DNA of 64,000 bases, taken from contig SCVN01000016.1 in the NCBI GenBank assembly GCA_004296885.1, forward strand, positions 1 through 64,000, read 5' to 3'. This document shows, one piece after another, positions 1 to 64,000 of this stretch. The DNA is from Nitrospirota bacterium (GTDB lineage: Bacteria > Nitrospirota > Nitrospiria > Nitrospirales > Nitrospiraceae). The first letter of the stretch is position 1; each line of letters opens with the position of its first letter. A model generated the notes under the pieces. It was not told where the DNA came from, ran no database searches, and was given only the letters and a program-made list of their open reading frames with translations. A program made the position numbers and the translations under genes.

Positions 1-1
1 G

Positions 2-571
2 TTGATCGAGGCGATGAAGGACGGGGCCGTCAAGCGGCACGCCATCATGTCGCTGGGGATGATCGGGGACGCCAGGGCCCTGCCGGTGGTGTTGGATGCG
101 ATGCGCGGGAAGGGCATCCGCCAGGACGGCACGCCGACTCCCGGTTGTATCGTAAGCGAGGAAGCCTTCATCAAGGAAGCGGCGGCGACCGCCTTGGGTC
201 ACTTCCGGGACCCGCGCGTGATCCCGGAGTTGATTATGATGCTCAAGGACGGGGTCTTGCGTGAACGGGCCGCTGCCTCTCTGGTGCTGATCGGCGACAC
301 GGCCATCGAGCCCCTCGTCGCCTTTTTGCACGATCCCAAGGCGTCGGAGGTGGAGTCCAACGAACGGGCTCTCTCTTTTGCCACCAGCCGGTTGAGCGCC
401 ACCGATGCGCTGCGGAAGCTGACCCTTGAAACGCTCCATAAGCTGGGCTGGGACGTGCCGCTGGAAGACGAACGAGAAGTGAGTTCCAGCCAGACCGATA
501 ACCTCCGGGTGGACATGCCGCTGGGAGACACCGGGCGGTTCGGCCCCTCCGGCGATACGATCGGCACGTAA
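2..571 (+). CDS. HEAT-repeat protein (5' end cut by window edge)
   Basis: The frame is open from the first bases of the window, so the N-terminus is probably missing. The visible 189 residues carry HEAT/PBS-lyase-like helical repeats of the form A..LG.IGD.RA..VL, followed by a hydrophilic Ser/Thr/Gly-rich tail of about 30 residues. An insertion around residues 35-55 contains a lone Gly-Cys and interrupts the repeat pattern; the next gene has a similar one. The last helix ends in a Leu-Gly-Trp motif shared with other genes of the cluster. HEAT solenoids are normally protein-binding scaffolds; no enzyme motif is visible and the partner is unknown. The gene lies 46 bases before the next HEAT gene on the same strand. 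Confidence 0.8.
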   Translation: MIEAMKDGAVKRHAIMSLGMIGDARALPVVLDAMRGKGIRQDGTPTPGCIVSEEAFIKEAAATALGHFRDPRVIPELIMMLKDGVLRERAAASLVLIGDTAIEPLVAFLHDPKASEVESNERALSFATSRLSATDALRKLTLETLHKLGWDVPLEDEREVSSSQTDNLRVDMPLGDTGRFGPSGDTIGT

Positions 572-617
572 TCCGCGCGGTGGAGTTCCGGCGAGACTGG
601 CGTGCGAGCCGAGCACG

Positions 618-1700
618 ATGGCCGATTACGTTGGCGAACAGATTGCCGCGCTCAAGGATGAGGATTGGGCGGTCCGCGAAGAGGCGGCTTCCGCGCTGGG
701 GGCCAGCCGGGATGCGCGGGCCGTGGCACCTTTGGTGGCGCTGCTGAGCGACGGCGATCGGGCGGTGCGTCAGGCCGCGATCGCCGCCTTGACCGCCATC
801 GGGGAGGCGGCGGTGCCGGCGCTGGGAGCCTGCCTGGCGGCTCCCGATTTAAACGTGCAGGAGTCCGCCGCGTCGATCCTGTCCGGGATCGCCGACCGCC
901 GCGTCTTGGAACCCCTGCGCGCCGCGCTGGGGAGTCCCGATTGGATCGTCCGGATGCATGCGGCCCAGGCGCTGGGCCGGATCGGGGATGCCGGGGCGGT
1001 GGACGTCCTCATGCCGCTCCTGCAGGACAAGGTCAAGGCGGTGCGGGTGGATGCGGCCCAGGCGCTGGTGGCCATCGGTCAACCCTCCGTGCCCCACTTG
1101 CTGGACGCGATCAAGCATGAAGAATGGGTGGTCCGGCTGCATGCGGTGGAGGCGCTGGGACGGCTGAAATCCACCGAGTCGGTGGAGCCGCTCCTGTGGC
1201 TCCTCTTCAACGACCAGGACCAGGCGATTCGCGAAGACGCGGTCCGGTCGCTGGGGGAGATCGGCGATGCGCGGGCGGTGGATTTTCTCTTCCTGGCGAT
1301 GAAGGACGTGGGCCTGCGCCATTTGGCTATCGAGGCGCTGGGCAAGATCGGCGATCGGCGGGCGGTTTCGGTTCTGGTGGAGGTGGTCACGGGAGCCAGC
1401 CGGCCGGCCGACAGCCGTGCGATTGCCGGGTGCGGCGATCGGTGGGATACGGAAATGCATGCCATGGAAGCGGCGGTGCGGGCATTGGCGTTGATCCGGG
1501 AAGAAGCCACGATTCCGACCTTAGTGGGCGCGCTGCAGAATACGGTGGTGCGGGCGGAAGCCGCCGCCGCGCTCGTTTCGTTCGGGCCGCCGGCCATCCC
1601 GTTTTTGTTGGGGGTGCTCAAGAGCGAGCGGGACGAGAACATTCTCTTCCACGCCAAAGATACGCTGGCGCAACTGGGCTGGCGCTCGGGGAGAATCTGA
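618..1700 (+). CDS. HEAT-repeat protein, about 11 repeats
   Basis: The 360-residue protein is almost entirely tandem HEAT repeats of about 31 residues, each with a hydrophobic helix A, an Asp-x-x-x-x-Val-Arg turn and an Ala-Leu-Gly-x-Ile-Gly-Asp helix B. Residues 258-282 break the repeat with an Ala-Gly-Cys-Gly loop, recalling the insertion in the preceding gene. The protein ends in Leu-Gly-Trp. It has no signal peptide or membrane segment, so it is likely cytoplasmic. Only 6 bases separate it from the next HEAT gene, so the two are probably co-transcribed. Function is unknown; scaffolding is inferred from the fold only. Confidence 0.9.
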   Translation: MADYVGEQIAALKDEDWAVREEAASALGASRDARAVAPLVALLSDGDRAVRQAAIAALTAIGEAAVPALGACLAAPDLNVQESAASILSGIADRRVLEPLRAALGSPDWIVRMHAAQALGRIGDAGAVDVLMPLLQDKVKAVRVDAAQALVAIGQPSVPHLLDAIKHEEWVVRLHAVEALGRLKSTESVEPLLWLLFNDQDQAIREDAVRSLGEIGDARAVDFLFLAMKDVGLRHLAIEALGKIGDRRAVSVLVEVVTGASRPADSRAIAGCGDRWDTEMHAMEAAVRALALIREEATIPTLVGALQNTVVRAEAAAALVSFGPPAIPFLLGVLKSERDENILFHAKDTLAQLGWRSGRI

Positions 1701-1706
1701 GCGGGT

Positions 1707-2810
1707 ATGCCCAAGGAGTCGCTTGAGACGCTGATCTCCGAGCTGGTCCATGAAGAGGACTGGCGGCGGATGCGCGCCACGGCCGCCTGTCTGAAGGGCG
1801 GGCCCAAGGCGGTCCAGGCGCTGATCCATGTGCTGGAGACCGGGAGCGCGGCTCTGAAAATCGAAGCCGCGGGTATGCTGGCCCGGATCAAGGACCCCCA
1901 TGGAGGCGTGCCGCTGGTGCGGCTGCTCCGAGACGAGGACCCGACGGTTTGCAAGGCAGGGGCTTTGGCACTGGAGCAGCTGGCCGGCGTGCTGGATCAG
2001 GCTGCGGCCCAGGCATTGGTGGAAGACCTCCATACGATGGCGGACGAGGGGCAACGGGCCACGGTGATCGCCCTCCTCGGAGTCATCCCCAACGCGATCC
2101 AGCCCTTGTGCGCCATGCTGAAGCACCAGGATGCCGCAGCCCGGGAAACCGCCGCCATCATTTTGGAACATTTGCTGGACCCTCGCTCGGCCGATGCGTT
2201 GGTGGATGCGATAACCGACCAGGCTGTGGCCGTCATTGCCATGCGCACGCTGAAGAAGCTGGGCGCGATCCGGGATCGGATCGATCAGATTTTTAATGCC
2301 TTGCGCGATGTCGAGGGGAGCGGCGAACGTGAGGAGGCCAGAATGGCCGCGGTCGTAGATTTGCTCGGCATCGGACGCCCGATGGTGGAGATCCTGATCG
2401 AGTATTTGGAGGACGAGGATTGGGTGGTGCGCGAAGCGGCGGCCGACTTGCTGGGCAAGATCGGCGATCTCCGTTCCGTGGATCCGCTCATGGAGCGGCT
2501 GCGGCAGGACAAGGATACGGGTGTCAAGGAGCTGGCCATGAAGTCGCTGGGCTTGATTGGCGATGCCCGCCCCATGCAGCTCTATATCGACGGCTTGCCG
2601 ATCCGCCCGCTCCGGCCGCTGGCCATGGAGGCCCTGGCCAAGATCAAGGACGTGGAGGTGTTGCGCCCGTATCAGGACTTGTTTGAACAGCTCAAGACCG
2701 ACCGGGACGGGCTGGTCTCGTACAATGCCGGCATGATCGTGGACAAGCTTCAGGCCGCGGCGATGCAGGCCGAACAGGCCGCCGCGACAGAGGGGGGCGA
2801 GGATGAGTGA
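1707..2810 (+). CDS. HEAT-repeat protein with acidic C-terminal tail
   Basis: This 367-residue protein has degenerate HEAT repeats in its N-terminal two thirds and well-conserved ones from about residue 230 (Glu-Asp-Glu-Asp-Trp-Val-Val-Arg-Glu-Ala turn). It ends in an Ala/Gln/Glu-rich tail and, unlike its neighbours, lacks the Leu-Gly-Trp ending. Its last 8 bases overlap the start of the next gene, which indicates translational coupling. There is no signal peptide or catalytic motif. It is the most divergent member of the cluster, so it may bind a different partner; that is inference. Confidence 0.88.
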   Translation: MPKESLETLISELVHEEDWRRMRATAACLKGGPKAVQALIHVLETGSAALKIEAAGMLARIKDPHGGVPLVRLLRDEDPTVCKAGALALEQLAGVLDQAAAQALVEDLHTMADEGQRATVIALLGVIPNAIQPLCAMLKHQDAAARETAAIILEHLLDPRSADALVDAITDQAVAVIAMRTLKKLGAIRDRIDQIFNALRDVEGSGEREEARMAAVVDLLGIGRPMVEILIEYLEDEDWVVREAAADLLGKIGDLRSVDPLMERLRQDKDTGVKELAMKSLGLIGDARPMQLYIDGLPIRPLRPLAMEALAKIKDVEVLRPYQDLFEQLKTDRDGLVSYNAGMIVDKLQAAAMQAEQAAATEGGEDE

Positions 2811-3573
2811 GGAGCAGTATCACGAGCGAGTCAACCAATTGCTCTCGGCCCTGCGGGACGAAAATGAGGCGTTGCGGGACCATGCGGCCGCCAGCCTGGG
2901 GCAGATGGGCCTGGAGGCCTTGTCGGGCTTGATCGGCATGTTGGCCGATGAGGACACGGTCATTCGCGAGGCTGCGGCGAGCGCGATCGTGCGGATCGGG
3001 CCGGCGGCGGTGGAGCCGATGATCGAAGCGCTGGCGGACGACGAATGGGCGGTGCGGGAACAGGCCGCCAATGTCCTGGGCAAGCTCAAGGACCCGCGCG
3101 GCGTCGAGCCATTGATCAAAGCCCTCAAGGACAAAGATGGCGCCGTCCGCAGTTCGGCGGTCTGGGCCTTGGAACGGGTGGGGGATCCCCGCGCCGTGCC
3201 CGGGCTGGTGGAGGCGTTGAACGACGGGACGCTCCGGGAGGATGCGGCGCGGGTGCTCAAGAAGATCGGGGACGTGAGGGCCGTTGAGGCGCTCATCGAG
3301 GGTCTGCTCGGCAACAACTGGATGGTCCGCCGGCATGCGGCGGAAGCTTTGGGTAAGATCGGGGATGTGCGGGCCATGCCCTCGCTGATCGAGGCGCTGA
3401 AGGACGAAGACTGGCTGGTGCGGCGCAACGCGGTCGAATCCCTGGCGCGGTTGGGGGACCGGCGGGCGGTGGACTCGCTCGTACCGCTGCTGGAAGACGA
3501 GAACGAGATGGTGCAGGAGACCGTGGAGGGCGCCCTGGCCAGCCTCGGCTGGAAACCGCAGGCGACTAAGTAA
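2803..3573 (+). CDS. HEAT-repeat protein, compact and very regular
   Basis: The 256 residues contain about eight nearly perfect HEAT repeats, each with D(D/E)xW.VR..AA..LG.(I/L).D.RAV..L...L.D. The chain ends Leu-Gly-Trp-Lys-Pro, like the C-termini of the first, second and fifth genes of the cluster. The ATG overlaps the preceding gene by 8 bases. The regularity suggests recent internal repeat expansion. CpcE/PecE-type phycobilin lyases share the fold, but nothing here suggests a phototroph, so a lyase role is unlikely. Confidence 0.9.
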   Translation: MSEEQYHERVNQLLSALRDENEALRDHAAASLGQMGLEALSGLIGMLADEDTVIREAAASAIVRIGPAAVEPMIEALADDEWAVREQAANVLGKLKDPRGVEPLIKALKDKDGAVRSSAVWALERVGDPRAVPGLVEALNDGTLREDAARVLKKIGDVRAVEALIEGLLGNNWMVRRHAAEALGKIGDVRAMPSLIEALKDEDWLVRRNAVESLARLGDRRAVDSLVPLLEDENEMVQETVEGALASLGWKPQATK

Positions 3574-3617
3574 CGTCGGCTTCATTCACGTCATCGCGAC
3601 ACAGAAAAGAGGACCCT

Positions 3618-4334
3618 ATGGCAGACGAAACACCGCAGCAACCGCCCAAGCTCATCCAGATCGGCCCCAAGGGAGGCGCCAAGAAGGACGGCTTCAACTT
3701 GGTCACCGAAAAAGTCGTCTCGGTGAATCTCGCGCTCAAGCAATTGGAAGTGGAGTTGCTGGCTTACGACGGCAAGACGGTCGTCCTGGATGTGGCCGAA
3801 GAGGCGCTCGAAGATCTCCAGAAGATCAAACCGGGCGACGGGGCGACCATCCGGGTGGTGGAAGAAGGCGGCAAGCGCGTCGCGAAGAGCTTCCGTATCC
3901 GATCCAAAGATCCGAACGCCGCGAAGGCGGACGCGATGCTGGTGGATCTCAAGGATACCCATTGGCTCAATCGGAAATATGCGGCGGAGTCCTTGGGCGA
4001 CCTGAAGGCCGAGCGGGCGGTCGGTCCCTTGGTGGAGGCGCTGGGCGACGAAGTCGGGGATGTTCGGCAGCGGGCCTACGACTCACTCATCAAGTTGGGC
4101 GCCGTGTCCGTGCCGACGCTCATCCCCTTGTTGGTCTCGGAAGAGGACGAACTGCGTCAGTTCGCCACCGAGATCATCCGCAAGATCGGGAAGCCGGCCG
4201 TCGAGCCCCTGGCGGTGGCGTTGAACGAGGCGGACGATCGGCTCAAGAGCCGGATCATGAAGGTGCTGGACCGGATGGGATACAAGCCCAAGCCGAAAGA
4301 GGAGGGGGCCAGGCAGATCAGCGCCCAAAGCTGA
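3618..4334 (+). CDS. HEAT-repeat protein with N-terminal beta-rich domain
   Basis: Of 238 residues, about 20-95 form an unrecognised beta-rich domain (alternating hydrophobics, Lys-Val-Val-Ser-Val and Lys-Pro-Gly-Asp turns), followed by about four HEAT repeats from residue 110 and a Lys/Glu-rich tail. The final helix ends Met-Gly-Tyr-Lys-Pro, matching the Leu-Gly-Trp-Lys-Pro ending of the preceding gene. This is the only member of the cluster with an extra folded domain, which makes it the best candidate for a ligand-binding or membrane-proximal partner (inference). A GAGGA-type ribosome site precedes the ATG. The gene is convergent with ugd, with only 7 bases between the stop codons. Confidence 0.88.
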   Translation: MADETPQQPPKLIQIGPKGGAKKDGFNLVTEKVVSVNLALKQLEVELLAYDGKTVVLDVAEEALEDLQKIKPGDGATIRVVEEGGKRVAKSFRIRSKDPNAAKADAMLVDLKDTHWLNRKYAAESLGDLKAERAVGPLVEALGDEVGDVRQRAYDSLIKLGAVSVPTLIPLLVSEEDELRQFATEIIRKIGKPAVEPLAVALNEADDRLKSRIMKVLDRMGYKPKPKEEGARQISAQS

Positions 4335-4341
4335 CCGAACG

Positions 4342-5670
4342 TTACGAGGTTGCCGGTTCAGGCCCGCAGGGCGGTCTTCCGACGGAGATGTAGCGCAACC
4401 CCAGCGCCCCGATTCGATCCGGTTCGTAGACGTTGCGCAAGTCCACGAAAATGGGCCGGCGCATCACCCGCTTGACGCGCTCAAAATCCAAGTTCCGGAA
4501 CTGGTTCCATTCGGTCATCAGGATCAGTGCGTCCGCTCCCTGGGCCGCGTCATAGGCGTCCTTGCAAGCCTGCAACGTGGGCAGGAGCTTGGTCGCTTCT
4601 TCCAACCCTTCCGGATCGTAGGCTCGGATGGCGGCGCCCTTCTCGACCAATTGTTCCGCGATGGCCAGCGCCGGGGATTCCCGCAAGTCGTTCGTATTCG
4701 GCTTGAACGAGAGTCCCAAAAGGCCGACGGTCTTTCCTTTCAGGCCGCCGAGCGCAACCTGAATCTTCTCCACCATCCGCTGTCGTTGCCGCTCGTTCAC
4801 CTCTGCGGCCTTGGCCGCGATCTCCATGTTCTCCCCTGCTTCCCGCCCGATCTGAACCAGCGCGGCCAGGTCTTTGGGAAAACAGGAGCCGCCGAAGCCG
4901 GGGCCCGCGTGCAGGAACTTGGGCCCGATGCGCCGGTCCAGGCCCATGCCTTTGGCGACCACTTGCACATCCGCGCCGACTTTCTCGCAGAGGTTGGCGA
5001 TCTCGTTGATAAAGGAGATCTTGGTGGCCAAGAAGGCGTTGGAGGCGTACTTGATCATCTCCGCCGAAGTAATATCCGTGATGACGAACGGGGTTTCGAT
5101 GAGGTAGAGCGGGCGATAGAGATCCTTCATGATCGCGACGGCTTGGTCGCTGTCCGCCCCGATCACCACGCGGTTGGGTCTGAGAAAGTCTTCGATGGCA
5201 GATCCTTCCCTCAGGAACTCCGGATTGGATACCATGTCGAAACGACAGGGGGCTGCCTGGTTGGTCTTGATGACCTGGCGAATCCTCTCGCCTGTCCCCA
5301 CTGGGACGGTGGACTTGGTGGCAATGACTTTATAGCTCTTCATGTGCTGGGCGATGCCGCGGCCCACTTCTTCCACATAGGAGAGGTCGGCGGACCCGTC
5401 TGCGCGGGGCGGCGTCCCCACGGCGATGAAAATGACCAGGGCGTCCTCAACCGCTTTGGGCAAGTTGGATGTAAACGTCAGGTGGTTTTCCTTGATGCCC
5501 TTGTGGACCAGTTCGGTGAGCCCCGGCTCGAAAAACGGCACCTCGCCTTTCTCCAACTTCCCGATCCGTTTGGCATCCGTGTCCATACAAGTCACGTTCA
5601 GCCCGAATTCCGCGAAGCAGGCTCCCGTGACCAGTCCGACGTAGCCGGTTCCAATGACGCTAATGTGCAT
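4342..5670 (-). CDS. ugd: UDP-glucose 6-dehydrogenase
   Basis: Oxidises UDP-glucose to UDP-glucuronate with NAD+, supplying precursors for polysaccharides. The N-terminal Rossmann motif Gly-Thr-Gly-Tyr-Val-Gly is at residues 7-12, and the catalytic cysteine is about residue 263 in GFGGSCFPKDL. The central and C-terminal UDP-binding domains are complete, giving 442 residues, the usual family length. The frame opens 21 bases earlier, but the ATG at 5670 is preferred because AAGGA lies about 7 bases upstream and the protein then begins MHISVIG like its homologues. It appears monocistronic, with its own promoter at 5742-5771. No other polysaccharide genes are adjacent. Confidence 0.97.
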   Translation of the reverse strand: MHISVIGTGYVGLVTGACFAEFGLNVTCMDTDAKRIGKLEKGEVPFFEPGLTELVHKGIKENHLTFTSNLPKAVEDALVIFIAVGTPPRADGSADLSYVEEVGRGIAQHMKSYKVIATKSTVPVGTGERIRQVIKTNQAAPCRFDMVSNPEFLREGSAIEDFLRPNRVVIGADSDQAVAIMKDLYRPLYLIETPFVITDITSAEMIKYASNAFLATKISFINEIANLCEKVGADVQVVAKGMGLDRRIGPKFLHAGPGFGGSCFPKDLAALVQIGREAGENMEIAAKAAEVNERQRQRMVEKIQVALGGLKGKTVGLLGLSFKPNTNDLRESPALAIAEQLVEKGAAIRAYDPEGLEEATKLLPTLQACKDAYDAAQGADALILMTEWNQFRNLDFERVKRVMRRPIFVDLRNVYEPDRIGALGLRYISVGRPPCGPEPATS

Positions 5671-5741
5671 GGGGGATCCTTGTAGAGTCACAACCTGTTC
5701 AATAATTCAGAAATTTGACGGAAACGGCTTTCTTGCAGCGA

Positions 5742-5771
5742 AGTATAGCAAGGCACCTCGGGGGGTCGCAA
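5742..5771 (-). promoter_or_regulatory. Probable sigma-70 promoter of ugd
   Basis: On the minus strand TTGCGA (5766-5771) and TATACT (5742-5747) are separated by 18 bases, with a TG-N extended -10 (TGCTATACT). Transcription would begin near 5735 and leave a leader of about 65 bases before ugd. Confidence 0.6.
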
Positions 5772-5832
5772 GGAAATCAGTTGAAGATTGCGTGATGACG
5801 ACGGGCAGAGACTGTCTGCGTCGATGCTCCGG

Positions 5833-5861
5833 TTGACTCCCCCGCAAGGGTCCAGTACAAT
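5833..5861 (+). promoter_or_regulatory. Probable sigma-70 promoter of the CBS-domain gene
   Basis: TTGACT (5833-5838) and TACAAT (5856-5861) are spaced by exactly 17 bases, which is close to consensus. The expected start is near 5868, about 40 bases before the ATG at 5909. Confidence 0.7.
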
Positions 5862-5908
5862 TTTGCCTCGTTGCAGGCAGTGGCGTGTGAAGCTGAGGTA
5901 GGAGGTCC

Positions 5909-6319
5909 ATGGCGCTTCAAAGCGGCGCAATGCTGCGGCCCTTGGCGGTAATGATGAACCGGGCGATTCGGACGGTCGGTCCGGACGCGACGCTGGCCGA
6001 AGCCGCGCGGTTGATGCGGGAGGCGCAAGTCGGGGCGCTGTTCGTCGTACGTGAGGGGGCCTACCTGGGCGTGGTCAGTGAGACGGATCTGGTCCGGAAA
6101 GCCATGGCCCAGGGGCTCGACCCGGCGCAGGTACCGGTCCGCGCCGTCATGAGCAGCCCCGTTATCACGATTGAGAGCGACTGTTCCGCCCACGATGCCA
6201 GCGATCTCATGGCCGACAAGGGCATCCGACACCTGGCCGTTACCCAAGATGGACAGGTCGTCGGAATGATTTCCGTGCGCGGCCTTCTGCGATACTTCAA
6301 GAACTGGGGTACGGTCTAG
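5909..6319 (+). CDS. CBS-pair domain protein
   Basis: The 136-residue protein consists of two CBS motifs (about residues 10-65 and 75-130), the second with typical motifs such as Ile-Arg-His-Leu-Ala-Val and Gly-Met-Ile-Ser-Val-Arg. CBS pairs bind adenosyl ligands (AMP, ATP, SAM) and usually act as energy or ion-strength sensors; standalone forms bind unknown partners. There is no signal peptide or effector domain. A GGAGG lies just upstream, close to the ATG, so the second ATG at 5930 is a possible alternative start. The gene has its own promoter. Confidence 0.9.
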   Translation: MALQSGAMLRPLAVMMNRAIRTVGPDATLAEAARLMREAQVGALFVVREGAYLGVVSETDLVRKAMAQGLDPAQVPVRAVMSSPVITIESDCSAHDASDLMADKGIRHLAVTQDGQVVGMISVRGLLRYFKNWGTV

Positions 6320-6387
6320 CTCATCCACCCTACGACTTCCATGCGACTCTCTTCTGTTCATCGTCCGACCGTTGGAATGTCCCTCGC

Positions 6388-8007
6388 ATGACCGCTCCAT
6401 CCGTTTCTGTTGCCTCGTCCCCCATCTCGCTATTCGCGACCGCGTTTCTGACCGGCGCCGTGGTGATGGCGCTTGAGATTTTGGGCAGCCGCCTGCTGGC
6501 CCCGGTATTCGGCAATTCCCTCTACGTCTGGGGCGCTTTAATCGGTGTCATCCTGGCCGCCATGAGCAGCGGTTATGCGCTGGGAGGCTGGCTGGCGGAT
6601 CGCCATCACGGCGGTTCGGTGTTGGCCGGGCTGTTGCTGACGTCCGGGGCCTGGACGTTTCTGTTGGCCTGGAAAGGCGATCCCGTGATGTTCCAGGTCG
6701 CCGACTGGGTTCAGGATCCGCGCTGGGGGCCTTGTCTGGCCGCCAGTATTCTGCTCGCCCCTCCGGCACTTGGGCTCAGCGGGGTCTTGCCGGCGTTATT
6801 GCGGCTCTCCATCGGCGATATGGGACACCTGGGGAGGCACACGGGCCGCATGATCGCAGTCTCCACAGTCGGCAGCCTGGTCGGGACTTGGGGAACCGCG
6901 TTTTTCTTGCTGAGTTGGCTGGGCAGCGTGACTTTGGTGGCCCTGCTGGGAGCCGTTCAGGTCCTGCTCGGGCTCTTCTGGTGGTGGCGTTCGGTGGCTG
7001 TTCAGGCGCGTGCGGCCGTGAGGACCATCGGGAGCCTGGTGTTGGTGGGGGGCGGGCTTGGCCTGGCATGGTTGGCCTGGCATCCGGATTTGGTGCTGCC
7101 CGCGCCGGTCTATCAAGAGGACAGTCCATATCAGCAGCTCAGAGTCCGTGATACGGACCTATTGCGGATTCTGATTTTGGATCGCACCTTCCATGCAGTC
7201 ATGTGGCTTGTCGAGCCGGTGGAATTGGTCTTGCCTTACAGCCATATGATGATGGCGGCGTTGGCCTTGATGCCGGAGCCGCAGGACCAGGGAACGGCGG
7301 CGAATGATCCTCCCAGGCGGGGGTTGATCCTGGGGCACGGGGGAGGCTCAATCGCGAAGTGGCTGGCTCGATACTGGCCTGAGCTGACCCTGGACGTCGT
7401 GGAGGTTGATCCCTCCGTAGTCCGGGCCGCCGAGCAGTATTTCAACTATACCCCGCCGCCGTCGCACCATGTCTATGTGAGGGATGCACGCTTGTTTCTG
7501 CGCACGGCGGCCGACCAGTATTATGATGTGATCTGGGTGGATGCCTTTGCGCGGCATCTCGTGCCCTTCCACCTCACCACCAAAGAGTTTTTCGCGGAGG
7601 TCCGGTCGCATCTCAAGCCCGATGGGGTACTGGCGGTTAATTTGGCGTCCTCGGGGAGCGGGCCGGACCGCCAACGCTCCCAGGCGGTGGTCGCGACGAT
7701 GCGGACGTCCTTTCCCGTCATCGAGTCCTTTGCGGTAAAGGGATCGAAGGGGGCGGACAACCTGATTTTTTTTGCCGGGGCTCCCGCAGCGACGATACGC
7801 CATCCAGAATTTGCGGACCGGGTCAACCGTTTGATTGAAGGGCGACGGATGCCGGCCGAAGCCTCCGTGCTCTTGGCCACGAGACGAGAAGAGGCCTGGC
7901 CGGAAGGAGTGGTGCTCACCGATGACTATGCGCCGTTTGACTTGCTGATGGGGCGGGGCGAAGCGGGGATGGCAATGGCCACAGGCGGGATAGTGCTTGG
8001 CCGTTAG
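6388..8007 (+). CDS. Membrane-anchored spermidine-synthase-like protein
   Basis: The first 240 or so of 539 residues form about seven hydrophobic segments beginning with AxxxMALEILGSRLLAPVFG, characteristic of fused transporter-like/spermidine-synthase proteins. Residues about 310-450 are a SAM-type Rossmann domain with a glycine-rich GHGGGSIAKW loop, VVEVDPSVV and VWVDAF-type motifs corresponding to the aminopropyltransferase nucleotide and active-site regions. The substrate is unknown: bacteria with these fusions often lack other polyamine genes, and none is adjacent here. It lies 68 bases downstream of the CBS gene and may share its transcript. Confidence 0.85.
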   Translation: MTAPSVSVASSPISLFATAFLTGAVVMALEILGSRLLAPVFGNSLYVWGALIGVILAAMSSGYALGGWLADRHHGGSVLAGLLLTSGAWTFLLAWKGDPVMFQVADWVQDPRWGPCLAASILLAPPALGLSGVLPALLRLSIGDMGHLGRHTGRMIAVSTVGSLVGTWGTAFFLLSWLGSVTLVALLGAVQVLLGLFWWWRSVAVQARAAVRTIGSLVLVGGGLGLAWLAWHPDLVLPAPVYQEDSPYQQLRVRDTDLLRILILDRTFHAVMWLVEPVELVLPYSHMMMAALALMPEPQDQGTAANDPPRRGLILGHGGGSIAKWLARYWPELTLDVVEVDPSVVRAAEQYFNYTPPPSHHVYVRDARLFLRTAADQYYDVIWVDAFARHLVPFHLTTKEFFAEVRSHLKPDGVLAVNLASSGSGPDRQRSQAVVATMRTSFPVIESFAVKGSKGADNLIFFAGAPAATIRHPEFADRVNRLIEGRRMPAEASVLLATRREEAWPEGVVLTDDYAPFDLLMGRGEAGMAMATGGIVLGR

Positions 8008-8091
8008 CGTGAGGCACAGCATGATCGGCATGGAGAATAATCGTAAACAATTCGAGCTATTGTGCAGGCTCGTGTTGGGCAAAGAACATTC

Positions 8092-8120
8092 TTGCTTCCC
8101 ACTACCGCCTATGCTATAAG
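8092..8120 (+). promoter_or_regulatory. Candidate promoter of the cupredoxin gene
   Basis: TTGCTT (8092-8097) and TATAAG (8115-8120) are 17 bases apart. Initiation near 8127 would give a leader of about 116 bases before the ATG at 8243. The match to consensus is moderate. Confidence 0.45.
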
Positions 8121-8242
8121 GGGCACCGGTCAGGTGGTGGTCGCCGATTCGTCGGTGTTGGCTCTAGTCATTGTTGTGCCGGGCGGGGTCTTCCTCATTC
8201 ACTAACCTAATCACAGCTCTTTTCTTCCAAGGGAGGTAGGCT

Positions 8243-8722
8243 ATGGGTAAGATGTTGTTGTCGGTATTTTTCGGCCTCGTGGTCTTGGTGGCCGGGACGT
8301 CGGTCTCGTTCGCCCACCATTCAGGCGGCGTCGAAATCGGCGACCTGGACACGGGCTCCGTGGTCGGCCAGGCGTTCAAGGAATTGACGGTGGATCAGGA
8401 ACTCTTTGCCATCGAGCTCGGTGAAACCAAGGTCTGGTATCCGCCTGTGACGGTCATCGACTTCAAGGTGCGGCCCGGACGTCCGGTGGTCCTGAAGGTG
8501 ACGAACAAGTCCAGCGCGGAACACGGGTTCTTGCTGACGGCGGACGAGTCGTTCGGTGCTCCGACCGTGCTGAAGGCCCAGGTGGTTCTGAAACCGGGAG
8601 AAACCAAGTACATCGGTGTGCCGACCAGCGACCTCTTCTACGCGACTCAGGGCGTGACGCTGGTCTACAAGTGTCACCTGCATCCGGGGCATGTCGGCGG
8701 GAAGCTGTTGATGATTAAGTAG
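8243..8722 (+). CDS. Periplasmic cupredoxin (blue-copper-like protein)
   Basis: A 159-residue secreted protein with a signal peptide ending near FAHH (about residue 26). The C-terminal half is cupredoxin-like: a His in the SAEHGF segment and a C-terminal Cys-His-Leu-His-Pro-Gly-His cluster supply candidate copper ligands. A methionine follows in the Leu-Leu-Met-Ile ending. It probably carries electrons or copper in the periplasm; the partner is unknown. GGGAGG lies upstream of the ATG. The gene is monocistronic, bounded by a candidate promoter and a strong terminator. An alternative reading is a copper-storage or nitrosocyanin-like protein; the sequence does not decide. Confidence 0.85.
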   Translation: MGKMLLSVFFGLVVLVAGTSVSFAHHSGGVEIGDLDTGSVVGQAFKELTVDQELFAIELGETKVWYPPVTVIDFKVRPGRPVVLKVTNKSSAEHGFLLTADESFGAPTVLKAQVVLKPGETKYIGVPTSDLFYATQGVTLVYKCHLHPGHVGGKLLMIK

Positions 8723-8754
8723 CCTTTCCGGTATTTCCTGGTTCCAATACAGAT

Positions 8755-8797
8755 ACGCCCCGTCCGCCGTAACTGGCGGACGGGGCGTTCTCTTTTC
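8755..8797 (+). terminator. Rho-independent terminator after the cupredoxin gene
   Basis: A perfect 14-base stem (8755-8768 with 8775-8788) with a 6-base loop is followed by a T-rich tail (TTCTCTTTTC). It starts 32 bases after the cupredoxin stop. Confidence 0.9.
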
Positions 8798-8823
8798 AGG
8801 CCGACCGTGAGGACCTTGTCGGC

Positions 8824-9153
8824 TCAGGTTTGCTCGGGCTGACAGTCCCCCCCCTCAAGCGGGATGTTCTGTGCCGCGGCCAGTTTTCCCGACACGATCA
8901 GGAGCAAAAACCGATTTTCGGTCGGGGATGAACCGGATTGCCCTCTCACGATAGTGTGCAGGTCTATGACCAGTTCATTCTCCGTCTGCCACTGCGTACC
9001 GTTCACCACCCACAGGTGTCCAAGGGCGTCGGGGAATTGTTTGGCCATGAAGCTTTCGATCACGTTGGAAATGTCTCCGGACCCGGCGTGTAGGGGCGCC
9101 GTGATCCACAGACTTACTGCGAGGCAAATCAGGATTGTCCGTCGGAGTGGCAT
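8824..9153 (-). CDS. Small secreted protein of unknown function
   Basis: The 109-residue product starts at the ATG at 9153, chosen because GGAGG lies 6 bases upstream and the protein then opens with a signal peptide (MPLRRTILICLAVSLW, cleavage near Leu-His-Ala-Gly). An in-frame extension to 9234 has no ribosome site. The mature part is about 85 residues with a single Cys near the end and a short hydrophobic stretch (Phe-Leu-Leu-Leu-Ile-Val). No family is recognised. A run of eight cytosines (G8 on the coding strand) lies close to the 3' end. Confidence 0.65.
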   Translation of the reverse strand: MPLRRTILICLAVSLWITAPLHAGSGDISNVIESFMAKQFPDALGHLWVVNGTQWQTENELVIDLHTIVRGQSGSSPTENRFLLLIVSGKLAAAQNIPLEGGDCQPEQT

Positions 9154-9281
9154 GGCAGGACCTCCGTGCAAAGAGGTGAAGCGCAGCAGCCGGAGCCGGC
9201 CCTGAAATGTGTTGACAGGGAGGCAGACCAGCACCGCAGCTTAGCCGACGATGTTTATTATATCATGACGGGAAACGGGCG

Positions 9282-9316
9282 AAGAAAAACCCCCATCCCG
9301 GCTGGGATGGGGGTTT
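9282..9316 (-). terminator. Terminator of the ferredoxin gene
   Basis: On the minus strand a perfect 13-base stem (9304-9316 with 9287-9299) and a four-base loop are followed by TTTTTCTTC. It lies 36 bases past the ferredoxin stop. Confidence 0.9.
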
Positions 9317-9351
9317 GGCAAGACTGACGGTCTGGTTCGGGGTGGCTCTAC

Positions 9352-9699
9352 TTAGTTCCGCACGCCGCTCCACACTTTGGCCGGATCGATGGCCTTTTCC
9401 GGGTTCAGGGTCTTGGCTTTTCCAAGCAGGACTTCCGTGGTCTCGGGATAGGCCGGATCGGCGATGCAACAGTTATCCACCGGACACACGGCCGCGCACT
9501 GGGGCTCGTCGAAGTGACCGACGCATTCCGTGCACCGGTCGTGGGTGATCACATAGATGCTGTCCCCTTCCCCCTGGCCCTCGCCCACATGATATCCCTT
9601 ACCCTCTGCGTCGCCCCGGGTCTCGAAAATCGCCTCGTTGGGACATTCCGGCAGGCACGCGCCGCAGGAGATACATTCACTCGTAATTAAAAGAGCCAT
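9352..9699 (-). CDS. Dicluster 4Fe-4S ferredoxin
   Basis: The 115-residue soluble ferredoxin has one cluster motif near the N-terminus ([12 protein letters not shown], residues about 9-20) and a second, CTECxxHFDEPQCxxVCPVD, whose extended spacing between the second and third Cys resembles YfhL/FdxA-like bacterial ferredoxins. It should transfer low-potential electrons in the cytoplasm. The ATG at 9699 is preferred over an extension to 9771 because AAGGAGG lies 8 bases upstream. A promoter at 9770-9799 and a terminator at 9282-9316 indicate a single-gene unit. Confidence 0.93.
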
Positions 9700-9769
9700 G
9701 ACATCAGCCTCCTTCGAGTATTGACAACCACCTGCGACACTGACCATAGTGCGCATCGCAGGAGGGCAC

Positions 9770-9799
9770 ATTCTAGAACGCTACTTTCTTGCAAGTCAA
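9770..9799 (-). promoter_or_regulatory. Promoter of the ferredoxin gene
   Basis: On the minus strand TTGACT (9794-9799) and TAGAAT (9770-9775) are spaced by 18 bases. The predicted leader is about 64 bases. Confidence 0.65.
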
Positions 9800-9831
9800 C
9801 AAGGAAAACGGCGATCAGAAGGCCTATCTGA

Positions 9832-9861
9832 TTGATCTGTATGGGCCATTGGGCCTAGATT
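9832..9861 (+). promoter_or_regulatory. Candidate promoter of the DUF192 gene
   Basis: TTGATC (9832-9837) and TAGATT (9856-9861) are 18 bases apart, about 40 bases before the ATG at 9901. The match is moderate. Confidence 0.4.
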
Positions 9862-9900
9862 GGCGCCGCTCAAACAAGAGCGGAGAAGAATAAGAGAATC

Positions 9901-10404
9901 ATGTCGGAATCGTCGGCTCCGCCGTCGCAGGCTCCCAAGCGAACCCGCGTTGTGATCCTGATCGTGTTGGCCTTGGGTTTGGTCACGGCCAGTTGGTTTT
10001 TAACCGATCAGCAGAACGAATCGCACACGATTCTGGTGACGTTCCCCAACGGGAAAATCCTTGAAACAGAAGTGGCCGATACGCCTGAAAAACTTCTCTT
10101 CGGGCTTGCGTTCAGGGAAGGATTGCCGCCGGACCAGGGGATGCTGTATATCTTCGAAACCTCTGATCGCCATCGCGTCAAGACCAAGGGGCTCCGGTTT
10201 CCGGTGGACATGATTTGGGCGGACGAGAGCCGGCATGTGGTGCAAGTCATTGCCGGCGCGCCACCCTGTTCGCAAGATCCCTGTCCATACTTCGGTCCGC
10301 CACCCGAGAAGGTCCGGTACTTGATTCAAGCGCCGGCCGGCTTCGCGAAGGAGAACCAAGTGGCGCCGGGAGGCGAGATGAAGTTCACGCTTCGGCTTCC
10401 GTGA
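9901..10404 (+). CDS. DUF192 family exported or membrane-anchored protein
   Basis: The 167-residue protein has a basic N-terminus, one hydrophobic segment (about residues 20-38) acting as anchor or signal, and a DUF192 domain: TPEKLLFGLAFRE, a G-M-L-Y-I-F core and a V-D-M-I-W-A-D motif. DUF192 proteins are usually periplasmic and of unknown biochemical role. A Cys pair (Pro-Pro-Cys-Ser-Gln-Asp-Pro-Cys) in the distal loop could form a disulfide. It leads a run with the Rieske and chagasin-like genes, 61 bases from the former. Confidence 0.85.
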   Translation: MSESSAPPSQAPKRTRVVILIVLALGLVTASWFLTDQQNESHTILVTFPNGKILETEVADTPEKLLFGLAFREGLPPDQGMLYIFETSDRHRVKTKGLRFPVDMIWADESRHVVQVIAGAPPCSQDPCPYFGPPPEKVRYLIQAPAGFAKENQVAPGGEMKFTLRLP

Positions 10405-10465
10405 CTAGGCGGTTGTAGCGGCCATGCGGACGAGGTAAAGTTCGGAGAGAGATGGAAAGCTCGGG

Positions 10466-10804
10466 ATGAAACAGAGGTCCATGGAAGGGTTTCAGTTGGT
10501 TGCGCGCGCGGAGGAGATTCCCGTAGGCGGCTCCAAGGTTGTCGAAGTCAATGCGCGGGAGATCGCCGTGTTCAACGTCAACGGCACGTTTCACGCCATT
10601 TATAATATCTGCCCGCATCAGGGCGGTCCGTTGGGCGAAGGAAGACTCAAAGGACACGTCGTGTCTTGCCCATGGCACGACCTGGCGTTCGACGTGCGGA
10701 GCGGCCTCGCGACGGACGGCGGAGGCAATTGCGTGGGCAGCTACCAGGTGCGGGTGAACGACGGCGAGGTTTTTGTCGGACCTCGCCGAAAAGTCCAGGA
10801 TTGA
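10466..10804 (+). CDS. Rieske-type [2Fe-2S] ferredoxin
   Basis: The 112-residue soluble protein has both Rieske motifs, CPHQGG (about residues 48-53) and CPWHDL (about 69-74), giving the Cys-x-His and Cys-x-x-His ligands. It resembles the small ferredoxins that feed ring-hydroxylating oxygenases or nitrite reductase small subunits, but no oxygenase gene is adjacent. It has no signal peptide, so it probably acts in the cytoplasm. A GAGAGAGATGGAAAG region precedes the ATG; an internal ATG at 10481 is a possible alternative start. Confidence 0.92.
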   Translation: MKQRSMEGFQLVARAEEIPVGGSKVVEVNAREIAVFNVNGTFHAIYNICPHQGGPLGEGRLKGHVVSCPWHDLAFDVRSGLATDGGGNCVGSYQVRVNDGEVFVGPRRKVQD

Positions 10805-10820
10805 TGGCCAGGTTACGATA

Positions 10821-11171
10821 ATGGTGAGTCACGATGGCACAGCAGGTGAGACGGACCGGGACACCAAGCACCTTTCGGTCCTGGTTGGGCAGCCGTTTGC
10901 GCTGCACTTGTGGGAAGACCGTACGCGCGGCGAGTTGTGGGTGCCCACTTACGATGCCGACGCGGTGGCGTTGATCAGCGACGATTTTTTGCGGACTGCA
11001 AGCAACAATGCGGTGGATACCGGCACACGGACGTTCGAATTCCGCGCGCTGGCGCCCGGCGAATACCGGCTGCTGTTCGAAAAGCGCATGGGCTGGAAAT
11101 TTACGGCCGAGGATCGCCGGGTCTACCTGGTATCCGCCCGGGACGGCGCCGCTCAGTCGACAAGCCGATAG
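10821..11171 (+). CDS. Chagasin-like (I42-type) protein, divergent
   Basis: The 116-residue product shows the layout of chagasin/I42 cysteine-protease inhibitors: VGQPFALHLWEDxTxGELW in place of the family's NPTTG-Y-W loop, a central G-x-x-T-F-x-F-x-A-L-x-P-G-x-Y segment and a distal FEKRMGWKF in place of the R-R-P-W loop. The inhibitor loops are altered, so inhibition of proteases is not assured. The ATG at 10821 follows the Rieske stop; an upstream in-frame start would overlap that gene by 32 bases. No export signal is seen, which is unusual for the family. Confidence 0.6.
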   Translation: MVSHDGTAGETDRDTKHLSVLVGQPFALHLWEDRTRGELWVPTYDADAVALISDDFLRTASNNAVDTGTRTFEFRALAPGEYRLLFEKRMGWKFTAEDRRVYLVSARDGAAQSTSR

Positions 11172-11182
11172 GAGTGGTAGGG

Positions 11183-12022
11183 ATGCCGGCAATCGGGTTC
11201 GTCAATGGAACGTTCATGCCGCTGGAGCAGGCGACGGTCTCCGTGGAGGATCGCGGATATCAGTTCGGTGACGGGGTCTACGAGGTGATCCGTACGTACC
11301 GTGGCGCGCCGTTTCAGACCGACGCGCACCTGTCCAGATTGGCGCGGAGCGCACAGGCCATCGGACTACCCATGCCCTACTCGAATCGTGAGTGGAATGA
11401 ACTGGTTACGGAAGGGCTCAAGCGGGCCGGCTTTGCCGAGAGCAAGGTCTACATCCAGCTTACGCGCGGCGTGGCTCCGAGAGACCATGCCTTTCCCCCC
11501 GAGAGTCGACCGACGGTGGTGATGACTATCCGGGAGTTGCGGCCTCTGGCCCAGGCCATCTGTGATGCCGGGGTTGAGGCGATCACGTTCGACGATATCC
11601 GGTGGGGACGGTGCGACATCAAGAGCGTGAATCTGCTGGCCAATGTCTTGGCCCGGCAACGGGCCAAGGAGGCCGGGGTCTTCGAAGCGATCTTCGTCCG
11701 GGATGGGGTGGTGACCGAAGGGTCGGTCAGCAACGTGTTTGTGGTTCGTCATGGGACCTTGGCCACGGCTCCGGAAGGGCCGTGCATCCTGTCGGGTGTG
11801 ACGCGGGCCCTGGTGTTGGCCTTGGCCCGTAAGGAAAAGCTGTCGGTTGAAGAGCGGCCGGTGTCGCTGGACGAGTTGCGTCACGCCGACGAAGTGTTCC
11901 TTTGCGGCACCACGGTGGAAGTACTGCCGGTGGTGCGAATCGATGGCCAGGTCGTCGGCACGGGGAAGCCCGGGCCGCTCACCGGCCGACTAAGCGAGCG
12001 GTTCAAACAGGCCGTTACTTAG
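11183..12022 (+). CDS. dat: D-amino-acid (D-alanine) transaminase
   Basis: A 279-residue fold-type IV PLP enzyme. It matches D-alanine aminotransferase closely in DRGYQFGDGVYEV near residue 25, the DIRW.RCDIKS.NLL segment containing the PLP lysine, TEGS.SNVF, and the LSG.TR turn. It interconverts D-alanine and 2-oxoglutarate with D-glutamate and pyruvate, for peptidoglycan precursors. The ATG at 11183 is preceded by GGAGTGG and begins at the conserved Ile-Gly-Phe-Val-Asn-Gly. Branched-chain aminotransferase or aminodeoxychorismate lyase is less likely given the DAAT-specific motifs. Confidence 0.88.
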   Translation: MPAIGFVNGTFMPLEQATVSVEDRGYQFGDGVYEVIRTYRGAPFQTDAHLSRLARSAQAIGLPMPYSNREWNELVTEGLKRAGFAESKVYIQLTRGVAPRDHAFPPESRPTVVMTIRELRPLAQAICDAGVEAITFDDIRWGRCDIKSVNLLANVLARQRAKEAGVFEAIFVRDGVVTEGSVSNVFVVRHGTLATAPEGPCILSGVTRALVLALARKEKLSVEERPVSLDELRHADEVFLCGTTVEVLPVVRIDGQVVGTGKPGPLTGRLSERFKQAVT

Positions 12023-12147
12023 CCAGCGAACGGTCCTCGTTACCAGCCATTCAACCAGGTCCGCGAGCAGCGAGCGGGGGACCGACCGGGAATCTCGCCA
12101 TCTCTCTTGCGCGGCTGTGTGCAAAAGTGGTAACGTACGGCGATTGG

Positions 12148-12171
12148 AAGTGGGCTCTGGCCCACTTTTTT
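12148..12171 (+). terminator. Intrinsic terminator/attenuator ahead of rimP
   Basis: An 8-base stem AAGTGGGC/GCCCACTT with loop TCTG is followed by TTTTTT, 68 bases before rimP and 126 bases after dat. It may end the dat transcript or attenuate the rimP operon; similar hairpins are often found ahead of rimP. Confidence 0.8.
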
Positions 12172-12238
12172 GTTTGGATCGATCCCCGAGGGAGCCGCCT
12201 TGTCGTGCGACCTCCTCTGACCGACATAAGCGGGCAGC

Positions 12239-12754
12239 ATGGAACCGGGTGAATTCCGGGACGATTTGGATCGGATTCGGGCTGTCGCCGCGCCGATCGT
12301 TCGCGCCCTGGCGCTTGAACTCGTGGATGTGGAATGCGCCGGCCAGGGGCAAGGCATGGTTCTGCGGGTTTTTATCGACAAGCCCGGCGGCGTGACCGTG
12401 CATGATTGCGAGCAGGTTCATCTCTCGCTCGGGCACGCGCTAGATGTTGAAGACCTGGTGGCGCATGCCTATACGTTGGAAGTCTCATCGCCGGGTCTGG
12501 ACCGTCCGCTGAAGCGGCGCGAGGATTACGCCCGGGTGTTGGGGAAACAGGTCAACCTGAAGCTCAGGCAGCCTCGGGAGGGACAGTGGCGCTTGGTCGG
12601 CCGACTCCTTGCCGTCGATGAGCAGGGGCTGACCTTGGTCGTGCCGGCCGCAAAGCCGCCTGGCCATCGCCGTCGGGCGAGCCCCTCACCGGCGTTGCAG
12701 ACGCAGCTGGAATGGGAGTCCATTGCGGCAGGTCGGCTGGAAGTCGAATGGTAG
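12239..12754 (+). CDS. rimP: Ribosome maturation factor RimP
   Basis: The 171-residue RimP is needed for 30S subunit maturation. Family features are the N-terminal domain with ELVDVEC and LRVFIDKPGGVTVHDCE, the VSSPGLDRPL motif at about residues 83-92, and a C-terminal SH3-like domain with a Pro/Arg-rich insertion (about 138-152). It is the first gene of the rimP-nusA-infB transcription/translation operon, directly upstream of nusA, as in most bacteria. Confidence 0.95.
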   Translation: MEPGEFRDDLDRIRAVAAPIVRALALELVDVECAGQGQGMVLRVFIDKPGGVTVHDCEQVHLSLGHALDVEDLVAHAYTLEVSSPGLDRPLKRREDYARVLGKQVNLKLRQPREGQWRLVGRLLAVDEQGLTLVVPAAKPPGHRRRASPSPALQTQLEWESIAAGRLEVEW

Positions 12755-12809
12755 GAGCCGCAGTGCATACGGAGAAGGGGACGAGGAGTCACCAGGACGG
12801 GGAATTTGT

Positions 12810-13979
12810 ATGAACTATCGAGACGTGATCGCACAGATCGATCAGATGGGGCGGGAAAAGGGCATCGACAAAGCTAAGGTCATCGGTGCCGTTGAGGCGG
12901 CGCTCCAGACGGCGGCCAAGAAACGCTTCGGACAGAGCGAGAATATTCAAGTTCAAATTGATCCGAAGACGGGCGAAATCGCCGTCGTTTCGCTCAAGAC
13001 CATCGTCGAAACCGTCACCAATCCCAAGACCGAGGTCTCGCTCCTGGAGGCTCGCAAAGTGGACAGCGGCGCCGAAGTCGGGGACGAAATCGGCGATACG
13101 ATCGGCATCGAGGAACTGGGCCGGATCGCCGCCCAGACGGCCAAGCAGGTGATTTGTCAGAAGGTCCGCGAAGCCGAATGGGAAGCGGTACAGCGCGAGT
13201 ATGCTACGCGCCAGGGTGACCTGATCAACGGGATCATTCTCGGCCAAGAGCGGCGTAACTACCTGGTGGACCTCGGCAAAACCGAAGCCATTTTGCCGAT
13301 CCAGGAGCAAATCCCGCGCGAGTCCTACCGACGCGGGGATCGGGTCAAGGCCTACTTGCTGGAAGTCCGGAGGACGCCCAAGGATGTGCAGGTGATCCTG
13401 TCTCGAACCCATCCCCAATTCGTGTCGAAGCTGTTCGAATTGGAGGTCCCGGAAGTGAGCGAGAAGATCGTCGAGATCAAGGGGATCGTGCGGGAACCTG
13501 GGGACCGGACCAAGATTGCGGTGTCGTCGCGGGATAAGGCCGTCGATCCGGTCGGGGCCTGCGTGGGTATCAAGGGGTCCCGCGTGCAGGCGGTTGTGCG
13601 GGAACTCCGCGGAGAAAAGATCGACATCATCGCCTGGACCTCCGATCCCCGCGTGTTCATCGCCGAGGCGCTGAATCCGGCCAGCATCGAGAAGGTGGGG
13701 ATCGACGAGGAAAAGAAGTCGGCGCTCGTCGTCGTGGCCGACTCCCAGTTGTCGTTGGCCATCGGCAAGAACGGTCAGAACGTGCGTCTGGCCGCCAAGT
13801 TGACCGGGTGGAAGATCGATATCATCAGCGCCACGGAATACGAAAAGGAAAAAGTCGAGCGGGACAAGGAAATCAAGGCGGCTCTGGCTGAAGAAGCCGA
13901 GGCGCAGCGTGAGCAGGATGAAGCGGCGAAGGCACAACGGGAAGCGTCCGACGAGTCGGCCCAGCCGACAGCCAACTGA
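12810..13979 (+). CDS. nusA: Transcription termination/antitermination factor NusA
   Basis: The 389-residue NusA has the N-terminal RNA-polymerase-binding domain (1-125), an S1 domain (about 130-200) and two KH domains, the second with [20 protein letters not shown]. It ends in a Glu/Ala/Gln-rich tail without the acidic repeats of E. coli NusA, as is usual outside gammaproteobacteria. The ATG at 12810 is chosen because the protein then begins [11 protein letters not shown] like its homologues; an in-frame extension overlaps rimP. Confidence 0.97.
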
Positions 13980-13997
13980 GGTGTGACAGGATTGCTT

Positions 13998-16646
<2,649 letters not shown>

Positions 16647-16698
16647 GCCGGCCCCCTCGTCCGGCGCTTGCCGCCTCTCTCACCGCTGCGTCGTCGAT

Positions 16699-16980
16699 AT
16701 GATCGTCGGGCTGTGCACGGTTGAGCTGTACATCCCTGACGCCCACTCCCTGAAGGCGAAGCGGCAGGTGCTCCTGAGCCTCAAGGATCGCCTGCGCGAC
16801 AAATTCAACGTGTCGGTTGCGGAAGTGGACGAACAGGATTTGTGGCAAAAGGCGGTGCTCGGTATCGTCTGCGTGGCCAACGAGGGAAAGCACGTGAATC
16901 AGGTACTGGACCAAGCGGTCAATGTGATCCGGTCGGTCCCGCTGGTGGAACTGGTGCAAGTCCGCATCGAGCTGCTCTGA
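16699..16980 (+). CDS. ylxP: YlxP/DUF503 family protein
   Basis: The 93-residue protein begins MIVGLCTVELYIPDAHSLKAKRQVL, the signature of DUF503 (YlxP), and sits in its usual place between infB and rbfA. A role with 30S maturation factors is suspected from genome context only; no activity is established here. The rbfA start follows after 1 base, so the two are coupled. Confidence 0.93.
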   Translation: MIVGLCTVELYIPDAHSLKAKRQVLLSLKDRLRDKFNVSVAEVDEQDLWQKAVLGIVCVANEGKHVNQVLDQAVNVIRSVPLVELVQVRIELL

Positions 16981-16981
16981 G

Positions 16982-17350
16982 ATGGCCAAAACGGCATACA
17001 AGCGGGCCAACCGCGTAGCCGACCAGATTCGGATGGAAGTGGCCGAGATCATCATGCGGAAGACCAAGGATCCCCGCGTGGCCTCGGTGACGGTGACGGA
17101 TGTGAAGCTGACCGATGATCTCCGGTTGGCGCGGGTGTTCGTGACGACAGGGGCCGATGGCCAACATGAGGCCGAGGCGTTGGCTGGCCTGGCCAAGGCG
17201 GGCGGGTTTATTCGCGCCGAACTCGGACGGCGGCTGCACTTGCGGTACACGCCGGAATTGATTTTCCAGAAGGACGTGAGCGGCCCCAGGGGAGACCGGA
17301 TTCTGGCCCTCTTGGAACAAGTCGAGGTCAAGGATACACCTCAGGACTGA
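16982..17350 (+). CDS. rbfA: Ribosome-binding factor A
   Basis: The 122-residue KH-like factor acts late in 30S assembly at the 16S 5' helix. It starts Lys-Arg-Ala-Asn-Arg-Val-Ala-Asp-Gln and carries the DPRVASVTVTDVKLT segment and a conserved RAELGRRLHLRYTPEL motif. It follows ylxP with 1 base between and precedes truB by 10. Confidence 0.95.
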   Translation: MAKTAYKRANRVADQIRMEVAEIIMRKTKDPRVASVTVTDVKLTDDLRLARVFVTTGADGQHEAEALAGLAKAGGFIRAELGRRLHLRYTPELIFQKDVSGPRGDRILALLEQVEVKDTPQD

Positions 17351-17360
17351 AGGCCCTTCG

Positions 17361-18392
17361 TTGTGTGCGGTTCTTGTGAGGGATGCCGTGGTCGGTGCGC
17401 GAGTAGAGCGTTTGGTCGAGCAGTCCGTCGCAAGGCCCAGGGCCGTCGCCAAGTCTGTTGATGGGGTGTTGGTGGTCAACAAAGCGCCGGGTTGGACGTC
17501 CCATGACGTGGTGGCGAAGCTGCGGGGACTGTTTCGGGGGCGGAAAGTCGGGCATGCCGGCACGCTTGATCCTGCGGCGACCGGGGTGCTGCCGATCCTG
17601 CTGGGCAAGGGGACGCGCATCGCCGAGTACCTGATGGACTGGGACAAAGAATACCGGGCGGTGTTGCGTTTGGGCGAAACCACGGATACACAGGATGCCA
17701 CCGGGACGATCTTGGAAGCACGCTCAACGGCGGGGTTGACGGAGGAGGCGATCCGGTCGACGATCGGGCGCTTTCAAGGACGGGTGGCGCAGGTGCCGCC
17801 GATGTACTCGGCGGTCAAGGTCGGGGGGGTGCCGCTGTACAAGGCGGCTCGAGCCGGACGGACGGTGGAACGGGAGTCCCGGGAAGTCACGGTGCACGGG
17901 ATCGAGGTGCAGGGTATTGCCGGGCGGGATGTCTCGCTCTCGGTCCGCTGCTCCAAGGGGACCTACATCCGGACGCTCTGCGCGGATATCGGGGAGGCGC
18001 TGGGCGTTGGCGGGCACCTCTTGACGCTGGAGCGACGGCGCGTGGGCCCGCTGACAATTGAGCGCGCGCTGACCGTGGAAGAGGTCGAAGCTCGGTTCCC
18101 GTTCGGACATCTGGAAGACGAGGTGATTTCGCTGGACGCCGCGCTGGCCGCTGTGCCCGCCGTCATTGTAGACGAGGCCACCGCGTTGCGGACCCTGCAT
18201 GGGGTCCCGGTGCCTTGGCGGGCGGCCCAGTGGGCGGACAATGTCGGAGTGGCGAATGGACGTGGCGGCCAGACGGTGCGCGTGAAGGACCGAGTGGGCC
18301 GCCTGTTGGCGCTGGGCCGGGTGCCGCAGGAAGCAGGGGCCGAGATCGCGATTCTCAAGGTGTTGGCGGAGGTGAATCCGCAGCCGGCATAG
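17361..18392 (+). CDS. truB: tRNA pseudouridine(55) synthase
   Basis: Forms pseudouridine 55 in the T loop of tRNAs. The catalytic Asp is in GHAGTLDPAATGVL (about residue 70 counting from 17361). The Y-R-A segment (KEYRAVL), Y-S-A-V-K and a C-terminal PUA-like region are present. The start is uncertain: the open frame begins with TTG at 17361, but GTG at 17388 has a GAGGG 6 bases upstream and would lose only 9 residues. Both leave about 25 extra N-terminal residues compared with short family members. Confidence 0.94.
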   Translation: MCAVLVRDAVVGARVERLVEQSVARPRAVAKSVDGVLVVNKAPGWTSHDVVAKLRGLFRGRKVGHAGTLDPAATGVLPILLGKGTRIAEYLMDWDKEYRAVLRLGETTDTQDATGTILEARSTAGLTEEAIRSTIGRFQGRVAQVPPMYSAVKVGGVPLYKAARAGRTVERESREVTVHGIEVQGIAGRDVSLSVRCSKGTYIRTLCADIGEALGVGGHLLTLERRRVGPLTIERALTVEEVEARFPFGHLEDEVISLDAALAAVPAVIVDEATALRTLHGVPVPWRAAQWADNVGVANGRGGQTVRVKDRVGRLLALGRVPQEAGAEIAILKVLAEVNPQPA

Positions 18393-18470
18393 CGGTGTGT
18401 GTATCAGAGGGTGGGGCAGTAAAAGGGACAAGGGCTCGCACGGAAAGACGTATTGATCGGAGGGAAGGAC

Positions 18471-18740
18471 ATGGCGTTGACCAAGGAAGCGAAGACCGAG
18501 GTGATTCAGGGGTACAGGCGGCACGGGACCGATACGGGTTCTCCGGAAGTCCAGATCGCCGTGCTTACCAACCGGATTACCTACCTAACGGAGCATTTCA
18601 AACTGCATAAGAAGGATCACCATTCGCGGAGGGGACTCTTGGAGTTGGTCGGCCGCCGCCGCCGCCTGCTGGATTACCTGCGCGGAGTGGATGACGGACG
18701 GTACCGGGCTGTCCTCGAGAGACTGGGCATCCGGAAGTAA
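18471..18740 (+). CDS. rpsO: 30S ribosomal protein S15
   Basis: The 89-residue protein has the S15 pattern: MALTKEAK start, [20 protein letters not shown]...[12 protein letters not shown] and a [10 protein letters not shown] end. It binds 16S rRNA in the platform. The ATG at 18471 is chosen for GGAGGGAAGG just upstream and exact family length; an in-frame ATG at 18453 would add six residues. Confidence 0.98.
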
Positions 18741-18748
18741 CACCAGAT

Positions 18749-18783
18749 CCCCGGCGCCTATCCTAGTTAGGGGGGCGCCGGGG
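18749..18783 (+). promoter_or_regulatory. GC-rich stem-loop between rpsO and pnp
   Basis: A perfect 10-base stem (CCCCGGCGCC with GGCGCCGGGG, 18749-18758/18774-18783) encloses a 15-base loop, 8 bases after the rpsO stop. No T tract follows, so it is unlikely to be a simple terminator. In E. coli a pnp leader stem cleaved by RNase III mediates autoregulation; an analogous role here is inference. Confidence 0.6.
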
Positions 18784-18883
18784 CACTGTCGCCACAGGTG
18801 AACACGGACATGGGCTGTGCCCGTCGGCGCACAACCTATCTCTGTGGGCATCTGTGGGGCAGGAACGGAAGGAGACTGTAACC

Positions 18884-20992
18884 ATGGTGCACACAATTGA
18901 CATTGACGTGGCCGGCCGGACGTTGCGGCTGGAGACCGGCCGCATGGCCAAACAGGCCGGCGGGTCGGTATTGGCCTCTTATGGGGACACGGTGATTCTG
19001 GCTACGGCCGTGGCTTCCCAGACCGTCAAGCCCGGCATCGATTTCCTGCCTCTCACGGTTGATTACCAGGAAAAGGCCTATGCGGCCGGCAAGATTCCGG
19101 GCGGCTATTTCAAGCGCGAGGGCCGGCCCTCCGAAAAGGAAGTGCTGACCAGCCGGCTAATCGATCGTCCGATGCGGCCGCTCTTTCCGGAAGGCTACTA
19201 CTACGAGACGCAGGTCATCGCGTCGGTCCTGTCGGCGGACCAGACCGGTTCCTCGGACATCGTGGGAATCACCGCGGCCTCTGCTGCCTTGACGCTCTCG
19301 GATGTTCCCTTCGGCGGCCCCGTGGCCGGGATCAAGATCGGCCGGGTGAACGGGCAGTTCGTGATCAACCCTGACCTGACGGCGCTGGAAACCAGCGACC
19401 TGAACCTGACGGTGGCCGGCACGGCTGATGCCGTCATGATGGTGGAGGGCGGCGGCAGCGAGCTGCCTGAGTCGGTCATGATCGATGCGATCGAGCTGGC
19501 CCACGCCGAGATCAAGAAGATCGTGGCCAAGATTCTGGAACTGCAGGCGAAGGCGGGCAAGCCGAAGCGGAAAGTGCAAGCCGAGCAGATCGACCCGGTC
19601 TTGACCGAAGAGGTCCGCAAGCTGGTGGCGGGACCGATCCGGGACGCCATCATGATTCCCAACAAGTCCGCCCGCCAGGAGCGGCTGGATCAGGTCCTCG
19701 CGGAGACGGTCGACAAGCTGAAGACCGACGATCCGAATCGCAGCCGGCACATCAAGCTGGTCTTTCACGGGCTTGAATATACGGAAGTCCGGGACATGAT
19801 CCTGGAGCGCGGGGTGCGGGCCGACGGCCGGGGGCCTGCGGACATTCGTACCGTGACCTGCGAGGTCGGGGTCCTGCCGCGCACTCACGGGTCCGCCTTG
19901 TTTACCCGGGGTGAAACGCAGAGTCTGGCGGTGGTCACGCTGGGCACGACGGAGGATGAGCAGCGGATCGACGCCCTCGAGGGGCAGTACTACCGGACGT
20001 TCATGCTGCACTACAACTTCCCCCCCTTCAGCGTCGGCGAGGCGCGGCCGCTCCGTTCTCCTGGCCGCCGTGAAGTGGGGCACGGGGCCTTGGCGGAGCG
20101 GGCGATCAAGTCGGTGCTTCCGACCAAGGAGGAGTTCCCCTACACGCTGCGCCTGGTGTCGGACATCCTGGAGTCCAACGGGTCTTCTTCCATGGCCACG
20201 GTCTGCGGCGGGACGCTGGCGCTGATGGACGCGGGGGTGCCGATCAAGGAGCCGGTGGCCGGCATTGCGATGGGGCTGATCAAAGAGGGCGAGCGGGTGA
20301 TGGTGCTCAGCGATATCCTGGGCCTGGAGGATCATCTCGGAGACATGGATTTCAAGGTGACCGGCACCAAGAACGGGGTGACGGCCTTGCAGATGGATAT
20401 CAAGATCGCCGGCATCACGCCGCAGTTGATGCGTCAGGCCCTTGATCAGGCCCGGAAGGGCCGACTCTACATCCTGGACCGGATGGCCGCCGCGTTGGCC
20501 GCGCCGAGGACGAACCTCTCCGCCTTTGCCCCCCGCATCTTTACGTTGAAGATCAAGCAGGACAAGATCCGCGACGTGATCGGGCCGGGCGGCAAGATGA
20601 TCCGGAGCATCATCGCCGACTGCGGCGTGAAGATCAACGTGGAGGACACGGGGGCGATCTCGATCGCAGCCGTGGACGAGGCCTCCGCCAAGAAAGCGAT
20701 CGAGCGGATCAACCAGCTGACCGAGGAGGTCGAGGTCGGCAAGCTGTACCTGGGCACCGTCCGCAAGATCATGGACTTTGGCGCGTTCGTGGAGATCATT
20801 CCGGGGACCGACGGCCTGGTCCACATTTCTCAGCTCGCGCACCATCGGGTCAAGGCAGTGGCCGACGAGGTCGCAGAGGGCGACCAGATCATGGTCAAGG
20901 TGCTGGAGATCGACAAGCAAGGGAAGATCCGGCTCAGCCGCAAGGAAGCGATGGCGCCGCCCTCGGACGCCAAGGAGCCGGCCGCCTCGTAA
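18884..20992 (+). CDS. pnp: Polyribonucleotide nucleotidyltransferase (PNPase)
   Basis: The 702-residue phosphorolytic 3'-5' exoribonuclease has two RNase PH-like domains (first with a [14 protein letters not shown] motif near residue 80, second with [13 protein letters not shown]), then a KH domain ([10 protein letters not shown], near 565) and an S1 domain to the C-terminus. The ATG at 18884 has GGAAGGAG upstream and gives the family N-terminus; the frame extends 30 bases further up. It sits after rpsO as in many bacteria. Confidence 0.97.
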
Positions 20993-21006
20993 CGATCGGG
21001 GAGTCT

Positions 21007-22260
21007 GTGTACCGCAAGCTGGTTCTGGACAACGGTCTCCGGGTCGTGACCGAACGGATGCCGGCGCTCAAGTCGGTGACGGTCGGCATCTGGGTCAATG
21101 TGGGGTCGAGGGATGAAGGGACGGGCGAGGAAGGCCTGTCCCACTTCCTCGAGCACATGTTCTTCAAGGGGACGAAATCCCGGTCCGCCACGCAAATATC
21201 CCGTGAGATCGATGCGCTGGGCGGCGAATTAAACGCGTTCACGTCTCGCGAGACCACCACCTTTTACGTGAAGGTGTTGGATCAGCACATCAAGCCCGCC
21301 GTGGCCCTTCTGTCCGACATCTTCCGCCAGTCCCGATTTGCCCCCAAGGAAGTGGAAAAAGAGAAGCAGGTGGTTCTGGAGGAGATCCGGATGGTCCAGG
21401 ACGACCCCGAGGACCTTGTCCAGGAGCTTCATGCGGAGCAGGCCATGAAGCGGCATCCGCTGGGTCGTTCGATTCTCGGGTCTGCACGAACCATCCAGGA
21501 GCTGCGTCGTGGGCAGCTGCTCCGATACGTCCGGACCCACTACCATCCGCAGCAGACGGTTGTGGCTGTGGCGGGGAGTTTCAATCTCAAGGAATTGGCG
21601 CCTCTGCTGGAAAAGTCATTCGGCACCTTCACGCAACCCGGTGCCCCGCGCCTGCATCGTTGGCCGTCGGAAGTGAGCGGGGGCCTGGTCGTCCGCAAGA
21701 AGACGCTCGAACAGGCTCATCTGTGCCTGGGGCTTCCGGGAGTCGCCCTGGACCACAAGGACCGGTATGGCGCCCATGCACTGAATGCCTTGTTGGGCGG
21801 GAGCGTCAGCTCACGTCTCTTTCAGGAGGTTCGAGAGAGGCGTGGGCTGGCATACAGTATTTACTCCTACCTCTCGTCGTTTTCGGACAGCGGGACGTTT
21901 ACGATCTATGCCGCCACCCGCCCGCGCGAAGCGGTCCGCGTGGTGGAAGTGGTCAGCCGGGAACTCCGCCGTCTCCAGCGCCGCGGTGTTAGCGGTGAGG
22001 AACTCGAACGGACAAAAAACCAGATGAAGGGCAACCTGATGTTGAGTCTGGAAAACTCTCAGAGCCGTATGAGCAAGTTGGCCAAAGACGAGCTGCATCA
22101 AGGGCGCCATACATCTCTTGAGGAGATGTTGGCCGAGATTGAGCGAGTCAATGTGGCGCAGTTGCTCAGGCTGAGCCGGGAGATGTTGGATTTAGGCCGG
22201 TTGTCAGTCACGGTGCTGGGGCCGGTCTCGCGTAAGTCTCTCCAGTCGGCCGTAAATTAG
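21007..22260 (+). CDS. M16 family zinc metallopeptidase
   Basis: A 417-residue processing-peptidase-like protein with the inverted zinc motif HFLEH at residues 46-50 and the distal Glu about 75 residues further (E-K-Q-V-V-L-E-E). The C-terminal M16 domain includes an R-x-x-x-G-L-A-Y-S-I-Y-S-Y segment. It is the PqqL/YmxG-like protein commonly placed after pnp. It starts with GTG, 14 bases after pnp, so it is probably the last gene of that operon. There is no signal peptide. The substrate is unknown. Confidence 0.93.
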   Translation: MYRKLVLDNGLRVVTERMPALKSVTVGIWVNVGSRDEGTGEEGLSHFLEHMFFKGTKSRSATQISREIDALGGELNAFTSRETTTFYVKVLDQHIKPAVALLSDIFRQSRFAPKEVEKEKQVVLEEIRMVQDDPEDLVQELHAEQAMKRHPLGRSILGSARTIQELRRGQLLRYVRTHYHPQQTVVAVAGSFNLKELAPLLEKSFGTFTQPGAPRLHRWPSEVSGGLVVRKKTLEQAHLCLGLPGVALDHKDRYGAHALNALLGGSVSSRLFQEVRERRGLAYSIYSYLSSFSDSGTFTIYAATRPREAVRVVEVVSRELRRLQRRGVSGEELERTKNQMKGNLMLSLENSQSRMSKLAKDELHQGRHTSLEEMLAEIERVNVAQLLRLSREMLDLGRLSVTVLGPVSRKSLQSAVN

Positions 22261-22344
22261 TGGCCCTGCGGTTGCACGTGCAAGTCATTGCTAAGCAAGG
22301 GATTTTTTAGGATGGCCGCCCTTGGTCTTATGCCAAATATTTCC

Positions 22345-22373
22345 TTGACAAGGTTCGGACGATTCAGTACGAT
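22345..22373 (+). promoter_or_regulatory. Strong sigma-70-like promoter of the secreted-protein pair
   Basis: Perfect TTGACA (22345-22350) and TACGAT (22368-22373) with 17-base spacing. The start near 22380 would leave a leader of about 168 bases before the ATG at 22548. Confidence 0.7.
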
Positions 22374-22547
22374 TGGGACCTCTTTTGCCCTTATTTCTTG
22401 GTACGAGCGTACAGAATGTTGCTTCAGGGAAGGAAAGGGGGTGGCCGCGAGCTTTCTCATTCCGTGAAGTGCGTCTATTCGTTTTCTTTCTTGTCTGACG
22501 ATTCGCTAATACACAGGGTCTGATTTTTCATGAAGGAGGTGCGGGGC

Positions 22548-23039
22548 ATGAGCAAGCGAGTAATCATTGCCATGGTGTCTGTCTTTTTTGTTGCCGGACT
22601 GGCAATGTCCGGCATCGTGATGGCGGCCGATGCGCCGGCTGGCGGAGCCCCTTTGATGAAGGGCGAGGCCATGAAGACGCTGAAAGGGCGGATCTGGTCA
22701 CAGTGGGCCGACAATCCCGAGCAGGAGATCCTGTTCGGCATCCAGTATTGGAACACGGGCGATCCCGCTTCCGGCACCCCCAGCGGACGGGCTTCTTCCG
22801 ACTTGGACGTGCGTCCTCCCGATCCCTTGTTCACCTGCTGCGCTTGGGGTTTCACCGGCGGGGCGGAGCGGAACAACCCCTACTCAGGGTGGTACCATGC
22901 GGCGACCACGGTCCGTTTGAAGGTCAAAGACAAGGCGCTCATGGACAAGATGATCAAGGACTCCCAGGAGTTGGTGGCCATGGAGGTCACGCTGGACGGC
23001 CGTACGATCACTGGCTACAAGCTTTTGAAGAAGGACTAA
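22548..23039 (+). CDS. Secreted protein of unknown family (first of a pair)
   Basis: A 163-residue product with a signal peptide (hydrophobic residues 4-28, cleavage near Val-Met-Ala-Ala-Asp). The mature protein has a Leu-Lys-Gly-Arg-Ile start, a Trp/Tyr-rich middle and a Cys-Cys pair in TCCAWGF, which could bind metal or form disulfides. The start at 22548 is set by AAGGAGGT 7 bases upstream rather than the in-frame ATG at 22530, which the ribosome site itself overlaps. No domain is recognised. It is followed 66 bases later by a second secreted protein. Confidence 0.75.
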   Translation: MSKRVIIAMVSVFFVAGLAMSGIVMAADAPAGGAPLMKGEAMKTLKGRIWSQWADNPEQEILFGIQYWNTGDPASGTPSGRASSDLDVRPPDPLFTCCAWGFTGGAERNNPYSGWYHAATTVRLKVKDKALMDKMIKDSQELVAMEVTLDGRTITGYKLLKKD

Positions 23040-23105
23040 GCACCGCATTTGGGGTCGATTGATACGATATTCTTATTCACATAGTCGGCGTGAAGGAGGA
23101 TGGCA

Positions 23106-23780
23106 ATGATGGGACTTCATAAGAAAGGCTGGACGTTCGTGGTCGCCTTGGCCTTGGTCGTGGGCATGGCCTCGGCCGCGTTGGCCATCGAGGCGTTCCA
23201 GGAGCGGTTCGAATGGGGAGATCTGAGCAAGCCGACCACGTTGCAGGGTCGGGTGATCATCCTTGACCCGTACGATGAAGCGGTCTGGATCAATGTCGCC
23301 GTGTTCGGCGGCAATGCCGAAAGCGGCCTGTTCTGGCAGCGGATCCATCCGGGCAAAAACTTGAAGTTCTACGCCGCCAACAAGGAAGTGTGGGATCAGC
23401 TGAAGTCCATGGCCCGCCCGCATGCGGGGCCGGCCGCAGCGAAGGAAGTCCCGCCTGCGTCGGCGACCACCCTGGTGGAGTTCACGGTCCAGGAGGTCGA
23501 GCAGAACCGTCGGGTGATCTCTTCCGTGAAGAAGCTCGCGGACAATGCGGGTGAGATGGGCAAGCCCCGCGGCATTCGCGCGCTGAAGGAAGCGGCCTGC
23601 GCGAGCAAGCACGAGTTCGAAGGGGATTGCTACAAGGCCAAACAGGCGCTCAATACCTCGCCCAAAGGCGAGGGTAGTGTCATCATGCAGTATGACGTGA
23701 TGATCCCCGGCGGGAAGCAGTTTGCCGGCGGTTTGATTCCGTGGACAGCCGAATATAACGAGGGCGGTCACGGTCACTGA
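23106..23780 (+). CDS. Secreted protein of unknown family (second of a pair)
   Basis: A 224-residue product with a signal peptide (cleavage near Ala-Leu-Ala-Ile-Glu, about residue 28). The mature N-terminus carries Thr-Leu-Gln-Gly-Arg-Val, similar to Thr-Leu-Lys-Gly-Arg-Ile in the preceding gene, so the two may be distant paralogues. Two Cys (CASKHEFEGDC) lie in the C-terminal third; the tail is His/Gly-rich (GGHGH). The ATG at 23106 is chosen because AAGGAGG ends 6 bases upstream; an ATG 6 bases earlier abuts the ribosome site. No known domain. Confidence 0.75.
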   Translation: MMGLHKKGWTFVVALALVVGMASAALAIEAFQERFEWGDLSKPTTLQGRVIILDPYDEAVWINVAVFGGNAESGLFWQRIHPGKNLKFYAANKEVWDQLKSMARPHAGPAAAKEVPPASATTLVEFTVQEVEQNRRVISSVKKLADNAGEMGKPRGIRALKEAACASKHEFEGDCYKAKQALNTSPKGEGSVIMQYDVMIPGGKQFAGGLIPWTAEYNEGGHGH

Positions 23781-23800
23781 GTAGCCGGCGTCGAGTCTGA

Positions 23801-23840
23801 AAAGGGCGGTGTGCTAATCAGCACACCGCCCTTTTTATTT
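23801..23840 (+). terminator. Bidirectional terminator between secreted pair and mutS
   Basis: A perfect 15-base stem (23801-23815 with 23820-23834) with loop AATC and flanking T/A tracts on both sides. On the plus strand TTTTTATTT follows. The mutS stop codon (23835-23837, minus strand) abuts the base of the stem. Confidence 0.92.
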
Positions 23841-26504
23841 GTCTTGGCTCTCGCCAAGGCGGCGCTGGAGTTCGGCGAGCCGATTCAACGCTTCCAGCGG
23901 GGTCATTGAAAAGAGGTCCATCTGCCGGACTTCCTCGATAATCGGGTGGGGATGAGGGAGCATGGGATCGGGAAGAGGCGCGGCGAGTGCGGCCGTGAAC
24001 AGATCGGGTTGTGTTGGTTGGGCCGACGACCGTTCCAGTTGGGCCAAGACCTCGCGAGATCGGTTGATCACCGCAGGCGGAAGTCCGGCCAGCCTGGCGA
24101 CATGAATCCCATAACTACGATCCGCCCCGCCTTCTACGATCTTGCGGAGGAATAGCACGTCGTCATTTTGCTCGCGGACAGCCACCGAATAGTTCTTGAT
24201 TCCCTCGCGCAAAGTGGCCAGTTCCGTCATTTCATGGTAATGGGTGGCAAAGAGCGTGCGCGCGCCCAACTGACGCTGGTCCTGGATGTATTCGGCGACC
24301 GCCCAGGCAATACTGAGGCCGTCGTAGGTGCTGGTTCCTCGTCCGATTTCATCGAGCAGGATGAGGCTGCGAGCGGTCGCACAGTTGAGGATTTGAGCCG
24401 TCTCGGTCATTTCAACCATGAACGTGCTCTGGCCGGCTGCCAGATTGTCGGAGGCTCCGACGCGCGTGAAGATGCGGTCGACCAAGCCGATGGTGGCGGC
24501 ACGGGCCGGTACGAAGCTGCCCATCTGCGCCATCAGGGCGATCAGCGCCACCTGCCGGAGATAGGTGCTTTTGCCGGCCATATTCGGACCGGTGATGATC
24601 AGGAGACGATTCTGCGTCAGGTCCAGTCTGGTATCGTTGGCGATGAATCCGCTCGGCAGGTCCAGCCGCTCTACCACCGGGTGACGCCCCTCTGTAATCG
24701 CAAGGGTGCCTCCATCGTCAATGACCGGGCGGACGTAGCCGTTGATGCCGGCGGTTTCCGCCAAGGCCGCGAGCACGTCTAGGATGGCGATGGCCTGTCC
24801 CATGGCATGCAAACGTTGCGTCTCCTCGGCGAGCCTGGCGCGGATCCGCTCGAACAACTCCTGTTCGAGCGACGTCAACTGGGTCTCGGCCCCCATTACC
24901 CGGTCTTCCAGCTCTTTCAGGTCGGCCGTGGTAAACCGTTCCGCATTGGCCAGGGTTTGCTTGCGATGGTAGTGGGGGGGGATCCGGGACAGGTTGGCTT
25001 TGGTCACCTCGATGTAGTAACCGAAGACCTGATTGAAGCGCACCTTGAGCGACTCGATTCCGGTGCGCTCTCGTTCTTGCGCTTCGAGCTTTGCGATCCA
25101 GCTCTTTCCCTCCTTGGCGGTCTTGCGCAATTCGTCCAGAGCGGCATCGCAGCCATCCTTGATGATTCCGCCGTCCCGGATCGAGGCGGGCGCATCCGGG
25201 AGGATCGAACGTTCGATCAGCTCATGGACGTCGCCCAGGTCGTCCCATGTGTTGGTGAGTTCCTGCAAGAGGGAGGCGCGTAGCGGTGTCAACAGCCCTC
25301 GGATGGCCGGGAGGGCTGCGACTGACTGTTTGAGCGCCAGCAGTTCACGCGGCTGGGCTGCACCCAGCGAGATTCTGCTGCTCAGCCGCACGATATCCTG
25401 GACCGTCCGGAGAGCCGTCCTGATCCCCGTGCGGGCCGGCAGGTTGTGCAGCAGTTCCGCAACGGCCTCCAAGCGGGCCTGGATCGGCCCTGGCTCCACG
25501 AGGGGGCGCAGGATCCATTCCCGCAGCAGCCGGCTTCCCATGACGGAGACCGTCCGGTCGAGCACCGATAGGAGCGTGGCCTGGATCTGTTGGCCCGGGT
25601 CGGAGCCCAACGGTCTGACCAATTCAAGGTTGCGAATGGTCGCGCTGTCCAGATGCATCTCGTGTCCGGGACGGCGTATCCGGAGGCGGCGGACATGGGT
25701 CAAGCAGGCTGAGGGTTGGGTCTCCCGCAGGTACCGCACCGCAGCCCCGGCTGCTTGCAAGCCGAGCGTCAAGCCCTGGCAACCGAAGGCTTCCAGCGAA
25801 CCTACGCCGAACTGTTCCCGGAGGGTGCGCTCCGCCGTTGCCAGGAGGAACCGGGAGGGGTCTTGGGAGCAGAGGCGGGGACCCTTCAGTTGAGCCAGCC
25901 AGGCCAGGGGCTCTTCCGCGAGCCCTGCTCGGTGTAATACCTCGCGGGGCTCCAGTCTGGACAGCTCATCCAGCAGCTCGGTCGTAGCGCCGACCCCTTC
26001 AAACTCCCTGATCCAAAATTCCCCGGTCGAAAGGTCCAGCGCCGCCAGCCCCAGCCTGGCTGATTGAGCGCCCCGGTCCGAGGTACGGGTCGTCGCCTCG
26101 GCCGTTGCCACGGAGGCCAAAAAATTTGATTCGGTGGCTGGCAGGAATTCGGTGTCGATCAGGGTGCCGGGCGTATAGAGACGAACCACCTCGCGACGAA
26201 CGAGGCCCTTGGCCAGCTTGGGATCTTCTACCTGATCGCAGAGGGCCACGGTGCGCCCGGCCTTGAGGAGTTTGGCGATGTAGCCGGTGGCCGCATGGTG
26301 TGGTACGCCGCAAAGCGGGACCGGATCAGCCTTCGCTTTGTCCCTGGAAGTCAGTGCGATCGAGAGCAGCCGCGAGGCCTCTTCCGCGTCCTCATAGAAC
26401 ATTTCGTAGAAATCGCCGACCCGGAAAAAGAGGATGGCCTCTTGGTACGCCTGCTTGATCTCCCGGTACTGGCGCATCAGGGGAGTCAGGTCGCTGTCAT
26501 TCAT
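23835..26504 (-). CDS. mutS: DNA mismatch repair protein MutS
   Basis: An 889-residue mismatch-recognition ATPase. The N-terminal domain has the GDFYEMF mismatch-binding motif (about residues 28-34), and the ATPase domain has Walker A GPNMAGKST at about 638, a DEIGRGTST Walker B/signature, and an ATHYHEM motif. It ends in the short C-terminal dimerisation segment. It overlaps the lapA-like gene by 8 bases at its start. A C8 homopolymer (24974-24981) lies within the coding frame at Ile-Pro-Pro-His. mutL is not nearby. Confidence 0.98.
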   Translation of the reverse strand: MNDSDLTPLMRQYREIKQAYQEAILFFRVGDFYEMFYEDAEEASRLLSIALTSRDKAKADPVPLCGVPHHAATGYIAKLLKAGRTVALCDQVEDPKLAKGLVRREVVRLYTPGTLIDTEFLPATESNFLASVATAEATTRTSDRGAQSARLGLAALDLSTGEFWIREFEGVGATTELLDELSRLEPREVLHRAGLAEEPLAWLAQLKGPRLCSQDPSRFLLATAERTLREQFGVGSLEAFGCQGLTLGLQAAGAAVRYLRETQPSACLTHVRRLRIRRPGHEMHLDSATIRNLELVRPLGSDPGQQIQATLLSVLDRTVSVMGSRLLREWILRPLVEPGPIQARLEAVAELLHNLPARTGIRTALRTVQDIVRLSSRISLGAAQPRELLALKQSVAALPAIRGLLTPLRASLLQELTNTWDDLGDVHELIERSILPDAPASIRDGGIIKDGCDAALDELRKTAKEGKSWIAKLEAQERERTGIESLKVRFNQVFGYYIEVTKANLSRIPPHYHRKQTLANAERFTTADLKELEDRVMGAETQLTSLEQELFERIRARLAEETQRLHAMGQAIAILDVLAALAETAGINGYVRPVIDDGGTLAITEGRHPVVERLDLPSGFIANDTRLDLTQNRLLIITGPNMAGKSTYLRQVALIALMAQMGSFVPARAATIGLVDRIFTRVGASDNLAAGQSTFMVEMTETAQILNCATARSLILLDEIGRGTSTYDGLSIAWAVAEYIQDQRQLGARTLFATHYHEMTELATLREGIKNYSVAVREQNDDVLFLRKIVEGGADRSYGIHVARLAGLPPAVINRSREVLAQLERSSAQPTQPDLFTAALAAPLPDPMLPHPHPIIEEVRQMDLFSMTPLEALNRLAELQRRLGESQDK

Positions 26505-26850
26505 CGGGCAGTTCCCCGGTTGACTTCTCGGAGGGCCGCGCTCCGGTCAGAGGGAGGGAATCGTCAGTGGCCTGCAGCGGCCGCCGCAACCGCTCAAGGT
26601 CGGCTTCAGCCTCCTGCAGGGCCTTAACTTTTCGCCGCAACTCCAGCCGCACCTGGACCCAGGCCGGAAAGAGCAAAATGGATGCGACCAACAAGCCGAC
26701 GGCGAAGGCGCTGAGTACCGGTCTCCACAGCTCGGTCGTCGCTTCGCGGAGCCCGAAGAAATAGCGGAGAGTGACCTCCTGCTCCTGGTTCTGGAGAAAG
26801 AAGGTGAGTGATAGCAACAACAAGATGCCGACCAGGATGAGACGAATCAT
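26497..26850 (-). CDS. lapA: LapA/DUF1049 family inner-membrane protein
   Basis: The 117-residue protein has two transmembrane segments (about 3-20 and 43-62) joined by a short N-x-x-x-V-x-x-x-Y/F-F-F-G loop typical of DUF1049/LapA, followed by a cytoplasmic coiled-coil tail. LapA-domain proteins in Proteobacteria take part in lipopolysaccharide assembly; the role here is inferred from family only. The start overlaps the HIT gene stop by an ATGA junction and the end overlaps mutS by 8 bases. Confidence 0.8.
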   Translation of the reverse strand: MIRLILVGILLLLSLTFFLQNQEQEVTLRYFFGLREATTELWRPVLSAFAVGLLVASILLFPAWVQVRLELRRKVKALQEAEADLERLRRPLQATDDSLPLTGARPSEKSTGELPDE

Positions 26851-27464
26851 GGGTTTGCTTTCGCACTCCTTCTTGAGGCGTTTGTTGGAAGGGATTGCCG
26901 CTGGACCTTCGTCCTCCGTTTGGCGCCAGCCTCCGGCGAACGGACGCGGCGGAGGCCCGCCGCAGGTCGGTGGCTTGCGAGCGCCGATCGGAACGCCGCA
27001 CGGAGCGTCCGATAAGTGGACCGCAAGTGTTCGGGAATGACACGAGTCTCGGCCAGCACAGACATGAAATTCGTGTCGCCGTTCCAGCGAGGGACGATAT
27101 GGAGATGGAGGTGGGCCTCGATTCCGGCGCCGCTGACCTGGCCCAGGTTGAATCCCACGTTAAACCCTTCAGGCCTGACGGCCAGTTGCAGAGCCTGGAT
27201 CGAGAGGTTCGTCATCCGGATCAGATCCAAGGCGCAGTCGGCCGGGAGCAATTCCAGGCTTTTGACGTGCGCGTAGGGCGCGACGAGGAGGTGTCCGCTA
27301 TTGTACGGGTACCGGTTCATGATGACAAATCCATACCGGCCCCGGTGGAGGATCAGACGTGCACCATCGCGGCAGGTGCCATGTTCCAAGCAGAAGATGC
27401 AGCGCGCGGGCTTGCGCGCGTTCTTCACATAGGCCATGCGCCAAGGAGCCCAGATGACGTTCAT
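26847..27464 (-). CDS. HIT-family nucleotide hydrolase/phosphorylase
   Basis: The protein has 205 residues from the ATG at 27464, which gives the conserved MNVIWAPWRMAYV start of bacterial Ap4A-phosphorylase-like HIT proteins; the longer open frame would overlap tsaE almost entirely. An N-terminal C-x-x-C (Cys-Ile-Phe-Cys) probably binds zinc, and the catalytic triad is HLHLHIVP. The last 45 or so residues form an Arg/Ser-rich extension not usual for the family. It overlaps tsaE by 4 bases. Confidence 0.88.
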   Translation of the reverse strand: MNVIWAPWRMAYVKNARKPARCIFCLEHGTCRDGARLILHRGRYGFVIMNRYPYNSGHLLVAPYAHVKSLELLPADCALDLIRMTNLSIQALQLAVRPEGFNVGFNLGQVSGAGIEAHLHLHIVPRWNGDTNFMSVLAETRVIPEHLRSTYRTLRAAFRSALASHRPAAGLRRVRSPEAGAKRRTKVQRQSLPTNASRRSAKANP

Positions 27465-28123
27465 CGACGAGGCCGCTCCCTCCGTTCCGCGGAAACCGGA
27501 TCGCGGACGGTCTTTGCCTGGGTGGCTATCCGGGTCAGGCAGGCTCGCGCGCTTGGGCCGGTGGCCTGCATGACGATGGAACGGGATGTCGCGGTCACAT
27601 GGCCCAAGCGGATCTCGAGCCGGTCTTGCGGCAACTCCGCGCCGGCCTTCTCGGCCCATTCGATGGCCAGGACGGTCAAGCCATCCTGGTAGTCGGGTAG
27701 GCCCAGGTGTCGTAGATCCGACTCCTGTTCAATCCGGTAGAAGTCTGCATGGACCAGCCGCAGACGGCCTGGATACTCGTGGACCAGCACGAACGTGGGG
27801 CTGCTGACGGCCCGGGACGGAGCCCCGAGTCCTACGGCCAATCCGCGCACGAACACCGTCTTCCCGCTTCCCAGCTCTCCGTATAACGCGAGGGTTTCAC
27901 CTCCCCGCAGGGCTTGGCCGGTGGCGCGGCCGAGCCGTTCGGTCTCTGCGGCTGATCGCGTGACCGTCTGCCAGATGTCGGCGGGCAGATGGGACTGGTC
28001 CGGTGTGCGTCCGGTCGGTTTGGCAGAGGACTGTGCCGCGCGGGTGTCCGAGGTAGCCCGCCCAACGCGGGAGCCCTTGGGACTGTTAGTAGCCGACGGA
28101 TGTCGTGGTCTGGGTGAAGGCAT
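27461..28123 (-). CDS. tsaE: tRNA threonylcarbamoyladenosine biosynthesis ATPase TsaE
   Basis: TsaE is the ATPase of the TsaBDE complex that makes t6A37 in tRNA. Walker A GELGSGKT lies near residue 82, then SSPTFVLVHEY and HADFYR motifs. The 220-residue open frame has an unusual Ser/Thr/Pro-rich N-terminal extension of about 45 residues and overlaps nnrE/D by 38 bases; translation may really begin further in. It sits between the carbohydrate-kinase-type repair gene and HIT, with overlaps suggesting one operon. Confidence 0.93.
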   Translation of the reverse strand: MPSPRPRHPSATNSPKGSRVGRATSDTRAAQSSAKPTGRTPDQSHLPADIWQTVTRSAAETERLGRATGQALRGGETLALYGELGSGKTVFVRGLAVGLGAPSRAVSSPTFVLVHEYPGRLRLVHADFYRIEQESDLRHLGLPDYQDGLTVLAIEWAEKAGAELPQDRLEIRLGHVTATSRSIVMQATGPSARACLTRIATQAKTVRDPVSAERRERPRR

Positions 28124-29648
28124 AGGGAATGTGCTCGATGATGTCGCCGGCCGTCATCCCGATGGGTCCTTGATCGGCCGCTGCCAGGTCTCCGGCCAGT
28201 CCATGAAAATAGGTGCCAACGCAGGCGGCGGCCCAGGGCTCGAGCTTCTGGGCCAGCAGCCCGACGATCATGCCGGTCAGGACGTCGCCGCTGCCCGCCG
28301 TCGCCATGCCGGGGTTGCCCGTCGGACAGACGGCCACGCGCCCGTCCGGGTGGGCCACCACGGTTCTGGCTCCCTTCAGAATCAGAAAGACTCTTCGCCG
28401 TCGCGCGAACCGCGAGGCGGTGCCGATTCGATCGGCATTGATCGACCGGGGCGAAGCGTCTTCTTCCAGCCTGGCCATTTCGCCGGGGTGGGGGGTCAAG
28501 ATAGGCGGGACCTTGCAATCCGCCAGCAGGGCCGGGCGTCCGGCCAGCGCGTTCAGGGCATCGGCGTCCAAGACGGACGGGCGTTCCAGTCGCGGGATCA
28601 GCGCCTGCATCACCTCGACGGTTTCCGGGTGGGTCGTGAGTCCGGGCCCCAGGGCTACGGCGTCCCGGGCCTGCGCAAACGCAAGAAGCCGGTCAAGGCC
28701 CGAACGCGCCAAGGTCCTGGCCTTGGTTTCCGGCATTGGCACGGTCATGGCTTCCAGGAGTTTGCTTTCGAGGATGTCGTTGACGCTGGTCGGGGTGGCG
28801 ACGGTAACCAGGCCGGCGCCGCTCCGCAGCGCGGCGTTCGCGGCCAGCGCCGCGGCCCCGGTCTTGCCGACCGAGCCGGCGATGATCCCTGCATGTCCGA
28901 ACGTGCCCTTGTGGGCCGACGGCGTCCGGGCCGGCAACAAGCGGCGACATTCGCCCAATGTCAGCAGCGAGATTGGGCTATCCACCGCCTCCTCGAAGGA
29001 GCGCGGAATCCCGATGTCGGCGATATGGATCGTGCCGGCATGGTCGATGCCCTGGCCGAGATAGAGTCCCAGCTTGGGCTGGGCGAAGGTGACCGTCAAG
29101 GCGGCCCGTACGGCGGAGCCCATGACCGCTCCCGTGTCCGCATGAATGCCCGAGGGGAGATCTGCCGAAGCGACGGGCACGCAGGACTCATTGATGGCGT
29201 CGATGGCGCTGCGATAGAGCCCTTCGACCGGAGCAGCCAAGCCGGTTCCCAGCAGGGCATCTACGATCACCTGGCTGCTGTTGACAATCGCGCGACAGCG
29301 TTCATCGGGCCGATAGGGTTGGACGGCAGTGGCGCCGGCCACCTTCACGAACCGGCGATACATGATCTTGGCGTCCCCCGTCATGGACGATGGTTGGGCC
29401 ATCAGCAGGACCTTCGTGCGCGCCCGTTTGCGCGTAAGCAGGCGGGCCACGACGAACCCGTCGCCTCCGTTGTTGCCCTTCCCGCATAAGATGGTGACCG
29501 CCTTACCGGCCAGCGACCCGAACACCTGTTCCATGGAGGCGACCAAACCAGCTCCGGCTTGCTCCATCAGGGTGAGGCTGGGGATTTGCGCTTCCTGAAT
29601 AGCGCGCCGGTCGAGGGCTTGCATCTGGGCTGCGGTGACGATTTTCAT
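28086..29648 (-). CDS. nnr: Bifunctional NAD(P)HX epimerase/dehydratase
   Basis: The 520-residue fusion repairs hydrated NAD(P)H. The N-terminal YjeF_N epimerase (about 1-215) has CGKGNNGGDGFV; the C-terminal ribokinase-like dehydratase (about 225-510) has LTPHPGEMARL and the GSGDVLTGMI motif. The ATG at 29648 yields the usual MKIVTAAQMQALDR start; a 36-base in-frame extension lies within heptad repeats and is unlikely. Neighbouring acpS and tsaE are common partners. Confidence 0.95.
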   Translation of the reverse strand: MKIVTAAQMQALDRRAIQEAQIPSLTLMEQAGAGLVASMEQVFGSLAGKAVTILCGKGNNGGDGFVVARLLTRKRARTKVLLMAQPSSMTGDAKIMYRRFVKVAGATAVQPYRPDERCRAIVNSSQVIVDALLGTGLAAPVEGLYRSAIDAINESCVPVASADLPSGIHADTGAVMGSAVRAALTVTFAQPKLGLYLGQGIDHAGTIHIADIGIPRSFEEAVDSPISLLTLGECRRLLPARTPSAHKGTFGHAGIIAGSVGKTGAAALAANAALRSGAGLVTVATPTSVNDILESKLLEAMTVPMPETKARTLARSGLDRLLAFAQARDAVALGPGLTTHPETVEVMQALIPRLERPSVLDADALNALAGRPALLADCKVPPILTPHPGEMARLEEDASPRSINADRIGTASRFARRRRVFLILKGARTVVAHPDGRVAVCPTGNPGMATAGSGDVLTGMIVGLLAQKLEPWAAACVGTYFHGLAGDLAAADQGPIGMTAGDIIEHIPYAFTQTTTSVGY

Positions 29649-29658
29649 GGGAGACAAG

Positions 29659-29728
29659 AGCGTATGGCCGATAGCGTATAGCAATTAGCTGATGGTTCCG
29701 GCCATGAGCTATCAGCCATTAGCTCTCC
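29659..29728. repeat. Heptad repeat block with hairpin between acpS and nnr
   Basis: Ten consecutive 7-base units in phase (agcgtat, ggccgat, agcgtat, agcaatt, agctgat, ggttccg, gccatga, gctatca, gccatta, gctctcc). The middle forms a 9-base hairpin (29687-29695 with 29702-29710, one mismatch). The block includes the acpS stop codon (29719-29721). Confidence 0.65.
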
Positions 29729-30105
29729 TTTGTCAGCACCACCTGCGCGATGGCATAGTCGGCATCGTGCGAGAGGCTGATGTGGATGTCGGTGACGCCG
29801 GCTTCCTGCAGCAGGGCTCCGGCACGACCTTGCACCTGGGCGACCGGCTTCCCGCTGCCGTCGTTCAACACCTGGATGTCCTGCCAGCTGATTCCCGCCG
29901 ACCAGCCGGTCCCGATCGCTTTCAAGACCGCTTCCTTGGCGGCAAATCGTCCGGCGAGCGAGGCATAGGGCGAAGCCCGTTCGAAACAATAGCGGCGTTC
30001 GGCTTCCGTATAGAGCCGCTCCAGAAACCGTTCCTGCCACCGATCCGCCAGGGCGCGAATCCGCTCGATCTTTACGAGGTCCAAGCCGATTCCTACGATG
30101 CGCAT
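29719..30105 (-). CDS. acpS: Holo-[acyl-carrier-protein] synthase
   Basis: The 128-residue phosphopantetheinyl transferase starts MRIVGIGLDLVKIERI with the conserved G-x-D-L/I metal site, then RFAAKEAVLKAIGTG (second metal Glu) and a C-terminal ISLSHD. It activates ACP for fatty-acid synthesis. Typical length. Its 3' end runs into a heptad repeat block. pdxJ lies 91 bases upstream on the same strand, a common pairing. Confidence 0.96.
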   Translation of the reverse strand: MRIVGIGLDLVKIERIRALADRWQERFLERLYTEAERRYCFERASPYASLAGRFAAKEAVLKAIGTGWSAGISWQDIQVLNDGSGKPVAQVQGRAGALLQEAGVTDIHISLSHDADYAIAQVVLTKES

Positions 30106-30196
30106 GGGCTCACCTGGGTGTCAGACACGAAGGGTTGAGGGTTGACACAGGGGCTCGGCGGTTATTGTCCGCCTGCCGAAGCGATCGCAAGGGCTG

Positions 30197-30922
30197 TCAA
30201 CCCACGAGCTGCTTCATTTCTCGAACGGCGCGGTCAAGACCGACGAGGATGGCGCGGGCCATGATGCTGTGGCCGATGTTGTACTCCACGATCTCAGGAA
30301 TCTGGATGAGGCGTTTCACATTGCGGTAGGTCAAGCCATGCCCTGCGTTCACGCCCATGCCCAACTTGTAGGCCAGCTTGGCCGCATGGGTGATGGCCTC
30401 CAACTCGGCCTGCTCCTCTTTGAGGCGGCGGGCATTGGCATAGCGGCCGGTGTGCAGCTCGACATAGTCGGCGGCGATCTTATGGGCCGCTTTGATCTGG
30501 ACCGGGTCCGGTTCGATGAAGAGGCTGACCGGGATGCCGCCATCGTGGAGCATATCCACGATGGCTTTGATCCGGTCCCTCTGTCCCGCCACCTCCAAGC
30601 CACCCTCCGTCGTCAGCTCCTGCCGACGTTCCGGCACCAATGTGACGAGATGGGGCTTGACGCTGAGCGCGACCTTGACCATCGCTTCATCTGCGCCCAT
30701 TTCCAGGTCCAGCTTGGTCTGGATCACATCCTTCAGCAGGTTCAGGTCCCGGTCCTGGATATGCCGTCGATCTTCGCGCAGGTGCACGACGATGCCCTCG
30801 GCCCCCGCGAGTTCCACCAATACGGCCGCCGCCACAGGGTCCGGTTCGCTTCCACCCCTGGCTTGCCGGAGGGTGGCGACATGATCGATATTCACACCCA
30901 ATCGTGCCACAGAACCTCCCAT
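30197..30922 (-). CDS. pdxJ: Pyridoxine 5'-phosphate synthase
   Basis: The 241-residue PdxJ condenses 1-deoxyxylulose 5-phosphate with aminoacetone 3-phosphate. Family motifs are [32 protein letters not shown], an IEPDP segment and the [15 protein letters not shown] and EYNIGHSI phosphate-binding motifs. It is the first gene of the minus-strand operon running to mutS. The 266-base AT-rich gap upstream separates it from the divergent amino-acid operon. Confidence 0.97.
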
Positions 30923-31091
30923 CTGCCGGCGTCCCTTGGTTCAGACGATGGCAGAATGCATGAGTTTGCAAAAGGTTAGATTATTATTGCAAAAATGACG
31001 GGGAGGTAGCAAGAAACAAACTGCCTGGCTGGACCGTAAGGCCGGCAACAAACTTGTTGACCTAAAAAAATCATCCAACTCCGGATTAAAA

Positions 31092-31120
31092 TTGACTGTT
31101 TTGGCGCACTGCATTAAAAT
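31092..31120 (+). promoter_or_regulatory. Promoter of the aspartate-family operon
   Basis: TTGACT (31092-31097) and TAAAAT (31115-31120) are exactly 17 bases apart inside an AT-rich gap. Initiation near 31127 gives a leader of about 62 bases before the GTG at 31189. Confidence 0.7.
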
Positions 31121-31188
31121 TAGTTCTTTCACGCCTTGCACAGACTTGCGAAGGCGCACTCGCAACATATTGAAAAACTGAGGAGATA

Positions 31189-32376
31189 GTGGAAGGGTTC
31201 TACCGTATCAAGCGACTTCCTCCCTACGTGTTCGCGCAAGTCCAGGCGTTGAAGCTGGATGCCAGACACAGGGGAGAAGACATTATTGACTTCGGCATGG
31301 GGAACCCGGACCAGCCGACGCCGGACCATATCGTCGACAAACTTGTGGAAGCCTGCCGGAATCCCAAGAACCATCGGTATTCCGCTTCGAAAGGCATCAC
31401 CAAACTGCGCCATGCGATCACGGGTTGGTACAAGCGGAACTACGATGTGGATCTGGACCCGGAAACCGAAGCCATCGTGACCATCGGCTCCAAGGAGGGG
31501 ATCGCGCATCTGGCGCTGGCGTTGGTAGGCCCAGGCGACGTTGTATTGACGCCGACCCCGACCTATCCCATCCACATGTACAGCATGATCATTGCGGGAG
31601 GGGAAGTGCGGGGCATCGAGCTGCGCCCCGACAGCGATTTTTTTCATGACTTGACGCAGGTCTACCGGCAGACCCAGCCGCGGCCGCGCATCCTGGTCAT
31701 CAACTTTCCCCACAATCCGACGACGGCGGTGGTGGATCTGGAGTTTTTCAAGAAAGTGGTGGCCTTCGCCAAGGAACACAACGTGATCGTGATTCACGAC
31801 TTGGCCTATGCAGATCTGGTGTTCGACGGCTACAAGGCCCCCAGTCTCTTGCAGGTCCCGGAGGCCAAAGATGTCGGGGTGGAGTTCTACACCCTGTCGA
31901 AGAGCTACAACATGCCAGGCTGGCGTGTGGGATTTTGCGTGGGCAACCGTGAAGTCATCGGGGCCCTGGCCAAGATCAAGAGCTACCTGGACTACGGAAT
32001 TTTTCAGCCGGTGCAGATCGCCAGCATCATTGCCCTCAACGGACCGCAGGACTGCGTGAAGGAAACCGTGGCCCGTTACGAGCGGCGCCGGAACGAACTG
32101 GTGGACGGGCTGAACCGCATCGGGTGGCTTGTGGACAAGCCCCGCGCGACGATGTTCCTCTGGGCCCGCATTCCGGCTCCGTTCCGGGGGATGGGCTCGT
32201 TGGAGTTCTCGAAGCTGCTGCTGCGGGAAGCTAAAGTGGCGGTCTCGCCGGGGATCGGTTTCGGGGAAGGCGGGGACGAGTATGTCCGGTTCGCACTGGT
32301 CGAGAACGAACAGCGCATCCGTCAGGCGGTTCGCGGGATCAAGCGGGTCCTGCACCACGAAGAGGCCCCCAAATGA
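31189..32376 (+). CDS. Class I/II aminotransferase (AlaC-like)
   Basis: A 395-residue PLP enzyme with [14 protein letters not shown], the NFPHNPTTA phosphate/substrate loop and the PLP lysine in [14 protein letters not shown]. These match alanine/glutamate-type aminotransferases (AlaC/YfdZ); aspartate or LL-diaminopimelate aminotransferase activity is also possible given the operon. It starts with GTG after GAGGAG. It overlaps hom by 4 bases (ATGA), and heads the operon hom-thrC-ApgM-like-lysC-cimA. Confidence 0.9.
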
Positions 32377-33698
32377 AGCGGCGCATCGGCGTAGGGCTGG
32401 TGGGGTTCGGCACGGTTGGGGCTGGCGCGGCGAAAATTCTTCAGCAGAACGCCGCGCTGATCCAGCGGCGTGTGGGCGTGCCGGTCGAACTGGTCCGCAT
32501 CGCGGACCTGGACATTGCGCGCGATCGTGGCGTGGTTGTGCCGCCTGGCGTACTGACGACGGATCTGCGCCAGGTCCTGGAGGATCCGGACGTCGACATC
32601 GTGTTGGAGCTCATCGGCGGCTACGAGACGGCCAAGCGCGTGATCCTGGGCGCCATGGCGGGCGGCAAGTCGGTCGTCACGGCCAACAAGGCCCTGCTGG
32701 CGGTTCACGGCGAAGAGATATTCGAGGCGGCGGCCAGACATGGCGTGGATCTGGGGTTCGAGGCGAGCGTCGGCGGCGGCATTCCCGTCATCCGCGCGCT
32801 GACCGAGGGCTTGGCCGCCAATACGATCCTGTCCATTTACGGCATCATCAACGGGACGTCCAACTATATCCTGAGCCGGATGACGAAGGAAGGCCACGGG
32901 TTTCAGGATGTTCTGGCGGAGGCGCAGCGAGCCGGGTATGCGGAAGCCGATCCCACGTTCGATGTAGCGGGCACCGACAGTGCCCACAAGCTGGCCATCA
33001 TGGTGAACCTGGCCTATGGCACCCCGGTCAACTTTAAGGATCTGTTCGTGGAAGGGATCGCCAAGCTCACGCCGCTCGATATCGCCTATGCGAAAGAGTT
33101 CGGCTACACGATCAAGCTGCTGGGCATCGCCAAATTCCTGCGCGGCGACCATGAGGGCGAGATCGAAGCCCGGGTCCATCCGACGATGATCCCTTCGGAC
33201 TCGCCGATTGCCCGGGTGGATGGCGTGTACAATGCCATCCAGCTCGTCGGCGACGCCGTGAACGACGTGGTGCTCTATGGGCAGGGCGCCGGGTCGATGC
33301 CCACCGGCAGCGCGGTGGTCAGCGACGTCATCGACATCGCGCGGAATCTACTGCGCGGCGCGTCCGGACGGGTGCCGCCCGCGTCCTTTCAGCGGGAACA
33401 GCGCCGCCCGCTACGCCTGCGCCCGATCGAGGACATCACGAGCCTCTATTACCTGCGCTTCATGGTCCTGGATCGACCCGGGGTGCTCTCTCAGATCGCC
33501 GGGGTCTTGGGGCAGCAGGGGATCAGCATTTCCTCCGTGCTGCAGAAGGGACGGAAGGAAGGGCAGACCGTGCCTGTTGTGATCATGACCCATACGGCGG
33601 CGGAGCGGCACGTGCAGGCGGCTCTGCGCGAGATCGATCGCATGGCATTCATTTCGGAGCCCACCACGTTGATTCGTGTCGAGGGGCATGACGAGTAA
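32373..33698 (+). CDS. hom: Homoserine dehydrogenase
   Basis: The 441-residue monofunctional enzyme reduces aspartate semialdehyde to homoserine. It has [10 protein letters not shown] Rossmann loop near residue 11, a TANKALLA motif, GGGIPVIR, the [11 protein letters not shown] motif with the E-A-D-P-T-F-D-V catalytic region, and a C-terminal ACT domain (about 350-430) for feedback by threonine. The ATG overlaps the upstream aminotransferase by 4 bases. Confidence 0.97.
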
Positions 33699-33760
33699 TC
33701 CATGCAAGCCCCTTTCTGCCAGCTCCATCCAGGTTCGCGCCATTCCCGCCGAGGTCGATC

Positions 33761-34819
33761 ATGAGGCCCTGGCGCGGGGTGATCGAGGAGTATCGGAAAT
33801 TTCTACCGGTCACGGAGGCAACGCCCATCGTGACCCTGGGCGAGGGGAACACGCCCTTGATCGCGGCCAAGCGCCTGGCTGCCAGGATTAATCCGCGGAT
33901 CGAGCTCTATCTCAAGTTTGAAGGCGCGAACCCCACCGGGTCGTTCAAGGACCGGGGGATGACCCTGGCGATTTCCAAGGCGCTGGAAGCGGGGGCCCGC
34001 GCGGTCATCTGCGCTTCGACGGGCAATACGTCCGCGTCCGCGGCCGCCTATGGTGCCCGCGCCGGCCTGGCGGTCTATGTCTTGATCCCCGCCGGCAAGA
34101 TCGCGCTGGGCAAGTTGTCGCAAGCGATGATGCACCAGGCCACGGTCATCCAGATCGAAGGGAATTTCGACCAAGCTCTGGCCATCGTCAAGGACGTGGC
34201 CGCGACGCACCCGATCGAGCTGGTCAACTCGATTAATCCCTTCCGCATCGAGGGACAGAAGACGGCCGCGATGGAAGTCTGCGATCAGTTGGGCGGGGCG
34301 CCGACGGTCCATGTTCTGCCCGTGGGCAACGCCGGCAACATCACCGCCTATTGGAAAGGCTACAAGGAGTACCGGAGCGCCGGCCAGATTGCGCAGGCGC
34401 CGAGAATGATGGGCTTTCAAGCCGCCGGCGCCGCGCCGATCGTGCTGGGTCGTGTCGTCGAAGATCCCCAGACTGTGGCCACGGCAATCAGGATCGGCAA
34501 CCCCGCCAGCTGGAAGGGGGCGCTGCAGGCGGTGGAGGAGTCGCGGGGTTGCATCGACCTGGTGACGGACGAGGAAATCCTCAAGGCCTATGGCATGGTG
34601 GCGGCGGAAGAAGGGGTCTTCTGCGAGCCGGCTTCGGCTGCGTCCGTGGCGGGCGTGATCAAGTTGAACGGCAAGGGGGAGCTGAAAGAAGGAGACCGGG
34701 TCGTGTGCACGTTGACGGGGCATGGGCTCAAGGATGCGGACACGGCCATCAGCGTGTCGCGCCAGCCCCGCACGATCAAGGCCAGTCGGGATGAAGTGGT
34801 CCGTCTGCTGAACCTGTAA
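33761..34819 (+). CDS. thrC: Threonine synthase
   Basis: The 352-residue PLP enzyme makes threonine from O-phosphohomoserine. The PLP lysine is in GSFKDRGM near residue 65; STGNTSASAAAYGARAG and the glycine-rich LPVGNAGNITAYWKGY loop follow. This is the short class typical of many bacteria. Its substrate requires homoserine kinase; no ThrB homologue is in the operon, but an ApgM-like protein follows directly. Confidence 0.96.
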   Translation: MRPWRGVIEEYRKFLPVTEATPIVTLGEGNTPLIAAKRLAARINPRIELYLKFEGANPTGSFKDRGMTLAISKALEAGARAVICASTGNTSASAAAYGARAGLAVYVLIPAGKIALGKLSQAMMHQATVIQIEGNFDQALAIVKDVAATHPIELVNSINPFRIEGQKTAAMEVCDQLGGAPTVHVLPVGNAGNITAYWKGYKEYRSAGQIAQAPRMMGFQAAGAAPIVLGRVVEDPQTVATAIRIGNPASWKGALQAVEESRGCIDLVTDEEILKAYGMVAAEEGVFCEPASAASVAGVIKLNGKGELKEGDRVVCTLTGHGLKDADTAISVSRQPRTIKASRDEVVRLLNL

Positions 34820-34872
34820 TGAAAGTCGGTCCATGGTGAGGGTGGCATGAGATCAGAGAGGGAAGGTTGCCT

Positions 34873-36117
34873 GTGAAATACGTGATTCTGCATGGCGAGC
34901 GGATGGCGGGGACGCCCCATCCGGACCTCGGGGGAAAGACTCCGCTGCAGGCTGCGGCCACGCCGCGCATGGACGAGTTGGCCCGCAAGGGGGAGCTGGG
35001 GCTGATCGCGATGCTGCCGGAAGGGCTGGCGCCGAGCGGAACCGTCAGGCAGTTGGCGATTTTCGGGTATGACCTGCGCAAGTATCCGGGCGGGCCGGCA
35101 CCCTATGAGGCGGCGAGCCAGGGAGTGGCGCTGGGAGAACAAGACGTGGCGTTCCGCTGCAGTATGGTGACGCTCCGTCCGGGCGCGCCCAAAGGGAAGG
35201 CGGCCGCCACCGATGAGATCAAAAAGCTCGGGCCGCAGGTTGTGCTTGATGATGCGGCGGCGGGTGGGATCGGCATCGAGGAGGCGCGGGAATTGCTTGA
35301 GTCGGTCAATGAGCAGCTCGGGTCCGAGACGCTCCAGTTCTATCCGGGATCGGACCATCGGCACCTGCTGGTCTGGGTCGGAGGCAAGGCACGGGCGATC
35401 ACGCACGACCCTCGCGCCGCGGTCGGCCAGCCGATCGGAGCCTTCCTTCCGGCCGGAGACGGAGCCGATATTTTGAAGCAAGTGATGGAGGCTTCGCTGC
35501 TCATCCTGCAGGATCATCCGGTGAACGACCAACGGCGGGAGGCGGGCCAGAAGCCGGCCAACTGTCTGTGGCTCTGGGGGCAAGGCAAGGCGGCGCTGCT
35601 GCCGAAGCTGACCGACAAGTACCAGAAGACAGGATCGGTCGTATCGGCCAGGGAGCTGCTCCGCGGGATCGGGATTTGCGCGGGATTCGAGACGGTCAAT
35701 CCTGCCGATCTTCCGGGCGGGGGAGGCCCTGATTTTGAAGGGCTGGCCAAGGCTGCGCTGGGCGAGTTGGGGCAGAAGGATTTCGTCTACGTACACGTGA
35801 AAGTGCCGGGCGAGGTGGCGCGCGGGGCCGATGCCAAGGCTAAGGTGAACTTGCTGGAGGCGTTCGACCGGAAAACCGTGGGTCCGATCCTGGATGGGCT
35901 GGCCAAGCTGGGCCCCCACCGGGTGGCGCTGATCTGCGACCATGTCGTGGCCGAGCGGGGTCAAACCAGTCTTCCGCTCGCCCCCTATGTCCTGTTCGAT
36001 GGGACCGGCTCCAAGGGGCGCGCCACGGGGAGCTTCAATGAAGTCGAGGCCGAAGCTGCAGGGGGCGGAACGAAGCCTGCGTCGCGGCTGATGAGCTGGC
36101 TTTTCAACAAGGGCTGA
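34873..36117 (+). CDS. ApgM-like alkaline-phosphatase-fold protein, degenerate metal site
   Basis: A 414-residue protein of the archaeal-type phosphoglycerate mutase family (COG3635), sometimes annotated as a functional analogue of homoserine kinase when found in threonine operons. The fold is recognisable in [22 protein letters not shown], the F-G-Y-D segment and V-G-P-I-L-D-G-L. However, the N-terminal metal Asp (L-D-G) is His (L-H-G), the H of the D-E-A-x-H site is Arg (G-E-V-A-R), and the H of the late H-T/S site is Gln (G-Q-T); the D-H pair in ICDH remains. GTG at 34873 is preferred (GGAAGG 6 bases upstream) over TTG at 34867. Between thrC and lysC. Confidence 0.82.
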
Positions 36118-36134
36118 GGAAGGAAGACAGCCCG

Positions 36135-37361
36135 GTGTCCCTGATCGTCCAGAAATACGGCGGCACGTCCGTCGGCACCGTCGAGCGCATCCATCGCGTG
36201 GCCGACCGCGTGGCGGACGCCAAGAAGGCCGGGCATGACTTGGTGGTGGTCTTGTCCGCCATGAGCGGGGAGACCGACCGGCTGTTGCGTCTGGCGCAAG
36301 AAGTGACCGCCTCGCCGGACGAGCGTGAATTGGACATGTTGCTGTCCACCGGTGAGCGGGTGACGATCGCGCTGCTGGCGATGGACCTGCGCGGGCGCGG
36401 AATCAATGCGCAGTCGTTTACCGGCCGCCAGGTGGGGATCATCACGGACAGCAGCCACACCAAGGCGCGCATCGCGCGGGTGACGGCGGAGCGGATTCGG
36501 GAAGCCTTGGCCGAGGGAATCATTCCGGTCGTGGCGGGATTCCAGGGGATCAACGAACGGAACGACGTGACGACCCTGGGCCGAGGCGGGTCCGATCTGA
36601 CCGCGGTCGCGCTGGCGGCCGCACTCAAAGCGGATCGGTGCGTCATCTATACCGACGTGGACGGAGTCTACACGGCCGATCCCAATATCGTGCCGTCGGC
36701 CAAGCGTCTGGACCGGGTCTCCTATGAGGAGATGCTCGAGCTGGCCAGCCTGGGCGCCAAGGTGTTGCAGAGCCGGTCGGTGGAATTCGCGGCCAAGCAC
36801 GGGGTGCCGCTGGAAGTGAAATCCAGTTTCAAGGAGGGGCAGGGAACGCTTGTGGTTACCGAAGATGCCGATATGGAGCGAGTCGCGGTCTCCGGCGTGT
36901 CCGGCGATCGGAACCAAGCCAAGATCACGATCATCGGGGTTCCGGATCGTCCCGGCGTGGCGGCCAGGATTTTCGGACCGGTGGCCGAGGCCAACATCAT
37001 CGTGGACATGATCATTCAGAACGTGAGCCAGGCCTCGCTCACCGACATTTCGTTCACGGTGCCGCGCGCAGACTTGCACAAGGCCGTCGGCCTGGTGCAG
37101 CGCATCGCCAAAGAGATCGAGGCCAAGTCCGTGGCGGTCACCGAGGCCATCGCCAAGGTGTCGCTGGTCGGGGTCGGGATGCGGTCCCACTCCGGCGTGG
37201 CGGCGCGGATGTTCGAGGTCCTCTCCAAGGAGGGGATCAACATCATGATGATCAGCACCAGCGAGATCAAGATCTCCTGCGTGATCGAAGAAAAATACCT
37301 GGAACTGGCCATGCGCACCCTCCACGGGGCCTTCGGCCTGGACCAGTCGCCGGCATCGTGA
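36135..37361 (+). CDS. lysC: Aspartate kinase
   Basis: The 408-residue enzyme phosphorylates aspartate, the entry step for threonine, methionine and lysine. It starts at GTG with [12 protein letters not shown], the kinase signature, and carries [19 protein letters not shown] and a [12 protein letters not shown] motif. Two C-terminal ACT domains (from about residue 265) provide lysine/threonine feedback. It lies 17 bases after the ApgM-like gene and 7 before cimA. Confidence 0.97.
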
Positions 37362-37368
37362 GGGCTGA

Positions 37369-38958
37369 GTGAAAGACGGGAATAAATCCGAGCGGCATCT
37401 GGAGGTCTACGACACGACTCTGCGCGACGGGGCGCAGGCGGAGGACGTCAGCTTCTCCGTGGATGACAAAGTCCGCGTGGCGCAAAAACTCGACGAGTTG
37501 GGGGTGCACTATATCGAGGGCGGTTGGCCGGGCGCCAACCCAAAGGACATCGAGTTTTTCCGGATCATCAAGACCATTCCCTTCAAGCACGCGACGGTGG
37601 TGGCCTTCGGTGCGACCCGCAAGGCCAGCAACCCGGTGCAGAAGGACCCCAACCTCCAGGCGCTGCTGACGGCTGAGACCGAGACGATCACGCTGTTCGG
37701 GAAGAGTTGGAATCTGCACGTGACGGACGCGCTCGGCATCACGCTCGCCAAGAACCTGGAACTCATCGGGGACTCGATCGCGTATTTGAAGGAGAAGGGC
37801 CGGCGGGTCTTCTACGACGCGGAGCATTTCTTCGACGGCTACAAGGCCAATCCCGACTACGCCATCGAGACGCTGCGCCGCGCGGCGGAGGCTGGCGCCG
37901 AGCGCGTGATTCTCTGCGACACCAACGGCGGCACGATGCCCTGGGAGATCAAAGACATTTGCAAAGCGGTCAAGCAGCACTGTTCGGTGCCGCTCGGCAT
38001 CCATGCCCACAATGACACCGAGATGGCGGTGGCCAACTCGCTGGTCGCCATCGAAGCCGGTATCCTCCAGGTGCAGGGCACGATCAACGGGATCGGTGAA
38101 CGGTGCGGCAACGCGAACCTCTGTTCGATCGTGCCCAACCTGGAACTGAAGATGAAGCGGTCGGTGCTGGGAGAGAAGCGCTTGCGGCATTTGCGCGAGG
38201 TGTCCGGGTTCGTCTCCGAGATCGCGAACCTCATGCCGAACAAACATCAACCTTATGTCGGGGACGCCGCCTTTGCGCACAAGGGCGGGGTGCACATCCA
38301 CGCCGTCCAGAAAAACCCGGCCACCTACGAGCACATCATTCCCGAGAAGGTTGGGAACCGCCAGCGCATGCTCGTTTCCGACTACTCGGGCCGCAGCGGC
38401 CTGGTGGGCAAGGCTGAAGATTACGGGATCAAGCTTTCGAAAGACAATCCCAAGCTGCAGGAACTGGTGGCGACCCTGAAGGATTTGGAAAACGAGGGCT
38501 ACCAATTCGAAGGCGCGGAGGGATCGTTCGAGTTGTTGCTGCGCAAGGCGGTCGGCAAGCACAAACCGTCGTTCGAATTGCTGGGGTTCCGCGTCATTGT
38601 GGAAAAACGCCATGCCAAGGAGCCGTCCATCTCGGAGGCCACCGTCATGGTCAAAGTCGGGGACGTGATCGAGCACACGGCCGCGGTCGGCGCCGGGCCG
38701 GTCAATGCGCTGGACCATGCGCTCCGCAAGGCGCTCGAAAAATTCTATCCCCAACTGGCCGAGGTCAAGTTGCTGGATTATAAAGTGCGGGTGCTGGCGG
38801 CCACCCAAGGCACGGCGGCCAAAGTGCGGGTGTTGCTCGAATCCGGCGACCACAAGGAAAAATGGGGGACGGTCGGTGTTTCGGAAAACATCATGGAGGC
38901 CAGCTGGCAGGCGTTGGCGGACAGCATCGAGTACAAGTTGATGCCGCATGAGCCCTGA
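37369..38958 (+). CDS. cimA: (R)-citramalate synthase
   Basis: The 529-residue enzyme condenses pyruvate and acetyl-CoA to citramalate, the threonine-independent route to 2-oxobutyrate and isoleucine. The catalytic domain starts [18 protein letters not shown] and has the H-x-H-N-D-T metal site ([11 protein letters not shown]) and [11 protein letters not shown]; a C-terminal LeuA-type allosteric domain (about 385-520) follows. The long inserted K-x-x-x-H-V-T-D region distinguishes it from 2-isopropylmalate synthase. It starts with GTG. Confidence 0.95.
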
Positions 38959-39010
38959 CCGGCGGCCGCCGCGCGGAATATTCCGGTGGGCGATGCGTCC
39001 GTGAATTTGC

Positions 39011-39039
39011 TTGACACCAGAGGTAACCTCACGTAATTT
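39011..39039 (+). promoter_or_regulatory. Promoter of the IHF/HU gene
   Basis: Perfect TTGACA (39011-39016) and TAATTT (39034-39039) with 17-base spacing. The start near 39046 gives a leader of about 76 bases before the ATG at 39122. Confidence 0.7.
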
Positions 39040-39121
39040 ATGGGGAAAATTTGACGCAGTAGTCCGGACGACAAGAACGCGCACCTAAGTGGAGATTCGG
39101 AGCGTTGCCCAGGGGGAAGGC

Positions 39122-39400
39122 ATGAGAAAGGCTGATATCGCCAACGAGATCTATGAGAAGGTTGGGGTCTCCAAGAAAGAAGCGGCGGACATCGTCGAGT
39201 TCATCTTGAATCTGCTCAAGGAAGTCCTCCACAAGGGCGAGTCGGTCAAGATCGCCGGATTCGGCAATTTTGTGGTGCGGAGCAAAGGAGCCAGAAAAGG
39301 GCGAAACCCCAGGACCGGCGAAGAGATCGGCATCACGCCGCGCCGCGTGGTCACCTTCCGGCCCAGCCAGGTGTTTAAGAAATACGTGAACCATTCCTGA
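39122..39400 (+). CDS. Integration host factor/HU-type DNA-binding protein
   Basis: A 92-residue DNA-bending protein: MRKADIANEIYEKVG start, V-K-I-A-G-F-G-N-F-V-V-R core and the GRNPRTGEEI beta-arm. The arm and IAGFGNF favour IHF-alpha over HU. The ATG at 39122 is chosen for family length, with GGGGGAAGG adjacent; an extension to 39089 adds 11 unconserved residues. It is followed by a MerR gene, as IHF-alpha often is. Confidence 0.93.
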   Translation: MRKADIANEIYEKVGVSKKEAADIVEFILNLLKEVLHKGESVKIAGFGNFVVRSKGARKGRNPRTGEEIGITPRRVVTFRPSQVFKKYVNHS

Positions 39401-39455
39401 CGGCGGACCCCTGTTCGCCGGACTGCCGGTTGTACGGGCGACAAGAGGGTCGTTG

Positions 39456-39806
39456 ATGGCGGCTGAGCCGAGGCTGGGCAGCAAGCTCTTCTACAAGATC
39501 GGAGAAGTCAGTGAGATCGCCAAGCTTCCGGCCTATGTCTTGCGCTTCTGGGAATCCCAGTTCGGTTTTCTCAAGCCCAAGAAAAGCCGAGGCCGGCAGC
39601 GTCTCTATGTGCAGCGTGATATCGAGACCGTCCTGGAGGTCAAGCGCCTGCTGTACGAAGAGGGGCATACGATCGAGGGTGTGAAGCGTTTCTGGGGGCG
39701 GCGGGGGCGACGTGGAGGACAACCGGTTTCTCCCCGCGAGGTGGCAAAGCGTTTGAAAGGCAAACTGCAGGCCATTCTCAGAATCATGGACTCTTACGAC
39801 CGGTAA
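39456..39806 (+). CDS. MerR-family transcriptional regulator
   Basis: A 116-residue protein with an N-terminal MerR helix-turn-helix (FYKIGEVSEIAKLPAYVLRFWESQF, about residues 12-36, and a second helix with RGRQRLY). The Arg/Gly-rich tail lacks a recognisable metal or drug-binding domain. This short type commonly follows ihfA, but its targets are unknown. A TTG 3 bases upstream is less likely as start. Confidence 0.9.
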   Translation: MAAEPRLGSKLFYKIGEVSEIAKLPAYVLRFWESQFGFLKPKKSRGRQRLYVQRDIETVLEVKRLLYEEGHTIEGVKRFWGRRGRRGGQPVSPREVAKRLKGKLQAILRIMDSYDR

Positions 39807-39868
39807 CGTGATCGGACGTTCAGTCATCGTTGCCTCGGCTGGTGCCGGCAAGTTGACATCACATGGGT

Positions 39869-39945
39869 CGGGGCGTAGCGCAGACTGGTAGCGCACTCGC
39901 TTGGGGTGCGAGAGGTCGTGGGTTCAAATCCCGCCGCCCCGACCA
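39869..39945 (+). tRNA. tRNA-Pro (anticodon GGG)
   Basis: A 77-base cloverleaf with acceptor CGGGGCG/CGCCCCG, D arm GCGC..GCGC, anticodon stem CTCGC/GCGAG with loop TTGGGGT (anticodon GGG), T arm GTGGG-TTCAAAT-CCCGC and encoded ACCA end. It decodes CCC. No clear promoter is seen in the 62-base gap after the MerR gene, so it may be co-transcribed with it. Confidence 0.97.
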
Positions 39946-39947
39946 TA

Positions 39948-40012
39948 CCGAGCTTGCTGAGCCGCCCGCTTCGATCAAATGCGGGCGGAGAAGTTTTTTG
40001 CCGCAAGTTAGG
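39948..40012 (+). repeat. Tandem stem-loop element, copy 1
   Basis: The outer stem CCGAGCTTGC (39948-39957) pairs with GCAAGTTAGG (40003-40012), with one G/A mismatch and one G-T. The inner stem CCGCCCGC (39962-39969) pairs perfectly with GCGGGCGG (39981-39988) around an 11-base loop. It begins 2 bases after the tRNA-Pro CCA. Copy 2 shares the architecture and differs by a compensatory base pair. Confidence 0.75.
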
Positions 40013-40020
40013 TTTGGAAT

Positions 40021-40081
40021 CCAGCTTGCTGGAGCCGACCGCCTCTGAGTGAGATGGCGGTCGGAGAAAACCACAAGTTGG
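40021..40081 (+). repeat. Tandem stem-loop element, copy 2
   Basis: The outer stem CCAGCTTG (40021-40028) pairs with CAAGTTGG (40074-40081) with one G-T. The inner stem CCGACCGCC (40035-40043) pairs perfectly with GGCGGTCGG (40056-40064) around a 12-base loop. Relative to copy 1 an inner C-G pair is replaced by A-T, while AGCTTGCTG, AGCCG and CGGAGAA are conserved. Confidence 0.75.
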
Positions 40082-40124
40082 TCTTGTCATGTTCCTAAAC
40101 ATTAGATGATTCCCTGCTTTCCCC

Positions 40125-40149
40125 AAGCTGCCCCCTCGGCAGCTTTTTT
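40125..40149 (+). terminator. Rho-independent terminator directly before surE
   Basis: An 8-base stem AAGCTGCC/GGCAGCTT (40125-40132 with 40138-40145) and a 5-base loop run into TTTTTT. The T tract ends only 3 bases before the surE ATG, so it may end the tRNA-Pro transcript or gate surE. Confidence 0.85.
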
Positions 40150-40152
40150 ATT

Positions 40153-40979
<827 letters not shown>

Positions 40980-40986
<7 letters not shown>

Positions 40987-42455
40987 AGGTCTACAACACG
41001 CTGTCGGGCAAGAAGGAGGCCTTCGAGCCGCTCGTACCCGGCGCCGTCCGGATGTATGTCTGTGGCGTGACGGTCTACGACGAATGTCACCTCGGCCACG
41101 CGCGTAGCGCGCTCGTCTTCGACGTGGTTCGGCGCTACCTCGAACACAGCGGATTCTCCGTCACGTTCGTAAAAAACTTCACGGATGTGGACGACAAGAT
41201 CATCAAGCGAGCCAATGAACTTGGCAAGCCTTGGCAGGAAATCACGGCGACGTACATCGATGCCTATTACCGCGACATGGGGCGGCTTGGCATCAAACCG
41301 GCAACCGTGGAGCCGAAGGCCACGGAACATATGGCCGAGATCGTTGAGTTGGTCTGGGCGCTGATCCAAAAAGGCATGGCCTATCAAGTGAACGGGGACG
41401 TGTATTTTCAGGTCGATCGGTATGGATCGTATGGCCGGCTCTCGAAGCGAAAATTGGACGACATGCAGGCCGGCGCCCGGGTTGAGGTGGATGAGCGCAA
41501 GCGTCATCCGATGGACTTCGCCCTCTGGAAGGGCGCGAAGCCGGGCGAGCCCTCATGGCCCAGCCCCTGGGGCCCTGGCCGGCCCGGCTGGCACATCGAA
41601 TGTTCGGCCATGGCCATGAAGCACCTCGGCGAGACCTTCGACATTCACGGAGGCGGGATGGATCTCATTTTCCCGCACCACGAAAATGAGATCGCCCAAT
41701 CCTGCGGCGCCACCGGAAAAGAATTCGCCCGCTACTGGCTCCACAACGGCTTTGTGCAGATCAATCAGGAGAAGATGTCCAAGTCGCTGGGGAACTTTTT
41801 CACGATCCGGGAAATCTTCGAGAAATGGGGCTACCAAGAGGCGGTTACCGCAGAGGCACTGAGATACTTCCTCCTGTCCAGCCATTATCGGAGCCCGCTG
41901 AATTTTTCCGATCAAGCATTGTTGGAAGCCAAACGAGCACTCGATGATTTTTATAATCTGTTCATGATTTTGGATGAGCCGCCCAGCAAGAAGTCGCGCG
42001 AAATATCAGACGATGACCCTCTGCGAAAGGCAGCCAAAGAGCTGCCGAAAGCGGTAAAGGACTTCCAGGAAGACTTTTGTAATCGGATGGATGACGACTT
42101 TAATACGCCCGATGCCATAGCAATGTTTCATAAGCTTTTGACGTTAATCAATATTCGTTTGGAGATAGGATTTTCAGAGGATTGTCTTAAGGCTAGAGAA
42201 ACAATTCGATCTTTTGGCAAGGTACTTGGCCTGTTTCAATTGCCTGTCAGGGGATGGCAATTTCAAGACCGTGCGATCAAGCTGGAAGCCTTCCAGTTGC
42301 TTCCCGATACAGAAGTAGACCGATTGCTTGCTGAACGGATCGACGCTAGGAAACGAAAAGACTTTGTGCGTGCGGATGAAATTCGGCAAGCTCTCACAGC
42401 GCAAGGAATCACACTTGAGGACCGTCCCGATGGCACGACCCGCTGGAAGCGGTGA
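40980..42455 (+). CDS. cysS: Cysteine--tRNA ligase
   Basis: A 491-residue class I synthetase. The HIGH-type motif is HLGHAR (about residue 38), the zinc ligands include C-G-V-T-V-Y and the Cys/His/His set, and KMSKS is in EKMSKSLGN (near 264). The ATG at 40980 overlaps surE. The last 540 bases are distinctly AT-rich (about 39% GC at 42061-42240 by hand count) against about 63% in the first half. Confidence 0.97.
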
Positions 42456-43221
42456 GTCCGACGACATCATTTTCGGGCTGCATGCGGTCCGGGAGGCGCT
42501 CCGGGCCAAGACCAGGCCGCTGATCCGGCTCTTGGTTGTGAAGCAGGATCGGCAATTCGCCGAGTTGGTGGGGTTGGCCCGCAGCGAAGGGATTCCGGTC
42601 CATGTCGAACCGCGCCCGGTCCTGGACCGTCTGGTGCCGGAGGGGCGGCATCAAGGGGTGATCGGGGTTATCTCGGCCAAAACTTATACGGACCAAGCAG
42701 ATATTCTCGACTGTGCGCGGCAGCGGAGCGAAGCGCCCTTTCTGGTGGTGCTGGACGGGGTCGAGGATCCGCACAATCTAGGCGCGATCCTGAGGACGGC
42801 GGAGGGTGCCGGTGTGCATGGGGTCTTTCTTCCGGAGCGTCGTTCGGTCGGGCTCACGGGCACGGTGGCGAAAGTCTCCGCCGGCGCGCTGGAGCACCTG
42901 CGGGTCGGCCGGGCGGGCAATGTCAGCCAGTTGATCGAGGCGCTCAAGGCGGAGGGTGTCTGGGTCTATGCGCTGGATCCTCGCGCCTCCAAACCTTATA
43001 CGGATTTGGACTTCCGAGGGGCCGTGGCGTTGGTGCTGGGAGGAGAGGGGAAGGGGGTGCGTCCCGGAGTGCTGGAGCATTGCGACGAGCGGGCCACGAT
43101 CCCGATGCGAGGCCGTGTCGCCTCATTGAACGTCTCGGCTGCGGCGGCCATTGTCTTGTATGAAGCGGTGCGGCAACGCGGAGAGCGGCGCGGATCGTCG
43201 AAGGGGCCTAGCGGAGCTTGA
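42430..43221 (+). CDS. rlmB: 23S rRNA (guanosine-2'-O)-methyltransferase RlmB
   Basis: A 263-residue SPOUT-family methyltransferase for G2251 of 23S rRNA. An N-terminal L30e-like substrate domain (about 12-85) precedes the knot with V-E-D-P-H-N-L-G-A-I-L-R-T-A, GGEGKG and LNVSAAAAIVLYE motifs. The ATG at 42430 overlaps cysS by 26 bases; the frame is open further upstream but inside cysS. Another TrmH-type 2'-O-methylase cannot be excluded. Confidence 0.93.
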   Translation: MARPAGSGESDDIIFGLHAVREALRAKTRPLIRLLVVKQDRQFAELVGLARSEGIPVHVEPRPVLDRLVPEGRHQGVIGVISAKTYTDQADILDCARQRSEAPFLVVLDGVEDPHNLGAILRTAEGAGVHGVFLPERRSVGLTGTVAKVSAGALEHLRVGRAGNVSQLIEALKAEGVWVYALDPRASKPYTDLDFRGAVALVLGGEGKGVRPGVLEHCDERATIPMRGRVASLNVSAAAAIVLYEAVRQRGERRGSSKGPSGA

Positions 43222-43492
43222 TCATGCCTCCCTGGATGGCCGCCTTCAGCAACTGGGCGGTGTTGGAGACGCGCACTTTCTTCATCATGTTGGCGCGATG
43301 GGCTTCCACGGTCTTCACGCTGATCTTGAGGCGTTGTCCGATTTCCTTGTTCTTCAGGCCGGTCCAAATGAGCTGAAGAATCTCGTGCTCCCGACCGGTC
43401 AGGCTCTCGGGGCGTTTGCGTGTGACAGGAGGAGTAGCCTGGGATTTTCGTTTCTTTGGGCGTTTAGTCAGGGTGGACTTCGTGGTTCCCAT
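43208..43492 (-). CDS. Standalone LuxR-type HTH regulator
   Basis: A 94-residue protein consisting of a Lys/Arg-rich N-terminus and a LuxR/GerE helix-turn-helix (LTGREHEILQLIWTGLKNKEIG, then SVKTVEAHRANMMKKV) to the C-terminus. It has no receiver or ligand domain. Such orphan HTH proteins may pair with a separate sensor or regulate constitutively. The ATG at 43492 lies 11 bases after AAGGAGG; TTG at 43501 is too close to the ribosome site. It is convergent with rlmB, overlapping by 14 bases, and divergent from pilD. Confidence 0.85.
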   Translation of the reverse strand: MGTTKSTLTKRPKKRKSQATPPVTRKRPESLTGREHEILQLIWTGLKNKEIGQRLKISVKTVEAHRANMMKKVRVSNTAQLLKAAIQGGMIKLR

Positions 43493-43724
43493 TGCCGCCA
43501 ACTCCTCCTTAACCGAGCCAAATCTGATCGATGAGGGTAAAAGTCATGAACAATCGACAGGACAAAACGAATACGCAATAGTAACAGGAGAGGGTCGGCT
43601 TGTAAATAGAAATACCGTTCTCGAAACGTGCCCACAGCCTCTTCCCGGCTTCGGTCGCCGGGGGCTGGAGGCTGCGGATCGCGCGCGGGCGGCTCGAGGC
43701 CGGCCAATCGGGATACAATAGCCC

Positions 43725-44510
43725 ATGGGTTCAACCCTGTTTCTCTATGCCACGGTCTGCCTGTTCGGGTCGCTGGTCGGCAGTTTTTTGAATGTTTGCA
43801 TCCACCGACTCCCGCGGCGTGAATCGATCGTCTGGCCGTCTTCTCATTGTCCGACCTGTAACGCGCCGATCGCTCCCTACGATAATCTGCCGATCCTCAG
43901 CTTTCTGTTCCTCAGGGGGCGGTGCCGCGTCTGCCGCGCGCCGATCTCGCCCCGCTATCCCGTCGTCGAGGCGGTAAATGCGGCCGGTTACGGGTTGATC
44001 CTCTGGTGGTTTGGTGCCGGCTGGCCCGCGGCGGCCTATGCGGTGCTGTTTTCTTCGTTGCTCGTGATCACCGCCATCGATCTGACCCACCAGATCATTC
44101 CGGATGTGATTACCTTGCCCGGGATTCCGGTGGGGCTTGTCCTGGCGGCTACGATCCTCCCGATCAGTTTGCTGGACTCGGTCCTTGGTCTGCTAGTGGG
44201 TGGAGGGCTTTTGTGGTTCATCGCCTGGGCCAGTCCCTATCTTTTCGGGAAAGAAGGGATGGGTGGGGGAGATATCAAGCTATTGGCCATGGTCGGCGCC
44301 TTTCTGGGTTGGAAACCGACTCTCCTGACCATTATGGTGGGGGCCATGACCGGCTCGCTGGTGGGGATCAGCTTGCTCTCATTCAAGCTGCTCCGGCGCG
44401 ATCAATATATACCCTTCGGCCCTTTTCTGGCTTTCGGCGCGCTGATTGCCCTGTTCTTTCACCAGGATATTTTTTCCTGGTATGAAACGCTGATGATAGG
44501 GGCACGCTAG
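43725..44510 (+). CDS. pilD: Type IV prepilin peptidase/N-methyltransferase
   Basis: The 261-residue inner-membrane enzyme cleaves and methylates prepilins. The N-terminal methylase domain has the tetracysteine pair C-P-T-C and C-R-V-C (about residues 44-70) and V-G-S-F-L-N-V. The peptidase Asp residues are in AIDLTHQ and GGGDIKLL. Six to seven transmembrane segments. It processes the minor pilins encoded just downstream. Confidence 0.96.
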   Translation: MGSTLFLYATVCLFGSLVGSFLNVCIHRLPRRESIVWPSSHCPTCNAPIAPYDNLPILSFLFLRGRCRVCRAPISPRYPVVEAVNAAGYGLILWWFGAGWPAAAYAVLFSSLLVITAIDLTHQIIPDVITLPGIPVGLVLAATILPISLLDSVLGLLVGGGLLWFIAWASPYLFGKEGMGGGDIKLLAMVGAFLGWKPTLLTIMVGAMTGSLVGISLLSFKLLRRDQYIPFGPFLAFGALIALFFHQDIFSWYETLMIGAR

Positions 44511-44822
44511 GCGCTCGAAGTCCCGTGCCTGCTGAGTACTCTTCCCCTGTATCCAACTAGAACGAATCCGGTATCCGATTGGCCATTCGGGGCGAGGTCC
44601 ATCAGCCCTTTGGTACAGCCGTTCTTTGGGCACCGGCCCATTCGTTAACTCCCAGAATAGTACGCAAGCATCGGTCAATCCTAGCTCTTGCTTAGTTCTC
44701 GCAGGACTTTCTCGCCGATTCTTCTGCAAGCCTCCGGTGCATGTCTCGTTTGGGCACGAGTCTTGGAATGGACTCCGGCTGGTTCGACAGGGAAGCGGAG
44801 AGCCAAAACCGGGGAGGATGCC
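44511..44822. other. 312-base gap before the first pilin operon, no gene seen
   Basis: No convincing coding frame, terminator or promoter was identified. The region is GC-moderate with several short hairpins. A c-di-GMP riboswitch was looked for because of the pilin genes and not found. It probably holds the leader and promoter of the pilin operon. Confidence 0.4.
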
Positions 44823-45263
44823 ATGGTGAGAAACGAACGAGGAACCAGCTTGGTTGAACTGATCGTGGTCCTCGGGTTGGCCGGCCTGCTGGCGGGCCTC
44901 GTCGGGGTCAGTGCGGTGGCGGCTGCGGCCCGCTACCAGGGCAAGGCGGTGGCAACCGAGCTGGCGGCGGAACTGCGCGCGGCGCGCTACTTGGCGTTGG
45001 TGCGGCGGGAGCGGGTGCGGGTCGTCTTCGAGCCCGAGCGGATGAAGATCCGGACGGAACCGGCGGACCGGCCGAACGAGGCGATCCGGCAGTATGACTA
45101 TCAAGGCAAGGGCATTGTGTTCGAGCGCCTGTCCAATGGCCCTTCCCTGGTGTTCTACCCCAGCGGGCGGGCCGCGACCCCGGCAACCATCATCTTCCGC
45201 AACAGGCAAATGGAACGGTGGCAGCTCACCGTCAGTATGACGGGACGGGTGTCGCTCCTATAG
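44823..45263 (+). CDS. Minor pilin, GspH/FimT-like
   Basis: A 146-residue prepilin with leader MVRNERG and cleavage before TSLVELIVVLGLAGLLAGL; Glu5 is present, while position 1 is Thr instead of Phe. The hydrophobic alpha-1 helix is followed by a beta-rich pilin head with A-R-Y-L-A-L-V-R-R-E-R-V typical of GspH/FimT. First gene of minor-pilin operon 1. The ATG at 44823 has GGGGAGGA 3-8 bases upstream. Confidence 0.9.
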   Translation: MVRNERGTSLVELIVVLGLAGLLAGLVGVSAVAAAARYQGKAVATELAAELRAARYLALVRRERVRVVFEPERMKIRTEPADRPNEAIRQYDYQGKGIVFERLSNGPSLVFYPSGRAATPATIIFRNRQMERWQLTVSMTGRVSLL

Positions 45264-45275
45264 CCCGCATTATTT

Positions 45276-45779
45276 ATGAGAGCTAGGGACATGGCGATGA
45301 TGAACATGAACGACAGAGGCTTCAGCCTGATCGAAGTCATGCTGGCGATGGTGATTCTGGCCTTTGCGGTGGTTGGCGTGATGGGTATGCATCAATGGGG
45401 CGAACAAGGGATGCAATACGGAGCCAACGGGACCAGGGCGCTGGCCATGGCGGAATCCAGGCTGGAGGCCAAACGGGCGATGCCCTGGGAAGCGCTGCTC
45501 CGGGATGATCTGGATGCCGATGGGATTGCAGAGGTCACGATGCAGGATGACGGGGAGGGAGCGGATGAACGGGCGGGCGACGGGATTTACACGGCGTCCT
45601 CCGAGGCCGGCGGCATCCGGCTGGTCTGGACCGTTCAGCCGGATCGTCCCGGGACGCTTCGGGATGCAGGCTCGGCGGTGCTGTTGGTCCATGCCAGTTT
45701 CCCGTCCGGCCAGGACCGACGGCGTGACGTCAGTCTCGGCACCATGCGGGCAAACCCGAACTATGCGGGCTCGAGGTGA
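45276..45779 (+). CDS. Minor pilin, PilV/GspI-like
   Basis: A 167-residue prepilin with leader ending DRG and FSLIEVMLAMVILAFAVVGV after the cleavage site. Several ATGs lie in the first 30 bases; ATG at 45297 is best spaced from an AGGGA, so the first few residues are uncertain. The head has an Asp-rich loop (D-D-L-D-A-D-G-I). Operon 1, 12 bases after the GspH-like gene. Confidence 0.9.
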   Translation: MRARDMAMMNMNDRGFSLIEVMLAMVILAFAVVGVMGMHQWGEQGMQYGANGTRALAMAESRLEAKRAMPWEALLRDDLDADGIAEVTMQDDGEGADERAGDGIYTASSEAGGIRLVWTVQPDRPGTLRDAGSAVLLVHASFPSGQDRRRDVSLGTMRANPNYAGSR

Positions 45780-45782
45780 GCC

Positions 45783-46514
45783 ATGACTCATCGACTGCTT
45801 TGTAATAACCGGGGCGTCTGTCTGGCCGAATTGATGATCGCGCTGACGGCCGGAGCCGTGGTGCTGGCGGCTGCAATGCAGAGCTTGACGCATTTTGAGC
45901 GGCGGCTTTCCGCGCAGCAGGTTGCGATGGGTCGCCACCAGGACCTGCGGGTCGGGCTCTCCATCATCGAGGACGAGTTGCGTCTGGCGGATGCGGGGGC
46001 ATCCGGAACGTTCTTGTTGACGGCGAATCAGCAAGAGGTGGCGTTTCTGGCCAATCTTGAGGGCGGGACGGCCGTCCTCACCGAAGCGGCGCATCCAGGA
46101 CAGCTGGAACTGTGCGTGGATGGGGGCGCCGACTGGACGAAGGGCAAGCGCATCGTCTTATGCGCGGAGGACGACTGTGCGGAGACCAGACTGGCTCATG
46201 ATGGCCAACGAAAAACACTTTCCGTGAGCCAGCCCCTGGATCGAGCCTTCCCGGCCGGCAGCAAGGTGTGGCAGGCCAGCTATCTGCGTTACTACCTAGG
46301 CAAGGATGGTCGGGGAAGGCCGGCTCTGATGCGTCAGGTTGATGGAGGGGCGAATCCTCTGATCGGCGAAACCTCGTCGATGCGGTTCCGCTACTTGGAC
46401 AGGGATGGGAAGCCGACTGAAGAATTGAGCCTGGTGGCCAGGGTTCGCCTGGAGCTGGGGGTCGGCGGGGAGCAACGGCTCATCGTCAAGGAAGTCGGGT
46501 TGCGTGCCATCTGA
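45783..46514 (+). CDS. Minor pilin, PilW/GspJ-like
   Basis: A 243-residue prepilin with leader MTHRLLCNNRG and VCLAELMIALTAGAVVLAAA after cleavage (Glu5 present). The head resembles PilW: I-I-E-D-E-L-R-L-A-D-A-G and an N-x-x-V-x-F-L segment, with Cys pairs around LVLCAEDDC. It overlaps the next gene's open frame but not its likely ATG. Confidence 0.88.
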   Translation: MTHRLLCNNRGVCLAELMIALTAGAVVLAAAMQSLTHFERRLSAQQVAMGRHQDLRVGLSIIEDELRLADAGASGTFLLTANQQEVAFLANLEGGTAVLTEAAHPGQLELCVDGGADWTKGKRIVLCAEDDCAETRLAHDGQRKTLSVSQPLDRAFPAGSKVWQASYLRYYLGKDGRGRPALMRQVDGGANPLIGETSSMRFRYLDRDGKPTEELSLVARVRLELGVGGEQRLIVKEVGLRAI

Positions 46515-46527
46515 GAGGAGGCGCCTG

Positions 46528-48051
46528 ATGGGAGAGTTCACCGACAAGTCCGGCCGTTCCTTTTCTCGGACGGATGCCGATCTGAATCGGTTTCCCAGGC
46601 GTGAGCGAGGCGCCGCCCTCATCGGCGCGGTTCTGGGAGTCTTGATCCTGTCCATGGTGGGAACGGTCTCCGTCAACCTGGCCGTTCAGGAGATCGAAAG
46701 CGTGCAAGGGATGAGGGACGCGGCCATTGCCCGGCATCTGGCGGAGGCAGGAGCCGATCTCGTGACGACTTGGTTTCACAATTCCGCGGCTGAACCAGCC
46801 GGGGCAGGCGAACTGTTCAAGAAGCGATACGACCGACCGGACAGCGGCCCCTCCTTTTTCGATGCGCAGGGGCGGTCCCAGTTCACCGGCACAGCCGATC
46901 GGCCCGATCTTGTGTTCGACGCCGCGCGTGCCGCAGACCACCGGCTCTTGAATGATCCGGCATCGGGGTGGTTTCGAGGGTTGCGTGGCTTGGGAGAGGT
47001 CCGAAAGCTGAAAGTCTACGGACCCTCTCGCCCCGGCTTGCTCTGCACGGTGGCGGTGACGGCGTCGGTGGGGAAGTTGACGAAGACCCTGGCATTCCAA
47101 CTGGCGGCCAACGACATGCCGTCGCTCAGGTCGGCGGTCGAAGTTGGTGTGAACGGCGAACCACAGGCCGCGGACGGACCCTTGCCTCTCTGGGTCCATT
47201 GGGGCGAGGTGCAGGTGAAGGGAGACGTCCATCTGCCCAACCGTAAACAGATTCCGGCCAAGACGTCATTGGCCTCTTTGTCCGGATGGTCCTATGCGGA
47301 CATGCTGCGCCGGGAAGACCGCTGGCTGGAGATCAAAGTCGGCGGGGACGCCTACTTTCCCCCTGCTGCGCCCGGCGTTGTAACGCAGCCGGACCCGGAC
47401 CCGACGAACGTCCTGCCCAGGCAAGATCCTTATCCGGGATTGCGCCTGGATCGCTGGGACTATGATCGCATGAAAAAACAGGCGCGTCGGTATGGGACCT
47501 ACTATGCCATGGATCGGCAGGGCCTCCTCTATCGAAACGGGACGGTCACACCGGGGACTGGACTCAGGCCGGAGGAACTGTTCAGCTCCGAGTCCGGCGG
47601 GGACCACCCTGGGTTCGTCTTCATCGATACCCTGGATGGCCGCCAGCCGGAGCCCACCAACTTGGGGACTCTATCGCTGGAGACCGAGTACCTGGACGGA
47701 GTCTTCTTCATCAATGCCCACCTCCAACTCAAACCAAAAGGAAGCGGCCGCCCGGTATCGGCGTTCACTCCTCCTTCAGGAAGCCCGGCTGATCCGGACT
47801 GGTCTCACACGCGCGTGCCGGTTCAATTGACCGGAATCCATCTCAACGGGGTGGTGTACGCGGCGGGAGATGTCGTGGTCGAAGGGTATCCGAGAATCTA
47901 TGGCGCGCTCGTCGCCGGCGGAAAATTGATGGCCGCCTCCGCATCTTCTGGTCCGGTCGAACTCTGGTACAACCACGAGCTCGCCGAGGGGCTTGTGAAA
48001 GGAATGCCCCTCGTTTCACTGGTGCCCGGATCTTTCCAGGAGCTATTCTAG
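46528..48051 (+). CDS. Large PilX-like minor pilin
   Basis: A 507-residue protein with a 29-residue leader ending RRERG and a hydrophobic AALIGAVLGVLILSMVGTV segment. Position 5 is Gly, as in PilX/GspK-type tip pilins that lack Glu5. The large C-terminal part contains repeating beta motifs (G-V-V-Y-A-A-G-D-V-V-V-E-G, a polymer-forming-like segment) and is far longer than usual PilX (about 200). The ATG at 46528 is set by GAGAGGAGG 7 bases upstream; the frame also opens at 46504. Ends operon 1. Confidence 0.82.
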   Translation: MGEFTDKSGRSFSRTDADLNRFPRRERGAALIGAVLGVLILSMVGTVSVNLAVQEIESVQGMRDAAIARHLAEAGADLVTTWFHNSAAEPAGAGELFKKRYDRPDSGPSFFDAQGRSQFTGTADRPDLVFDAARAADHRLLNDPASGWFRGLRGLGEVRKLKVYGPSRPGLLCTVAVTASVGKLTKTLAFQLAANDMPSLRSAVEVGVNGEPQAADGPLPLWVHWGEVQVKGDVHLPNRKQIPAKTSLASLSGWSYADMLRREDRWLEIKVGGDAYFPPAAPGVVTQPDPDPTNVLPRQDPYPGLRLDRWDYDRMKKQARRYGTYYAMDRQGLLYRNGTVTPGTGLRPEELFSSESGGDHPGFVFIDTLDGRQPEPTNLGTLSLETEYLDGVFFINAHLQLKPKGSGRPVSAFTPPSGSPADPDWSHTRVPVQLTGIHLNGVVYAAGDVVVEGYPRIYGALVAGGKLMAASASSGPVELWYNHELAEGLVKGMPLVSLVPGSFQELF

Positions 48052-48186
48052 CCATCCCTGCCTGAGGGAATCCCGCCTGGCCGACAGGTTCTATCCTTTC
48101 TGAGTCTCCTCGTGACGTTGACTATAGAAGGGCTATCGTGCCAAAAATTGTCAAATCTTTGCATTCCAACTGGCAGAGGTGTACCC

Positions 48187-48214
48187 TTCTTTTGTGTAAT
48201 TTGAATTTTATAAT
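48187..48214 (+). promoter_or_regulatory. Weak candidate promoter of the second pilin operon
   Basis: A perfect TATAAT (48209-48214) lies in an AT-rich gap; the best -35 is TTCTTT (48187-48192) with 16-base spacing, which is weak. Confidence 0.35.
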
Positions 48215-48297
48215 CAAGAGGTTAGACGAAATTTGAACGTTCTCAGAAAGGGGCACAGCACTTGCTCACTTTGGTGGTGACAGGCAAGAGGTTTGCG

Positions 48298-48810
48298 GTG
48301 AATCGATGGGGAATGAGACCGGGGTCAGAGCAGGGATTCTCGCTTGTCGAGGTAATGACGGTCGTGGCCATCATGGCCTTGGCTACCGCCATCGCCATTC
48401 CCAGTTACCAGGCTTGGTATGCCAAGTCCAAACTCAAGTCAGCCTTGCTCGAATTGAACAGTAACATGAACGTGGCGCGGACGGTGGCGAAAAATCGCAA
48501 TACGACGATCACGGTGACGGTGGCCATCACGAATGGCCAGGCCAGGGCCACCTATACGACTTCGGCCAATACCTCGGCGGCCTGCCTGGCGGATACGAGG
48601 CTCTGCGCGATAGAAACGCAAAACATGCCTACCGAAGTCACGGCGATCGGAGGGACGACCACGTTTCAATTCAATTCCCTGGGGTTGCGGGTGGGTGGGG
48701 GAACGGCCAATCAGGCACTCCAACTTATGGATCGGGCCGGGCTCACCTATGAGATTCAGGTCACGCCGGCGGGTAGGATTCGTTGGTGCACGACATCGCC
48801 CTGCCCGTAA
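48298..48810 (+). CDS. Minor pilin, FimT/GspH-like (operon 2)
   Basis: A 170-residue prepilin with leader ending SEQG and FSLVEVMTVVAIMALATAIAIP after cleavage. The head has the S-A-L-L-E-L-N-S-N-M-N-V-A-R pattern of FimT and two Cys pairs (A-C-L-A-D-T-R-L-C and C-T-T-S-P-C at the end). GTG at 48298 has AGAGG 6 bases upstream; TTG at 48262 is also possible. It heads the FimT-PilV-PilW-PilX-PilY1 order of classical minor-pilin operons. Confidence 0.88.
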   Translation: MNRWGMRPGSEQGFSLVEVMTVVAIMALATAIAIPSYQAWYAKSKLKSALLELNSNMNVARTVAKNRNTTITVTVAITNGQARATYTTSANTSAACLADTRLCAIETQNMPTEVTAIGGTTTFQFNSLGLRVGGGTANQALQLMDRAGLTYEIQVTPAGRIRWCTTSPCP

Positions 48811-48833
48811 GCGACGGACGCGATTGCGATTGG

Positions 48834-49325
48834 ATGTGGAACGCGATGAGCTGCGGAGGCAAGAAGAGGGGACTGCAGGACCGCGGCTTCACCCTGTTGG
48901 AAGCCATGCTCGCCCTCTCGATTCTCTCGGTCGGACTGCTGGCGACGGCGGCCATGCAGGACATGGCGCTGCGCGGCAACGTGGATGCCAACGAGTTGGG
49001 GTTTGCCACGAGCCTGGCGACGGAAATGGTCGAGCGTATCCGCTACAACACCAGAAACGTGACGGCCTACAACAGCATCGACACGTCGAACAGCGCGACC
49101 AGGCCGGCCAGCACGCAAACCATGGCCCGGGGCGACTACGATCAATGGCAGGCGCGGCTGGCCGCCACGACGCAGTTGAGAAACGCCAAGGGACGGGTGA
49201 CAGTCACCGCGTCAGGCCCGACGAACTTGAACCAGAGTCTGGTGGCCGTGCAAGTCACCTGGAGCGGCAAGGTGCTTACCCATACCGTGACCCTGAATAC
49301 CGTCCTTATCTCGGACGCCTTATGA
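48834..49325 (+). CDS. pilV: Minor pilin PilV
   Basis: A 163-residue prepilin with leader ending LQDRG and FTLLEAMLALSILSVGLLATAAMQ after cleavage, then a PilV-type N-E-L-G-F-A-T-S-L-A-T-E-M-V-E-R-I-R segment. The start could also be ATG at 48846. It follows the FimT-like gene by 23 bases and overlaps pilW by the ATGA junction. Confidence 0.9.
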   Translation: MWNAMSCGGKKRGLQDRGFTLLEAMLALSILSVGLLATAAMQDMALRGNVDANELGFATSLATEMVERIRYNTRNVTAYNSIDTSNSATRPASTQTMARGDYDQWQARLAATTQLRNAKGRVTVTASGPTNLNQSLVAVQVTWSGKVLTHTVTLNTVLISDAL

Positions 49326-50359
49326 CACGCCGCTGCGCGAGACACGCGAGACATGTGCAACCATGGTTCTCGACCGAGGGCGGTCGGGCCGAACGAGGCG
49401 CGTCGCTGGTCGAGCTGATGTTCGGCCTCGCCATTTCGATGATCGTCACGGCGGCCGGGTACACGGTGCTGGCCTCGGGGGAGAAAACCGCTCAGATCAA
49501 CGACCAGACGGTGGAGCTGCAGCAGAACGGACGGATCGCGATCGAGCTGATCTCGCAGGACCTCAAGGCGGCCGGGTTCGGCATGAACGGTACCATCGGG
49601 ACCTGCAACAATGCGATCGTCCCCGCCGACAACGCGCCGACGGGGGCGGACACAGGATCAGACTCGTTTTCCGTGGCCGTGCCGACCAACTTGTCGACTC
49701 TGGCTGCGGCGGCCACGGGCACCGTCAGTACGATCACTCTGGTGAGCGGCGCGGTGGCGGCCATGGCCCCGGACGGGTTCGGCACCGCCTCCACCATCTC
49801 GGTCGGCGGCATCCATACGAGCACGGTGAGCGCCATTTCGGGCGACGTGTTGACCCTGGGGACGTCCATCGCGGCCCCCGCGGTCTACCAGGCCGGGACT
49901 CAGGTCTACTGGCTGCGGTGCATCACCTATGACATTGCGACGACCACGGCCCTCTGTTCAGGGCTGACGCCCTGCCTGCGGCGTGGCGGGGTGCCGATCA
50001 CGGAAGGGATTGAAGATATACAAATGGCCTATGCCTGCGACGGGTGCACCGGAACCGGGGTGCCGGATGGGGTGGTGGATGATCAAAACGCCTCCGGGAC
50101 GTTCGATGCGTCGGACTTCATCTCCAACAGCGCCTGGACAACGTCTCCGATGACCCCGGACACGATCCGGCTCGTGCGGGTTACGGTGGTGGCCCGGCAG
50201 ACGCGCAGCGACCTGGACTGGAAGGGCACCTCTCCCACGACGGTGGAAGACCACAATCCGACGAGCGACAGCGGGTACAACGCGTCCGACTACTCCAAGA
50301 TCCGCCGGCGTATCGTCACGCGGACGATCCAGCTGAGGAATGTGGGGCTCGGATCATGA
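49322..50359 (+). CDS. pilW: Minor pilin PilW
   Basis: A 345-residue prepilin with leader ending AERG and ASLVELMFGLAISMIVTAAGYTVL after cleavage. Downstream is the PilW signature I-A-I-E-L-I-S-Q-D-L-K-A-A-G-F-G and a Cys pair C-D-G-C. It is larger than its operon-1 counterpart and closer to canonical PilW. ATG overlaps the pilV stop and the pilX ATG overlaps this stop, both as ATGA. Confidence 0.92.
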   Translation: MTRRCARHARHVQPWFSTEGGRAERGASLVELMFGLAISMIVTAAGYTVLASGEKTAQINDQTVELQQNGRIAIELISQDLKAAGFGMNGTIGTCNNAIVPADNAPTGADTGSDSFSVAVPTNLSTLAAAATGTVSTITLVSGAVAAMAPDGFGTASTISVGGIHTSTVSAISGDVLTLGTSIAAPAVYQAGTQVYWLRCITYDIATTTALCSGLTPCLRRGGVPITEGIEDIQMAYACDGCTGTGVPDGVVDDQNASGTFDASDFISNSAWTTSPMTPDTIRLVRVTVVARQTRSDLDWKGTSPTTVEDHNPTSDSGYNASDYSKIRRRIVTRTIQLRNVGLGS

Positions 50360-50997
50360 ACCGACCGGCGGTCGTGGCGGAGCGGCAGGGGCGCGCGACG
50401 GGAGACGGAGTCAGGTCGCAACGCGGCATCGCCCTTATCACGGTCATGCTGCTCCTGATGATCATGACGATCGTCGGCATCATGTCCATTACGGTCACCG
50501 GTGTGGGGAATCGCATGGCCTGGTTCGGACGGACCGGCGAGTCGGGGGCCAGCGCCGCCGAAGCCTGCGTGCAGACGGCGGTGAAGATCATCCAGCAGAC
50601 GATCGACGACGGCTCGCTTTCCTCTGCGTTTCTGGACAATGCCAATCCGCCGGGGCCGATCCCGTCGAGCAATAGTGCCGTCTTGCAGTCCGAGATCATC
50701 GGCGCCTCCGACAACAACAGCGATGCCTCAGGGACGGCTCCGAATACCCTCGTTACAGTGGATAATCATACGGTTCGGGGTGACATCGATCGGCTCTACG
50801 CGGTTCCGAAAGCCGGTGGGTCCCTGCAATTTGCCGGAGGCTATGAAGGAACGGCCGGCGGGGCCAGCGGCGGCGGTGTGGATATCTATTATCGGATCGA
50901 CTGCACGGCGACCAACGCGGCGACTAGCACGACGAACCGGATCACAGCAATCTATGCATGTACGGCGACCGGCGAGTCCTGCCAGAAAAAGATATAG
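50356..50997 (+). CDS. pilX: Minor pilin PilX
   Basis: A 213-residue prepilin with leader ending SQRG and IALITVMLLLMIMTIVGIMSIT after cleavage; position 5 is Thr, as expected for PilX. The head has A-E-A-C-V-Q-T-A-V-K and C-terminal cysteines. It is standard PilX length, unlike the 507-residue relative in operon 1. ATGA overlap with pilW. Confidence 0.9.
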   Translation: MNRPAVVAERQGRATGDGVRSQRGIALITVMLLLMIMTIVGIMSITVTGVGNRMAWFGRTGESGASAAEACVQTAVKIIQQTIDDGSLSSAFLDNANPPGPIPSSNSAVLQSEIIGASDNNSDASGTAPNTLVTVDNHTVRGDIDRLYAVPKAGGSLQFAGGYEGTAGGASGGGVDIYYRIDCTATNAATSTTNRITAIYACTATGESCQKKI

Positions 50998-51010
50998 GAG
51001 GAAGAAAACG

Positions 51011-51358
51011 ATGGGCAGGCGAAATCTGCGCAAGGGCTCTTGGAACGCGGGAGCGATCGGGGCAGGGCTTGTCGTCTTCCTGTGCGCGTCCGGACTCGAT
51101 GTTTCAGGCAGCGCCCGATCTTTGGCCGAGATGAGCAGTCCGCAACCCAGAACCGGATTCCAGTCTGGCCAGGTCACGGGGAAACGGGGCTCTTCCATCC
51201 AGATCAACCAACGGGAGTATCTGTTGGACAAAGAGGTGACGGTGAAAGACGATGAGGATCGTCCGCGCGAGTTGAAAGATATCAATGAAGGGGCTGAGGT
51301 GTTGTTTCACCTGAAGCGTGACCGCATCGACCAGTTGGTCTTGATCCTGCCGAAGTGA
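51011..51358 (+). CDS. Small exported protein between pilX and pilY1
   Basis: A 115-residue protein with an N-terminal hydrophobic stretch (about 13-30) as signal or anchor and a compact beta-rich domain (about 50-115: SGQVTGKRGSSIQIN, Y-L-L-D-K-E-V-T-V-K-D, Leu-Lys-Arg). It belongs to no family I can name, but placement before pilY1 suggests a pilus-assembly accessory. AGGAGG 9 bases upstream of the ATG fixes the start. Confidence 0.75.
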   Translation: MGRRNLRKGSWNAGAIGAGLVVFLCASGLDVSGSARSLAEMSSPQPRTGFQSGQVTGKRGSSIQINQREYLLDKEVTVKDDEDRPRELKDINEGAEVLFHLKRDRIDQLVLILPK

Positions 51359-51418
51359 AGAAACATGGGCGAACACGAACACGGTTGCAGGCAGGAGACT
51401 TCTAGGAGGTAGGCGAAT

Positions 51419-54400
51419 ATGGAACGCAAAATGATCGCGGGCGCCGCATGCATGCTGGTGATGCTCGGAGCGTTGCTCCAGCCGGTCGAGATACGAGCAC
51501 AGGCCATGGCCGACTATACGGGCACCCCCCCCTTCATCAGCAACGTCGTGCCGCCCAATATCCTGCTGATCCTGGACAACTCGGGCAGCATGAACGAAGC
51601 AGCCTATCAGACAGCGTTTGATACCGCCAAGGCCTACTTCGGGCTGTTCGACCCCTACGAGTGCTATACCTACTCAACCAATTCGTTTCAGCCTGATTCG
51701 TCGGACAACCCAACGACAGTGGGAACTTGCGGGACATCCTATCCCTGGAGCGGAAGCCTCCTCAATTACGCAACCATGCGGCGGGTCGACATCGTCAAAT
51801 GGGTCATGATGGGGGGGACCTGCTCGGTCGGAGGACGCTCGACGAACGGGGTTTGCCGGCAATTGATCGGACAGAGTACGTTCGACAGCGGAGCCTGTTG
51901 CGCGAACCAAACCGTCTCCGTCACAGTGGCCCAGGCCACGGGACGCATGCCTTCCGCCAACATCCCGTCATCCGGCAACGTCTATTTCCACAATATGGGC
52001 AGCATTTCCTCGCTGAAGGGGAGCATCTGCGTGGATAACGACAGTACCCAGCCGGGGGGTACGAGCTGCTCCGATTCGGACAGTTTTGCGGAGAGCAACT
52101 GGCAGATTCAAGTCAATCTTCTGCAGGACGCGTCCGGCGTCATTCAACAGGTTGGGTCCAAGGCCCGCTTCGGGCTGATGGAGTTCAAGGGCGCGGGGGA
52201 CGGGGGCAAGGTGCTGAACAATATCGGCGGCAACACGACCGACATGATCACGGGAATCGAGAGCACCACTCCCTCCACGTGGACTCCGCTGGCGGAGTCC
52301 CTCTACGAATCCACTCGCTACTTCGCCCAGCTCGCGCCGGCCTACACCAACAGCGACTATTCGTACAACGTCACGACGAAGGATCCCTTTTATTTCCAGA
52401 GCCCGACCTGGGCGGATTCTTCCCAATATGTGACCTGCTGCAAGAGCTTCGTGATCATCTTCACCGACGGGGAGCCGACGCAAGACACGAACATCCCCTC
52501 TGCGTTGCAGGACTATGCCCATGCTGTCCACGGGACCCACTGCACCGGCGTGACGACGGCGACCACCTGCACCCCCCACAAGACCAACTATGCCAACAAC
52601 GGGTCCCACTACCTGGACGACGTGGCCTATTGGGCCCATACCACGGACTTGCGTCAGGCGACCATCCCCGTGATCAACGAATCGGGGAAGGACCTGTCCG
52701 GCAACCAGAACCTGATCATCTACACCTTCTATGCGTTCGGAGAAGACATCGGGCGCGAAATCCTTCAAACGACGGCCAAGGCCGGAGGGTTCGAGGATCG
52801 AAACGGCAACAACCTTCCGGACCTCACGGAAGAATGGGATCGGGTCAACAACAACACCGGCGCGGCAGGGGCCGACGGTATCCCGGACACCTATTTTGAA
52901 TCGGCCAATGCCGATGAGTTGCAGGACCGGCTCTTGGCCGCCATTACCAGTATCCTCCAGCGGAGCGCTTCCGGAACCTCCGTGTCGGTGCTGGCCAGTT
53001 CGTCAACCGGCGACGGCTCTCTGTACCAGGCCTATTTCTTCCCCAGCACTTTCGAAGGCCTCAACGAAATCAAGTGGACCGGGTATACGCAAGGCCTGTT
53101 CATCGACGAATTCGGCAACTTGCGCGAAGACACAGACGGCGACGCCACGCTCGTTTATTCCAAGGACTATATCATCCAGACCCGTTACGACACGGCCAGC
53201 GGTGACGTGAAGCTGGACCGGTTCAAGGATCTTGACGGCGACGGCAAGGCGGACACGACGACTGCCTTCGAGACCGTCACTTTGAGAGAGACGATGGCTA
53301 TCTGGGAGGCCGGCAAGCAGCTGGCGCTGAAAAACGCCGCCGACCGGAAAATCCTGACATGGGTGGATGGCGACAACGACGGATTCGTGGACGCCGGGGA
53401 ACAGATCGCGTTCATCACAGCCAACGCAACGACGCTGAGCCCGTACCTCAGGGCCAGTTCGACCGCACCCTACACGGCGACCAACATCATCGATTTCATC
53501 CGCGGAACGCAGGTTTCGGGGATGCGTGATCGCCAAATGCAAGTTCCGGCCGGAAGCGGCACCTTGAAGGTATGGAAACTCGGGGACCCGATCCACAGCA
53601 CCCCCACCATCGTGGGAGCGCCCAAAGAACGGTATGACGTGATCTACGGCGACACGAGCTACACGGCCTTCTTCCAGAAGTACAAGAGCCGCCGGCAGGT
53701 GGCCTACGTCGGGTCCAACGACGGGATGCTCCACGCCTTCAACGCGGGCTTTTATCATCGCGGCGACAACAGCGCGACGAGCAGCGTGACCGAGCACGGC
53801 TATTTTACGAAAAATGCCACGGACAACAGCAGCGGAGCGGCCTTAGGCGACGAGCTCTGGGGTTTCGTGCCCTATCAACTCCTGCCCCACCTCAAGTGGC
53901 TGACGCAGACAGACTATACCCACGTCTACTATGTGGACTTGAAACCAAAGATTACGGATGCGCGCATTTTTGCCGATGATGCGACCCATCCGGGCGGATG
54001 GGGGACGATCCTGATCGGCGGATTCCGGATGGGCGGAAGTTGCGGGGCTTGCGTGGCGAGCACGGGCGGACCGTCGATGCAGGTGACGGCTGACTTCACC
54101 GGCAGCGGCACGTCCACGACTCGAACCTTTTATACCGCCTATTTCGTGCTGGACATCACCGATCCGGAGCAGGACCCGGTCTTGCTCTGGTCCTTCAGCC
54201 AGTCCGATCTTGGCCTGTCCACGAACTATCCGACGATCCTGCGTGTGAAACCGGCTTGCAGTGGGGACAATTGCAAGATCGACAATACCAATGCCAAGTG
54301 GCTCATGCTAGTCGGATCCGGCGTCACCGGGTATGCTGGAAGCAGCGCCCAGACGAGCAAGTTTTTTGCCGTCGATCTCAAGACCGGACCCGTCGATGCG

Positions 54401-55441
54401 AGCAGCGGGGTCAGTCTGGTGACGACCTTTACGACCAGCGACTCGAATTCGTTCTTCGGCGACCTCATCAGTCTCGACGCGCAATTGGATTATCGCGCGG
54501 ATGTGGCCTATGCCGGAAATGTCATCACCTCGACCAACCCGAAATGGATCGGCAAGCTCTATCGGCTGACGACCAACGGCGGGAACGTGGATCCCAGCAC
54601 GTGGGGGATACTCAACGGGTCCAACCGGGCGCCGACCGTTCTGTTGAGCACGTTTCCATCGGACAACAGTCTTAAGGTGGGACCGATCACTGCCGCGCCC
54701 ACCGTCGCAGCGGACGATGTCAACAATATCTGGGTCTATTTCGGGAGCGGACGATTTTACGCCGTGGCCGATAAGACCAATACCGACACCCAGTACTTCT
54801 TCGGGGTGAAGGATCCGGTCGTGACAGGGGGCTGCACAGAATCCAGCGTGACGAGTTGCGTGAAAAACAATCTTCTCAATGTGTCCAATATCACGGTTTG
54901 TTCGACCTGTGCCACAGGAACGACCCAGGTTACGGGCCTTTCGGGTGTCACCACGTTCGACGGGCTCCAAGCCAAGATTGAGGGAACATCCTCTGCGCCA
55001 GGCATGGACGGCTGGTATTCAACCTTGCCGACGCTCGGTGAACGGGACGTGAGCACCCCGATCATCATCGGAGGAACGGTATTCTTCCCGACCTTTACTC
55101 CGACCAGCGATGTGTGCAGTTCGTCCGGCAACGGATCCCTCTACGCGCTCTTCTACAAGACCGGCTCCGCCTACAAGTCGTCGATCATCGGGACGGAGAC
55201 CGTCGGGAGCAATGTCAACGTAAAACGCTCGATGTCGTTGGGAACCGGGTTGTCGTCACAAATGGCGGTGCATATCGGGGCCCAGGGAAGCGGCGATGCC
55301 GGGTCTTCCGGCGGGGGGGGGAGTTCCGGGCGGGTGAGCCTGATCGGCCAGTCCAGCAGCGGCGCCGTTACCAAGATATCGGCCAGTCCGGCACTGTCGT
55401 CCTGGAGTCGGATGATCTCCTGGATCAACCAGCGGGATTGA
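51419..55441 (+). CDS. pilY1: PilY1-type pilus tip adhesin
   Basis: A 1340-residue exported protein. The signal peptide is residues 1-23. A von Willebrand A-like domain starts with NILLILDNSGSMNEA (MIDAS D-x-S-x-S) and the C-terminal half is the PilY1 beta-propeller (VPYQLLPHLKWLT, a trademark segment). Three Asp-rich calcium-loop candidates lie in the middle: R-N-G-N-N-L-P-D, D-L-D-G-D-G-K-A-D and D-G-D-N-D-G-F-V-D. A Gly/Ser run near residue 1300 is encoded by G9 (55313-55321). TAGGAGGT precedes the ATG. Confidence 0.94.
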   Translation: MERKMIAGAACMLVMLGALLQPVEIRAQAMADYTGTPPFISNVVPPNILLILDNSGSMNEAAYQTAFDTAKAYFGLFDPYECYTYSTNSFQPDSSDNPTTVGTCGTSYPWSGSLLNYATMRRVDIVKWVMMGGTCSVGGRSTNGVCRQLIGQSTFDSGACCANQTVSVTVAQATGRMPSANIPSSGNVYFHNMGSISSLKGSICVDNDSTQPGGTSCSDSDSFAESNWQIQVNLLQDASGVIQQVGSKARFGLMEFKGAGDGGKVLNNIGGNTTDMITGIESTTPSTWTPLAESLYESTRYFAQLAPAYTNSDYSYNVTTKDPFYFQSPTWADSSQYVTCCKSFVIIFTDGEPTQDTNIPSALQDYAHAVHGTHCTGVTTATTCTPHKTNYANNGSHYLDDVAYWAHTTDLRQATIPVINESGKDLSGNQNLIIYTFYAFGEDIGREILQTTAKAGGFEDRNGNNLPDLTEEWDRVNNNTGAAGADGIPDTYFESANADELQDRLLAAITSILQRSASGTSVSVLASSSTGDGSLYQAYFFPSTFEGLNEIKWTGYTQGLFIDEFGNLREDTDGDATLVYSKDYIIQTRYDTASGDVKLDRFKDLDGDGKADTTTAFETVTLRETMAIWEAGKQLALKNAADRKILTWVDGDNDGFVDAGEQIAFITANATTLSPYLRASSTAPYTATNIIDFIRGTQVSGMRDRQMQVPAGSGTLKVWKLGDPIHSTPTIVGAPKERYDVIYGDTSYTAFFQKYKSRRQVAYVGSNDGMLHAFNAGFYHRGDNSATSSVTEHGYFTKNATDNSSGAALGDELWGFVPYQLLPHLKWLTQTDYTHVYYVDLKPKITDARIFADDATHPGGWGTILIGGFRMGGSCGACVASTGGPSMQVTADFTGSGTSTTRTFYTAYFVLDITDPEQDPVLLWSFSQSDLGLSTNYPTILRVKPACSGDNCKIDNTNAKWLMLVGSGVTGYAGSSAQTSKFFAVDLKTGPVDASSGVSLVTTFTTSDSNSFFGDLISLDAQLDYRADVAYAGNVITSTNPKWIGKLYRLTTNGGNVDPSTWGILNGSNRAPTVLLSTFPSDNSLKVGPITAAPTVAADDVNNIWVYFGSGRFYAVADKTNTDTQYFFGVKDPVVTGGCTESSVTSCVKNNLLNVSNITVCSTCATGTTQVTGLSGVTTFDGLQAKIEGTSSAPGMDGWYSTLPTLGERDVSTPIIIGGTVFFPTFTPTSDVCSSSGNGSLYALFYKTGSAYKSSIIGTETVGSNVNVKRSMSLGTGLSSQMAVHIGAQGSGDAGSSGGGGSSGRVSLIGQSSSGAVTKISASPALSSWSRMISWINQRD

Positions 55442-55481
55442 GGCAGCATGAACCATCACGGTCGTCGAAGTGAATGAATAG

Positions 55482-56483
55482 GTGTCTGTGTTAAGTGAGT
55501 GCGTGTGTCGGGTGGGGGGTGTCCTGCGAGGGATGCTCCTCGCCCTCTTCTTGCTCGGCCTCTGGCCACTTGGCTGTTCCTCCGAGTCCTCCCAGCCGGC
55601 CCCGTCGGCCTCTCCTGCTCCTGTTGCCCAGGCCAAACCGCCCGGGAACGCTGGGTCCAACCATCCTCCGGTCATCCGCGCCGTGAAATTGATGCCAGAG
55701 CCGATTCTGCCCGGCGCGCCGGTAGAGGCGCAGGTGGATGCGGAGGACCAGGACGGCGATTCGATCCTCTTTCGCCACCAGTGGTTCGCCAACGGCGCGC
55801 CGATCCCCGGGGCGGTCACCTCCACCCTCTTGCCCACGATGTTGAAGCGGGGCGATCAACTGGCTGTGGAAGTGACGCCGCTGGATGGGAAGGCGGAGGG
55901 GCTCCCGGTTCGCAGTGCATCCGTGACGATGCCCAATAGTCCGCCGGAGGCGCAGCGATTGACCTTGGGGCCGAGCCCCGCACATATCGGAGACCGAGCG
56001 GACGTGGAAGTCGAGGGCAGGGATCAGGACGGAGACGCGATCACCTACACCTATCGCTGGTTCAGGAACAACGTGCCGGTGGAGGGGAGCAGGGGAGACC
56101 AGCCGAGTCTGGACACCATCGGATTCGCGCGGGGTGATGTGCTCCTGGTGGATGTGACTCCTCACGACGGAACGGATAAGGGCCGGACGTTCCGTTCGCC
56201 CCAACTCACGATCGTCAACAACCAGCCGACGATTACCTCCACGCCGCCATCGGCGCTGAAAGAAGGGCGGTTCGAGTACGGGGTGACGGCTGTCGATCAA
56301 GAAGGCGATCCCTTGACCTATAGCCTCGAGGCTGCGCCGCCCGGCATGACCATCGACAAGGCGACCGGCCGGATTCTGTGGCAGGTGCCCCCCGGGGCCA
56401 AAGGCGTGCAGCGGGTCCGTGTGGTGGTGCGTGATGATCACGAAGGCCTGGGGTTTCAGGAATTCGAATTGGACATGGGCTAG
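55482..56483 (+). CDS. Lipoprotein with cadherin-like Ig domains
   Basis: A 333-residue product whose N-terminus ends in a lipobox (L-W-P-L-G-C, Cys near 32). Three tandem domains carry D-x-D-G-D calcium-type turns (D-A-E-D-Q-D-G-D, G-R-D-Q-D-G-D and V-D-Q-E-G-D), as in cadherin-like/Ig repeats. It follows pilY1 by 40 bases, so it may be a pilus-associated surface protein. The start is unclear: GTG at 55482 lacks a ribosome site; ATG at 55533 would shorten the signal peptide. Confidence 0.78.
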   Translation: MSVLSECVCRVGGVLRGMLLALFLLGLWPLGCSSESSQPAPSASPAPVAQAKPPGNAGSNHPPVIRAVKLMPEPILPGAPVEAQVDAEDQDGDSILFRHQWFANGAPIPGAVTSTLLPTMLKRGDQLAVEVTPLDGKAEGLPVRSASVTMPNSPPEAQRLTLGPSPAHIGDRADVEVEGRDQDGDAITYTYRWFRNNVPVEGSRGDQPSLDTIGFARGDVLLVDVTPHDGTDKGRTFRSPQLTIVNNQPTITSTPPSALKEGRFEYGVTAVDQEGDPLTYSLEAAPPGMTIDKATGRILWQVPPGAKGVQRVRVVVRDDHEGLGFQEFELDMG

Positions 56484-56517
56484 CTTTGCCGTCGGCCCTT
56501 CCCGGTCGAACCCCGCC

Positions 56518-56547
56518 TTGTCTCCCTCTTCGACCCTCTGCTAGAAT
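56518..56547 (+). promoter_or_regulatory. Probable promoter of phoH-ybeY-ftsY
   Basis: TTGTCT (56518-56523) and an extended -10 TGCTAGAAT (-10 hexamer 56542-56547) with 18-base spacing. Initiation near 56554 leaves about 66 bases to the GTG at 56620. Confidence 0.6.
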
Positions 56548-56619
56548 GCGTCCGTAAGCCGTAAGATTGACTCAATGGTTCAATGAATCGATTCTTTCGG
56601 AGGATCCCACACCCCCAGC

Positions 56620-57666
56620 GTGCGTAAACTCAAGCTGCGAGAGGGCACCAATACCGCCAGCCTGTTCGGCTCGCGCGATCTGCACCTGAAAATGATCGAA
56701 AGCGATCTGGGGGTGCAGCTGGCGGCCCGCGGCGACGAGCTGATTCTGACCGGTTCCCAGGAGGCGGTGCGGAAAGCCGAACGCCTCGTGACCGAGCTGG
56801 CGGCTCTGACCGCCGAAGGCTACGAGCTGAAGGCCGAAGACGTGGCCGTGGCCCTCAAGGCGTCGCGCGGGCCCGGGGAAGTCCCGCTCAAGGAACTGCT
56901 CCTCAGCTCCGTGCCCATCGCCACGGCCAAACGTTTTGTCGCACCCAAGTCGGCGGCGCAGAAGGCTTACCTGGAAGCGATTCAGACTTACGATATTGTC
57001 ATCGGGATCGGCCCGGCCGGGACCGGGAAAACGTATTTGGCCATGGCCATGGCGGTGGCCGCGCTGACGCGCAAGGAGGTCAGCCGCATCATCCTGGCCC
57101 GGCCGGCGGTGGAGGCGGGGGAGAAGCTGGGGTTTCTGCCCGGCGACATGTACGCCAAGGTGAATCCCTATCTGCGGCCCCTCTATGACGCCCTCTACGA
57201 CATGATGGATATGGAGCGGGCCAATCGGCTGGTGGAACGGGGCGAGATCGAGATCGCGCCGCTGGCCTTCATGCGCGGCCGCACGCTCAACGATTCGTTC
57301 GTGATCCTGGACGAGGCGCAGAACGCCACCGCCGAGCAGATGAAGATGTTTCTGACCCGACTGGGCTTCAATTCCAAAGCGGTTGTGACCGGCGACATCA
57401 CGCAAGTGGATCTGCCCTCCGACCGGGTGTCCGGGCTGATCGAAGCGCGGGAGATTCTCCAGGAAATTCCCGGCATCCAGTTCGTCTACTTCGACCAGCG
57501 GGACGTCGTGCGTCACCGTCTGGTCCAGGAGATCATCGAGGCCTACGACCGGCACAGCCCGATCCGCCATGGCGGAATCCGGGACGACAAGTCGGGACGG
57601 GGAGCGAGCCGAGGGCCACTCCGTGGGCAGCGAGGCCGGGCCGGCAACGGGGAGCAGCCCCACTGA
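56620..57666 (+). CDS. phoH: PhoH-family ATPase
   Basis: The 348-residue cytoplasmic ATPase/RNA helicase-like protein has the PhoH Walker A GPAGTGKT near residue 130, R-P-A-V-E-A-G-E-K-L-G-F-L-P-G-D, and Walker B ILDEAQNA. It commonly precedes ybeY and probably cooperates in RNA processing (inference). GTG start; GGAGG lies 16 bases upstream, longer than ideal. Its stop codon abuts a palindromic element. Confidence 0.95.
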   Translation: MRKLKLREGTNTASLFGSRDLHLKMIESDLGVQLAARGDELILTGSQEAVRKAERLVTELAALTAEGYELKAEDVAVALKASRGPGEVPLKELLLSSVPIATAKRFVAPKSAAQKAYLEAIQTYDIVIGIGPAGTGKTYLAMAMAVAALTRKEVSRIILARPAVEAGEKLGFLPGDMYAKVNPYLRPLYDALYDMMDMERANRLVERGEIEIAPLAFMRGRTLNDSFVILDEAQNATAEQMKMFLTRLGFNSKAVVTGDITQVDLPSDRVSGLIEAREILQEIPGIQFVYFDQRDVVRHRLVQEIIEAYDRHSPIRHGGIRDDKSGRGASRGPLRGQRGRAGNGEQPH

Positions 57667-57790
57667 CAGGATGTTGAAAAATGTTGCCAGCTTTGTTCTC
57701 GCATCACGCAGAGGCTCGCCGTACGGCGCGGAGTACGACTCGCCTCTTTGTTCGCTGCGGCCTCGCTGGACAGCCTTTTTGAACATCCTG
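57667..57790. repeat. Palindromic element between phoH and ybeY
   Basis: Terminal 15-base inverted repeats CAGGATGTTGAAAAA (57667-57681) and TTTTTGAACATCCTG (57776-57790) differ at one base; nested inner pairs include CCAGC/GCTGG and CAGAGGC/GCCTCT. The 124-base unit starts on the base after the phoH stop and ends 14 bases before ybeY. It resembles a non-autonomous palindromic or MITE-like repeat. Confidence 0.7.
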
Positions 57791-57804
57791 GAGACGGTTT
57801 GCTG

Positions 57805-58287
57805 ATGCCGGTGACGGTGCGTTGTTCGGTCCGGCGCATCCCGCTGCGCCGCGCCGGAATCGAACAGTTGGCGCAGCGTATTTTGGATGCGACGGGCGAG
57901 GTCCGAGCCGACGTGAGCCTGTCGTTCATCGGCGATGCGTCCATGCGCCGCCTCAACCGGCAGTATCGCCGCAAGGATGCCACCACCGACGTGCTGGCGT
58001 TCCCGATGCGACATATCCGACCACGCTTCATGCCTCACGCTTCACGTTTCACGTCTTCCATGCTCGGCGACGTGGTGATCTCACTCCCGCAGGCGGTCCG
58101 CCAGGCGCGCGAGCGCGGCCTCCCGTTGCATCATGAACTCGCCACGCTGCTCATCCACGGGATGCTCCATCTCCTCGGGTACGACCATGAACGAAATGTG
58201 CGCGAAGCCCAACGTATGCAGCGGAAGGAGCGGGCCGTTCTGCGGGCCGTCAGCCCCGTGCCGGCGTTGGTGAAGCGGAAAGGGTAA
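57805..58287 (+). CDS. ybeY: Endoribonuclease YbeY
   Basis: A 160-residue rRNA-maturation nuclease. The zinc/histidine motif is HELATLLIHGMLHLLGYDHE; the Y-R-x-K-D-x-x-T-D-V-L-A-F-P-M and LGDVVIS motifs are also present. Between the latter two, about 17 residues are encoded partly by an in-frame heptad repeat (58022-58056). ATG at 57805 is chosen from family alignment; GGAG is 11 bases upstream. Confidence 0.95.
   Translation: MPVTVRCSVRRIPLRRAGIEQLAQRILDATGEVRADVSLSFIGDASMRRLNRQYRRKDATTDVLAFPMRHIRPRFMPHASRFTSSMLGDVVISLPQAVRQARERGLPLHHELATLLIHGMLHLLGYDHERNVREAQRMQRKERAVLRAVSPVPALVKRKG
58022..58056. repeat. In-frame heptad repeat inside ybeY
   Basis: Five consecutive 7-base units cacgctt, catgcct, cacgctt, cacgttt, cacgtct lie in phase within the ybeY reading frame, encoding part of an Arg/His/Ser-rich linker between the DVLAFPM and LGDVVIS motifs. 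Confidence 0.7.
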
Positions 58288-58302
58288 TCGGGCAACCATT
58301 CC

Positions 58303-59232
58303 ATGGGATGGCTCGCGAGGCTCAGTCAGGGGTTGGCCAAGACCAGGGAGCGGGTGAAGGACTCGCTTGTGCGGCTGGTCAGCCGCGGCCCGGACCCGGC
58401 GGTGCTGGAAGAATTGGAAGAAACGCTGATCGCGGCTGATCTGGGCGTGCATACGGTCACGCGGCTGATCGAGCGGCTGCAGGCGGAACGGGGGCGCCTC
58501 GCCTCTTCGGGGCCCGATGCAAGGCATATCCTGGAGGTGTTGAAAGGCACCCTTCTGGAAACCTTGCAGCGTTGCGAGAGCCGGCCGCTCGAAGCCTTGG
58601 TCCGGCAGGGGCCGAAGCCATATGTCCTGCTGGCGGTGGGGGTCAATGGGGTGGGCAAGACCACCACGGTGGCCAAGCTGGCGCAGCGATTGAAGACTGC
58701 CGGGCATCAGCCGGTGCTGGTGGCGGCGGACACGTTTCGCGCGGCGGCGATCGAGCAATTGCTGGTCTGGGGCGGTCGCGTCGGGGTGGATGTCGTGCGG
58801 CAACAACAGGGGTCCGATCCCTCCGCCGTGGTGTTCGACGGGTTGGCTGCGGCGAAGGCCCGACACGCCGACGTGCTGCTGATCGACACGGCCGGCCGGC
58901 TCCATACCAAGTCGAACCTGATGGACGAGCTAAAAAAAATGAAGCGGGTTCTGGCCCGCGAACTGCCGGGCGCGCCGCACGAGGTGCTCTTGGTGCTGGA
59001 CGGGACGGCGGGTCAGAATGCGCTGTCCCAGGCCCGGCAGTTCCACGAGGCGGTGGGGGTGACCGGGCTGGCCGTGACCAAACTGGACGGGACGGCGCGC
59101 GGCGGAATCGTCGTTGCGATCGCCGAGGAGCTGAAGATTCCGGTCCGCCTCGTCGGCGTGGGAGAGGGGATCGAGGACTTGCAGGATTTTCACGCCGAAG
59201 AGTTCGTGGACGCCTTGGTCGCGACCTCCTGA
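58303..59232 (+). CDS. ftsY: Signal recognition particle receptor FtsY
   Basis: The 309-residue SRP GTPase receptor targets membrane proteins. NG domain with G1 GVNGVGKTTT near residue 112, DTFRAAAIEQL, DTAGR and TKLDGTARGG motifs. The acidic A domain of E. coli FtsY is absent; the N-terminal helix is short, as in many bacteria. It follows ybeY by 15 bases. Confidence 0.97.
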   Translation: MGWLARLSQGLAKTRERVKDSLVRLVSRGPDPAVLEELEETLIAADLGVHTVTRLIERLQAERGRLASSGPDARHILEVLKGTLLETLQRCESRPLEALVRQGPKPYVLLAVGVNGVGKTTTVAKLAQRLKTAGHQPVLVAADTFRAAAIEQLLVWGGRVGVDVVRQQQGSDPSAVVFDGLAAAKARHADVLLIDTAGRLHTKSNLMDELKKMKRVLARELPGAPHEVLLVLDGTAGQNALSQARQFHEAVGVTGLAVTKLDGTARGGIVVAIAEELKIPVRLVGVGEGIEDLQDFHAEEFVDALVATS

Positions 59233-59239
59233 CCTCCAG

Positions 59240-61474
59240 ATGTATTCTCCCGGCATCGGTCCGTCGGTTCAAGTTTTGCGGAACAGCATGGCACACGCGC
59301 CTCTCGTGATCATTGCGGCATTGCTCCTGGCGGATGGGCTGGCCTTGGCCGACGGGGCGATGGCCGAGGGGGCCGCTCGTTCAGCGGATCTCCGGCACCA
59401 TGAACTCTCCGTCGAGTTGCTGCCGCAGCAACATCGGCTGCGCGTGACCGACCGGATGACCGTCACGGTCCCGGCAGGCGCTCCGCCGTCTTTCTCCTGG
59501 TCGCTCAATCCTGCCTTGCACGTAACCGCGGTGATGCATGAAGGGCGGCCGCTCCGCTGGGACGTTCAGCCGCCGACCGGAGAGGGCCAGGCCGGACGGG
59601 ATCGGCTGCGGCAGGTGACGGTCCCCCTGGCTGCCCCCGTGGCGGAACGGAGGGAACTGAAACTGGAAGTCCGGTACGAGGGCCTGCTCGACGATCCGCC
59701 CCGCGAATCTCGCCAGCTCCGGTTCGTGACGCCCAGCGACACAGAGGGCCATATCGGGAGCGAAGGCGTCTACCTGAGCGGCGAGACCCATTGGTATCCG
59801 GATGTCGAGGGCTCGCTGCCGACCTTCGCGGTGCACGTCACGCTGCCCGAAGGCTGGTCGGCGGTGACGCATGGTCTGCAGGTCGCGCGGCGGGTCCAGA
59901 ACGGTCACGTGGTCGAGGATTGGGAGGTAACCGCGAAGACCGAAGCGCTGTCACTGGTCGCAAACCGTTTCGTGCAGGCTCATCGGGCGTGGAAGGCTCC
60001 GGACGGGCGGACGGTGGACGTGGCGACCTATTTGTTCCCCGAAGAAGCCCAGCTGGCCGAGGAGTATCTGGCCGCGACCGTCCGCTACCTCGACGCCTAC
60101 AGTCGTCTGTTGGGGCCCTATCCCTTTCCGAAGTTCGCCGTGGTCGAGAATTTTTTTGCCAGCGGGTTGGGCATGCCCTCGTTTACCCTGCTGGGCAGCG
60201 GCGTGGTGAAGCGGCACTATGTCCAGCCCTATGCCCTCGGGCATGAGATCGTCCATTCCTGGATCGGCAACTGGGTGTTGAACCAACGGGAGCAGGGCAA
60301 TTGGGTGGAGGGGCTGACGACCTATCTGGCCAACTATTATTACGATGAGCTCACCGGCAAACCAGACCAGGCCCGAGACCAGCGTCGCTTGATGCTGTTG
60401 AGCTATGCGGTCTACGTGCGGCCGGAGGAGGATTATCCGGTGGCGGCCTTTCGGCAGAAGACCGACCAGAAGGACAACGCCATCGGGTATCAAAAAACCG
60501 CGATGATCTTTCACCAGCTCCGCCGGGAGCTGGGCGAGGAAGTCTTTTGGTCGGCGATCCGCAAGCTGGTGGCCGGCTATGGCGGGACCTATGCCGGATG
60601 GGCCGACTTGGAGCGGGTTTTCGCCGCGGCCAGCGGGAAGGAGCTGCGCTGGTTTTTCGCCCAATGGGTCGAACGGCCCGGCGCGCCGCTGGTGACGATT
60701 GCGGCTGTGCGAGCCGACCGACCTCCCGAGGCCGAGCCGGAATCCGGATTCCGGCTCACCGTTCGGATCGGTCAAAGTGGGGAGCCGTACCGGCTTCGTC
60801 TCCGGCTGGTGGCGGATTTGGCGGGAGGGCGGACCCACGAGGCCTGGCTGGAGGTACAGGGCGCCGAGCAAACCCTGAGCGTTCTCATGCCGGGCGCGCC
60901 GGTTCGGCTCCGTCTCGATCCGGACTTCGACACGTTCAGGCGCCTGCCCAGGGAGCAGCTCCCTCCGATGCTCAACCTCTATGTGACCGACCGGAACCGG
61001 ACCCTGGTGCTGCCGGTCGCCGAGCCCGCGACGGAAACGGCCCCCTATCGGGAGCTGGGGCGGCAGGTGGCCGCCCGCGAACCGGCCATAACGCAGCTCA
61101 CCGATCGAGAGCCGGTCCCGGCCGAGGGATCGCTGCTCATTCTGGGAGGGCCGATGCTCAACGAGGGAACGGCGCTCATGCGGCAGGCCTGCGGCGAGAG
61201 GGTCCGGTTGGAGCGCGACCGCTTCACGCTCGACGGGACCGTCTACGAGGGGCAGGGCTTTGCGCTCCTCTTGTCCTGCCGGCGTCCGGACCGTCCGGGC
61301 AGCGTTACGACGCTGTTTTACGGCCTGTCGCCACAGGCGGCGGCCAAGGTTGCGCGCTTGCTATTTTTCTACGGATGGCAGAGTTATGTGGTGTTTCGGG
61401 ATGGGGCCGTGGTGACGCGGGGAGATTTCTCTTCCGTGCAAGACGAACTGGAGGTGTCCGTTGAAATGCCGTGA
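59240..61474 (+). CDS. M1-type metallopeptidase, exported
   Basis: A 744-residue protein with a signal peptide (hydrophobic run in the first 45 residues; ATG at 59288 is a likelier start by signal-peptide length). The zinc site is HEIVHSW at about residue 335-339 with a third-ligand Glu in WVEGLTTY; the usual GAMEN motif is replaced by GLGMPSF. The C-terminal region has beta-rich domains and a late P-loop-free region. Substrate unknown. It overlaps the next gene by 14 bases. Confidence 0.85.
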   Translation: MYSPGIGPSVQVLRNSMAHAPLVIIAALLLADGLALADGAMAEGAARSADLRHHELSVELLPQQHRLRVTDRMTVTVPAGAPPSFSWSLNPALHVTAVMHEGRPLRWDVQPPTGEGQAGRDRLRQVTVPLAAPVAERRELKLEVRYEGLLDDPPRESRQLRFVTPSDTEGHIGSEGVYLSGETHWYPDVEGSLPTFAVHVTLPEGWSAVTHGLQVARRVQNGHVVEDWEVTAKTEALSLVANRFVQAHRAWKAPDGRTVDVATYLFPEEAQLAEEYLAATVRYLDAYSRLLGPYPFPKFAVVENFFASGLGMPSFTLLGSGVVKRHYVQPYALGHEIVHSWIGNWVLNQREQGNWVEGLTTYLANYYYDELTGKPDQARDQRRLMLLSYAVYVRPEEDYPVAAFRQKTDQKDNAIGYQKTAMIFHQLRRELGEEVFWSAIRKLVAGYGGTYAGWADLERVFAAASGKELRWFFAQWVERPGAPLVTIAAVRADRPPEAEPESGFRLTVRIGQSGEPYRLRLRLVADLAGGRTHEAWLEVQGAEQTLSVLMPGAPVRLRLDPDFDTFRRLPREQLPPMLNLYVTDRNRTLVLPVAEPATETAPYRELGRQVAAREPAITQLTDREPVPAEGSLLILGGPMLNEGTALMRQACGERVRLERDRFTLDGTVYEGQGFALLLSCRRPDRPGSVTTLFYGLSPQAAAKVARLLFFYGWQSYVVFRDGAVVTRGDFSSVQDELEVSVEMP

Positions 61475-62594
61475 TCATGTGGTGGCCGCTCTGGCGCTCT
61501 CCTTGTCGATCCTGACCGGAACGGCAATGGCCGAACCCTGGCCGGTGCCTGTGAAGGCCGATCCGTCAGAACATCATTTGACGAATATTCGGCAACTGAC
61601 GTTCGGCAACAAGAATGCCGAGGCCTATTTCTCCTTCGACGGGACGAAGTTGATCTTTCAGTCCACGACCGATTACGGGGATGGGCCGCAGATGATCGAC
61701 AAGCCCAGGGAAGGCTCCAGTCTGGGCTGTTATCAAATGTACGTGCTGGATCTGCAGAGCAAGGCCGTCAGACGGGTCAGCACCGGGCTTGGGACGACGA
61801 CTTGCGGTTATTTCTTTCCCGGCGATCGCCGGATTCTCTTTTCCTCCACACATCTCACGAGTCCGAACTGCCCGCCCAAGCCCAAGATCGAAGGCCGGTA
61901 CCGCTGGGCCTTGGACAACTACGACATCTTTTCGTTCAAGGTGGACGGCCAGCAGCCCCATCGGATGACGACCACGCCAGGCTATGACGCGGAGGCGACG
62001 ATCTCGCCGGACGGCAAGACCATCGTCTTTACCTCGGTGCGGGACGGGGATCTCGACCTCTATGCCATGAACATGGACGGGACCCACGTCCGGCGCCTGA
62101 CCGACGAATTGGGCTATGACGGGGGTGCATTCTTCTCGCCCGACAGCAAGCGGATTGTCTATCGGGCATCGCATCCCAAGGAACCGGAGGCCGTCGCCCA
62201 ATACAAAACCTTGCTGGCGCAAAATCTGGTTGAGCCGGGTCAGTTGGAGATCTTCGTTATGAACGCCGACGGGACCGGCAAGCGGCCGGTGACAGCCAAC
62301 GGCGCGTCGAACTTCGCCCCCTTCTTTCACCCGGACGGCCGCCGGATCATCTTTTCGTCCAACCTGCCGGAGCGGCAGGCCGGGACGTCGGCCGACCAGC
62401 CCAAAGGCCCGCCGACGTTCCACCTCCACCTCATCGGCGAGGATGGAACCGGCTTGGAGCAAGTGACCTTTGCGGGCGGCTTCAACAGCTTCCCGATGTT
62501 CTCGCCGGACGGCACCCAGCTGGTCTGGATCTCCGACCGGGGGGCCGGCGCCCGCGGCGAGTTCAATATCTTCCTGGCCGACTGGGTGCCGTAA
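61461..62594 (+). CDS. TolB-like beta-propeller protein, exported
   Basis: A 377-residue product with a signal peptide (cleavage near Ala-Met-Ala-Glu). Six or so WD40-like PD40 blades each show S-P-D-G-x-x-I-V-F-x-S or F-S-F-D-G-T-x-x-I-F-Q-S. TTG start overlaps the M1 peptidase end. Similar propellers are periplasmic or sensor-like; the partner may be the adjacent peptidase (inference). A GC-bonded Cys pair (N-C-P-P) is in the middle. Confidence 0.85.
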   Translation: MKCRDHVVAALALSLSILTGTAMAEPWPVPVKADPSEHHLTNIRQLTFGNKNAEAYFSFDGTKLIFQSTTDYGDGPQMIDKPREGSSLGCYQMYVLDLQSKAVRRVSTGLGTTTCGYFFPGDRRILFSSTHLTSPNCPPKPKIEGRYRWALDNYDIFSFKVDGQQPHRMTTTPGYDAEATISPDGKTIVFTSVRDGDLDLYAMNMDGTHVRRLTDELGYDGGAFFSPDSKRIVYRASHPKEPEAVAQYKTLLAQNLVEPGQLEIFVMNADGTGKRPVTANGASNFAPFFHPDGRRIIFSSNLPERQAGTSADQPKGPPTFHLHLIGEDGTGLEQVTFAGGFNSFPMFSPDGTQLVWISDRGAGARGEFNIFLADWVP

Positions 62595-62603
62595 TGCCGA
62601 GAG

Positions 62604-62678
62604 ACGTGAGGCGTAAAACGTGAGGGGTGAGTCCAGAGAGAAAGCGTCAGCCTTGTGTCACGCCTCACGCCTCATGTC
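62604..62678. repeat. Inverted heptad repeats around the PAP2 start
   Basis: The left arm (from 62604: acgtgag, gcgtaaa, acgtgag, gggtgag) and the right arm (tcacgcc, tcacgcc, tcatgtc, ending 62678) are imperfect reverse complements with 7-base periodicity. The arms match at about 16 of 21 positions, forming a hairpin. The PAP2 ATG lies inside the right arm. Confidence 0.65.
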
Positions 62679-63693
62679 CATTGTCCTTTCCTGCACGGCA
62701 CTGGGCCTCATCTTTTGGGGCCTGCATCAACTCGACATGCCCTTGATCCGGTTCATGCGTTCGGTGCACCAACCCTGGCTTGAACAGAGCGGCGATCTGC
62801 TGGCGCGCCTTGGCAGCGGTGCGGTCCTGGTGGCGTTCAGCGCGGCCTTGCTCGTCGCCGGCCGCCTGCGGATGCAGCCGGCTCTCTTTCATGCCGGCTT
62901 GCAGGGGCTGGTGGCCCACGGCGCGTCGGCGCTGGTGACCCAACTGCTCAAACATACGATCGGCCGGCCCAGACCGCGTGTGACCCAGGAGGGAGAATTT
63001 CAGTTCGAACCGTCGTTTGTCAGCGGATTCGACTCATTCCCCTCCGGCCATACTTCGGCGTCCTTCGCCGTGGCCACGGTGCTGGCCCGCCATTTTCCCC
63101 GGCTCGGCTGGATCGGCTATCTGGCCGCGGCGCTGATCGCCTGCAGCCGCGTCTGGCGTGGCTCGCACTTTCCGACCGATGCGGTCGGGGGGGCGGCGAT
63201 CGGGGTCTTGATCGGGGCGTTGCTGGCCTATTCGTATCTGGACTGGCTCACGGTCTGCTCGCGGATGCTCACCAAGCTGGCGCTGGCCCTGTCGGCGGTC
63301 TTTGCGCTGTTCTGGCCCATGGTGCAGTCCTCTTCCGATCACCGGGGGGCCCTGTGGCTCACAGGGGCTGGGTTTGTCGCGATTCTCGTCGGCCTCGGAC
63401 TGCGTTGGAGAGCAATGTTCGCCGGCCAATCTGCGGATGTCCGTCCCTGGTCAGGGCTTCTGCTCGGGGCCGGGCTGGCCTTGAGCACCGGCTTCTGGCT
63501 GGTCTCAGCGGCGGCCATGCTGGCGCTCGTGGCATGGGGGGTGAGCCGGACGGACAAGGGCATCCTATCCGGTCGGGAATGTGAGCCGGCTCCGTGTCAG
63601 CCGCGGTTCTTGATGGAGACTGGCGTGACGATCGGCGTGGGGCTTGTGGCTGGTTTCCTCCACATGGTGCAGGGTCTTCTTCCCCTTCTTTGA
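62674..63693 (+). CDS. PAP2-family membrane phosphatase
   Basis: A 339-residue protein with about nine transmembrane segments. The acid-phosphatase motifs are in order: KHTIGRPRP, PSGHTSA and SRVWRGSHFPTD. It probably dephosphorylates a lipid phosphate such as undecaprenyl pyrophosphate or phosphatidate. A C-terminal half of extra hydrophobic segments follows. The ATG at 62674 lies inside a heptad repeat without a ribosome site; GTG at 62620, in frame, has GAGG upstream. Confidence 0.88.
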   Translation: MSIVLSCTALGLIFWGLHQLDMPLIRFMRSVHQPWLEQSGDLLARLGSGAVLVAFSAALLVAGRLRMQPALFHAGLQGLVAHGASALVTQLLKHTIGRPRPRVTQEGEFQFEPSFVSGFDSFPSGHTSASFAVATVLARHFPRLGWIGYLAAALIACSRVWRGSHFPTDAVGGAAIGVLIGALLAYSYLDWLTVCSRMLTKLALALSAVFALFWPMVQSSSDHRGALWLTGAGFVAILVGLGLRWRAMFAGQSADVRPWSGLLLGAGLALSTGFWLVSAAAMLALVAWGVSRTDKGILSGRECEPAPCQPRFLMETGVTIGVGLVAGFLHMVQGLLPLL

Positions 63694-63709
63694 CTGCCCA
63701 TCACGAATC

Positions 63710-63997
63710 TTATCCGTGCGGGCCGAACCGGGGGATCGGAACCGGAGGCTTGTCGGGGAGTCCTTTGACCATCGGCTCGTTGGATAGGAGGCTGTACCCG
63801 TACCGTTCCAGAATGACCTGGTACTCCTTGGCCTCGGGCGGAAGCTGGGGTTTCAAGCGGGAAGGCATCATGATCATGGTCCGTCCCGGCTGGGTCAGGT
63901 GCGGCTGCATCTTGGCCTCTTCTCCCGGCTTGATGAGGATGGCTTTCCGCTTCGCGTAAAAAATCAACGAGGGTCTCGGAGGACCGTACAGGATCAA
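63710..63997 (-). CDS. Unrecognised small protein, probably cut by window edge
   Basis: A 95-residue frame that is still open at the right end of the window, so the N-terminus may be missing. The visible part is Pro/Lys-rich with alternating Met (G-R-T-M-I-M-M-P) and no membrane segment or motif I can name. It is convergent with the PAP2 gene. Coding status is moderate, supported by the absence of a competing frame. Confidence 0.45.
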   Translation of the reverse strand: MILYGPPRPSLIFYAKRKAILIKPGEEAKMQPHLTQPGRTMIMMPSRLKPQLPPEAKEYQVILERYGYSLLSNEPMVKGLPDKPPVPIPRFGPHG

Positions 63998-64000
63998 CCG

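Follow-up and report, generated by a model that had tools for sequence, protein, structure and literature searches.

The 124-base palindrome that separates phoH from ybeY in a Nitrospirota genome is, with a probability that we put at about 0.87, the hairpin part of a non-autonomous IS5-type MITE, its transposition being read from sequence comparison. The element is short and multi-copy, contains no transposase gene, carries terminal repeats matching those of IS5-family insertion sequences, is flanked by 4-bp duplications of the YTAR type and has empty counterpart sites; the family is new, its type is known. The repeat family that litters Nitrospira genomes now has a likely source insertion sequence and a rule of site choice. 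A literature search found no description of this Nitrospira family, and Rfam covariance models gave no match to the palindrome up to E=1.

The phoH-ybeY junction and its empty site

In the window, i.e., the whole 64,000-nucleotide stretch of DNA that was analysed, the palindrome occupies positions 57667-57790, directly after the phoH stop codon, and both its coordinates and its anatomy are as proposed in an earlier note made from the sequence alone. Among named records, the nearest phoH genes come from Nitrospira or Nitrospiraceae MAGs (75-77% identity). The features of the junction are the following:

56620..57666, + strand: phoH (Pfam PF02562, 324 bits)
57663..57666, + strand: CTGA, left copy of the 4-bp target duplication; the empty site in congener G001 reads CCCCACTGATGCCGG
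57664-57666, + strand: TGA stop codon of phoH, within the target duplication
57667..57790, + strand: palindrome of 124 bases, forming the conserved hairpin portion of the probable MITE
57667..57681, + strand: outer left terminal inverted repeat CAGGATGTTGAAAAA, the same as one end of IS5-family elements in relatives
57776..57790, - strand: the left repeat in an inner, inverted copy that closes the palindrome; the intact element has another repeat as its outer right end
57790..57793, + strand: GGAG, putative Shine-Dalgarno of ybeY as read from the sequence, 11 bases before the ATG
57791..57801, + strand: 11 bases from palindrome to duplication, taken as the remnant of a ~76-bp tail whose right outer repeat would have been lost
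57802..57805, + strand: CTGA, the target duplication on the right side, whose final A also opens the ybeY ATG
57805..58287, + strand: ybeY (Pfam PF02130, 120 bits), starting 138 bases after the phoH stop

The arm CAGGATGTTGAAAAA (57667-57681) matches the complement of TTTTTGAACATCCTG (57776-57790) at 14/15 positions, in accordance with the earlier description of 15-base terminal inverted repeats with one mismatch. Folded as RNA, the palindrome reaches -53.2 kcal/mol, compared with -37.2 +/- 3.2 kcal/mol in shuffled sequences (z -5.0, 0/200).

The exact empty site is present in the congener G001, whose phoH is 96% identical, whereas the filled site in the window reads CCCCACTGA-[135 bp]-CTGATGCCGG. 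Comparison of these two junctions therefore defines the insertion as 57667-57801 (135 bp) plus a 4-bp CTGA duplication; the edges of the palindrome were correctly placed, but the insertion runs 11 bases further to the right than first proposed. The CTGA duplication is a near match to YTAR but not strictly YTAR, and the 11-base remnant has no visible derivation from the tail of intact copies. Two further congeners, G002 and G003, share the insertion at the same site, with an altered right arm in G003. Most other Nitrospira carry no insertion, and their phoH and ybeY share one base, as TAATG or TGATG; at exactly this junction another Nitrospira MAG (L062) has a full-length copy of independent origin. 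The locus is a natural experiment, empty in G001 and filled in the window species, G002 and G003, in which a hairpin splits an overlapping and normally coupled gene pair. Longer, modular versions of the palindrome were seen at the phoH-ybeY junction of G003 (L216) and at five other loci (L011, L012, L015, L039 and L046), where extra hairpin modules of ~50 and ~110 bases replace or extend one palindrome arm, even between orthologous sites.

The intact unit, its probable IS5-family source and its distribution

Intact copies measure 196-202 bp in total: behind the palindrome they carry ~76 more bases, which terminate in a second outer repeat (its consensus, read inwards, is CAGGCTGYKGAAAAAC). The palindrome can therefore be divided into three parts: the outer repeat on the left, the interior of the stem, and the same repeat again as an inner, inverted copy. 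The tail was seen in 56 of the copies examined. In the flank analysis 53 copies were scored as tailed; identical 4-bp flanks were present in 32 of these 53, mostly CTAG, TTAG or CTAA, i.e., YTAR, the rule that IS5 target duplications follow (PMC10359306). The palindrome alone was rejected as the mobile unit: copies read as tail-less have no duplication at the right edge of the palindrome, whereas the ~200-bp copies do have duplications.

A DDE transposase search of relatives, followed by a terminal repeat search, recovered insertion sequences of ~1.33 kb from G003 (of the same genus), G005 and G015; their ends are of the CAGGATGTTGAAAAA type, and CTAG flanks the elements on either side. Their transposase matches NF033581 (IS5_4) with 253 bits against a cut-off of 140, and also PF05598 and PF01609. 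An IS1182 origin was discarded: weak PF13751 matches had led to the right elements, but NCBIfam assigned them to IS5_4 and the IS1182 model stayed below its cut-off. The MITE and the insertion sequences both carry CAGGATGTTGAAAAAG / CAGGCTGTTGAAAAACT-type ends, and these terminal repeats vary together by genome, since in G032 the resident insertion sequence and the small elements alike use the variant CAGGMTGCGGAAAAA. The Nitrospira element shares its terminal repeats, 15-18 bases at each end, and its 4-bp YTAR/CTAG duplications with the IS5-family insertion sequences (NF033581, IS5_4), which occur in relatives as CTAG-flanked autonomous copies, and with their MITEs. It differs by its size (only ~200 bp), by the absence of a transposase gene, by an interior without homology to that of the insertion sequences, the shared sequence being confined to the ends (15-18 bases), and by the third, inner repeat that makes the 124-base palindrome.

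The precise empty site in a congener, the 4-bp duplications and the IS5-family ends all agree with the mobile or non-autonomous element that had been suspected at this locus. The search for an associated transposase gave a divided answer: relatives of the IS5_4 transposase were found in 8/61 genomes, but the same search found no matching IS5-family transposase in the window genome, and the window copy is therefore probably stranded there, fixed and no longer able to move. As the shared ends and the duplications suggest, an IS5 transposase acting in trans would move the ~200-bp unit into YTAR-like sites. Such targets overlap stop codons. In this genus, one copy entered the overlap of the phoH stop and the ybeY start, duplicating CTGA, and the outer end of its tail is now missing.

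The earlier suggestion of a repeat present in many copies was borne out. A covariance model built from 41 copies located the palindrome at 44 distinct places in the window genome, after removal of 12 places reported on both strands, and BLASTN returned 55 matching pieces; the 13-base terminus, with at most one mismatch, occurs 82 times in this genome compared with 4 times for a reversed control pattern. The palindrome is thus neither unique in its genome nor conserved at this site only, although two congeners share the insertion. Copies were detected by BLASTN in 55/61 genomes (the genome itself and 60 relatives of the same order); in a wider sample, the strongest matches came from the same class and mostly weaker ones from elsewhere in the phylum. 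Outside the order, the covariance model matched G168 and G178 (same class) and G091 (same phylum) with E values of 1e-16 to 1e-19, and because of these matches the family may be older than the order or may have spread laterally. Very short versions of 64-72 bases, in which the outer arms alone are kept, were also noted (L022, L023, L026 and L029); these are probably inner deletions that preserve the stem.

Position behind stop codons and possible retention of the hairpin

Genome context was analysed on stretches around the copies, using codon-scored genes; a count based on the longest ORFs was dropped because it had been distorted by antisense ORFs, the DNA being GC-rich. With these home-made gene calls, and for copies that are related and not fully independent, a gene runs into the left end of 42 of the 49 copies in the window genome, and 33/49 lie within -3 to +6 bases of the upstream stop. 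In other genomes, tail-less copies abut the upstream (left) stop more often than intact ones do (33/60 versus 8/53; Fisher p=1.2e-5). Among these 113 copies, a stop lies at the left or at the right end of 8 and 9 intact copies, respectively, showing no side bias, compared with 33 and 5 tail-less copies. Since YTAR overlaps stop codons, site choice explains why the palindromes hug stop codons, but it leaves this sidedness unexplained. Most simply, insertion would show no bias, and old copies would persist chiefly with the hairpin directly after a stop codon: copies in that position would be kept and the others would decay.

The stem itself varies in a concerted manner, with changes on both sides in 19 of 34 pairs, compared with a mean of 7.3 after shuffling (71 versus 13 cells). 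At three orthologous pairs of sites the palindrome is 95-99% identical, whereas the 500-base flanks are 85-93% identical; another shared site has recognisable palindrome arms and a strongly diverged tail. Taken together, the side bias of tail-less copies, the covariation of the stem and the conservation between orthologs, modest lines of evidence of which the last comprises few (three) pairs, suggest retention as a 3'-end RNA hairpin.

A serious competitor, which we nevertheless consider rather less probable than its negation, is a plain selfish MITE without a host role, whose position and structure would reflect nothing but target choice and the needs of transposition. YTAR indeed accounts for the stop-codon adjacency of fresh copies, and the structure could matter in transposition; however, the bias for one side appears in tail-less copies and not in fresh ones, and the orthologous copies at three sites are more conserved than the DNA around them.

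Proposed RNA role and comparison with other repeats

Once transcribed, the window copy would fold, immediately behind the phoH stop, into a long hairpin that is preceded by an A tract and contains a U tract in its 3' arm. This hairpin would most likely act as a 3'-end RNA structure, as a partial terminator, an exonuclease barrier or a processing site. That the palindrome has such a role behind phoH is, in our estimation, a little more doubtful than probable. For ybeY, whose expression the element could alter according to the earlier note, the insertion abolishes the overlap of the phoH stop with the ybeY start that is seen in relatives. The empty site has within phoH a GGGGAG, 11 bases before the ybeY ATG, which is a likely ribosome site; in the window a GGAG lies at the same spacing, its first G being the final palindrome base and the rest belonging to the 11-base remnant, and G002 and G003 have GGGG at this place. 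We infer that translational coupling between phoH and ybeY was lost and that a new ribosome site took over for ybeY, which, its overlap with phoH gone, would be read from a site of its own.

The palindromes could instead be mainly ordinary bidirectional transcription terminators that replace native ones. Either strand can be read symmetrically as A tract, GC stem and U tract, and 15 of the 49 copies in the window genome lie between convergent genes. However, a terminator scan of the window palindrome returned no canonical intrinsic terminator, the long interrupted stem with its A and U tracts being outside the pattern of the scan, and 26/49 copies, that of the window among them, lie between same-direction genes, many with small gaps. 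A strong terminator between closely spaced same-direction genes should be harmful. The scan and the gene spacing also weigh against the 3'-end role proposed above; mainly ordinary terminators we regard as unlikely. For the hairpin as a more general 3'-end element, we tentatively propose, at slightly less than even odds, that MITE hairpins throughout the order were co-opted as a standard RNA element at the 3' ends of Nitrospira genes. In this view, insertion would be unbiased, hairpins behind stop codons would be kept, the tail would be lost and the stem would come under selection, also within operons, where the coupling of neighbouring genes would be altered.

REP/BIME sequences are palindromes that closely follow stop codons, also inside operons, and the Nitrospira palindromes likewise lie close behind stop codons, within operons too. 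A REP/RAYT-type origin, with mobilisation by a Y1 single-strand transposase, would account for a short, multi-copy intergenic palindrome adjoining stop codons, but REPs lack target duplications and IS5-like terminal repeats, whereas intact copies of the Nitrospira MITE show both, the duplications being 4 bp long and the repeats standing at each end. As, in addition, no Y1_Tnp (PF01797) was found in the window genome by a search that was positive in the E. coli control, this origin was rejected as very improbable. Still less credible is a purely local phoH-ybeY regulatory hairpin to which the genome-wide copies would be irrelevant: the insertion is indeed common to G002 and G003, but this explanation is contradicted by the empty sites in G001 and most other Nitrospira, by the 44 places in the genome and by the independent L062 copy.

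The IS5-type MITE resembles ERIC, which we take to be the same as the RU-1 repeat, in being an intergenic palindromic repeat (127 bp for ERIC) in tens to hundreds of copies; to our knowledge the two are unrelated in sequence, and they differ in that a source insertion sequence is identified for the Nitrospira MITE. The RU-1 repeat is 127 bp long (PMC2759123), and ERIC copies at 3' gene ends can alter transcript levels (PMC10969869). QMITE2 of Coxiella, Correia and RUP/SPRITE are MITEs located in 3' untranslated regions or forming hairpins that are RNase III-processed or terminator-like (PMC10969869); they belong to other hosts and other source elements, and the Nitrospira MITE is known from sequence alone.

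In the relatives L360 (G022:C11) and L361 (G007:C60), and probably in G020:C235, phoH is an open frame of ~780-800 codons in which an intein-like insert, starting with CIASGS or CVASGS and ending with HN, splits the P-loop GPAGTGK|TYLA. The window ybeY carries at 58010-58060 an in-frame insert with CACGCTTCACGTTTCACG; the sequence found near this point of ybeY in other Nitrospira is dissimilar and varies in length.
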